Source: a bacterium (GTDB lineage Bacteria; Cyanobacteriota; Vampirovibrionia; Gastranaerophilales; Gastranaerophilaceae). Taken from it: a stretch of DNA of 37,491 bases. The notes under the pieces were generated by a model. That model searched no databases. It was not told the origin of the DNA and was given only the letters and a program-made list of their open reading frames with translations. The stretch is taken from contig JAGBXP010000043.1 in assembly GCA_017629215.1 (NCBI GenBank), positions 1 through 37,491 on the forward strand, written 5' to 3'. The translations under genes and the position numbers were made by a program. Shown piece by piece: positions 1-37,491 of this stretch. Each line of letters begins with the position of its first letter. Within the stretch, counting starts at the first letter, position 1.

Positions 1-206
1 ATGATAATGAATTAGATTTAGTTAGCTCAGAAGATTTAAGCTTAAATGAAGAAGAAAATGATTTAGGTTTAGTTGAGTCGGATGATTTAACAATGAGTGA
101 TGATAATGAATTAGATTCAGTTAGCTCAGAAGATTTAAGCTTAAATGAAGAAGAAAATGATTTTGGTTTAGTTGAGTCTGACGATTTAACAATGAGTGAT
201 GATGTT
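1..206 (+). repeat. 99-bp in-frame tandem repeat
   Basis: Bases 1-99 and 100-198 are near-identical direct copies, and a third copy begins at about 199 and quickly diverges. The period of 99 bp encodes 33 residues containing SSEDLSLNEEEND and GLVESDDLTMSDD. Copies differ by only a few substitutions (for example Leu/Ser and Leu/Phe codons), so the duplication is recent or kept homogeneous. The array probably extends upstream of the window. Confidence 0.9.
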
Positions 207-1193
207 GATGATAATGTAAATACTGAGTTTACAGCTGAAGTTAATGATGAACAAAATCAAAATATGAATTTGTCTAATGAGTTTAACGAAATTTCAAATG
301 AGATTTTATCTGATGACACTAATGAAAATATATCAGAAGTAGAAGAAGTTGTTAATGACGAGTCGTTACTATCTTTAGATGATTTTGACAGCTTAGTTAG
401 TAGTGAAGTTGAAAATCAGAAATTTGAAGAAGAACAGGTTGTAGAGTCAGAACCTGTTGAATTTAATTCAGATGAAGAAAATGCGACTTCTGAAGAATTA
501 AGTCAATTGTTTGACAATATGACTGAAGGTGATGAAGAAATCGAAGAAGACTTTGTAGATTACAAACCAAAAAATAAAAATAATGCTTTACCTTTATTAG
601 GTGTATTGGTATTAGTTGCAGGTTTAGGATATTGGAGTTATACAAAATTCTTTAATAATACGACGGTTATAGAAGAGAAACCTAAACCTAAGGTTGTAAA
701 AACTCAGCAAAAGAAAGTTGCTAAAAAATCTGAAAATCTTGCAATGCCAATAGAAACGATAGAAAACACTCCGAAAGTATCAAAAACAGATGAGGGTAAT
801 GCTATGTCTATTCCAGCAATAGAACAAAGTCTTGATGCTTCGGTCTTAGTTTCTAATTTATCTATTAATTGGGAAGTCCCAGCATCATATTTATCGAATA
901 GCTCTGCAAAACGTTATTTTACAAAAATGGGAAAAATTATTCAATTAAATCTTAAAACAGAGCTGTTACTACTTAGTACTCCACCAGTTACGAATAAAAT
1001 AGCTGTAGAATTGGAATTTGATAGTTCAGCTAATAAATTTAAGGTTAAAGAGATTACAAAATCTAGTGGTGAAAAGGTTGTAGATGATTTGATTACGCAA
1101 ACAATAAATAGAGCATTAAATATAAATTTAAAAGCTAATGTGGCAGGTTTTGCAACAAATTCTGCAAATCCTACTTTGATAATACGTTTATAA
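1..1193 (+). CDS. Acidic-repeat single-span membrane protein with TonB-like C-terminus (5' partial)
   Basis: The reading frame is already open at base 3 and continues without a stop, so the gene begins upstream of the window; the ATG at 93 lies inside a repeat and is unlikely to be the start. The N-terminal part is strongly acidic, rich in Asp, Glu, Ser and Asn, and starts with a 33-residue tandem repeat. Counting from the ATG at 93, one hydrophobic helix (about residues 166-189, ALPLLGVLVLVAGLGYWSY) is followed by a Lys-rich linker. The last ~100 residues resemble a TonB C-terminal or periplasmic TonB-like domain (a family impression, not proven). Predicted topology is an acidic cytoplasmic tail and an extracytoplasmic C-terminal domain. 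The stop is 18 nt before the next gene, with which it is probably co-transcribed. Function unknown. Confidence 0.8.
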   Translation, partial: DNELDLVSSEDLSLNEEENDLGLVESDDLTMSDDNELDSVSSEDLSLNEEENDFGLVESDDLTMSDDVDDNVNTEFTAEVNDEQNQNMNLSNEFNEISNEILSDDTNENISEVEEVVNDESLLSLDDFDSLVSSEVENQKFEEEQVVESEPVEFNSDEENATSEELSQLFDNMTEGDEEIEEDFVDYKPKNKNNALPLLGVLVLVAGLGYWSYTKFFNNTTVIEEKPKPKVVKTQQKKVAKKSENLAMPIETIENTPKVSKTDEGNAMSIPAIEQSLDASVLVSNLSINWEVPASYLSNSSAKRYFTKMGKIIQLNLKTELLLLSTPPVTNKIAVELEFDSSANKFKVKEITKSSGEKVVDDLITQTINRALNINLKANVAGFATNSANPTLIIRL

Positions 1194-1211
1194 AGAAAAA
1201 GAAGAGATATT

Positions 1212-2483
1212 ATGGAAAAGAAATATTACGATTTAATCATTACATTAATTAAAAATCATAGAAGATACCCTGGTTTGGAATCTTTACTTGAAGAAATTGC
1301 GAATGATGTTTATGAGCGTTCTAAAGTGATTTTTGAAACAATAGACAATGAAACAACTATAAGTGAATATATAAAAAAAGTTGTTGCGACTTCTATAGTA
1401 ACTGTTCCTAAGAAAATAGATTTGAATATAAATTTAAAACAGCGTGCAAACTCATCTTTAATAGTAGAGTTGCTATCAAATAATAGCTCGAAGATAATAG
1501 ATAATTCAACAGATGATATTAATTCTGAGCTTGGAGTGCAAGATGAGTTTGAGGATTTTGTAGAAGAAAACGACTCTGAGCTTGAAGTGCAAGAAGAGTT
1601 TGAAGATTTTGTAGAAGAAAACGACTCTGAGCTTGAAGTGCAAGATGAGTTTGAGGATTTTGTAGAAGAAAATGACTCTGAGCTTGAAGTGCAAGATGAG
1701 TTTGAAGATTTTGTAGAAGAAAACAACTCTGAGCTTGAAGTACAAGAAGAGTTTGAAGATTTTGTAGAAGAAAACGACTCTGAGCTTGAAGTGCAAGAAG
1801 AGTTTGAAGATTCTGTAGAAGAAAACGACTCAGATGAAATTGATAATGAATTAATTGAAGTAGAACAATCTGTTAATGACGATGTAGGTTTATTACAACA
1901 AGAAAAAGTTAATAAAGATTTAGTTGATATGATGATAAATGGTGTTTCAAATAGTAATGATGATAGTTCAAATACTGTTATATCAGAGCAAGAAGATTTT
2001 TCTCCATCAGATGAATTTGATAATTCAATGAATGATTTATTAGAAGTTGAAACAGATTTATTAGAAGTCGTAGAAGAAGGGTTAGAACTTGAAACGAAAA
2101 CGATTGACAATGATGCTAGTAGTTTAATTTTAGAAGAACAAGTTGAATTACAGTTAGAAGAAAATGTTGAGGATTTGGTATATAATAATGAAACCTCGCA
2201 AAATGATAGCACTAAAAATTTGACAATTTATGATTGTTTTTACTACGATACTCAAGAGTATAAATTTGATAAAGATGAAATTAAAGAATATTTACAAGAA
2301 TTAGAAAATCAACATCTTCAATGCAAGGTTTTATTAGTATATGATTTAAAATATAATAAAAAACAAACTGTTACAAAAATTGCAAAAGAACTAGATTTTA
2401 CTAATGAGCAAGTAGTTGAAACTTTAAAATATATTGCAGAGACATTGGGAGAATATTTTATTGATGCGATGTCCCAGATGTAA
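1212..2483 (+). CDS. Acidic-repeat protein with C-terminal sigma-region-4-like helix-turn-helix
   Basis: The 423-residue product has three parts. Residues 1 to about 75 form a compact, mostly helical N-terminal domain (starting MEKKYYDLIITLIKNHRRYP). Residues about 100-340 are extremely acidic and low-complexity, including six copies of a 17-residue repeat. The last ~85 residues are folded again and contain a helix-turn-helix-like segment at about 382-412 (TVTKIAKELDFTNEQVVETL) resembling sigma-70 region 4. An AGAAGAGA-type ribosome site precedes the ATG. The end overlaps the next gene by 20 nt, implying translational coupling. It may be a DNA-binding or sigma-like regulator whose acidic tract acts as a linker or DNA mimic; that is inference. 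I do not recognise the family. Confidence 0.85.
   Translation: MEKKYYDLIITLIKNHRRYPGLESLLEEIANDVYERSKVIFETIDNETTISEYIKKVVATSIVTVPKKIDLNINLKQRANSSLIVELLSNNSSKIIDNSTDDINSELGVQDEFEDFVEENDSELEVQEEFEDFVEENDSELEVQDEFEDFVEENDSELEVQDEFEDFVEENNSELEVQEEFEDFVEENDSELEVQEEFEDSVEENDSDEIDNELIEVEQSVNDDVGLLQQEKVNKDLVDMMINGVSNSNDDSSNTVISEQEDFSPSDEFDNSMNDLLEVETDLLEVVEEGLELETKTIDNDASSLILEEQVELQLEENVEDLVYNNETSQNDSTKNLTIYDCFYYDTQEYKFDKDEIKEYLQELENQHLQCKVLLVYDLKYNKKQTVTKIAKELDFTNEQVVETLKYIAETLGEYFIDAMSQM
1524..1829 (+). repeat. 51-bp in-frame tandem repeat, six copies
   Basis: Six head-to-tail 51-bp units encode the 17-residue unit SELEVQ(E/D)EFEDFVEEND. Unit boundaries fall on the TCT (Ser) codon at 1524 and the GAC (Asp) codon ending at 1829. 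Variation is confined to Glu/Asp swaps, Gly in copy 1, Asn at the end of copy 4 and Ser for Phe in copy 6. There are no spacers, so this is a coding minisatellite and not a CRISPR. Confidence 0.95.
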
Positions 2484-5409
2484 AAAAGAAATAAAAAATA
2501 ATTCTATAAAATGTGATTATTGTAATGCTAAGATTGGTACAATTTGTACTGATTGTAGTACTTATAATCCAATTACAGCTGCTGTATGTTCTCATTGTGG
2601 GAAAACGCTTCTAAAAATATGTTCTGAATGTAATTCTGCAAATTTACCAGATGCAAAATCTTGCCGTAAGTGTGGAATTGATTTTATATCAGAAGAAGAA
2701 CAAGCTGAACTAAAACAACCTATTTATTTTGCGTCAACAATTTCTCAGCAAAAAGTTAAAGCTAAACTCATTGAAGGTATTAAGGATGGAGATAAGAAAA
2801 TTATTACTCTATCTGGTGAAAGTGGCTGTGGTAAAAATTTAGTCCTCAGGCACGCTATATATGAGCTTAAAAATGCGAAATTAATATGGCTAATGGGTAC
2901 TTGCACTCAGATTACGCAGCTTTCACCTTTTGGATATATCCAAGATTTGTTATTAAATTTTTTCAATATTAATAATTTTTGTCCAGATACATTACAATTG
3001 AAAAAAAATTCTGTAAAATTTTTCAAGCAAGATTTTCCATCTCTTAGCAATAATGAAATTATTGATTTATTAAATCTTTTATACCCAGAAAATTTGGATA
3101 GGTATGAAAATATATATTTTAATAAAGCTAAAATGTTTTCAATAGTTAAAAAGGTTTTATTTACAATTATTGAGAAAACTAAAATAATTTTTATTATTGA
3201 TAACTTTGAATATATTGATGGAATGTCTTTTGATTTTATAAAAGAACTTCTTGATGAAGATTTAATACAAGAAAAAAGTAAGTTTATAATTCTTTCAGCA
3301 ACTTCAAAGCCTGGCATGGGTATAATATCAACAAACTCACTTACTGATGAAAACTACTTAGACTTGAGTATAGCTCCATTTACGCCATCTCAGGTTGAGA
3401 CTTATTTAAAACAATTTACTGAATTTAATTTCGGAAAAGATTTTGTAAATTTAGCAATAAAGGTGTCTGGAGGTAATCCATCTGTTGTGGAACAAATGGT
3501 TTTACTTAATAACGATATAAAACGTAATAAATTAAAAAACATTAACTATAATTCAATAGAATCAATTATTGAATACAGGTTATCCATTTTAAAACAAGAG
3601 AATATAAATGCTTATAAATTGCTTATTGCGATGTCTGTTTTAGGAATAAAATTCTATCCTGCTATACTTGAAAATTACAATAATTTACAAAATGAATTTG
3701 AAAATAATCTTAATATATTAGTATCTAATGGATTTATAACTCAATTAAATAATCTATCGTTTGAATTTAAAAGCTTTAATATTTGGAAAATTATTGTTTC
3801 AGTTGTAAAAAATGATGAGCTTTTTGATGAAGTATTAAATAATTTATATGATTTAATTAGTATCTATAAACAGTCCTCTGTGGCGTTGATTGGATATATT
3901 GTACAGAAATTAAATAATAATGATCAAGCTTTTGATGTTTGGACATTATTAATGAAACAAGCTTCTTACATAGGTGATATTGGACTCTATATTATTGTTC
4001 AAAAACAAGCTCTAAAGCTAATTGAAAATAAAAATAGTGAATTTTATCAAAAAGTTAAAAAGAATATTTATACAAGAGTAGGGAAACTACTTGAACCAAT
4101 CGATCATGTAGCATCTTTTGAATATCTACAAAAAGCTATATTAATGCTTCAGGATGATGAGGAGCTTGAACATATTGAATTGTTAGGTTATTTAGCATCT
4201 TGTGCAATGAAAGCAGGGAATTATTGTGGAACAATCGAATGTATAGAAAATGTTTTAAATAAACTCCCTGAAACCCACGATTTTGAAAAATGTTTAGTAA
4301 AATCAAGGTTAATAACTCCATTATTAAAGCTTGGTAATTATGGACAATTAATTAATACTGTTGAAACAGAAATTTTTAATAATATTGAAAGAGTTTTAGC
4401 AAAAGGAAAAGATACCCCTCAAATTTCAATTCGTAAGCTATTTAATATTTGGATAAATCTTTATTTTAACTTGGCAGAAGCATTAGTATTTCAAGGTGAT
4501 AATAAGGCTTTTGATATTATAAAAAATATATATGAAGTGCTTGATAAAAACCAAGTTGCAGAGCCATCTTTAATTTGTCGTGCTAATTTATTACTTGCAC
4601 TTGCTAATACTATTAAAGGTGATGTTGATTTATCAAAAAAAATATTAGATGATATCTTAAAAGAATATTCACTTGATAGTATGGATAATTTCATTGTATC
4701 TAGATGGAATTTTATAGATATTCTTAATAAATTTTTCTTAAAAGATTATAATACACTTCATACTGAATTGTTTAATGTTGCGGCTTATGCAAATAATATT
4801 AACGACAATTTTACAAAAAATATATTAAAAACACTATTAGCTAAAATACTAAAAGATAATAATCAAATAAAAAAAGCTCTCGAAATATTAGAAGAGCAAG
4901 TTTCTTATTTCGCAAAAGAAAAAATCGCAACAGGAGTCTTACTATCTTGGTATCTTATAGCTGAAATTAAGCTAATAACAAATGGCGCACAATTTGCTCT
5001 TGATATCGCTACTAAAGCAATTGATATTGCTCAAGGACCTAATATAAATAATTATTTCTTTATAACTTTATTTTATAAATTGATTGGTGAAATATACCTT
5101 GCTAAGCAAGACTTTGAATCTGCAAAAATTTATTTAGAAAAAGCTATTATATTAGCAAAACAGTTCGATTTACAATATATCCAAGTAAAAACTTATTTAT
5201 TATCTGCAAAGCTTTATCAGGAATTAGCATTACCTAAATCTTCACATAGAGGAAATTACATTAAACAAGCTCTAAAGATGTTTCAAAATGCAAAAAATGT
5301 TCAAATTGTAGCAAATCAACCAGCTTTACAAAAAAACATTAAAGAAGACTTGAATGTCTTAACATCGTTTTGCAAGCTAAATGGAATAATTTTAAAAAAA
5401 GGAAATTAA
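2464..5409 (+). CDS. Zinc-ribbon / AAA (STAND-like) / TPR protein
   Basis: I place the start at 2464 (MRCPRCKKEI) because GGGAGAA at 2447-2453 sits 10 nt upstream; the open frame continues back to 2434 but lacks a ribosome site there. The 981-residue product opens with three CxxC pairs of pairs (C3/C6-C17/C20, C28/C31-C42/C45, C53/C56-C67/C70), that is, stacked zinc ribbons. An AAA_16-like ATPase follows, with Walker A GESGCGKN at 118-125 and a Walker B-like IIFIID ending at D246. The remainder, from about residue 480, is helical TPR-like solenoid. This layout is that of STAND signalling ATPases such as MalT/LuxR-type regulators and cyclase-linked ATPases, but no effector domain is fused. The Walker A has Asn where Ser/Thr normally binds Mg. 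The effector may be the preceding HTH protein (inference). Confidence 0.85.
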   Translation: MRCPRCKKEIKNNSIKCDYCNAKIGTICTDCSTYNPITAAVCSHCGKTLLKICSECNSANLPDAKSCRKCGIDFISEEEQAELKQPIYFASTISQQKVKAKLIEGIKDGDKKIITLSGESGCGKNLVLRHAIYELKNAKLIWLMGTCTQITQLSPFGYIQDLLLNFFNINNFCPDTLQLKKNSVKFFKQDFPSLSNNEIIDLLNLLYPENLDRYENIYFNKAKMFSIVKKVLFTIIEKTKIIFIIDNFEYIDGMSFDFIKELLDEDLIQEKSKFIILSATSKPGMGIISTNSLTDENYLDLSIAPFTPSQVETYLKQFTEFNFGKDFVNLAIKVSGGNPSVVEQMVLLNNDIKRNKLKNINYNSIESIIEYRLSILKQENINAYKLLIAMSVLGIKFYPAILENYNNLQNEFENNLNILVSNGFITQLNNLSFEFKSFNIWKIIVSVVKNDELFDEVLNNLYDLISIYKQSSVALIGYIVQKLNNNDQAFDVWTLLMKQASYIGDIGLYIIVQKQALKLIENKNSEFYQKVKKNIYTRVGKLLEPIDHVASFEYLQKAILMLQDDEELEHIELLGYLASCAMKAGNYCGTIECIENVLNKLPETHDFEKCLVKSRLITPLLKLGNYGQLINTVETEIFNNIERVLAKGKDTPQISIRKLFNIWINLYFNLAEALVFQGDNKAFDIIKNIYEVLDKNQVAEPSLICRANLLLALANTIKGDVDLSKKILDDILKEYSLDSMDNFIVSRWNFIDILNKFFLKDYNTLHTELFNVAAYANNINDNFTKNILKTLLAKILKDNNQIKKALEILEEQVSYFAKEKIATGVLLSWYLIAEIKLITNGAQFALDIATKAIDIAQGPNINNYFFITLFYKLIGEIYLAKQDFESAKIYLEKAIILAKQFDLQYIQVKTYLLSAKLYQELALPKSSHRGNYIKQALKMFQNAKNVQIVANQPALQKNIKEDLNVLTSFCKLNGIILKKGN

Positions 5410-5416
5410 ATAATTT

Positions 5417-5932
5417 TTATTTTACTTCTTCTATTTGCTCCGAATAATCTTCTATTACCATTTCATGCTGTTCTTCAGGTAGATCTAATATTTCATAACC
5501 CTGTTGTTGAAAGTCTTTATAGGCGATAGCCCTTTTGTTTAATTCATCAATCACCATAGGACCAGTTAAAACTTCTAAGACTTCACCATTTTTATCTAAA
5601 ATCTTGAGTCGTGGAATTTCTACTCCTTGTGGAGTTTTAAAACCCATTAACATAAGAGGTCCATATTCACCGAACCCGTCTTTAATTTCATAATATATCT
5701 CTTTTAAATTTTCATTATTTAGACAAGCTAATGCAACATTATTACTTGTTTCTCTTTGAATCCAATCTTGCACAGTAGTTGTTTCGTCAAGCAATTCTTG
5801 TAGCTGAGCTTTTGTCGCCCTTATGTTCATAAATAAAGGGTCTCCCCCTTTACCTATAATGGAAGTTCCTTGTTGATTAGGGATATTGTAAGTATAATTG
5901 CTTTCATCAATAATTCTTCTTTCATCTGCCAT
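5417..5932 (-). CDS. Conserved-looking hypothetical protein (171 aa)
   Basis: A soluble, acidic protein with no signal peptide or membrane span. AAGGAGT lies just upstream of the ATG on the minus strand, which fixes the start. The N-terminal ~30 residues look disordered (MADERRIIDESNYTYNIP). A central block predicts as alternating helix and strand, with PRLKILDKNGEVLEVLTGP at about residues 107-125, loosely reminiscent of the terminal strands of thioredoxin-like folds, but without a CxxC. The C-terminus is acidic. The gene is convergent with the zinc-ribbon gene, its stop only 7 nt away, and has no obvious terminator between. I do not recognise the family. Confidence 0.75.
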   Translation of the reverse strand: MADERRIIDESNYTYNIPNQQGTSIIGKGGDPLFMNIRATKAQLQELLDETTTVQDWIQRETSNNVALACLNNENLKEIYYEIKDGFGEYGPLMLMGFKTPQGVEIPRLKILDKNGEVLEVLTGPMVIDELNKRAIAYKDFQQQGYEILDLPEEQHEMVIEDYSEQIEEVK

Positions 5933-6177
5933 AGTATTACTCCTTATAATTATATTTACGGCATATTTTTGAAAAACTTTAATAAAATTTATTAAAAATT
6001 TTAAAGAAAAGATGTAATCCAGATTACAAGAGTCTTTTAGTACTTTACAAATCTTAATAATATTTAAAAAATATTAATTTTTATTTGATTTAGTGTTGAT
6101 TTTATAGTATCGTAAATAGGTAATAACTTAATCTTGATTTATGTATAGCTAATTGAGATTAATAAATGAGGGGATGT

Positions 6178-7560
6178 ATGGATATGTATAATGTTGCAAT
6201 TATTGGGGCTGGACCAGCAGGAATTTTTACTGCGCTTGAAATTACTAAGCTTCGTCCAGAATGGAAAGTGATATTAATTGAAAAAGGACAAAAGATTGAG
6301 AAAAGAATATGTCCAATCCGAAATGGCGCTCCAAAATGTGTTAATTGTAAAAGATGTGGTTTATTATGTGGTTGGGGAGGAGCAGGAGCTTTTTCTGATG
6401 GTAAATTAACATTGACTCCTGATGTTGGTGGTCATCTTATTGACTATATGTCTCGTGAAAAAGTCGAAGAATATATAAAATACGCTGATAATATGTATCT
6501 TGAGCATGGTGCTACAGATGAAGTCTTTGGTAGAAATATGGATGTGTTTAGAGAAATTGAAAGGCAAGCATCATTAGCAGAATTAAAATTGGTTCATTCT
6601 CCTGTAAGACATTTAGGTACAGAACGTAGTTTAGATGTTTTAAAACACATGCAAGATTATTTGGATGACAAAATAACTATTTTAAATAATGTTACAGCTC
6701 AAAGACTAATTGTTGAATGTGAACAAGTAAAAGGTATTGTTTTAGATAACGGAGATATAATCAATGCTGAATATACAATTATTGCTCCAGGACGTGAAGG
6801 AGCTGATTGGTTAACTCAAGAATTTTCTAAAAATAAAATCGGTATGGTTAATAATGCAGTTGATGTTGGTGTTCGTGTAGAACTTCCAGCACCAGTATTT
6901 GCTCCATTGACTGATAAGTTATATGAATCAAAACTTGTATATCATTCTCCAACATTTGGTGATGAAGTGAGAACTTTCTGTATGAATCCAAACGGTGAAG
7001 TTGTTCAAGAAAATTATAACGGTATTTCTACTGTAAATGGACATAGCTATGCAAATATAAAAACAAAAAATACAAACTTTGCTCTTCTCGTTAGTAAGAA
7101 ATTTACGGAACCTTTTAAAGAGCCTATTGCTTATGGTCAACATATCGCAAGTCTTGCAAATATGTTAGCAGGTGGTATTCTTGTCCAAAGATTTGGTGAT
7201 TTATTAGAAGGTAGACGTTCTACTCCAGATAGAATTAAATCTAGCATAATAGAACCTACCCTTACTTGTGCAACTCCAGGTGATTTGAGTCTTGTTATAC
7301 CATATAGACAAATGAAATCAATCATTGAAATGCTATTTGCACTTGATAAAATTGCACCAGGAACAGCATCAAGATACACACTTTTATATGGTATTGAGGT
7401 TAAATTCTATTCAGCAAGAGTTAAACTTACAAATGAACTAGAAACAGAAGGCGTTAGAAATCTATTTGCAATCGGAGATGGAGCAGGTGTAACAAGAGGT
7501 CTTATTCAAGCATCAGCTTCAGGAGTCTATGTAGCTCAAACAATCGCAGGAAGAGGTTAG
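6178..7560 (+). CDS. FAD-dependent dehydrogenase, COG2509-type
   Basis: The N-terminus carries a Rossmann FAD-binding motif (VAIIGAGPAGIF). A Cys-rich stretch about 40-70 residues in follows (ICPIRNG, CVNCKRCGLLCGWGGAG, FSDGKLTL), which is characteristic of the uncharacterised COG2509 flavoprotein family. The C-terminal FAD-binding portion ends with FAIGDGAGVTRGLIQASASG. Length (460 aa) is usual for the family. Three ATGs compete (6166, 6178, 6184); GAGG at 6168-6171 sits 6 nt before 6178, so I prefer that. The substrate is unknown. The gene is preceded by a 245-bp non-coding stretch and followed by the murA promoter, so it is probably monocistronic. Confidence 0.88.
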   Translation: MDMYNVAIIGAGPAGIFTALEITKLRPEWKVILIEKGQKIEKRICPIRNGAPKCVNCKRCGLLCGWGGAGAFSDGKLTLTPDVGGHLIDYMSREKVEEYIKYADNMYLEHGATDEVFGRNMDVFREIERQASLAELKLVHSPVRHLGTERSLDVLKHMQDYLDDKITILNNVTAQRLIVECEQVKGIVLDNGDIINAEYTIIAPGREGADWLTQEFSKNKIGMVNNAVDVGVRVELPAPVFAPLTDKLYESKLVYHSPTFGDEVRTFCMNPNGEVVQENYNGISTVNGHSYANIKTKNTNFALLVSKKFTEPFKEPIAYGQHIASLANMLAGGILVQRFGDLLEGRRSTPDRIKSSIIEPTLTCATPGDLSLVIPYRQMKSIIEMLFALDKIAPGTASRYTLLYGIEVKFYSARVKLTNELETEGVRNLFAIGDGAGVTRGLIQASASGVYVAQTIAGRG

Positions 7561-7604
7561 TTTCTACCCAGTATTTAATAGCTGTGAATTTAAAATAAAG
7601 ATAC

Positions 7605-7633
7605 TTTACAAGACTATAGAATGATTGTATTAT
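7605..7633 (+). promoter_or_regulatory. Candidate sigma-70 promoter for murA
   Basis: TTTACA (7605-7610) and TATTAT (7628-7633) are separated by exactly 17 nt, about 20 nt before the ribosome site GGAGGAA. It is in the only sizeable gap before the long murA-to-pdxA run of plus-strand genes. Confidence 0.55.
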
Positions 7634-7653
7634 AGTTATAGATTGGAGGAAAC

Positions 7654-8973
7654 TTGGCAGAAAAGTTTAAAATTCAAGGTGGCGAAACTTTAAGAGGTGA
7701 GGTGTCAATCGGAGGAGCAAAGAATTCTGTACTAAAGCTCCTAGCTGCAGCAATTCTAGTTAAAGGTTGTACCAAAATCTATAATGTTCCTCATTTAACA
7801 GATGTTACTATAATGCTACAAGTTCTTTCTGAATTAGGTGCAAAACTTGATTATAATAAAGAAGAAAAGTCTGTAATAATAGATTCAACTGATATAACTT
7901 CAATTACAGCTAGGTATGAGCTTGTTAGTAAGATGAGAGCTTCATTTACAATATTAGGAGCTTTAATATCTAGATGTAAGGAGGCTATAGTAGCTCTTCC
8001 TGGTGGATGTGCTATTGGTGAACGTAGAGTAGATTTCCATATTAAAGGTCTAGAAGCTCTTGGTGCTAAAATTAAGATAGAAAACGGTTATGTTCATGCT
8101 AAAGCACCGAAGCTAATTGGTACTGATATATACTTAGATATTCCGTCTGTTGGAGCAACTGAGAATTTAATGTTAGCAGCTGTTACTGCACAAGGTTCTA
8201 CTAGAATTCAGAATGCAGCTCAAGAACCTGAAATTGTTGATTTGGCAAATTTTCTTAATACAATTGGTGCTGATATCTCTGGCGCAGGTACTTCTGAAAT
8301 AATTATTAACGGTGTCAAAATAGAAAGTTTTCATTCTGCCGAATATACAACAATTCCTGATAGAATAGAAGCAGGAACATATATGGCAGCTGTTGTTGGT
8401 ACTCGAGGTAAAGCTATTATTAGGAATATTTATCCAGCACATTTGACATTTTTTAATGATAAATTGATTAAAATGGGTGCTAGTATTAAATTAGCTGATC
8501 CTACAACGATAGAAGTAAGCGCACGTAATAGATTAAATTCGGTAAATTTTGTTACGCAACCTTATCCTGGATTTCCTACTGATTTACAGGCAATAGCTAT
8601 GACTCTGTTAACGACTGCAAATGGTGTTGGTATAATTACTGAAAGTTTGTATGAAAATAGATTTATGCAAGTTCCTGATTTAAGGAGGATGGGTGCCGAT
8701 ATTCACCAAGATAGAAATCATGCAATTATTAAAGGTGTTAAGCATTTAACGGGTGCAACAGTTGTAGCGAGTGATTTAAGAGCAGGAGCAGCGCTTGTTG
8801 TTGCTGGATTGATGGCTAATAAAGAAACTATTGTAGGAAAGCTCCATCATATAGATAGAGGCTATGAAGCTTTTGAGGAAAAACTTAGAGGTTTAGGTGC
8901 TAAAATTCAAAGATATGAAGATACAAGCGAAAATAATATAAACATGGGGGTGTTAAATGAGTCCCGCTTATAA
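7654..8973 (+). CDS. murA: UDP-N-acetylglucosamine 1-carboxyvinyltransferase
   Basis: MurA transfers enolpyruvate from PEP to UDP-GlcNAc, the first committed step of peptidoglycan synthesis, in the cytoplasm. The N-terminus (KFKIQGGETLRGEVSIGGAKNS) and the catalytic loop LPGGCAIGERRVDFHI are diagnostic. The active-site Cys is C119, so the enzyme should be of the fosfomycin-sensitive class. At 439 aa it is slightly longer than the usual ~420; the extra residues are a short C-terminal tail after AKIQRYED. The start codon is TTG at 7654, supported by GGAGGAA 2 nt upstream and a conserved-looking N-terminus. Its end overlaps the next gene by 17 nt. Confidence 0.97.
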   Translation: MAEKFKIQGGETLRGEVSIGGAKNSVLKLLAAAILVKGCTKIYNVPHLTDVTIMLQVLSELGAKLDYNKEEKSVIIDSTDITSITARYELVSKMRASFTILGALISRCKEAIVALPGGCAIGERRVDFHIKGLEALGAKIKIENGYVHAKAPKLIGTDIYLDIPSVGATENLMLAAVTAQGSTRIQNAAQEPEIVDLANFLNTIGADISGAGTSEIIINGVKIESFHSAEYTTIPDRIEAGTYMAAVVGTRGKAIIRNIYPAHLTFFNDKLIKMGASIKLADPTTIEVSARNRLNSVNFVTQPYPGFPTDLQAIAMTLLTTANGVGIITESLYENRFMQVPDLRRMGADIHQDRNHAIIKGVKHLTGATVVASDLRAGAALVVAGLMANKETIVGKLHHIDRGYEAFEEKLRGLGAKIQRYEDTSENNINMGVLNESRL

Positions 8974-9292
8974 AAGATGGTATGATCATGATCCAAAGTT
9001 GTTAGAAGTTATTGAGTTATTGAAAAATTATCAAGAAGAGCTAAAAGAGCATGCAGTAGTTTTTTTAGATAAGTTAGAACAAAAAGTCTCAAAGGAGGCT
9101 CTTGATAGGTTTTATGACCTTGTTAAACCAGTTAATGGCGCAAGATGGTATGATAAAGACCCTATCATTTCCAAAACTGTGGAAATACTTAGGGTTGTTC
9201 CACCAGAGGTACAACATTCTTGTGCTGAAAGATTTATTTTAGCAATAAAGGAAATGGGAATCGAATACGAAAGCCCAAATTATGGCGAATGA
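8957..9292 (+). CDS. Small hypothetical protein with internal WYD-DP duplication
   Basis: This 111-residue acidic soluble protein contains two related halves. The first begins KRWYDHDPKLLEVIELL (residues ~6-22) and the second ARWYDKDPIISKTVEIL (~75-91), each followed by a helical segment. The start overlaps the end of murA by 17 nt and the stop overlaps the mfd start as ATGA, so it is translationally coupled in both directions. GGGGGTG lies about 5 nt before the ATG. I recognise no catalytic motif and no named family. Wedged between a cell-wall gene and a repair helicase, it may be a small helical adaptor (inference). Confidence 0.85.
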   Translation: MSPAYKRWYDHDPKLLEVIELLKNYQEELKEHAVVFLDKLEQKVSKEALDRFYDLVKPVNGARWYDKDPIISKTVEILRVVPPEVQHSCAERFILAIKEMGIEYESPNYGE

Positions 9293-12200
9293 GATTAGAA
9301 AACAGTATATTTTTTAATAGATTAGTCAATAATATAAAGAACAATAGAAGTTTTACAATAACCGGTCTGACGACGTTCAGCCGGCTTTTGCTTGTTAAAT
9401 ATATAAAACAGTTATCAAATAAAAAAATTCTTTTTATTACATCAACCGAGCAGGCTGGTTTGAGATATTGTTCAGATTTAAAAAATATTTGGGATATTCA
9501 TTCAACATTGTTACCATATCAAAATACCTCACCTTATGATGCTATTTCTGGCAACATTTATGATTATCAAAAACAAATAAATATTTTAATATCAAAACCA
9601 GAAATTGTAATAGCTCCGATAAAGGTTTTTACAGAGAAATTTCCAAAAGAAGAATTTTTTACAAAAAACTGTTTAAGACTTAAAGTTGGAGATAGTATTG
9701 AACAACTTGATTTATTAAAAAAACTTACTTCGCTAGGGTATAAGCGTGCAACAATGGTTTCTGATATGGGAGAATTTTCAATTAGAGGTGATATTTCAGA
9801 TATTTATTCACTTGACGACAATCCTATAAGAATTGAATTTTGGGGTGATGAAATAGTTGATATAAGATATTTTAATAATGAAACTCAGAAATCAATTCAA
9901 AAAATTCAAGAAGCTATAATCTTACCATTATATAAGTTTGTGCTTCCTAATATTCTTCCTGCTGAATTATCGACATCAATAAAAGAACAAATTATAGAAG
10001 AAGGATATTTTGAGGGAGTTAATGCATATCAATCGTATTTTAATGATGAATTAATTAATATTTTGGGATATTTTGATGACTATATAATTATTTATGATGA
10101 ATCTGCAGAAATATTTGCTAAATTAGTACAGATTGATGAAAACTTAAAAAATTTTTATAATGAAGCTTTGAAAAATAATTTAATAGAACCTTTAAAAGAA
10201 TTAAATCATTTTTCAGATTTAGAAATTATAAAAAAGACTGCGAGTTATCCCAAAATATCATTAAATAATTTTTTAACAGATGAATGTAATGAAATAATAG
10301 ATGTTGATTCTAGAAATATTCCAATATTTGATGCAAATATGGATAATATAATTGAGTTTTTGATGAATAAAAATGATTATCAAATTACAATTGCAACTGA
10401 TTATAAAGAGAGAATAAAAGAAGTCTTAAATGAATATGGAGTATTTAATATATCATTTATTGATGGAGTTAGCTCATTAGGAACAGAAATTCCAGATGGT
10501 AAGATACTATTTATAACTGATAGAGAACTTTTTAATAAGCGTCAAAAGGATATACCATCAGGTCGTAAGCGACATTATAAAGAAAAAACTGAATATATCG
10601 AAAGCATCAATGATATTAAAGATGGTGAATATGTTGTTCATACAATACACGGTGTAGGTATCTATCAAGGGCTAACAAAACAAGAATTTGATGGTCAATT
10701 AAAAGATTATTTAACTATTGAATACGCTAATAGAGATAAGTTGCACATACCTGCAGAACAAATAAATATGCTTTGTCGGTATAGAGGCTCTGGACAAATT
10801 AAACCAAAGCTTTCTAGAATGGGTGGCACAGATTGGGAGAATACAAAAACTAGAGTTAAGAAAGAAGTAGAGGCAATAGCCTATGACTTACTTAGGTTAT
10901 ATGCTCGTAGAAAAATGCAAGAGGGTATCGCTTTCGCTCCAGATTCACCTTTGCAATTTGAAATGGAAGATGCCTTTGAATATATAGAAACTCCAGACCA
11001 AAATAAAGCTATAAATGATATTAAACTTGATATGGAAAACTCTAGTCCAATGGATAGGCTTATTTGTGGTGATGTAGGGTTTGGGAAAACAGAAGTTGCT
11101 ATGCGAGCAATGTTTAAGGCTATAACATCTTTGAAACAAGTTGCTGTAATTGTACCAACGACAGTTTTAGCTTTGCAACATTACCAAACCATATCTGAAA
11201 GATTTAAGCCTTTTGGTATTAATGTTGAATTACTATGTAGATTTCGTAGTGCAAAGGAACAAAAAGAAACTTTAAAAAATTTAGCTTCTGGTAAATGTGA
11301 TGTAGTTGTAGCAACTCATAAGTTATTACAGGATAATATCAGTTTTAAAGATTTGGGTTTGCTAGTTATTGATGAGGAACATAGATTTGGTGTGAGACAT
11401 AAAGAAAAATTAAAAGAATTTAGAGAAAATATTGATATAATTTCAATGTCAGCAACTCCAATACCTAGAACTCTTTATATGTCTCTTTCAGGAATTAAGG
11501 ATATATCAATAATTAATACGCCACCTCAAAATCGTTTACCAATAAAAACTTATGTTGGAGAATATAATGAGCAAGTAATAAAAAATGCAATTGTTAATGA
11601 GTTGGATCGGGATGGTCAAGTCTTTTATTTATATAATAGAGTTGAAACAATTGAAGAATTTAAGCTAGAGTTACAAAAAATTGTACCAAATGCAAGAATT
11701 GCTATTGGTCATGGTCAGTTAAATGAAAAGCAGTTAGAAGAAGTTATTATTAATTTTGCTAATCATGAAACAGATATTCTATTATGTACAACTATTATTG
11801 AAAATGGTTTAGATATTCCAAATTCTAATACGATAATTATACACGATGCTGATAAATTAGGATTAGCCCAACTTTATCAATTACGTGGCAGAGTTGGACG
11901 AAGCGAAAAACAAGCTTATTGCTATTGTTTGTATAAAAAATCTAAGGAACTAACAAAAGAAGCATCTGAAAGATTAAAAGCAATAAAAGAATTTACAACT
12001 CTTGGTAGTGGCTATCGTATTGCGATGAGAGATGTTGAAATTAGAGGAGTTGGAAATATTCTTGGAACGAAACAACACGGACATATGATTAATGTAGGTT
12101 TTGATACATATTGTCAACTGTTAGATGAAACAGTGCAAGAGCTTAAAGGCGAAGTAGAAAAGCAAACTAAGCCTGCTATTGTTGATATTAATATAACTGC

Positions 12201-12657
12201 ATTTATTCCTGATGAATGGGTTGGTTCTACTGAACAAAAAATGATTGAATATAAAAGACTTGCTGATGTAAAAAATGAAACTGAACTTGAGTATATAATT
12301 TCCGAGTGGAAAGATAGATTTTCAAAAATTCCAATGGAAGTTGAAAATTTAACTAAATTGATTAAACTTAGGCTCTTAGCAACTGATTGTTTAATATCAA
12401 TTATTAGAGAGTCAGGGAATTTAATAAGAATTTATACACCATTTACTCAATATGAATGGAATATTTTAAAATCTAAAATTAATGTTGATATATTAAGAAG
12501 AGTAAAGTTTACAATTGCGCCCAAAACGTGTAATGAAGGTAAATCCCTATTATTATTAAATTCTGAATATCTAGCATTTGATGAAATATTTAACATTTTA
12601 TCAACTTTGTTTTATGATATAAAGAAAGCAGTTAACGAATATTTTATTAAAAATTAA
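9289..12657 (+). CDS. mfd: Transcription-repair coupling factor
   Basis: Mfd displaces stalled RNA polymerase and recruits UvrA for strand-specific nucleotide excision repair. The 1122-residue protein has the full order. A UvrB-like N-terminal region is followed by the CarD-like RNA polymerase-interaction domain (GEYVVHTIHGVGIYQGL, about residue 444 on). The SF2 translocase has Walker A GDVGFGKT at 594-601 and a DEEH box at 695-698. SMSATPIPRTLY, QLRGRVGRS and the C-terminal TRCF domain follow. Length is typical. The ATG at 9289 overlaps the previous stop by 4 nt (ATGA), so expression depends on read-through from murA. No unusual features. Confidence 0.97.
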   Translation: MRLENSIFFNRLVNNIKNNRSFTITGLTTFSRLLLVKYIKQLSNKKILFITSTEQAGLRYCSDLKNIWDIHSTLLPYQNTSPYDAISGNIYDYQKQINILISKPEIVIAPIKVFTEKFPKEEFFTKNCLRLKVGDSIEQLDLLKKLTSLGYKRATMVSDMGEFSIRGDISDIYSLDDNPIRIEFWGDEIVDIRYFNNETQKSIQKIQEAIILPLYKFVLPNILPAELSTSIKEQIIEEGYFEGVNAYQSYFNDELINILGYFDDYIIIYDESAEIFAKLVQIDENLKNFYNEALKNNLIEPLKELNHFSDLEIIKKTASYPKISLNNFLTDECNEIIDVDSRNIPIFDANMDNIIEFLMNKNDYQITIATDYKERIKEVLNEYGVFNISFIDGVSSLGTEIPDGKILFITDRELFNKRQKDIPSGRKRHYKEKTEYIESINDIKDGEYVVHTIHGVGIYQGLTKQEFDGQLKDYLTIEYANRDKLHIPAEQINMLCRYRGSGQIKPKLSRMGGTDWENTKTRVKKEVEAIAYDLLRLYARRKMQEGIAFAPDSPLQFEMEDAFEYIETPDQNKAINDIKLDMENSSPMDRLICGDVGFGKTEVAMRAMFKAITSLKQVAVIVPTTVLALQHYQTISERFKPFGINVELLCRFRSAKEQKETLKNLASGKCDVVVATHKLLQDNISFKDLGLLVIDEEHRFGVRHKEKLKEFRENIDIISMSATPIPRTLYMSLSGIKDISIINTPPQNRLPIKTYVGEYNEQVIKNAIVNELDRDGQVFYLYNRVETIEEFKLELQKIVPNARIAIGHGQLNEKQLEEVIINFANHETDILLCTTIIENGLDIPNSNTIIIHDADKLGLAQLYQLRGRVGRSEKQAYCYCLYKKSKELTKEASERLKAIKEFTTLGSGYRIAMRDVEIRGVGNILGTKQHGHMINVGFDTYCQLLDETVQELKGEVEKQTKPAIVDINITAFIPDEWVGSTEQKMIEYKRLADVKNETELEYIISEWKDRFSKIPMEVENLTKLIKLRLLATDCLISIIRESGNLIRIYTPFTQYEWNILKSKINVDILRRVKFTIAPKTCNEGKSLLLLNSEYLAFDEIFNILSTLFYDIKKAVNEYFIKN

Positions 12658-12695
12658 TTTAATTAGGATTAGAATGTTTAATAGAGGAGTATAAT

Positions 12696-13805
12696 ATGAA
12701 AAAAATTATTACTTGCGTAGCATTATCGATATTTTTACTTTCAGGATGTTCATCATCTAAGAATGCAATAATTCAAGTTAATGGTAAATCTATTACAAAA
12801 GCTCAATTTGAAAAAGCGATAGATAAAGAATTAAATAATTCAGCTTTTAAAGCTTTTGGAGGTGCAAGTAATTTTGTAAAATCCGATGATAATATTATGT
12901 ATATCATTTATAAAGAAAAAGTTGTAAAAGAATTAATTATTAAATCATTAATAGATGAAGAAATTGCAAAACGAGGTATAAAGGTTTCAGATGAGGATAT
13001 AAAAGCTGAACTTAAAACTGTTATAGATAGAGTTGGCTCAAAAGAGGAATTAAATAAAACTTTAAAGGCTAGAGGTATTTCTAATGATGAATTTACTGAA
13101 GATTTAAAAAATCAAATTAGAATAAAAAAATTAATCAACTCTATTTCTAATATAAAAGTCTCAGATGCTGATGCTCAAAAATTTTATAATGCGAATGCTG
13201 AAAAATTTAAACATCCTGAGCAAGTAAGAGCATCGCACATATTAATAAGCTCAGATTTGTTACAGATGATAAAACAAATTAAAGCTAAAGATAAAAAGAT
13301 TTCATCAGCAGACTTAAATACAAAAATTGAAAAATTACAGGCTGAACAAAAAGAAAAAGCTGAATCAATTTTAAGGGAAGTGAAAGCAAATCCTAATAAT
13401 TTTGAAAAAATAGCAATGCAAAAATCTGATGATAAGGTTAGTGCAGAAAGAGGTGGTGAATTAGGATTTTTCTCGGCAAGAGATATGGTTCCTGAATTTA
13501 CAAAAGCAGCTTTTTCAATGAAGCCTAATACAATAAGTGAAAATCTTGTTAAGACAAGCTATGGTTATCATATTATAAAAGTAACAGATAGAATGGAACC
13601 AGGTACAATTCCTTTTGTTAAGGTAAAAGATAATATTAAATTTATGCTTGAAACACAAGAACAAATAAAAGTTCTTAAAAATCTAACAGATGGTCTTATG
13701 AAGACTGCTAATATATCATATATTGATGAAAGTTACGATGTTGAGAAACTTATAAAAAATAGAATTAAAGAAGATAAAAAAGAAAATAATACAGAAAAAA
13801 AATAA
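12696..13805 (+). CDS. Parvulin-type peptidyl-prolyl isomerase lipoprotein (PrsA/SurA-like)
   Basis: A lipoprotein signal (MKKIITCVALSIFLLSGC) has a lipobox ending at C18, so the mature protein is membrane-anchored outside the cytoplasm. A SurA_N/PrsA-like chaperone region follows, then a PpiC rotamase domain at about 175-298 (VRASHILIS, RGGELGFFSARDMVPEF, SYGYHIIKV). The rotamase carries an extra charged helical insert of ~35 residues right after the SHILI strand (LLQMIKQIKAKDKKISSADL). The Lys/Glu-rich C-terminus looks disordered. It probably folds exported proteins. GAGGAG sits 5-6 nt before the ATG. The 38-nt gap after mfd suggests the same transcript. Confidence 0.92.
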   Translation: MKKIITCVALSIFLLSGCSSSKNAIIQVNGKSITKAQFEKAIDKELNNSAFKAFGGASNFVKSDDNIMYIIYKEKVVKELIIKSLIDEEIAKRGIKVSDEDIKAELKTVIDRVGSKEELNKTLKARGISNDEFTEDLKNQIRIKKLINSISNIKVSDADAQKFYNANAEKFKHPEQVRASHILISSDLLQMIKQIKAKDKKISSADLNTKIEKLQAEQKEKAESILREVKANPNNFEKIAMQKSDDKVSAERGGELGFFSARDMVPEFTKAAFSMKPNTISENLVKTSYGYHIIKVTDRMEPGTIPFVKVKDNIKFMLETQEQIKVLKNLTDGLMKTANISYIDESYDVEKLIKNRIKEDKKENNTEKK

Positions 13806-13825
13806 GGATATTAAAGGAGAAACAA

Positions 13826-14155
13826 ATGAATACAGCAACAGTTATTGGTAGAGCAGGTCAAGATGCTGAGATTAGATATTTTGAGTCTGGAAAAGTAAAA
13901 ACAACTTTTTCATTAGCTGTTAATAGATGGGATTCTAAAACAAAAGAAAATGTTGCAGATTGGTTTAATATTGAAGTATGGGATAAGCAAGCTGAGTTTG
14001 CTGGCGAATATGTAAAAAAAGGACGTGAAGTTGCTGTAGATGGTAGGATTTCTATTAGCAAATGGACAGATCAATCTGGTGAAGAAAAAGAAAGATTTTT
14101 AATCATTGCTAATGACATTAGATTGTTAGGCTCACGTAGAGATACAGAAGTATAA
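13826..14155 (+). CDS. ssb: Single-stranded DNA-binding protein, short form
   Basis: The 109-residue protein is a single OB fold: MNTATVIGRAGQDAEIRYF, KTTFSLAVNRW, and WFNIEVWDKQAEFAGEYVKK followed by VDGRISISKW. It ends right after the last OB strand (ANDIRLLGSRRDTEV). The Gly/Pro-rich linker and the acidic DDDIPF-like tip that recruits repair and replication partners in typical bacterial SSBs are absent. AAGGAGAAACAA precedes the ATG. It lies 20 nt after the parvulin gene. It could be the main SSB of this genome or a second, specialised copy; the window cannot decide. Confidence 0.93.
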   Translation: MNTATVIGRAGQDAEIRYFESGKVKTTFSLAVNRWDSKTKENVADWFNIEVWDKQAEFAGEYVKKGREVAVDGRISISKWTDQSGEEKERFLIIANDIRLLGSRRDTEV

Positions 14156-14178
14156 AATAGGATAAATATAATAAAGTT

Positions 14179-15483
14179 ATGATATTTTCTGATTTAGTTG
14201 GTATAATTGCGGATGATTTAACGGGTGCTAATGATACGGCTTTACAGTTTCATCAAAAGGGCGCAAATACCAAGATATTATTAGATAGTAATTGTTCTCC
14301 AAAAGTTAAGGCTGGGACTGAAGTATGGGCTTTATCTAGTGAATCTCGTAATGTGCCGTTAGATGAAGCTATAAAACGAGTAGAAAAAGCTGTTTTAACT
14401 TTTACCGAAAATTTTAATTTTGATTATTTTTATAAAAAAATTGACTCAACACTTAGAGGGCATATTGCACTTGAAACAATGACAATGCTAAATATTTTAA
14501 ATTATGATGCAGCTATTGTAATTCCAGCATTCCCTCAAGAGGGTCGTATAACAGTTGGTGGTTATCACCTAGCAAAAGGTGTTCCAATTGGTAAAACTGA
14601 AATGGCAATTGATCCTCATTCACCGATTACTGAATCTCATGTGCCAACATTGCTTAAAACCCAATTAGGAGAAGAAGGTGCTAATATTGTTGGGATTATA
14701 GATTTAAGAACAGTAATGAGTGGAGCTGGTCCTATACTAATGAGAATTAATGAATTAATTAGTGAAGGGAAACGCTTAATTGTTGCTGATGCAACATCAT
14801 TAACGGATATTGAACAAATTGCTCTAGCTATAAATAAAAGTGATAAAAAGATATTACCTACAGGTACCGCTGCTGGTGCGCAAGTGTTTTCAAAATATTG
14901 GTTAGCAGGAATAGAAAAAGAAAATAATAAGGTTAACGTAGGTTCGTTACCAAGATTTATTGTATCAGGTACTGCGACTCAAATAACAGCCAATCAAGTT
15001 AAAAAGCTTGAACAATCTGATGACTATAATGATGTAAATTTTATTGCGTTAGAAGCTTTTGAAATATTAAATGGTGTAAATGATGGTTTAGTTGAAAGAG
15101 TTGTTACAAATTTAAAAAGTGGAGTTACGGTATGTGTACATACATCAAATTTGATAGCTAATTTTGATGGATTTTCAGAGGATTCTTATAATGCCGAATT
15201 GACGAAAGAAAAGTTTGCAAGTATGATAACTGATTTTTTAGCAGAGTTAACTCAAAAAGTAACTGAGAAAATGGAAGTAATATTAATAACATTAGGCGGT
15301 GAAACTTCTTATAAATGTTGTAAGTCAATAAATTCAAATGAATTACAACTTGTGGATGAAGTTGCTCCTGCTATTTCAATTTGTTCTGATATTAATAGAA
15401 AATGGGTTATAACAAAATCTGGAAATTTAGGTAATAGTAATACATTAATTGAAATCTTAAAGTATTTAGAACATCATGAGTAA
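14179..15483 (+). CDS. Four-carbon acid sugar kinase family (DUF1537)
   Basis: The N-terminus VGIIADDLTGANDTALQF is the signature of the DUF1537 kinases, whose characterised members phosphorylate four-carbon acids such as D/L-threonate and D-erythronate. Further family-like pieces include YKKIDSTLRGHI (about residue 93), the nucleotide-side SGTATQITANQ and, near the end, LITLGGETSYKCC. Length (434 aa) fits. The stop overlaps the pdxA start by 8 nt, so the two are translationally coupled. The ATG has no ribosome site within range, but TATAAT lies 6 nt upstream, so a leaderless start is possible. The substrate could be threonate or 4-hydroxythreonine (inference from the pairing). Confidence 0.9.
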   Translation: MIFSDLVGIIADDLTGANDTALQFHQKGANTKILLDSNCSPKVKAGTEVWALSSESRNVPLDEAIKRVEKAVLTFTENFNFDYFYKKIDSTLRGHIALETMTMLNILNYDAAIVIPAFPQEGRITVGGYHLAKGVPIGKTEMAIDPHSPITESHVPTLLKTQLGEEGANIVGIIDLRTVMSGAGPILMRINELISEGKRLIVADATSLTDIEQIALAINKSDKKILPTGTAAGAQVFSKYWLAGIEKENNKVNVGSLPRFIVSGTATQITANQVKKLEQSDDYNDVNFIALEAFEILNGVNDGLVERVVTNLKSGVTVCVHTSNLIANFDGFSEDSYNAELTKEKFASMITDFLAELTQKVTEKMEVILITLGGETSYKCCKSINSNELQLVDEVAPAISICSDINRKWVITKSGNLGNSNTLIEILKYLEHHE

Positions 15484-16405
15484 GTATTCTGAAAAAATTG
15501 CAATTTTAACGGGAGATCCTAATGGAATTGGAGCTGAAGTTACAGTAAAGGCTCTAAATCTTCTTAATTTGCCACCTAAGGATATTATCCTAATTTCTAA
15601 TGATAAAATTTTAAATTCGGTAGGTAAATTATATAACAATTATGAAATTATAAATGTTGATTATAATTCTTCTATAAGATTTGGCGAAATTACAACTGAA
15701 GCTGGTGATTTTTCATATAATTGTATTAAAAAGGCTTGTGAGATAAGACCGAAGTTTATTGTAACAGCGCCAGTGTCAAAAGAGGCGTTACATTTGGCTG
15801 GTCATTGTTTCAATGGACAAACTGAGATATTGGAAAAATTTTTAGCACGAGATAGGCAAAAAGCTGAAATGCTTTTTGTTTCAAGAGATTTTAGAGTACT
15901 ACTTCTAACAAGACATGTTGCACTCAAGGATATTAAAATTACTCAAGATATTATTATTGAAAAAGTTGAAAGATTAAGATATTATTTCCAAAATAAACTA
16001 TATATAAAGAAACCTTCTTTTGCGCTATGTGCTTTAAATCCACATGCAGGTGAAAATGGAATCATTGGTAGCGAGGAAATAGAAATAATATTACCAACTG
16101 TAGAATATTTGAGAAAACGAGGTATTAATATAACCAATCCATTACCAGCTGATTCTCTATTTGTGAATGCTAGTAAAAGTTATGTTAACGGAGAAAAAAT
16201 GCCTTATGATTGTTATATTGCTTGTTACCACGATCAAGGCTTAATACCTATAAAAACTATAGCTTCGGAAAAAACTGTAAATATGACAATTGGTCTTGAT
16301 ATTATAAGAACATCGCCATCACATGGAACAGCTTTTGATATTGCTGGGAAAGGGATTGCTTCTGCTGATTCAATGATAGAGGCTATAAAAACTTGTTTTG
16401 TTTAA
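15476..16405 (+). CDS. pdxA: 4-hydroxythreonine-4-phosphate dehydrogenase (PdxA / PdxA2)
   Basis: The enzyme oxidises 4-phosphohydroxy-L-threonine for pyridoxal-phosphate synthesis; the PdxA2 branch instead oxidises 4-phospho-threonate or erythronate to dihydroxyacetone phosphate. The start ILTGDPNGIGAEV and three metal-binding histidines are present: H147 (RHVALKDI), H190 (LNPHAGENG) and H252 (CYHDQGLIPIK). The closing SPSHGTAFDIAGKG is also diagnostic. At 309 aa it is a little shorter than E. coli PdxA. Coupled to a DUF1537 kinase, it may belong to a threonate-type catabolic pair or receive phosphohydroxythreonine from that kinase. Choosing between PdxA and PdxA2 needs a phylogeny. Confidence 0.93.
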   Translation: MSKYSEKIAILTGDPNGIGAEVTVKALNLLNLPPKDIILISNDKILNSVGKLYNNYEIINVDYNSSIRFGEITTEAGDFSYNCIKKACEIRPKFIVTAPVSKEALHLAGHCFNGQTEILEKFLARDRQKAEMLFVSRDFRVLLLTRHVALKDIKITQDIIIEKVERLRYYFQNKLYIKKPSFALCALNPHAGENGIIGSEEIEIILPTVEYLRKRGINITNPLPADSLFVNASKSYVNGEKMPYDCYIACYHDQGLIPIKTIASEKTVNMTIGLDIIRTSPSHGTAFDIAGKGIASADSMIEAIKTCFV

Positions 16406-16419
16406 TGTTTTTATTTTTT

Positions 16420-16463
16420 ACAAAAAAAACAGGTTCTATGATTATAGTACCTGTTTTTTTTGT
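16420..16463. terminator. Bidirectional intrinsic terminator between pdxA and rplR
   Basis: A 15-bp inverted repeat pairs 16420-16434 with 16449-16463 (core AACAGGT / ACCTGTT) around a 14-nt loop. It has runs of eight A and eight T, so it can stop transcription from both converging genes. Confidence 0.9.
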
Positions 16464-16480
16464 AATGTCTTAATATATTA

Positions 16481-16849
16481 TTAGAACATTAAACCAGCTT
16501 CTCTTGCTGCATCAGCCAATGCTGCAATTCTGCCGTGGTATAAGAAACCACCTCTGTCAAATACTACACATTCAACACCTTTAGCTAGAGCTTTCTTTGC
16601 GATTGCTTCGCCAACAACCTTAGCTGCTTCTACGTTACCTCCGTGAGCTAACTTTTCTTTAAGTTCTTTATCCACTGATGAAGCAGAACATACTGTAACA
16701 TTCTTTTCGTCATCAATAAGTTGTGCATAAATGTGCTTTGTACTTCTGTAAACAGCTAATCTAGGGAATTCTGTTGTCCCAGCTAATTTAGTTCTAATTG
16801 TTCTGTGTCTTTTTTGAACTTTTGGTTTTCTAATTTCTTGTTTAATCAT
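16481..16849 (-). CDS. rplR: 50S ribosomal protein L18
   Basis: This 122-residue protein binds 5S rRNA in the large subunit. The basic N-terminus ([19 protein letters not shown]), [19 protein letters not shown] and the ending [24 protein letters not shown] are diagnostic. AAGGAT lies about 8 nt upstream of the ATG. It follows rplF after an unusually long 139-nt gap. Downstream, rpsE, rpmD, rplO and secY, which follow L18 in almost all bacteria, are absent; the operon ends at a terminator facing pdxA. Confidence 0.97.
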
Positions 16850-16988
16850 TTTGGTTATCCTTTCTACTCAAACCTTCTTGGGAAACAAGACCCAAGGGTT
16901 TATATGAGCATTTACTATTTTTAAAAGTTCCTGAAGCAAGTTCAGGATAAGATATCTGTAGCGTTCGCTAAGCTCACGAACATCTATC
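16850..16988 (-). repeat. Hairpin-rich spacer with REP-like palindrome between rplF and rplR
   Basis: Reading the minus strand from rplF to rplR, three short hairpins occur in succession. They are GTTCG-9nt-CGAAC, CCTGAA-CTTGC-TTCAGG and CTTGGG-8nt-CCCAAG, followed by the rplR ribosome site. The middle one, in the context ATCCTGAACTTGCTTCAGGA, resembles the short palindromic intergenic repeats dispersed in many bacterial genomes. No coding content was seen. Confidence 0.55.
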
Positions 16989-17528
16989 TTATTTTTTACC
17001 AGCTTTACCAGCTTTACGTCTAATGTATTCACCTTCGTATTTAACACCTTTTCCTTTGTATACTTCAGGTGGACGTTTGCTTCTGATGAATGCTGCAACA
17101 TCACCAACTGCTTGTTTGTTAGTACCAGCAACTGTGATTTTTGTGTTAGCTTCAACAGAAAGAGTAATTCCTGTTGGAGGTACAATTAGAACTGGATGAG
17201 AGTAACCAAGAGCCATGTTTAGGTTTGAACCTTCCATGTTAGCACGGTAACCAACACCAACGATTTCTAATTTCTTTTCAAAACCTTTTGAAACACCTTC
17301 TACAGCGTTTGCAATAAGAGTTCTGAATAATCCGTGTAAAGCGCCAGTTTTTCTATCATTTGAGTTTGGTTCAACGATAATGTTGTTTTCAACAACTGAA
17401 ACTTTAACTTCATCTCTATAAGCAACTGTTTCAGTACCTTTTGGACCTTTAACTGTTACTAAGTTGTTTTCTATCTTAACTTCAACTCCTGATGGAATTG
17501 CGATAGGTTTTTTACCAATACGTGACAT
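16989..17528 (-). CDS. rplF: 50S ribosomal protein L6
   Basis: This 179-residue large-subunit protein begins MSRIGKKPIAIPSGVEV, which fixes the start at 17528. An in-frame ATG eight codons upstream overlaps the ribosome site AAAAAGGAGAAAATATT and is rejected. The duplicated L6 fold is visible, and the C-terminal signature RSKRPPEVYKGKGVKY is intact, ending KAGKAGKK. It lies between rpsH and rplR as in the spc operon, but separated from them by 208 and 139 nt instead of the usual short spacers. Confidence 0.98.
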   Translation of the reverse strand: MSRIGKKPIAIPSGVEVKIENNLVTVKGPKGTETVAYRDEVKVSVVENNIIVEPNSNDRKTGALHGLFRTLIANAVEGVSKGFEKKLEIVGVGYRANMEGSNLNMALGYSHPVLIVPPTGITLSVEANTKITVAGTNKQAVGDVAAFIRSKRPPEVYKGKGVKYEGEYIRRKAGKAGKK

Positions 17529-17554
17529 AATATTTTCTCCTTTTTTTATCAAGC

Positions 17555-17736
17555 CTTTCTGCCAATTACGCTTGAATACTATTTACAAATCTACGGCATT
17601 GTTTTGCGCCTGTGCAATCGAAGATTGCTTCACTCCACTTCGCTTACGCTACATTTCGTAACGGCGCTGTCGTAGTGTTTCGCCCTGCTCGCATTTGCCT
17701 TCGCAAACGCGACACCGGCTCACACCGGCCTACGGC
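17555..17736 (-). repeat. GC-rich insert between rpsH and rplF
   Basis: Counting bases 17590-17739 gives about 55% GC against ~30% in the flanks. The stretch holds short palindromes (GCAATC-GAA-GATTGC; a CACCGG direct repeat in CACCGGCTCACACCGG; TTTGCCTTCGCAAA). It has no convincing reading frame. It looks like a mobile or dispersed intergenic repeat, or a structured RNA within the rpsH-rplF transcript. Confidence 0.55.
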
Positions 17737-18132
17737 TTAGTAGATATAAGCTAAAACTTCACCACCAAGGTTTTCTTTTCTAGCTTTACGATCTGTTAAT
17801 AGACCTTTGCTTGTTGAAACAACTGCAACACCAAGACCTCCAAGTACTTGTGGTAAGTTTTTAGCTTTGCAGTAGTTTCTTAAACCTGGTTTTGAAACTC
17901 TTTTTAAGCTTGTGATAACAGGTTTGTTGCATTCGTCATATTTTAATTCTATTGAAAGTGTTTTAACAACGCCTTCAACTTTTTCTTCATAGTTAGAAAT
18001 AAAACCTTCTTCTTTTAAAAGTCTAGCTAATGCAACTTTTAATTTAGAAGATGGCATTTCTACTGAAGGGTGAGAAACTAAACTAGCGTTTCTAATTCTT
18101 GTTAGCATATCTGCTATTGGATCTGTATTCAT
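17737..18132 (-). CDS. rpsH: 30S ribosomal protein S8
   Basis: This 131-residue small-subunit protein binds the central domain of 16S r[19 protein letters not shown] fixes the start at 18132, with AAGGATG 6 nt upstream; the open frame extends 18 codons further back without support. The C-terminal signature [21 protein letters not shown] is intact. It is the first gene of the three-gene rpsH-rplF-rplR unit. The usual upstream neighbours rplN, rplX, rplE and rpsN are missing, and holB lies there instead. Confidence 0.98.
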
Positions 18133-18283
18133 TTGTACATCCTTTACTATTGTGGACTTCCACGATTTAGGCTGTAAGAAACCCAAACTATTTCTTTTCC
18201 CTATCGGGAGTATCCTATCTACTCGTTACTTACTAAGTTAATTGTTGCTCAATAAAAGCGTATCTTAGCAGTCTAACAAGCAT
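18133..18283 (-). promoter_or_regulatory. Long structured leader of rpsH
   Basis: About 145 nt separate the predicted transcription start from the rpsH ATG. The leader contains two perfect short hairpins, TCCC-GATA-GGGA (18198-18209) and GTGGA-AG-TCCAC (18152-18163). The second lies about 20 nt before the start codon. A ribosomal-protein autoregulatory site is plausible (E. coli S8 represses the spc operon), but I cannot match a known motif. Confidence 0.35.
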
Positions 18284-18312
18284 ATACTAACATATATAAA
18301 ATTATTTTGCAA
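18284..18312 (-). promoter_or_regulatory. Candidate promoter for rpsH-rplF-rplR
   Basis: On the minus strand TTGCAA (18312-18307) and TAGTAT (18289-18284) are separated by 17 nt, directly after the holB stop. The context TACTTGCAAAA is shared with the rpmE promoter and nearly so with the tRNA-Cys promoter. Confidence 0.55.
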
Positions 18313-18315
18313 GTA

Positions 18316-19161
18316 TTATTTAATCAATTGTAGGCAAATGTTGTCAAATATACCAGTAGGTTTAATTCCAAGTTTTGCTTGTAACTTTGCTTCTTCTATA
18401 ATTTTAATATGTTGAATAAATTCTGTATTTTTGGGATTAGACTTTAGTACATGTAATATATAGTTCTGTATACTTTCAAGTATCGTATGCATAGGTAAAT
18501 CTTTAGATAGTGCTTGTAATTTTTGTGAGATTACAAATACTTGATTTCGTTCTATTTCCCAATAATTATCAAAAATTCCAACTATTGAAGAGAAATCTTT
18601 ATTTGGGTTAGGGCAAGATGGTACAAAAAAACATTGAGAACGAGAAATTATAGTAGATAATAAGTCCTCTTTATAACGAGTTAAAAATATAAAAGTAACT
18701 CCTGGTTGAGGTTCTTCTATGATTTTTAATAGAGAGTTAGCAGTTTCTGCTTGAAAATTTATTTGATTTAATCCAGCAATATTTCCTTCGTCATCTTTAT
18801 CGCAAAAAATAAAGACTTTATGGAATTCAGATGCTGTCATTAAAGAATCTTTTATCATAGCTGATTGTTTTATTGAAATAACAGTCTTAGAGTCATCATC
18901 ATCAGGTTTGTTATCCAATCTTGATATTGTTAATACAGCAGGATGTTTATTTTCATTAATCCATCTACAATTTAAGCAATCGCAGTCATCAGATTTATTG
19001 CTCGAACAGTTCAATAATCTTGCTATTTCTTTTGCTAAAATATATTGTGCTTCTAAATCATTACCATAAAACAATATTGCTTGAGGTAATGATTTTTCTG
19101 TAGATTTGAGAGCTTCGTTGAAATAATTTGTTAGAAACGAATATTTATCTGATAAGCGCAA
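18316..19161 (-). CDS. holB: DNA polymerase III delta' subunit
   Basis: This is a clamp-loader subunit of the replicative polymerase. It shows the RFC-like order: QAILFYGND (a degenerate P-loop, as in true delta' which does not bind ATP), then zinc-binding cysteines in NCSSNKSDDCDCLNCRW. ETANSLLKIIEEPQPGVTFIF and the ISRSQCF sensor region follow. Length (281 aa) is short but normal for a compact delta'. It overlaps holA by 17 nt and is therefore coupled to it. The rpsH promoter begins immediately after its stop. Confidence 0.88.
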   Translation of the reverse strand: MRLSDKYSFLTNYFNEALKSTEKSLPQAILFYGNDLEAQYILAKEIARLLNCSSNKSDDCDCLNCRWINENKHPAVLTISRLDNKPDDDDSKTVISIKQSAMIKDSLMTASEFHKVFIFCDKDDEGNIAGLNQINFQAETANSLLKIIEEPQPGVTFIFLTRYKEDLLSTIISRSQCFFVPSCPNPNKDFSSIVGIFDNYWEIERNQVFVISQKLQALSKDLPMHTILESIQNYILHVLKSNPKNTEFIQHIKIIEEAKLQAKLGIKPTGIFDNICLQLIK

Positions 19162-20110
19162 TTTCTACCTCCGAGACAATATCTAACGAGTCTGCAGTTT
19201 TTAATTTGCATTCTACATTAAAAAGGTTTTGTTTTAAGTTTATTAAATCTGAAGCTTTTGTTTGTTTAAGCTTTGCAAGCGTTTGTTTAACAACAAATTC
19301 ATGCATTCCTGTTAGCTTAGATAACTCAAGAGTTGAACTTGTAGAACTTGTTTTTAGTATAATCCATTTTCTAAGCATTGTTTGTAAAGCTGCAAGAATT
19401 TCCAAAGGGTGTTTTTTATCAATAAGTTTCTTGAACTTTAATAGAGCTTTGTCTTTTTGATTTTTTATTATAAATTCGGTTATATTAAATAAATCTTGAT
19501 TAGAAATAACAATTTCTTCTACCATCTTGAGGGTAATAATATTTTCAGGATAAGCTAATAATTTAAGTTTGTTTAATTCTATGTCGAATTGTCTTAAATT
19601 ATTGCCAATTTGTTCAATCATTAAGGTTATCGCATCATCATTTATTGTAAGCCCAATATTTTTTTTAGCGTGGTTTTTAATCCATTGTGCTATTTCAGCT
19701 GTTTTATAGGTCTTATAGGGTGCAAACTCTTTTGTGTTAAATTTACTTAGTATTTTATATAATTTTCTTCTGCTATCAAGCTTTTTCCCTTCATCTCGAG
19801 GTAGCTTTACTACAAACACAACATCCAGTAATTCAGGGTTGTTTGATAAAGCGTTTTCAATATCATCTAGCTCATTATCTTCAAAAAAATTCTTTTGGGA
19901 TGAAAAATACTTATCAGCATTAATAACAATTAACATATTTCCAAACATCATCGGAGGAGTTCTTAACAAATTTATAAGCTCAGCATAGTCAGGATTGTCG
20001 ACAGCCTGAAAACTTAATGCTAAAAAATCCTGATTTAGCTTTGATTTCATACTCCCAATTTCTAAATCAATATTAAAATCTTCTTCACCATAGAAAAAGT
20101 ATATCGCCAT
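19145..20110 (-). CDS. holA: DNA polymerase III delta subunit
   Basis: HolA opens the beta clamp during loading. The start MAIYFFYGEEDFNIDLEI and the following LRTPPMMFGNMLIVINADKYF are family hallmarks, and the ~321-residue length fits. I choose the ATG at 20110; an ATG five codons upstream (20125) overlaps the stop of the 52-residue upstream ORF. Neither has a ribosome site, so translation is probably coupled to the upstream ORF or starts on a leaderless message: TTGAAT-18nt-TATAAT ends 6 nt before the ATG. It forms a clamp-loader pair with holB. Confidence 0.9.
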   Translation of the reverse strand: MAIYFFYGEEDFNIDLEIGSMKSKLNQDFLALSFQAVDNPDYAELINLLRTPPMMFGNMLIVINADKYFSSQKNFFEDNELDDIENALSNNPELLDVVFVVKLPRDEGKKLDSRRKLYKILSKFNTKEFAPYKTYKTAEIAQWIKNHAKKNIGLTINDDAITLMIEQIGNNLRQFDIELNKLKLLAYPENIITLKMVEEIVISNQDLFNITEFIIKNQKDKALLKFKKLIDKKHPLEILAALQTMLRKWIILKTSSTSSTLELSKLTGMHEFVVKQTLAKLKQTKASDLINLKQNLFNVECKLKTADSLDIVSEVEIALIR

Positions 20111-20117
20111 AAAGTGA

Positions 20118-20276
20118 TTATACAATAAAAGATTTTAGAAATTCAACTTTTAATCTGTGCTTAAACCCAAGAAAACGAGCTTTATAAGATATATTGAGAT
20201 TGATATCTTTATTTATAAATGTTGCTAAAAGCTCACTGTGTTTTTTATAAGAATCTAATTTTTCATCTATTGGCAT
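20118..20276 (-). CDS. Small ORF (52 aa) upstream of holA
   Basis: An ATG at 20276 is preceded by an excellent ribosome site (GAGGTGATAA directly before it). The frame runs 52 codons to a TAA at 20118, just before holA. The peptide begins MPIDEKLDSYKKHSELLATF and ends KVEFLKSFIV; it is basic and has no membrane segment or recognisable motif. It sits 11 nt after the preceding 83-residue gene, giving a four-gene order to holB. Its strong initiation signal makes it likely to be translated, either as a real small protein or as a coupling leader for holA. Confidence 0.65.
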   Translation of the reverse strand: MPIDEKLDSYKKHSELLATFINKDINLNISYKARFLGFKHRLKVEFLKSFIV

Positions 20277-20287
20277 TTATCACCTCT

Positions 20288-20539
20288 TTAGGCTAAAACT
20301 GCATCATCCGTAGTTATGTATTTTGCTGATTTTGCAACAACTCCATAACAAACCATTGTAAGTCTATTATTTAGAGCTAACATTGTTCTATAATTATTAG
20401 CTGACATATTCATTGATGCATACATATCATCTGCTGAAACTCTTGAAACTAATGAATCAGCCTCGTGATTGTCAACTTTTTCTTGTGCATATTTTTCTAC
20501 TAATAATTTGTCGATAAAATCTCTTGCGCCAACAGCCAT
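20288..20539 (-). CDS. Conserved-looking small hypothetical protein (83 aa)
   Basis: AAAGGAGAGC lies about 6 nt before the ATG. The product begins MAVGARDFIDKLLVEKYAQE, continues with a polar helical middle (EADSLVSRVSADDMYASMNM) and ends in KYITTDDAVLA. It has one moderately hydrophobic stretch (RLTMVCYGVVAKSA) that is too short for a confident membrane span. No family is recognised. It is the first gene of the apparent operon leading to holA and holB, divergent from wecB across 152 bp. Confidence 0.75.
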   Translation of the reverse strand: MAVGARDFIDKLLVEKYAQEKVDNHEADSLVSRVSADDMYASMNMSANNYRTMLALNNRLTMVCYGVVAKSAKYITTDDAVLA

Positions 20540-20691
20540 ATTCTGCTCTCCTTTTTATTTCATATATTACTTATGTATATATAAAGTATTTCAAATTTAA
20601 AAAATTGCCTTTTTTGATATATATTGTTTAACAAAACTTTACAATTAATTTTTTTATTATATTTAATTCTCATAAATATTTTTGAGGTATA

Positions 20692-21816
20692 ATGTTAGGT
20701 ATGAAAAATATTATTTTTATTTTCGGGACACGTCCAGAAATAATTAAGTTGGCTCCTGTAATATTGACATTAAAGAAATATCCACAGGATTACAATGTTA
20801 TTATTTGTAATACAGAACAACAAAAAGAGCTTTCTAACCAAACACTTGAATATTTTGGTTTAAAAGCTGATATAAATCTTGATTGCATGAGGGAAAATCA
20901 ATCTTTAAGCTCAGTTCAGGCTAGGATTTTAACATCACTTGATAAAGTATTTAATGAAAATCTAATTGATGCAACCATTGTTCAAGGTGATACAATGACT
21001 GTGTTTTGTGGAGCTTTAACCAGTTTTTATCATAAGAAGCCTGTGTTTCATGTAGAAGCAGGATTGCGTTCCTATGATATCTATGAACCATTTCCAGAAG
21101 AAGTTATGCGTCAAATGACATCAAGAGTTGCAGATTTACATTTTGCACCGACTAATGTAAATAAATTAGCTTTAATGAAAGAGGGCATATCTTTGGATAA
21201 AATTTTTGTAGTTGGTAATACTGTTATTGATGCGCTTTTTTGTTTATCAGAAAAAACTGTTGAAAATTCAAAAAATTTCTTTGAAAGTCAAGGGATTACA
21301 ATTGATGACAAGTTGGTTTTAGTAACTGCTCATAGGCGTGAAAATCATGGAGAGAGGATTGATAGAATAATTGATGCTATTTCTTATTTAGCTGAAAAAT
21401 ATCTAGATCATAGTTTTATAATTCCTGTGCATCCAAATCCAAATGTATATAACAAAATTAAAGACAGATTGAGTATTTATAAGAATATTCATTTACTAAA
21501 ACCTTTAGATTATCCAAATCTTGTATATTTAATGAAAAATGCGAAGCTTATACTTACTGATTCTGGAGGAATACAAGAAGAAGCACCAACTTTTGCTTGT
21601 CCGACTTTAGTTATGAGATATGAAACAGAGAGAAAAGAAGGTATTGACGCTGGAGTTTCTAAATTAGTAGGTGCAGATTATGAAAAAATAATTATTGAAA
21701 GTGAAAAAATATTATCAAAAGATAAAGCATTAACTCGTTTAGAGGTGAAAAATCCTTACGGAGATGGCACGGCATCTATTCAGATAGAGAAAATTCTTAA
21801 AGAATATTTTAAATAA
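20692..21816 (+). CDS. wecB: UDP-N-acetylglucosamine 2-epimerase (non-hydrolysing)
   Basis: The enzyme interconverts UDP-GlcNAc and UDP-ManNAc, supplying ManNAc for surface polysaccharides. The diagnostic elements are all present: FIFGTRPEIIKLAPV, HVEAGLRSYD, PFPEEVMRQMTSRVADLHFAPT, TAHRRENHGER and LTDSGGIQEEAP. Length (374 aa) is normal. GAGGT lies 4 nt before the ATG at 20692; the ATG at 20701 is a reasonable alternative. It stands alone, without other sugar-nucleotide genes nearby, and ends at a terminator. Confidence 0.95.
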   Translation: MLGMKNIIFIFGTRPEIIKLAPVILTLKKYPQDYNVIICNTEQQKELSNQTLEYFGLKADINLDCMRENQSLSSVQARILTSLDKVFNENLIDATIVQGDTMTVFCGALTSFYHKKPVFHVEAGLRSYDIYEPFPEEVMRQMTSRVADLHFAPTNVNKLALMKEGISLDKIFVVGNTVIDALFCLSEKTVENSKNFFESQGITIDDKLVLVTAHRRENHGERIDRIIDAISYLAEKYLDHSFIIPVHPNPNVYNKIKDRLSIYKNIHLLKPLDYPNLVYLMKNAKLILTDSGGIQEEAPTFACPTLVMRYETERKEGIDAGVSKLVGADYEKIIIESEKILSKDKALTRLEVKNPYGDGTASIQIEKILKEYFK

Positions 21817-21831
21817 ATATTATATAAATAA

Positions 21832-21868
21832 AAAAATAAGCTCTAGAAATTTCTAAGAGCTTATTTTT
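21832..21868. terminator. Bidirectional terminator between wecB and the GGGtGRT gene
   Basis: AAAAATAAGCTCT pairs with AGAGCTTATTTTT around a short AGAAATTTCT apex with one bulge. A/T runs on both sides serve both converging genes. Confidence 0.85.
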
Positions 21869-21885
21869 ATGATTATTTTTAAAGC

Positions 21886-22884
21886 TTAACCAGCGTTTTG
21901 GATAGCAACAGCAACTGCAACAGTAGCACCTACCATTGGGTTATTACCCATGCCGATTACACCCATCATTTCAACGTGAGCAGGAACTGAAGAAGAACCA
22001 GCAAATTGAGCATCTCCGTGCATTCTACCCATAGTATCTGTCATACCATAAGAAGCTGGGCCAGCTGCAACGTTATCAGGGTGAAGTGTTCTACCAGTAC
22101 CACCACCAGAAGCTACAGAGAAGTACTTTTTATTGTGTTCATAGCACCATTTTTTGTATGTACCAGCAACAGGGTGTTGGAAACGAGTTGGATTTGTTGA
22201 GTTACCAGTGATTGATACGTCAACACCTTCTTTAATCATAATTGCAACACCTTCTGATACGTCATCAGCTCCATAGCAACGAACTTTTGCTCTTTCACCA
22301 TCTGAGAATGGAGTTTCTTTAACGATTTTTAATTCGCCAGTTTTAAAATCATATTCAGTTTCAACAGCTGTAAAACCATTGATTCTTGCGATGATGTAAG
22401 CGGCATCTTTACCAAGACCATTTAAGATAACTCTTAAAGGGTTTTTTCTAACTTTGTTAGCATTTCTAGCAATACCAATAGCACCTTCTGCAGCTGCAAA
22501 AGATTCGTGTCCAGCTAAGAAACAGAAACAATCAGTTTCTTCTCTCAATAGCATAGCTGCTAAGTTACCGTGTCCAATACCAACTTGGCGTCTATCTCCA
22601 ACAGAACCAGGTATAGCAAAAGCTTGTAAGCCTAAACCAATTGCTTCAGCTGCTTCAGCTGCTGTTTTAATACCTTTTTTAATAGCGATAGCTGCACCTA
22701 GAGTATAGGCCCAAGATGCGTTATCGAAAGCTATTGGCTGAATGCCTTTAACAATTGCATCTACATCGATGCCTTTTGATAGACATAAATCACGAGCTTC
22801 TTCTAAATTTTTAAAACCATATTCAGGTAAAACTTTTTTAAGAGTAGCTTCGCGTCTATCTTGTCCTTCAAATTTTACTGTCAT
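21886..22884 (-). CDS. GGGtGRT protein
   Basis: The 332-residue protein carries the motif SGGGTGRTLHPDN at 259-271, which names a widespread but uncharacterised family. Long Gly/Ala-rich helical stretches follow and precede it, and HGNLAAMLL and FLAGHESFAAAEGAIG are further conserved-looking blocks. There is no signal peptide and it is presumably cytoplasmic. AAGGAAA precedes the ATG. It follows the NifU/IscU-like scaffold gene by 114 nt on the same strand, a pairing I recall for this family. The function is unknown, and involvement with Fe-S cluster chemistry is inferred only from the partner. Confidence 0.92.
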   Translation of the reverse strand: MTVKFEGQDRREATLKKVLPEYGFKNLEEARDLCLSKGIDVDAIVKGIQPIAFDNASWAYTLGAAIAIKKGIKTAAEAAEAIGLGLQAFAIPGSVGDRRQVGIGHGNLAAMLLREETDCFCFLAGHESFAAAEGAIGIARNANKVRKNPLRVILNGLGKDAAYIIARINGFTAVETEYDFKTGELKIVKETPFSDGERAKVRCYGADDVSEGVAIMIKEGVDVSITGNSTNPTRFQHPVAGTYKKWCYEHNKKYFSVASGGGTGRTLHPDNVAAGPASYGMTDTMGRMHGDAQFAGSSSVPAHVEMMGVIGMGNNPMVGATVAVAVAIQNAG

Positions 22885-22919
22885 AATTTATTTTCCTTTT
22901 TATTTTATTTTACTATTAA

Positions 22920-22990
22920 CGTGAGTCGTGAATTGAACCGTAAATTAATGCTCGATTCACAATTCACGGTTCTTGAATTACGAATCGATT
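22920..22990. repeat. Long imperfect inverted repeat in the scaffold-GGGtGRT gap
   Basis: CGTGAATTGAACCGT is answered by ACGGTTCTTGAATTACG about 30 nt later, giving a long imperfect stem. Nested GTGAATCG-like words lie in the loop and at both edges. It lacks a T-run on the minus strand, so it is not a simple terminator. It may be a dispersed intergenic repeat or an mRNA-stabilising/attenuating element between the two genes. Confidence 0.5.
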
Positions 22991-22998
22991 AATTTTAA

Positions 22999-23700
22999 TT
23001 ATTCTTCACGAGGATCGATGTATTTTACAGCATCTGCAAATCTGCCGTAAGTACCGATATTCTTTTCGAATGCTTCTTTATGATCAACCCCTTTTTTAAT
23101 AGCATCCATAACTTTGCCTAGGTTAACGAATTGGTAACCGATAACTTCGTCATTTTTATCTAAACCTAGTTTTAAGATATAACCTTCTGTTAATGAAAGG
23201 TATCTAACACCTTTTTGTTTAGTTGAATGAATAGTACCTGTCATAGAGCATAAGCCTTTACCTAAGTCTTCAAGACCAGCACCGATAGGTAATCCGTTTT
23301 CAGAAAAAGCAGATTGAGTTCTTCCGTAAACGATTTGTAAGAATAATTCTCTCATAGCTACGTTGATAGCATCACAAACTAAGTCTGTGTTAAGAGCTTC
23401 TAAGATTGTTTTACCTGGAAGTATTTCACCAGCCATAGCTGCAGAGTGAGTCATACCAGAACAACCAATTGTTTCAACAAGAGCTTCTTGGATAATGCCT
23501 TCTTTAACATTAAGAGTTAATTTGCATGTACCTTGTTGAGGTGCGCAACATCCACAACCGTGAGTAAGACCAGAAATGTCTTTGATCTCTTTACATTTTG
23601 TCCATTCACCTTCTTGAGGGATTGGAGCTGGAACGCCTTTAACACCACGGCGAACACAGCATTGATTTTCAATTTCATGTGTAATTTCTATTTTGCCCAT
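22999..23700 (-). CDS. Iron-sulfur cluster assembly scaffold-like protein (NifU/IscU N-terminal type)
   Basis: MGKIEITHEIE with AAGGAGGTC 4 nt upstream fixes the start at 23700; the frame continues 7 codons further back. The 233-residue protein is a longer relative of IscU. Cysteines occur at C49/C51/C52 (HGCGCC), C59, C80 (ETIGCSGMTHSA) and C151 (GLCSM), which align in order with the three IscU ligands. An extra Cys-rich N-terminus (NQCCVRRG) is present. IscS, HscA and ferredoxin partners are absent nearby. Its companion is the GGGtGRT gene, so it probably serves a dedicated function and not the general Isc system (inference). Confidence 0.88.
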   Translation of the reverse strand: MGKIEITHEIENQCCVRRGVKGVPAPIPQEGEWTKCKEIKDISGLTHGCGCCAPQQGTCKLTLNVKEGIIQEALVETIGCSGMTHSAAMAGEILPGKTILEALNTDLVCDAINVAMRELFLQIVYGRTQSAFSENGLPIGAGLEDLGKGLCSMTGTIHSTKQKGVRYLSLTEGYILKLGLDKNDEVIGYQFVNLGKVMDAIKKGVDHKEAFEKNIGTYGRFADAVKYIDPREE

Positions 23701-23783
23701 TTGGACCTCCTTATAAATCAAAAAATAAGCTAATCCTCTTTTGATTTATTATATAACAAACAAAAATTACAAGCATGTATTTT

Positions 23784-24251
23784 TTAGATTGCAGATGTTA
23801 GGTCATCGACAAAATCTTTCATATCCACTACAAAATTTTTACTAAATACATTGTATGCCATTGTTGCATTTCTTTTTGCAAAATTTAAAAAATCGGAATT
23901 AGTTCCAGCTCCAGATTTTAAAAGGTTTGAAAAATAATCATTTTGATTAATTTCTTTAAATTCAATTGGTTGATTAATATATTCTTCTCTAGATAAATTA
24001 TCACCTAAAATTTCAAATTGGTCTTGTACAGCTTCTGCAAACTCTGTTCCTTCCAAAGGCTCTATGTTAAGACCAGCTGGCATGCCCATGTTGCCGACAA
24101 AATTATTTTGCACAACATTTTGAGATGAATTCATCTGCTTATCTAAGAGTCTTGAGAATGTATCATCGTCCAAATCAAAACCAGTTGGCCTAGTTATTCC
24201 ACTAAGACCTGATGTTGATATTTGGTTAATTAAATTTTCTACTAAACTCAT
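23784..24251 (-). CDS. Hypothetical protein (155 aa) with start codon in a hairpin
   Basis: An acidic, soluble, Asn/Asp/Phe-rich protein beginning MSLVENLINQISTSGLSG, without signal peptide, Cys residues or known motif. The C-terminal third (FLNFAKRNATMAYNVFSKNF) predicts as amphipathic helix. There is no Shine-Dalgarno; the ATG sits at the edge of a perfect 12-bp inverted repeat. It might belong to a lineage-specific secretion or surface system, but I see no evidence for that. Codon use matches neighbours. Confidence 0.7.
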   Translation of the reverse strand: MSLVENLINQISTSGLSGITRPTGFDLDDDTFSRLLDKQMNSSQNVVQNNFVGNMGMPAGLNIEPLEGTEFAEAVQDQFEILGDNLSREEYINQPIEFKEINQNDYFSNLLKSGAGTNSDFLNFAKRNATMAYNVFSKNFVVDMKDFVDDLTSAI

Positions 24252-24267
24252 ATTTTGAGTTTAGTAG
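24239..24267 (-). promoter_or_regulatory. Perfect 12-bp hairpin enclosing a start codon
   Basis: CTACTAAACTCA (24239-24250) and TGAGTTTAGTAG (24256-24267) are perfect complements separated by 5 nt. On the minus-strand message the A of the ATG is the last loop base and TG begins the 3' arm. The structure could block initiation, or the DNA palindrome could be an operator. There is no T-run, so it is not a terminator. Confidence 0.6.
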
Positions 24268-24318
24268 AATTTGATAGTTCTGACATCCTCTTGAAAGAGT
24301 AAAATGTATTTACGATTT

Positions 24319-24663
24319 TTATTTTAATACGTGATTTTTTGCCATTTCAATTAGTTTATTTTTTAAGTGAGAATTGCTAAATTCTAATGTTTCTTTTGCT
24401 TTTAAAATATAATATTCAGGAGAAACAGTTTTGACGTCATAACCTAAGCCATTCTTAGCATTATAACAAACATACTTTAATAATTCTTTTAAATTACTTG
24501 TAGCTAATCTAAAATCTTCTACTGAAGGATTTTTTATACCATATAATTTGGGGATGTATTCTTCTTTAGGTTCATAGACAAAACATTTAATTTTAGACGG
24601 GTTTTTACTGTCTTTTAGGGCAATTTTAAGTGCAGTTATTGTTACAGGATCTTTTTCTATCAT
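24319..24663 (-). CDS. Hypothetical protein with apparently lost start codon
   Basis: From the only ATG (24663) the product is 114 aa, basic and soluble, with no recognised motif (MIEKDPVTITALKIALKDSK). The same frame stays open for another 36 codons to a TAA, encoding a plausible extension (QLNLNTAIRQSNPNFKADFA). A strong AAGGAG at 24768-24773 lies 8 nt before an AAG codon at 24757-24759, exactly where a start codon is expected. No ATG, GTG or TTG occurs in the extension. Either ATG mutated to AAG, a rare start is used, or the sequence has an error. The ATG at 24663 has no good ribosome site. Confidence 0.6.
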   Translation of the reverse strand: MIEKDPVTITALKIALKDSKNPSKIKCFVYEPKEEYIPKLYGIKNPSVEDFRLATSNLKELLKYVCYNAKNGLGYDVKTVSPEYYILKAKETLEFSNSHLKNKLIEMAKNHVLK

Positions 24664-24816
24664 TTCTTCTAATATTTTTCTTGTTTTTTTATCAGATGCA
24701 AAATCTGCCTTGAAATTTGGGTTAGATTGACGAATAGCTGTATTTAGATTTAGTTGCTTAGGGTTTTCTCCTTAATTATTAATTACAACAAAACGTCTAA
24801 AAAAATAATTTGCTAG

Positions 24817-26004
24817 TTAAAAAATAGAATTTGCACAAATATAAGAAGTTGACCAAGCGTTTTGTAAATTATACCCACCACAAAATCCATCGATGTTTAA
24901 AATTTCTCCAATAGCGTATAGTCCAGAAAAATTTTTTATGCCCATTGTTTTTGGATTAATTTCATTCAAATCAATTCCACCAGCAGTTACAGTTTCATCT
25001 CCTTTGTTTGTACCGATTATGTTAATTTCAAAATTGTGTATTTTATTTAGAATTAAATCTCGAGTTTTGCCATTTATTTTATGGGCTTTTGTTGTTTCAT
25101 CTATATCATTTAAAATATAGTTTATAAGTTTAGCTGGTAAATATTTGTTTAATATGTTTTTTATTTCTTTATGAGGATTGTTATCCAAAATCTCTTGTAA
25201 ATCCTTTAAATCAGGTGCTAAATCAAAATTTAGGATATATGGTGTTTTTTTAAAAGCTTTTATTGAAGAAATTGTATACACTAAAGGACCAGAAACTCCA
25301 AAATGAGTAAATAATAAATCTTCATAAATATTATTATAAGTAACATTTTTAACTACAGTACCACTTAGAGTTTTAAAATCTTCTTTTGTATTTAGACCAA
25401 CAAGCGAAGGTCTTTGCTCAACAGTTTTTATTCCTAAATTATTAACTAACTTTAATCCAGAGTGTCCTCCAATCGCTAAAATTACTATATCAAACAAGTA
25501 CTGAGCTTTGTTTGTTATAATTTTAAATCCAGGATTTAATTGTACGATTTCTGTAACTTCTTCTTTTACAAAATTAGCTTTTTGTATATTCTTTAGAATA
25601 TTCTCTCTAACAATTTTTGCGCTATTTGATTTTGGGAAAATTCTACCATTTTCTTGAGCGTAAGTTTCGATACCCATTTTTTTAAAAGTTTCTATTGTAT
25701 TTAAAGTGCTGTATTTTGAAAAAATAGAATAAAGAAACTTTTCTCCTCTAGGATAGCTTTTTACTAACTCTTTAAAATCATATTCTGCATGAGCAAGGTT
25801 ACAACGACCTCCTCCAGTTGGTAAAAGAGTTCTAAGAGGTGCGCCTTTATCAAAAAGTGTGATGCTTAAATTTTCTTTTTCTATAATTGGTTGATTAAGA
25901 TTGTGGCTAATTATGTTGTTTGTGTTATTTAATAAAAAATAAGCACACATACAACCTGATGCACCTGCTCCAATAATGGCGATATTTTTAAATTCGTGTA
26001 CCAT
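24817..26004 (-). CDS. NAD(P)/FAD-dependent oxidoreductase, BaiN/HI0933 (YhiN) family
   Basis: The N-terminal dinucleotide motif is IAIIGAGASGCMCAYFLL. The family signature PTGGGRCNLAHAE follows, with a PRGEKFLYSIFSKY block. The C-terminus, AGGIDLNEINPKTM then GLYAIGEILNIDGFCGGYNLQNAWSTSY, is highly characteristic. Length is 395 aa. The family includes the bile-acid enzyme BaiN, but most members have no known substrate and the specific activity cannot be inferred. The expected GSTGDG-type loop after AIGGHSGLK is shortened. The start overlaps the folK end by 17 nt, so it is the second gene of a folK transcript. Confidence 0.92.
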   Translation of the reverse strand: MVHEFKNIAIIGAGASGCMCAYFLLNNTNNIISHNLNQPIIEKENLSITLFDKGAPLRTLLPTGGGRCNLAHAEYDFKELVKSYPRGEKFLYSIFSKYSTLNTIETFKKMGIETYAQENGRIFPKSNSAKIVRENILKNIQKANFVKEEVTEIVQLNPGFKIITNKAQYLFDIVILAIGGHSGLKLVNNLGIKTVEQRPSLVGLNTKEDFKTLSGTVVKNVTYNNIYEDLLFTHFGVSGPLVYTISSIKAFKKTPYILNFDLAPDLKDLQEILDNNPHKEIKNILNKYLPAKLINYILNDIDETTKAHKINGKTRDLILNKIHNFEINIIGTNKGDETVTAGGIDLNEINPKTMGIKNFSGLYAIGEILNIDGFCGGYNLQNAWSTSYICANSIF

Positions 26005-26488
26005 ATAAACAAACCATTTCTGGGTTTTCTATATCATCATATAAGCTCTCAACAGTTCTGCCAAAGAACGGATGAACAAAATCTTCGGCAATTTCTAGCA
26101 TTGGCACAAGCATGAATGCTCGTTTATGAAAATATTTGTGTGGAATTGTTAAATCATTATTATTGATAATAAGGTTATCATAAAAGACAATATCAATATC
26201 AAGTGTTCTATCAGAATAGCCTTTATTGTTTTTTCGCTCTCTGCCCAAAAGATTTTCAATATTTTGACATTCTTTTAGTAAATCTAATGGTGATAAGCTT
26301 GTTGATATTTGAACAATTGCATTTAAAAACCAATTGTCAGATTCCATTCCCCAAGGTTCTGTTTCATAGAATGAGGAAGTTGTTACTATGTTAATATTTT
26401 TATTCGCACCTAATAAGCTAGTCGCCTGTTGTATGTAGCCGACTCGATCTCCTAAGTTTGAACCTAATGATAAATAAACTATAGCCAT
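25988..26488 (-). CDS. folK: 2-amino-4-hydroxy-6-hydroxymethyldihydropteridine pyrophosphokinase
   Basis: HPPK transfers pyrophosphate from ATP to the pterin in folate synthesis. The motifs YLSLGSNLGDR, FYETEPWG, LGRERK and YSDRTLDIDIVFYDN, with IPHKYFHKRAFMLVPM, cover all conserved loops. The 166-residue length is standard. No Shine-Dalgarno is present. A near-consensus promoter ends 8 nt before the ATG, so the message should be leaderless or nearly so. It is co-transcribed with the BaiN-like gene; no other folate genes are nearby. Confidence 0.95.
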   Translation of the reverse strand: MAIVYLSLGSNLGDRVGYIQQATSLLGANKNINIVTTSSFYETEPWGMESDNWFLNAIVQISTSLSPLDLLKECQNIENLLGRERKNNKGYSDRTLDIDIVFYDNLIINNNDLTIPHKYFHKRAFMLVPMLEIAEDFVHPFFGRTVESLYDDIENPEMVCLYGTRI

Positions 26489-26496
26489 ACACTTAT

Positions 26497-26524
26497 TTTA
26501 TATTTCAAAATATGTTTATGTCAA
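26497..26524 (-). promoter_or_regulatory. Strong promoter of folK, leaderless arrangement
   Basis: On the minus strand TTGACA (26524-26519) and TATAAA (26502-26497) are 16 nt apart. The folK ATG follows after only 8 nt, placing the expected transcription start within 0-3 nt of the start codon. The -35 abuts the rpmE terminator. Confidence 0.75.
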
Positions 26525-26525
26525 T

Positions 26526-26557
26526 AAAAAAACCTTCTTGAAGAAGAAGGTTTTTTT
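26526..26557 (-). terminator. Intrinsic terminator of rpmE
   Basis: A perfect 14-bp stem (AAAAAAACCTTCTT paired with AAGAAGGTTTTTTT) with loop GAAG on the plus strand. On the minus strand it ends in seven T residues directly after the rpmE stop. It insulates rpmE from the folK promoter. Confidence 0.93.
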
Positions 26558-26558
26558 A

Positions 26559-26759
26559 TTACTTATTGCCGTAGCGTTTGTTAAATCTTTCAACTCTACC
26601 TTCAGAGTCAAGGATTTTTTGTTGTCCAGTATAAAATGGATGGCAATTTGAACAAATTTCAACTGTAATATTATCAACTACAGAACCAGTTTCTATTTCA
26701 TTACCACAAACGCATTTGATAACTGTTTTTTTGTAATCTGGATGTAATTCTTTTTTCAT
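26559..26759 (-). CDS. rpmE: 50S ribosomal protein L31, zinc-binding type
   Basis: This 66-residue protein begins [20 protein letters not shown] and ends [11 protein letters not shown]. The CxC (C16/C18) and CxxC ([12 protein letters not shown]) pairs identify the zinc-containing form. AAAGAGG precedes the ATG. It is monocistronic, bounded by its own promoter and terminator. Confidence 0.98.
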
Positions 26760-26821
26760 TATAGACCTCTTTCCTTCAAGATTCCAAACTTGAAAAGTAA
26801 TGTATTATTTCGACCAATTAT

Positions 26822-26850
26822 ATAATAGTACTATAAATTTTTTTTTGCAA
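26822..26850 (-). promoter_or_regulatory. Candidate promoter of rpmE
   Basis: On the minus strand TTGCAA (26850-26845) and TATTAT (26827-26822) have a 17-nt spacer, in the context TACTTGCAAAAA also seen before rpsH. The expected leader is about 55 nt. Confidence 0.55.
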
Positions 26851-26961
26851 GTATTTGTTCTATATTTTGCATTTATATTAATAAATTTTTCTTTTATTTT
26901 AAAGAGCTTAAATAAAGTAATTGATTGCTATTTTAGTTGAAAGATTATAAAATAGTAATCA

Positions 26962-27957
26962 ATGAAATATCTTAAATTAAATAAAGAACAAATATTAATA
27001 TCAATAGATAGATTGACTCGGTTTAAAAACACTAAAGAAAAGTATATGAGAGTGTTTTGTGATATTTTAAGCTCAAATTTAATTGAGCCAAAGTTGAAAA
27101 AGACTGAAATTATTAATTTAGATTTTTCTCAAATTGCAGAATGGGTTTCTGTTATAATTAACGACTCATTAGAAGATTTTGAAGTTAATACAAAAATTAA
27201 TGATTTTATAAAAAACTATGAAAATCAACTTTTTGTTAATGACATAGAGACGCAAAAATTGTTGAATAATAATATTAATTATTTAGGAATTATAAATTTA
27301 ATATCAGACGATATGCCTATTAATCTTATATGGCTAAAAAATATAATCAAAACTGTTGTCGATAATAATTTATCTAGTATTAATAATGATATATTAAGTT
27401 TACGTAGAGCGAAACTTCTAAAATTTCCAATAAAACAAGTTATATTAGTAGAAGGAATTACAGAAGAAATATTATTACCTAAATTTTCACAATATTTGGG
27501 TTTTGATTTCTATGCAGAAGGTATCCAAGTTATTGCAGCTGGTGGGAAAAATCAGGTTGTTAAAATGTATTATCAACTTGCTACAGAATTAAAAATCCCA
27601 ATATTTGTATTGTTAGATAATGATGCTAAGGATAATATTGAACAAATAAAGCCAAGATTAAGAGATATTGATAAAATACATTTATTGTCAAGTGGAGAGT
27701 TTGAAGATTTATTACCTAAAACCCTCATAATTAAGACTGTAAATTCTCATTTTAAGAACTTTTTATCAATTGCAGAAGCTGATTTGGATGATAATTTATC
27801 CAACGCAAAATCTCTTGAAGAGCTTTTTAGAACAAAAGGTTTGCACGAGTTTAAAAAAGCAGAATTTGCAAAATTAGTAAGAGATATGATAAATTCAGAT
27901 AAAGATATTTCAGTTGAAATTAGAAATATCATTGAAGAAATTAGGTTAATAAAATAA
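26962..27957 (+). CDS. Stand-alone OLD-type TOPRIM protein
   Basis: The C-terminal half has the OLD-family TOPRIM pattern: ILVEGITEEILLPKF (E164), IQVIAAGGKNQVVKMY, then PIFVLLDNDAKDN (D219/D221) and SSGEFEDLLP (E246/E248). These are the acidic metal ligands of TOPRIM nucleases. The N-terminal ~155 residues are helical and contain no Walker motifs, so the ABC-type ATPase normally fused in OLD nucleases is absent. Neighbours do not supply one. Length is 331 aa. There is no ribosome site; TATAAA lies 10 nt before the ATG, suggesting a leaderless message. It may be a nuclease in DNA repair or phage defence, or a regulator; the role is inferred only from the fold. Confidence 0.8.
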   Translation: MKYLKLNKEQILISIDRLTRFKNTKEKYMRVFCDILSSNLIEPKLKKTEIINLDFSQIAEWVSVIINDSLEDFEVNTKINDFIKNYENQLFVNDIETQKLLNNNINYLGIINLISDDMPINLIWLKNIIKTVVDNNLSSINNDILSLRRAKLLKFPIKQVILVEGITEEILLPKFSQYLGFDFYAEGIQVIAAGGKNQVVKMYYQLATELKIPIFVLLDNDAKDNIEQIKPRLRDIDKIHLLSSGEFEDLLPKTLIIKTVNSHFKNFLSIAEADLDDNLSNAKSLEELFRTKGLHEFKKAEFAKLVRDMINSDKDISVEIRNIIEEIRLIK

Positions 27958-28017
27958 ATAGTACAAAATAAGAAATTTTTATTATAATAATTAATAGGAT
28001 TAATTAAGGAGTGAAAT

Positions 28018-28836
28018 ATGAAAAGAATTTTATCAACATTATTAACTTTAGGATTTATAACTCTTTCTGCTAATGCTTGGGATGCCTATGAAAGGGTTTC
28101 TGTTGTTGGAAAGACGTTACTAGAAAAAAATTCTTTACCAACAACAATAACATTTAGTATTGTAGAAGGCATTGCTGATAATTCAGAAACAATAAGCAAT
28201 AATGTTATTAATATATCAAAAGAAGACTTAAAATATGCTGGTAATGATAGCGAGGTAGCTGCAGTTGTTTCTAATGAGCTAGGACATATTATAAATGGAC
28301 AAACTTCAAAAAATAAAATGAGAGAAATTGCAAAGGCTGCAATTACAAGTAAGTTAAGTGCTGATAATATAATTACAACTGCTGCAAATAGTGAATATAT
28401 AACAAATAAAACAAATTTAAACGATGAAATGTCTGCTGATATAACTGGTATTGATTTAATGTGCAAAACTGGTTATAACCCATTAGCAATGGTTGTATTG
28501 ATTACAAAAAGACCGACTACAAATACATTAGAAACTCTACAAGGAAAACCAAATAATTCAGAACGAGCAATGAATGCGTTTGATTATTTAACTTATGCTT
28601 ATTCAAGTAAGGTTCAAGCAGGCTATGGTTGTCAAGAATATAGAAATTTCCTTACTTATGCAACTCCAATAGTAAATGCAAGAAATAGCAATACTAAAAA
28701 ATTAGCTAAGTTTAATAAACAACAAGCTAAAAATCAATCAAAACGAGCAAAAGATATCGCAAGTTATAAAAATACAGGCATGAGTGGTTGGGATATGTCA
28801 TATAGCTTGTTACAATCTTTTACTCAGCCAAAGTAA
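28018..28836 (+). CDS. Exported M48-like metallopeptidase homologue with altered HExxH
   Basis: A Sec signal peptide (MKRILSTLLTLGFITLSANA, probable cleavage after A20) directs export. The M48-like core reads VISNELGH-like: the actual residues are AAVVSNELGHIINGQ with N86-E87-x-x-H90, where HExxH is expected. The third zinc ligand region is intact (DEMSADITGIDLM, E137 and D141), as is the following CKTGYNPLAM. Asn differs from His by one base (AAT versus CAT). The zinc site is probably impaired, so this may be a pseudo-protease. AAGGAGTGAAAT precedes the ATG. The C-terminus is Lys/Asn-rich. No neighbouring partner is obvious. Confidence 0.8.
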   Translation: MKRILSTLLTLGFITLSANAWDAYERVSVVGKTLLEKNSLPTTITFSIVEGIADNSETISNNVINISKEDLKYAGNDSEVAAVVSNELGHIINGQTSKNKMREIAKAAITSKLSADNIITTAANSEYITNKTNLNDEMSADITGIDLMCKTGYNPLAMVVLITKRPTTNTLETLQGKPNNSERAMNAFDYLTYAYSSKVQAGYGCQEYRNFLTYATPIVNARNSNTKKLAKFNKQQAKNQSKRAKDIASYKNTGMSGWDMSYSLLQSFTQPK

Positions 28837-28857
28837 CACTAATTGGCTCATTTTTTT
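28826..28857 (+). terminator. Weak candidate terminator after the M48-like gene
   Basis: AGCCAA (28826-28831) pairs with TTGGCT (28843-28848), followed by CA and seven T residues. The stem is only 6 bp and overlaps the stop codon region. Confidence 0.45.
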
Positions 28858-28905
28858 AATATAAAGAGGAATCTTGTAATAACAAACAAAATTTTAACTT
28901 GAGAC

Positions 28906-28934
28906 TTGCAAAAGTATTTTGTTTGTCGTAAGAT
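28906..28934 (+). promoter_or_regulatory. Candidate promoter of tRNA-Cys (and dnaA)
   Basis: TTGCAA (28906-28911) and TAAGAT (28929-28934) are separated by 17 nt, 8 nt before the first base of the tRNA. The ACTTGCAAAA context matches the rpsH and rpmE promoters. Confidence 0.55.
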
Positions 28935-28942
28935 ACTCTTAC

Positions 28943-29014
28943 GGCGACATGGCCAAGTGGTAAGGCAGAAGCCTGCAAAGCTTTTATCCCCCAGTTCGAA
29001 TCTGGGTGTCGCCT
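28943..29014 (+). tRNA. tRNA-Cys (GCA anticodon)
   Basis: The cloverleaf has acceptor stem GGCGACA / TGTCGCC, D-loop AAGTGGTAAGGC and T-loop GTTCGAATC. The anticodon loop CTGCAAA gives GCA at 28975-28977. The discriminator base is T (U73), as in cysteine tRNAs. CCA is not encoded; a T-run follows immediately and may terminate transcripts before dnaA. Confidence 0.95.
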
Positions 29015-29051
29015 TTTTTGATTTTTATAACTAATCACAATTAAAGAGTAT

Positions 29052-30437
29052 ATGGAAAGTTTAGAGTTAAATCAATTCTGGGAGCAAATAAAAGGGGAGC
29101 TTATCAAAGCTTTGCCAGAAAATGCTTTACCGTGGGTTTATCCTTTAGAGATATCTGGTTATGATAAAGGTGTTGTTACTGTTGTAACAGGACAACTCAT
29201 GGGACGAGATTTGCTTCGAAAAAATCATTATAGACAAATTGTAGAAGTTTTAAAACAAGTAACAGGAGATGAAAAATCTGATATTGTTATAATTTATGAT
29301 GCAACTGCAGCAAAGACATTGAAACGAGAAAATGAAAAACTTCAAAAAAAAGTTGCAACAGCTGTAATGAAAGAACAAGCTATGGAAAATCTTTCGTATA
29401 TGCAGTCTGCTTCTAATCTTAATTTAAAATATAAATTTGAAAATTTTGTAGTTGGTGAGAATAATAAGTTTGCACATGCTGTTGCCATGGCAGTAGCTAA
29501 AGCGCCTGCACAAAAATATAACCCTTTGTTTATATACGGAAATTCAGGGTTAGGTAAAACACATTTAATGCAAGCTATAGGTCATTATACATTATTTAAT
29601 AACCCTAAATTAAAAGTTAAATATACAAAAACTGAAGATTATATAAACGATTTTATTTCAAATTCTCGAAACAGTAAAGATCAAGTTGAGAATATGTCTA
29701 AATTTAATCGTAAATATACGAATATAGATATTATATTAATAGATGATATTCAGTTTATTGAGGGAAAGAAAAAGACAATGGATCAAATGCAACATACATT
29801 TGATAGCTTATATAATAAAGGTAAGCAAATTGTTATAACTTCTGATAGGCTTCCAAAGGATATCCCAAATTTAACTGCAGCGCTTGACTCTAGGTTTGCT
29901 ATGGGGTTGATGGTTGAATTAGTAGCGCCAGATGAAAATACAAGGTTTGAAATTATTAAAAAGTTAGCTCAAGGAAATGATTTAGTATTTGAAGAAAACG
30001 CTCTTCGATATATCGCAAAAAATTATACAAAAAATGTTCGAGAGCTAGAAGGTGCTTTTAATAAAGTTTGTGCATTTGCAGAAATTACAGAACAATCGTT
30101 AAGTTTAAAGCTTGCTAAAGAAGTTTTAAAATGTGAAGAAAAAGCTAATGAGATAGATATTGAAAGAATTGCTCAAGTTACAGCACAATATTATGATGTA
30201 GATTTGGATGATTTAAAAGGTTCTGCTCGTAGTCAGAAAATATCAATAGCAAGACATATTGCAGTGTATTTGGCACGTGAGATTACGGAAAAGAGCTTTG
30301 CTAGTATTGCAGAATTTTTTAATAAAAAGCATACTACAATAATGTTTGCGTATGAAAAAATAAAGAAAGAAATAGTTACTAACAAAGATTTTTCTATTGC
30401 AACTAGGGAAATTAAACAGGCATTGAAAGTAATGTAG
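29052..30437 (+). CDS. dnaA: Chromosomal replication initiator protein DnaA
   Basis: DnaA is the AAA+ initiator of chromosome replication. Domain I spans about residues 1-75 (LNQFWEQIKGELIKALPENA). The AAA+ domain has FENFVVGENNKFAHAVA, Walker A GNSGLGKT at 163-170 and Walker B LIDDIQF around D231. Domain IV contains SFASIAEFFNKKHTTIMFAY, where many bacteria have GGRDHTTV. Length (461 aa) is typical. AAAGAG precedes the ATG. dnaN and recF are not adjacent and I noticed no DnaA-box cluster in the flanking gaps, so the origin is probably elsewhere. It lies 37 nt after tRNA-Cys. Confidence 0.98.
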   Translation: MESLELNQFWEQIKGELIKALPENALPWVYPLEISGYDKGVVTVVTGQLMGRDLLRKNHYRQIVEVLKQVTGDEKSDIVIIYDATAAKTLKRENEKLQKKVATAVMKEQAMENLSYMQSASNLNLKYKFENFVVGENNKFAHAVAMAVAKAPAQKYNPLFIYGNSGLGKTHLMQAIGHYTLFNNPKLKVKYTKTEDYINDFISNSRNSKDQVENMSKFNRKYTNIDIILIDDIQFIEGKKKTMDQMQHTFDSLYNKGKQIVITSDRLPKDIPNLTAALDSRFAMGLMVELVAPDENTRFEIIKKLAQGNDLVFEENALRYIAKNYTKNVRELEGAFNKVCAFAEITEQSLSLKLAKEVLKCEEKANEIDIERIAQVTAQYYDVDLDDLKGSARSQKISIARHIAVYLAREITEKSFASIAEFFNKKHTTIMFAYEKIKKEIVTNKDFSIATREIKQALKVM

Positions 30438-30511
30438 CCGTGTTCGGTAGTCGTCAAAGAAATGATTTTATGATAATTATTTAGTAAAGTAAAATTATTT
30501 ATAGAGGGATT

Positions 30512-31543
30512 ATGCTAGATAATATCAAGTATTTAATGAGTTTAAAAACTGTAGATAAGAATATTCTTGAAGGGAATTTTGAGCTTGCTTTAAAAAAACT
30601 GAATTTTTTAATAAAAGAGGATTATAAACCTTCGATAACGTATTTGAAACGTGGTAAATTGTGTAAAAAAATATTAATGTATGATTACGCATATTCTGAT
30701 TTTACTTATATTATTGGACATTGTGCGCAAAAAAAAGAAGCATTTTATGAAAGACTTTTTTTAAACTATGAAATCGCAAATTACTATGAAGCAATAACTG
30801 ATGCTAATACTGTTTTAAGTTGGGATGAGGATAATTTTGATGTAAAAAGAATTAAACTATTATCTCTTATTTTTTCATCACAAGATAGTATAGCTATTGA
30901 TTTTATAATGGAAATATTTGATTTTCATAAATATAAAGCTATTCATTTTTTGTTTAATGAAGTAGCTTTAACTCTAGCAAAAGATGAATATAATCGTTCA
31001 ATGCGTTTGTTAGAAATAATTGATTTGATAGATAAAGATAATCCGATTAAATTACTAAAAGAAGCTAATATTTATGGACTTATTGGAAATAAAGAAAAAC
31101 AAAAAGAAATAATTTCTAAAATTGAGTCTATTTTTCCTAAATATTTTGTTTCACATTTTCGCTTCTCAGATATGTATCAAGATAAAGATTTATTAGAGAT
31201 TAGTTTTTTATTAGAACTTGAAGTTTTTGATAAACAAGGCTTGTTTTTATACCCTTTTAGAGTTCTTGAGGGGTACAAAAATTATCTAGAAGGTCATATT
31301 ATTGATTCAAAAGAATGTTTTGAGAAAGCTATCACGATAAATCCTGCAAAACCTGAAGGATACGTTTTGTTAGCTCAAACTTTGCAATTAATGTCTGGTT
31401 ATGACAGTCCTGACTATCGAATTCAAGCTGAAGAAAGTTATAAAAAAGCTATGGAAATTTATCAAAAAGAAAATTTGTTAGAAAAAGTAGAAGATATGAA
31501 GCGCCAGTTAAAACACTTAAATTCTTCTTTAAATCTTAAATAG
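30512..31543 (+). CDS. TPR-repeat protein (343 aa)
   Basis: The soluble helical solenoid shows TPR-like pairs: ILEGNFELALKKLNFLIKED near the N-terminus, YYEAITDANTVLSWD at about residues 91-105, and ECFEKAITINPAKPEGYVLL plus AEESYKKAMEIYQKENLLEK near the C-terminus. The central repeats are degenerate. No catalytic domain or signal peptide is present. GAGGG precedes the ATG. It follows dnaA by 74 nt, possibly on the same transcript, and overlaps the convergent nadE by 8 nt. It probably acts as a protein-interaction scaffold; the partner is unknown. Confidence 0.85.
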   Translation: MLDNIKYLMSLKTVDKNILEGNFELALKKLNFLIKEDYKPSITYLKRGKLCKKILMYDYAYSDFTYIIGHCAQKKEAFYERLFLNYEIANYYEAITDANTVLSWDEDNFDVKRIKLLSLIFSSQDSIAIDFIMEIFDFHKYKAIHFLFNEVALTLAKDEYNRSMRLLEIIDLIDKDNPIKLLKEANIYGLIGNKEKQKEIISKIESIFPKYFVSHFRFSDMYQDKDLLEISFLLELEVFDKQGLFLYPFRVLEGYKNYLEGHIIDSKECFEKAITINPAKPEGYVLLAQTLQLMSGYDSPDYRIQAEESYKKAMEIYQKENLLEKVEDMKRQLKHLNSSLNLK

Positions 31544-33191
31544 TATTTATATAATTAACTTTTGAACTAGTAATTGGTTGGTAGTAATCAACCTTATTGA
31601 TAGAATAAGAATCTACTATTGGTGAAGGTGGCATTATTGAGCCTTTAAATAATGCAAATGACATTCTGCGATAAAATTTATTTAGCCATTCAATTTTTTG
31701 GTCTTTAGAAACATTTTTTTTCTTTTCATATATAAATTGTGTATTTATTAAGTCTTTATAGCTTTCTTGCTTGTTTTCAATTCTCCAAATGATTTCATCT
31801 AAAAATTCATAAGGCATCAGAGCGTCCTCTGCACAAAGAGATTTCCCTGTATTTGGATCAATCGCAAGCTCTGCTCCAGGTTTTTTTAAAATAATAGATT
31901 CAGGAATAACATTTTTATCTTTTCGATTAGCATTCATCCAGCGAGCAAGTGCAAAAAGCTTTGTTTTAGTAATATCAGCTATAGGAGCAAAACCTCCTGA
32001 CATATCTCCGTTTATAGTTGCATACCCCATATACAGCTCAGATTTATCTGATGTAGCTATTGAAATGCAAGACTCAAACTCATTCGCTATTCCAAATAAA
32101 AACATTGCTCTAGAACGAGCCTGAATATTATCTGGTGTAAAAGATTGTTTGTATCGGCAATTCCAATTTTTTTCAATATCTGAAAATAAATTATTAAGAC
32201 AAGACTCTGTTGTTGTATACATTTCTTTTATTGATGCTTCTGCAAATCTTATACCGAGGTTTTCTGCTAGTTTTTGTGCATCAGATTTGCTTTCATCGCT
32301 TGTAAGCTTAGAAGGCATTGAAATTCCAAAAACATTTTCTTTACCTAACGCATCAGCTAACAATACAGCGCAGACTGTTGAATCTAAGCCCCCAGATAAT
32401 CCTAAGACAGCTTTTTTTAATCTACATTTAAAAAAATAGTCTTTTATAGATTGAACTATTGATTTATAGACTCGTTCTAAATCCCAATCATAATCAAGGG
32501 AAAATTCCGAAGGTGCTTCCTGTGGTTCTATAGAATAAATTTTTCCAATTTTGCGAAATGGATTTACTACTAATAATTGTTCTTCAAAGTCTATAGCTCT
32601 AGCAAAAATTTTTCCGTTTTCATCACAAGCGATACTTTGTCCTGCATAGGACCAACCATCAATTGAACCGACTTGGTTTATTTCCAATATAGGACGTTTA
32701 AATTTAATAGAAAGCTCTTTTATATATTTTTCTCGTGAATATTGAGAACCCATTCTTGAAATGATTGCAGAAGGCTTTATAAAAAATTCGACCCCATCGT
32801 GAAATTCTTTCGATGTTATATATTCACAGTCTTTTATTATTTTATCAATTCTACCATTTCGTAATATTGCAAATGCGTGTTCTTTATTTTTATTTACAAA
32901 ACTTATTAATGCAGATGTCTTTTTGCAATTTATAGCGATTTTCTCTAAGCATTTCATAGATTCTTCAAGAATAAATGGATAACGATTAATGAAATCATAC
33001 ATTTCAAATCCTAAAATAGTATTTTTAGGAAATGCTATTATGTCGAGTTCTAGCAATTCTGCCTGCTTAATATACTCAATGATTTTCTTACTATTATGTT
33101 CTAGGTCTCCTGCAATTAAATTTATTTGTGCTAGTCCAATAAAACCACCTAACTTTATATATTCTTTTAATTCAGAGTCTAAAAAATTCAT
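31536..33191 (-). CDS. nadE: NAD+ synthetase with degenerate glutaminase domain
   Basis: The C-terminal synthase (from about residue 235) is intact, with the PP-loop LGLSGGLDSTVCAVLLADAL at 263-282, FTPDNIQARSRAMFLFGIAN and YMGYATINGDMSGGFAP. It amidates nicotinate adenine dinucleotide using ATP. The N-terminal ~215 residues are a nitrilase-type glutaminase remnant (GLAQINLIAGDL). The catalytic Glu of FPE is Lys (FPK, K56), the KxxLPNYxVFDE lysine loop is unrecognisable, and the stretch carrying the nucleophile Cys (CEDIW) is missing. About 45 residues appear deleted between FFIKP and SREKYIKELS. Ammonia-dependent activity is inferred. GGAGAA lies 11 nt before the ATG. Its 3' end overlaps the convergent TPR gene by 8 nt. 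Confidence 0.92.
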   Translation of the reverse strand: MNFLDSELKEYIKLGGFIGLAQINLIAGDLEHNSKKIIEYIKQAELLELDIIAFPKNTILGFEMYDFINRYPFILEESMKCLEKIAINCKKTSALISFVNKNKEHAFAILRNGRIDKIIKDCEYITSKEFHDGVEFFIKPSAIISRMGSQYSREKYIKELSIKFKRPILEINQVGSIDGWSYAGQSIACDENGKIFARAIDFEEQLLVVNPFRKIGKIYSIEPQEAPSEFSLDYDWDLERVYKSIVQSIKDYFFKCRLKKAVLGLSGGLDSTVCAVLLADALGKENVFGISMPSKLTSDESKSDAQKLAENLGIRFAEASIKEMYTTTESCLNNLFSDIEKNWNCRYKQSFTPDNIQARSRAMFLFGIANEFESCISIATSDKSELYMGYATINGDMSGGFAPIADITKTKLFALARWMNANRKDKNVIPESIILKKPGAELAIDPNTGKSLCAEDALMPYEFLDEIIWRIENKQESYKDLINTQFIYEKKKNVSKDQKIEWLNKFYRRMSFALFKGSIMPPSPIVDSYSINKVDYYQPITSSKVNYINTI

Positions 33192-33301
33192 GAGTAAATT
33201 CTCCTATTTATTCAATTTTAACATAATTAAATCGAAGAGATGAAAGAAATTTATAGAAAATATCTAGAAGGTTAATTTTTAGTAAATCATTATGAACTAA
33301 A

Positions 33302-34066
33302 CTAAAAAGCAACTTCTTGCAAGATTTTTGAAGATTTCGTTTTCTTATTAGTATGGATTTTTATATATTCATCAAGTAGGTTAAAGCAAACTTGACAAAC
33401 CTTTTCCGTTGCTTTTTTGTCATAATCACTTTCGTAATCAAAATCAAATTGTAACATTGCTTCTAAAAAGTCTCTTATTTTATGGTGCATTTTTAGTTTT
33501 ACACCCAAATGCTCGTTGCATTCTATACAAATAATTCCACCCATTTGAGATGAAAAATACATTTCTTCATCTAAGACTCGTTCACGACAACAAAGACAAG
33601 TGTCTAATTCAACGCAAAAACCCATAATTAATAAAAGTTTTAGTTGAAACTTAATAACAGCAATCAAGGCATCTTTTTTTTCTTCTGCATAAGAAATTCT
33701 ATTAAGAGCTTTGTAAAGTAAGTCGTAAATCTCTTCGGAAGCATTTTCAGTACCCTCTCCAAAATTCATAATAAGTTCAGATACATAAGAAGAAAGCATA
33801 AGTTTGTCAAAATCTTCTCTTGTTTTTTTAAAATTGTTAAGCGTTTGAGCTTGAATAATAGTATCCATAGAACGTCCTTTTAGTAGCTGTAATGAATTTG
33901 CAACTAATAAATCCATTCTTGCACCAAGCTTACTTTTTGGTTTTTTTATTCCTTTAGCTACTCCTTTAATTAAACCATTTTCTTTAGAATACATTACAAT
34001 AATTTTGTCAGCATCATTTAAGTTATATGACTTTAAATTAATAGCTTCTGTTACATAGTTATTCAT
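33302..34066 (-). CDS. recO: DNA repair protein RecO
   Basis: RecO mediates RecA loading on SSB-coated DNA and anneals strands in RecF-pathway recombination. The OB-fold N-terminus (VTEAINLKSYNLNDADKIIVMY, then KGVAKGIKKPKSKLGARMDL) and the zinc-finger cysteines (CLCCRE and CIEC) are clear. Length is 254 aa, as expected. It overlaps the end of pilT by 8 nt. In many bacteria RecO binds the SSB acidic tip, which the ssb in this window lacks. Confidence 0.95.
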   Translation of the reverse strand: MNNYVTEAINLKSYNLNDADKIIVMYSKENGLIKGVAKGIKKPKSKLGARMDLLVANSLQLLKGRSMDTIIQAQTLNNFKKTREDFDKLMLSSYVSELIMNFGEGTENASEEIYDLLYKALNRISYAEEKKDALIAVIKFQLKLLLIMGFCVELDTCLCCRERVLDEEMYFSSQMGGIICIECNEHLGVKLKMHHKIRDFLEAMLQFDFDYESDYDKKATEKVCQVCFNLLDEYIKIHTNKKTKSSKILQEVAF

Positions 34067-35159
34067 AATAAGCTCTAGTTCCTTGATAGACTCCTTTAAA
34101 TATTTTTTCTAGCTCATTTACATCATTAGAATTTGCGAGAGCTTCTTCTTGAGAGATGAAATCTTTAGCCACAAGATTTGCTAATGATAAATTCATTGAA
34201 ACCATATCATCAATATTTGTATCATTAATTAATTCATAAATCGCATCACAGTCATCTTTATTTATATAGTCTCTAATTGTAGGTGTTACAACCATTATTT
34301 CACAAGCTGGATATCTTTTATTATTTTTTTCAGAATAGATTAGTTTTTGTGCGATAGTAGCTCTTAAAGTGTCTGCAAGTTGACGTCTAACAATATCTCG
34401 ATCAGATTCATCAAACATGTTAATTATTCTGTTAATAGTTTGTACGGCATCATTAGTATGAAGTGTTGAAAATACTAAATGCCCAGTCTCGGATGCTTTC
34501 ATCGCTGCAGACATTGTTTCTTTATCTCTTATTTCACCAATGAATATCACGTCAGGGTCTTGTCTTAATGCGTATTTTATCCCATCAGAAAAACTTGCTG
34601 TGTCAACCTCAACTTGTCTTTGTGAAATAATACCTTTTTTGCAATTATATACATACTCAACAGGGTCTTCGATTGTTACAATATGTTTTGATTCATTCAA
34701 ACAAATTTGATTTATTAAAGATGCAATCGTTGTTGATTTCCCACTACCAGTAGGTCCTGTTATTAATATAATCCCATTTTGATAATTGACTATACTGTTA
34801 AGAACATCTGGTAAATTTAATTTATTTAGCATTGGTATTTCATAAGGTATATTCCTTATAACTAGAGCTGGATTTCCCATTTGTCTGTTATAATTAACTC
34901 TAAATCTTGAGCAACCTTTGATTTCATACATGAAATCAATATCACAACGCGCGGTTATATCATCAATTAATGACGTTGGAACAATTGTCATTATTGCCCT
35001 ATCCATGTCCTCTTTTGTTAAAGGTGGCATGTTGGTTCTTTTTATATATCCATTTTTTCTTATAAATGGTGGATATCCTACTTTTAAATGTTCATCAGAT
35101 GCTTCTGTTGCTATTGCACTCTTTAAAAACTGTACTATATTAAAACTTGTATCACTCAC
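34059..35159 (-). CDS. pilT: PilT-type twitching-motility / type II secretion ATPase
   Basis: The hexameric ATPase family that retracts type IV pili. Motifs: Walker A GPTGSGKSTT, Asp box HIVTIEDPVEYV, Walker B DPDVIFIGEIRD and His box ETGHLVFSTLHTND. I place the start at the GTG at 35159 (first residues (M)SDTSFNIVQFLKSA, 366 aa). GAGG lies 5 nt upstream, and a good promoter occupies the sequence where longer starts (35234, 35207) would lie. No other pilus gene is in the window; the downstream overlap with recO suggests a two-gene transcript. Confidence 0.93.
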   Translation of the reverse strand: MSDTSFNIVQFLKSAIATEASDEHLKVGYPPFIRKNGYIKRTNMPPLTKEDMDRAIMTIVPTSLIDDITARCDIDFMYEIKGCSRFRVNYNRQMGNPALVIRNIPYEIPMLNKLNLPDVLNSIVNYQNGIILITGPTGSGKSTTIASLINQICLNESKHIVTIEDPVEYVYNCKKGIISQRQVEVDTASFSDGIKYALRQDPDVIFIGEIRDKETMSAAMKASETGHLVFSTLHTNDAVQTINRIINMFDESDRDIVRRQLADTLRATIAQKLIYSEKNNKRYPACEIMVVTPTIRDYINKDDCDAIYELINDTNIDDMVSMNLSLANLVAKDFISQEEALANSNDVNELEKIFKGVYQGTRAYYE

Positions 35160-35205
35160 TGTAACCTCTATAATTATTACAATCCCTTCTCTAATGGATT
35201 TTATC

Positions 35206-35234
35206 ATAATACCATTTAATGTTCTTTTTGACAA
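35206..35234 (-). promoter_or_regulatory. Candidate promoter of pilT-recO
   Basis: On the minus strand TTGTCA (35234-35229) and TATTAT (35211-35206) have a 17-nt spacer. The expected leader is about 40 nt, ending at the GAGG-GTG start. Confidence 0.65.
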
Positions 35235-35254
35235 ATTCTTTACAAAAATATATT

Positions 35255-35283
35255 AAAAGAGGATAGTAAATAAGCTATCCTCT
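35255..35283 (-). terminator. Terminator of the marR-emrA operon
   Basis: AGAGGATAG (35258-35266) and CTATCCTCT (35275-35283) form a perfect 9-bp stem with an 8-nt loop. On the minus strand it ends in a T tract, just past the emrA-like stop. Confidence 0.85.
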
Positions 35284-35304
35284 AAAAAATATTAAATAAT
35301 ATCT

Positions 35305-36297
35305 TTATTTTACTTTAACTTTAGGTACTACTGACATGCCAGGAATTATTGAATATTCGTTTGTGTTAATTTTTTCGGTAAACACAATCTTTACTGGTAT
35401 TCTTTGTACGATTTTAACAAAAGAGCCTACGGCATTTTCTGGAGGGAATAAGCTAGCTTTTGCTCCAGTACTTCTTTGAATAGAATCTACTTCTCCTTTA
35501 AATGTTTTTTTGCTATATGTATCTATTTTAATATCAACAGGCTGTCCTTTTTTCATGTTTTCTAATTGAGTCTCTTTGAAATTAGCAATAACCCATACAT
35601 CATTAGGTACTATAACAAACAATGGAGTGCCAGGTTGAACCATCATACCGACTTCAACTTTTTTATTAGATACTGTGCCATCAATTGGTGCAATTATATC
35701 AGTATATTCAAGAGCTAACTCTGCAGCTCTTTTTTGAGCTTTTAATACATTTAACTCTGCATCAGCTACTTTTGAAAGCTTAGATGTATCTTTTGAGAAT
35801 ATAGCTTGTTCTGCAGTCGTTTGTTTAGCTGAAACAGCCTCTAAGTAGGTAATAGCTTTGTCTAATGTTTGTTTTGAGACAGCACCAGCTTTGTATAAAT
35901 TTTGATATCTTTCTACATCTTTTTGAGCAAGCTCAATCTCTGAATTTGCAGCGTTTAAATTTGCGTAAGCATTCTGTTGATTTAGTAAAGCTTTTTCATA
36001 AGCAGCAGTTGCTTGTTCTAACTTTACTTGATAATCTATCTTATCAATAACGGCAACAACGTCGCCTTTTTTTACTGGCTGGTTGTCTTTTACCAAAACC
36101 TTTACAATTTGACCACTAACTTTTGGAGAAACCGAAACTGTCGTGGTTTCAACATAAGCATCGTCTGTTGATTGATACTTCATTGCTTCTATAATTAAAA
36201 AGCTCGATATTATTATAGCTAATATCGAAAATAATATAACCCAATATCGCTTTGTATGTAATTTGTTTTCATCTTTTTCTATTTGTTCTTCGTTCAT
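35305..36297 (-). CDS. HlyD/EmrA-type membrane fusion protein
   Basis: The periplasmic adaptor of a tripartite efflux pump. One N-terminal membrane anchor (YWVILFSILAIIISSFLII, about residues 19-37) is followed by the EmrA signature STDDAYVETTTVSVSPKVSG, a lipoyl half-motif (DNQPVKKGDVVAVID) and a coiled-coil hairpin rich in Ala/Gln/Lys (about 85-195). The second lipoyl half is IIAPIDGTVSNKKVEVGM, and a GSFVKIVQRIPVKI block lies near the end. Length is 330 aa. AAGGAAA precedes the ATG. It lies 12 nt after marR and is surely co-transcribed. No MFS (EmrB) transporter gene is between it and its neighbours; it may lie beyond the TolC-type gene. Confidence 0.93.
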   Translation of the reverse strand: MNEEQIEKDENKLHTKRYWVILFSILAIIISSFLIIEAMKYQSTDDAYVETTTVSVSPKVSGQIVKVLVKDNQPVKKGDVVAVIDKIDYQVKLEQATAAYEKALLNQQNAYANLNAANSEIELAQKDVERYQNLYKAGAVSKQTLDKAITYLEAVSAKQTTAEQAIFSKDTSKLSKVADAELNVLKAQKRAAELALEYTDIIAPIDGTVSNKKVEVGMMVQPGTPLFVIVPNDVWVIANFKETQLENMKKGQPVDIKIDTYSKKTFKGEVDSIQRSTGAKASLFPPENAVGSFVKIVQRIPVKIVFTEKINTNEYSIIPGMSVVPKVKVK

Positions 36298-36309
36298 TAT
36301 TTTTTTCCT

Positions 36310-36774
36310 TTATATATCTATATCAACAGTTTCCTCTAATACTTCTCGTAAATCTTTTAATAATTTCCCTAGTTTAGCCAAATCGGTATTAACTATGTTA
36401 TTTTCAACTAACCTATGATGTGGTTCTAATTTCGCATAAGTTTCTTTATAAATAGCCTTGCCGTTCTCTGTAATTGAAACTATTTTTACAGGTCTATTAT
36501 TCTTAACAGTCAATTCACGTTTTACAAGACCTTTTGCTTCAAGAGTATCAAGTAATTTTCCAGTGTTAGCTCTGTCTTTTAATATCAGTTTTGCCAAGTC
36601 TCGCTGACAAAGCTCTTTGTTTGCGAGTATAGTATCTAATGTGGAAAATTCTTCGATTGTTAAGCCAAGTCCAAGTTTCCCAAATAATTGAGTGCCAAGC
36701 ATTTTCGCATAACGAGCTGTTAACTCTATTTGGTAAAATATTGTATCAGTAAAATGCTTAGTTTCTGAATTCAT
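36310..36774 (-). CDS. MarR-family transcriptional regulator
   Basis: A 154-residue winged helix-turn-helix protein. The recognition region LCQRDLAKLILKDRANTGKL and the wing EAKGLVKRELTVKNNRPVKI are typical, flanked by N- and C-terminal dimerisation helices. It is the first gene of the marR-emrA operon and diverges from the TolC-type gene. Two perfect palindromes in the 121-bp divergent gap are likely its operators, so it probably represses both directions and is released by a small-molecule substrate of the pump (family knowledge plus inference). Confidence 0.93.
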   Translation of the reverse strand: MNSETKHFTDTIFYQIELTARYAKMLGTQLFGKLGLGLTIEEFSTLDTILANKELCQRDLAKLILKDRANTGKLLDTLEAKGLVKRELTVKNNRPVKIVSITENGKAIYKETYAKLEPHHRLVENNIVNTDLAKLGKLLKDLREVLEETVDIDI

Positions 36775-36808
36775 AAATCAACTTTCTTGTCAATCCTACA
36801 AATAAAGT

Positions 36809-36842
36809 ATGTTGTTCAAACAACATGTTGCTTTTGCAACAT
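36809..36842. promoter_or_regulatory. Tandem palindromic operators in the marR/tolC-type divergent region
   Basis: ATGTTGTT-CA-AACAACAT (36809-36826) and ATGTTGC-TTTT-GCAACAT (36825-36842) are perfect inverted repeats sharing the bases AT. The second overlaps a possible plus-strand promoter (TTGCTT 36828-36833, 17 nt, TAACAT 36851-36856). Sites of this size and placement are typical for MarR dimers. Confidence 0.7.
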
Positions 36843-36895
36843 ATCTATGCTAACATTGTTTTTATAAAAAATCAAGTACTTGGAGATTAAAAATT

Positions 36896-37483
36896 ATGAA
36901 AAGATTAATGTCAATGGTCATAATAGCATCGCTAACTTTATCTTATGCTTGTCCAGCTTTAGCTATAGAAAATATAGATGATAAAAAGAGGCTGAAAAAA
37001 GAAAGAATTTCACCAGCTGTTAATAAATTTGAATATATCAATTTGTCTTGGTGGAATAGTTTTAATGATGAGCATTTAAACAATTATATTATCAGAGCTA
37101 TAGAAAATAACAAAGATTTAAAAATATCAACACTAACATTAGAAAGCTTTTATCAAAATGTTGTCGCTCAGTGTTCTGCTCAATTACCAACAATCAATGC
37201 AGGTTTTCTACCAGGACTGTCTGATTTAGGAAACGGTGCTACTGATACTTATGCGTTTCCAATATTTGCTAGTTGGGAATTGGATATTTATGGCAAAAAT
37301 AGTAACAAGACAGAGTCTATGCGTAAATTATGGGAAGTGTCTGCGCTTGATGAAAGGGCAACTCATATATCAATAGCTTCTGCAGTGGGAAGTACTTATA
37401 TAAATATAGTTAAATTAGATGCAATGATTGATTTACAAGATGATATAGTTAAGCTTAGAAAAGAAATTTATGAAATGATGTAA
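36896..37483 (+). pseudogene. NodT/TolC-type outer-membrane efflux factor, ends early (probable frameshift)
   Basis: A signal peptide (MKRLMSMVIIASLTLSYA, through ACPALA) precedes a typical outer-membrane-factor N-terminus: LSWWNSFNDEHLNNYIIRAI, then NKDLKISTLTLESF and the ASWELDIYGKN block. Members are usually ~450-500 aa; this frame stops after 195 with TAA at 37481-37483. Omitting one T just before that stop would continue the frame as ATG-AAA-TTT-CTA, giving the family-like EIYEMMKFL. A frameshift mutation or sequencing error is therefore likely. The window ends 8 nt later, so the rest cannot be seen. It would be the outer channel for the divergent EmrA-type adaptor. Confidence 0.7.
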
Positions 37484-37491
37484 ATTTCTAA

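What the first reader, a model, noticed from the sequence alone, without database searches (positions are those of the whole stretch)
32520..33191. NAD synthetase carrying a dead, internally deleted glutaminase domain
The synthase half is intact, but the N-terminal nitrilase domain has FPK for FPE (K56), no recognisable catalytic Lys loop, and lacks the segment with the nucleophile Cys; about 45 residues are missing between FFIKP and SREKYIKE. The enzyme should depend on free ammonia, with the remnant kept for structure or oligomerisation.
Basis: partly seen in the sequence, partly recalled or inferred. Interest (0 to 1): 0.65.

Follow-up and report, generated by a model that had tools for sequence, protein, structure and literature searches.

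The report
NAD synthetase with dead glutaminase half
A gut bacterium related to cyanobacteria makes its essential cofactor NAD with an enzyme whose glutamine-splitting half has lost its active site but not its fold, so it should need free ammonia; many relatives have the same kind of loss, apparently in parallel.

Summary
The finding holds. The 551-aa NadE (31536-33191, minus strand) is the only NAD synthetase found in its genome (Candidatus Gastranaerophilales). Against intact congeners the glutaminase triad Glu/Lys/Cys is Lys56/Asp121/absent, and a net 69 residues, including the nucleophile strand, are deleted at residues 132-135. The synthetase half is intact. An AlphaFold2 model keeps a nitrilase core in the usual two-domain arrangement. 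Cys-less NadE recurs across the order: 61 of 163 distinct scored sequences (sample enriched for short ones), in many genera. In two genera dead and intact forms occupy the same locus. An rpoB tree asks for about 13 changes; single placements and synteny favour parallel in-situ decay, although a joint gene tree unites most dead forms (probably long-branch attraction). In related dead enzymes the relict domain still evolves under purifying selection (dN/dS mostly 0.11-0.34). Best reading: an ammonia-dependent synthetase with a structural pseudo-glutaminase, like CPS I in logic. No enzyme activity could be tested here.

The parts
31536..33191 (-). nadE: 551-aa two-domain NAD synthetase with inactive glutaminase domain
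32556..33152 (-). relict nitrilase-fold (glutaminase) domain, residues 14-212
   Evidence: Pfam CN_hydrolase 30.5 bits; AF2 model with pLDDT mostly above 90; Z about 21 to nitrilase-superfamily amidases
33024..33026 (-). codon 56: Lys in place of the catalytic Glu of FPE
32829..32831 (-). codon 121: Asp in place of the catalytic Lys
32790..32795 (-). deletion point, residues 133-134 in place of 71 residues of the nearest intact relative, nucleophile Cys included
31551..32504 (-). intact synthetase domain, residues 230-547
   Evidence: PF02540 182 bits; 79% identical to intact relatives
32379..32396 (-). PP-loop SGGLDS, residues 266-271
   Evidence: invariant in alignment A1
31539..31643 (-). 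C-terminal extension, residues 517-551, retained; likely the loop that contacts the glutaminase domain in two-domain enzymes
   Evidence: conserved positions in A1; element described in PMC3376133; the correspondence is inference

Best explanation
This is a glutamine-dependent (two-domain) NAD synthetase that has become ammonia-dependent by decay of its own glutaminase site in place. The synthetase half adenylates deamido-NAD with ATP and amidates it with free ammonia. The N-terminal nitrilase-fold domain no longer hydrolyses glutamine and is kept as a scaffold for the domain interface and the quaternary structure. Shown: triad lost, nucleophile strand deleted, synthetase residues and predicted relict fold kept, relict still under purifying selection in relatives, same locus as intact orthologues in sister species. 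Inferred: ammonia as donor, the scaffold role, and that ammonia-rich guts made the loss tolerable. Losses in the order are most likely many and parallel, with intact copies regained by horizontal transfer in some genomes.
For: Triad K/D/absent against E/K/C in relatives of the same genus. Only NadE found in the genome. Synthetase residues invariant across dead and intact forms. AF2 model pLDDT 85.9 with nitrilase core, Z 32.1 / rmsd 2.4 over 455 residues to two-domain 3n05 and Z 28.1 to the NH3-dependent H. pylori enzyme over the synthetase half. dN/dS of the relict domain in close dead pairs mostly 0.11-0.34, against 0.01-0.07 in most intact pairs; synthetase half 0.04-0.10 in most dead pairs. 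Same locus dead or intact: nadE-TPR-dnaA in the window's genus, nadE-f2-f1 in genus g23. The synthetase half of G000 is closer to intact G015 (79%) than to dead G033 (73.5%). About 13 changes on the rpoB tree (12-14 over bootstraps). Placed one at a time, G000, G033, G018 and G025 fall within intact sequences of their own genus. Two-domain NadE can use free ammonia in vitro (PMC3376133; PMC6946656).
Against: No activity data. No Amt-type ammonium transporter in this genome, and Amt presence does not track the dead state (7 of 55 genomes). A joint tree of synthetase domains groups 28 of 30 dead sequences with 98/93 support, and about half of the single placements fall at the base rather than within their genus, so the number of losses is uncertain.
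Confidence: 0.85

Rival explanations
1. A separate nitrilase-family amidase supplies ammonia in trans, so that the enzyme is still effectively glutamine-fed, as in two-subunit NAD synthetases.
For: The genome has one other CN_hydrolase (C51:125970-126707) in which E, K and C motifs can be read.
Against: It is not next to nadE and resembles deaminated-glutathione amidases most (122 bits, below that model's cut-off), with only 72 bits to the NAD synthase model. It is present in most intact genomes too, and not found in dead G227 and G059. The relict domain still occupies the place where a G-subunit would dock.
Confidence: 0.06
2. All close-subfamily dead NadE descend from one ancient inactive allele or paralogue that was sorted or exchanged among species, not from parallel decay.
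For: Joint tree: 28 of 30 dead sequences form one clade, 98/93. Cys-to-Gly in the same place in several genera. Nine genomes hold a dead and an intact copy.
Against: Dead and intact genes share one locus in each of two genera. The dead rows have long branches and the clade breaks up when they are placed singly. G000's synthetase half is nearest to intact congeners. The rpoB tree scatters the dead state. In several two-copy genomes of g23 the intact copy looks like the newcomer, in a separate glutamate-synthase cluster shared almost unchanged between genera.
Confidence: 0.2
3. The relict domain has a new role, such as sensing glutamine or another ligand to regulate the synthetase, rather than a purely structural one.
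For: Purifying selection persists on the relict in dead relatives; at least 209 residues precede the SGG motif in all 61 dead sequences scored.
Against: The glutamine-site residues and loops are lost differently in each lineage and constraint is relaxed severalfold, which suits a scaffold better than a shared ligand site.
Confidence: 0.1
4. The enzyme has changed its main substrate, for example to an NMN synthetase.
For: Francisella NMN synthetase is a structural neighbour (3fiu, Z 26.6).
Against: It is the only NadE found, 79% identical to intact NadE in the synthetase half, and ordinary NAD synthetases score higher.
Confidence: 0.03

Closest known systems
Two-domain glutamine-dependent NAD synthetase (type F; PDB 3n05, 5kha, 4f4h, 3ilv, 3dla, 6ofb)
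   Same: Fold, domain order, synthetase site, C-terminal extension; intact orthologues sit at the same locus in sister species
   Different: Glu, Lys and Cys of the glutaminase lost; nucleophile strand deleted
Single-domain NH3-dependent NadE (H. pylori 1xng, B. subtilis 1nsy, E. coli 1wxi)
   Same: Expected to use free ammonia only; synthetase fold (Z 28 to 1xng)
   Different: Still carries a roughly 200-residue relict nitrilase domain; arose from a two-domain enzyme
Carbamoyl-phosphate synthetase I (ammonia-dependent CPS with an inactive glutaminase domain)
   Same: Same logic: a glutamine amidotransferase that turned ammonia-dependent while keeping its glutaminase domain (CPS II to III to I transition, PMC6022934; the inactive domain of CPS I is from general knowledge)
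   Different: Unrelated class I glutaminase; other pathway; no similar in-frame loss of the nucleophile strand known to me

Membership tests
Glutamine-dependent (two-domain) NAD synthetase | NAD_synthase domain with PP-loop SGGxDS | tested here: met
   PF02540 182 bits, SGGLDS at 266-271
Glutamine-dependent (two-domain) NAD synthetase | N-terminal nitrilase-fold domain | tested here: met
   Reduced: Pfam 30.5 bits, AF2 model, Z about 21 to amidases over about 195 residues
Glutamine-dependent (two-domain) NAD synthetase | Catalytic Glu-Lys-Cys triad | tested here: not met
   Lys56 / Asp121 / absent
Glutamine-dependent (two-domain) NAD synthetase | NAD formation from glutamine | not testable with these tools
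   needs enzyme assay
Single-domain NH3-dependent NadE | No glutaminase domain in the chain | tested here: not met
   relict domain of about 200 residues present
Single-domain NH3-dependent NadE | Activity with ammonium only | not testable with these tools
   needs enzyme assay
Two-subunit NAD synthetase (types C and R) | Separate G-subunit closely homologous to the NadE glutaminase domain | tested here: inconclusive
   One other CN_hydrolase in the genome, nearer to deaminated-glutathione amidases and not found in some dead genomes; function untested

The most novel reading that the evidence does not exclude
In one bacterial order, two-domain NAD synthetases have lost glutamine use in place a dozen times or more, keeping the dead domain as a selected scaffold, and some species have regained an intact enzyme by horizontal transfer. 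This would be a running natural experiment in the switch between glutamine and ammonia, and it adds a route that is missing from a published scenario in which the forms are distributed by transfer and gene loss only.
Probability: 0.65. Interest if true: 0.65.

Novelty: new variant of a known kind. Interest (0 to 1): 0.55.

Why it matters
The main comparative study (PMC3376133) explains the mosaic of glutamine- and ammonia-using NAD synthetases by transfer and gene loss without further fusion or fission. The Gastranaerophilales show a further route: in-situ decay of the glutaminase site, with graded intermediates (Cys to Gly only; Lys loop lost; strand deleted; about 220 residues left before the PP-loop). 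That gives matched active and inactive pairs at one locus for measuring what the glutaminase domain contributes to structure and regulation. It also warns against annotating glutamine dependence from domain presence alone.

Tried and rejected
Assembly artefact: rejected, as sister genomes show the same loss. Second NadE in the genome: none found; the only further PF02540 hit is 28.5 bits over 69 positions. Cys122 as a surviving nucleophile: rejected on alignment and predicted strand order. Compensation by an Amt transporter: no pattern. Glutamine synthetase loss: no pattern, GlnA in 27 of 28 genomes, G000 included. A truly single-domain end form: G308 (293 aa) looked like one but is open at a contig end. 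First genome-contig scan with the single protein gave nothing. The second structure job (G057, 468 aa) gave only pLDDT 70, so I do not lean on it. Literature searches found no report of this loss in NadE; the library is open-access only.

Full report
Observation. The ORF at 31536-33191 on the minus strand encodes a 551-aa NAD synthetase. Pfam finds a full NAD_synthase domain (182 bits) and a weak, broken CN_hydrolase match (30.5 bits; an intact relative gives 65). It is the only NAD synthetase found in the genome, which is estimated 97.6% complete. Related named records are Candidatus Gastranaerophilales / Melainabacteria, many from ruminant guts.

Triad. Most congeners have a 660-680-aa enzyme with FPE, VRKS and ICEDCW motifs. 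In the window protein the Glu is Lys56 and the Lys is Asp121, in a loop that still aligns without gaps (IIKDCEYITSKEFHD / IVRKSLLPTYSEFND). Seventy-one residues including the nucleophile Cys are replaced by two at residues 133-134.

Structure. An AlphaFold2 model (pLDDT 85.9, pTM 0.89) has a compact N-terminal nitrilase core with the nucleophile strand missing. It superposes on two-domain NadE (3n05 Z 32.1, rmsd 2.4 over 455 residues), on NH3-dependent NadE over the synthetase half (1xng Z 28.1), and on nitrilase-family amidases over residues 8-213 (Z about 21).

How widespread. In the sequences that I collected, 61 of 163 distinct NadE whose triad could be scored are dead and 102 intact; this sample was enriched for short ones and is not a census. 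In the close subfamily, dead forms occur in genera g1 (the window's), g23, g33, g36, g37, g40, g47 and g49, and in G046 of another family; intact members of g1, g23, g33, g36, g37 and g40 were seen as well. A more distant subfamily of 454-505 aa, in fifteen sampled genera, lacks the Cys throughout. Stages range from Cys to Gly alone to deletion of most of the Lys loop and the nucleophile strand.

Origin. In the window's genus dead and intact nadE both sit next to the same TPR gene and dnaA; in g23 several of both kinds precede the same two genes. They are therefore positional orthologues there. A joint tree of synthetase domains puts 28 of 30 dead rows in one clade (98/93), but these rows have long branches. 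Placed one at a time among intact sequences, G000 and G033 fall with G026/G015, G018 with G013, G025 with G009 and its relatives, and seven g23 sequences among or beside g23; most of the rest drop to the base. G000's synthetase half is 79% identical to intact G015 but 73.5% to dead G033. On an rpoB tree of 49 genomes the dead state needs 13 changes (12-14 over 1000 bootstraps; irreversible-loss and Fitch counts agree). I take parallel decay as more likely, at about four to one.

Selection. In close dead pairs, dN/dS of the relict domain is mostly 0.11-0.34, against 0.01-0.07 in most intact pairs; the synthetase half is 0.04-0.10 in most dead pairs (a simple counting method, and many dS values are near saturation). 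G000 itself has no relative close enough for such a count. No dead sequence scored has fewer than 209 residues before the SGG motif. The domain is relaxed but kept.

Second copies. Nine genomes hold a dead copy and another, intact copy: G245, G214, G132, G106, G085, G161, G365, G280 and G008 (G008's is only a fragment at a contig end; G280's is of a different type). In G245, G085, G106 and G365 the intact copy lies beside split glutamate-synthase genes, in most with dapF and dapL; such copies are nearly or fully identical between different genera, so recent transfer is likely, and in G085 and G106 TniB-like genes are nearby. One g23 genome, G260, has only this kind of copy.

Mechanism. Two-domain NAD synthetases also accept free ammonia in vitro (PMC3376133, PMC6946656). 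With the glutaminase dead and the synthetase under strong selection, free ammonia is the expected donor. This genome has glutamine synthetase but no Amt transporter, so ammonia presumably enters by diffusion or arises from catabolism; that is inference. Nothing here tests activity or oligomeric state.

Noticed in passing
L093, L094, L095, L097, L099, L100 (G085, G106, G105, G245, G260, G365): Intact nadE beside split glutamate synthase genes, in most also dapF and dapL, with near-identical NadE across genera g21, g23 and g33; identical NadE synthetase regions in G245 and G365. A TniB-like transposition gene lies nearby in L093, and homologous ORFs in L094. Looks like recent horizontal transfer.
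   Followed up: partly
L171-L187: A distant NadE subfamily of 454-505 aa in fifteen sampled genera of the same family has no nucleophile Cys in any member; Pfam finds no CN_hydrolase match at all in the G057 protein.
   Followed up: partly
L230-L309 (record titles): Among named records, dead NadE carries a ruminant label more often (16 of 23) than intact NadE (14 of 55), Fisher p 0.0007; counted by hand from titles and not corrected for relatedness.
   Followed up: partly
window:31536-31543: nadE and the convergent TPR gene (30512-31543) overlap by 8 bases at their 3' ends.
   Followed up: no
G248:C25:19400-20680 and G291:C19:1029-1811: nadE matches with one in-frame TGA and one in-frame TAG stop; possible pseudogenes or assembly errors.
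   Followed up: no
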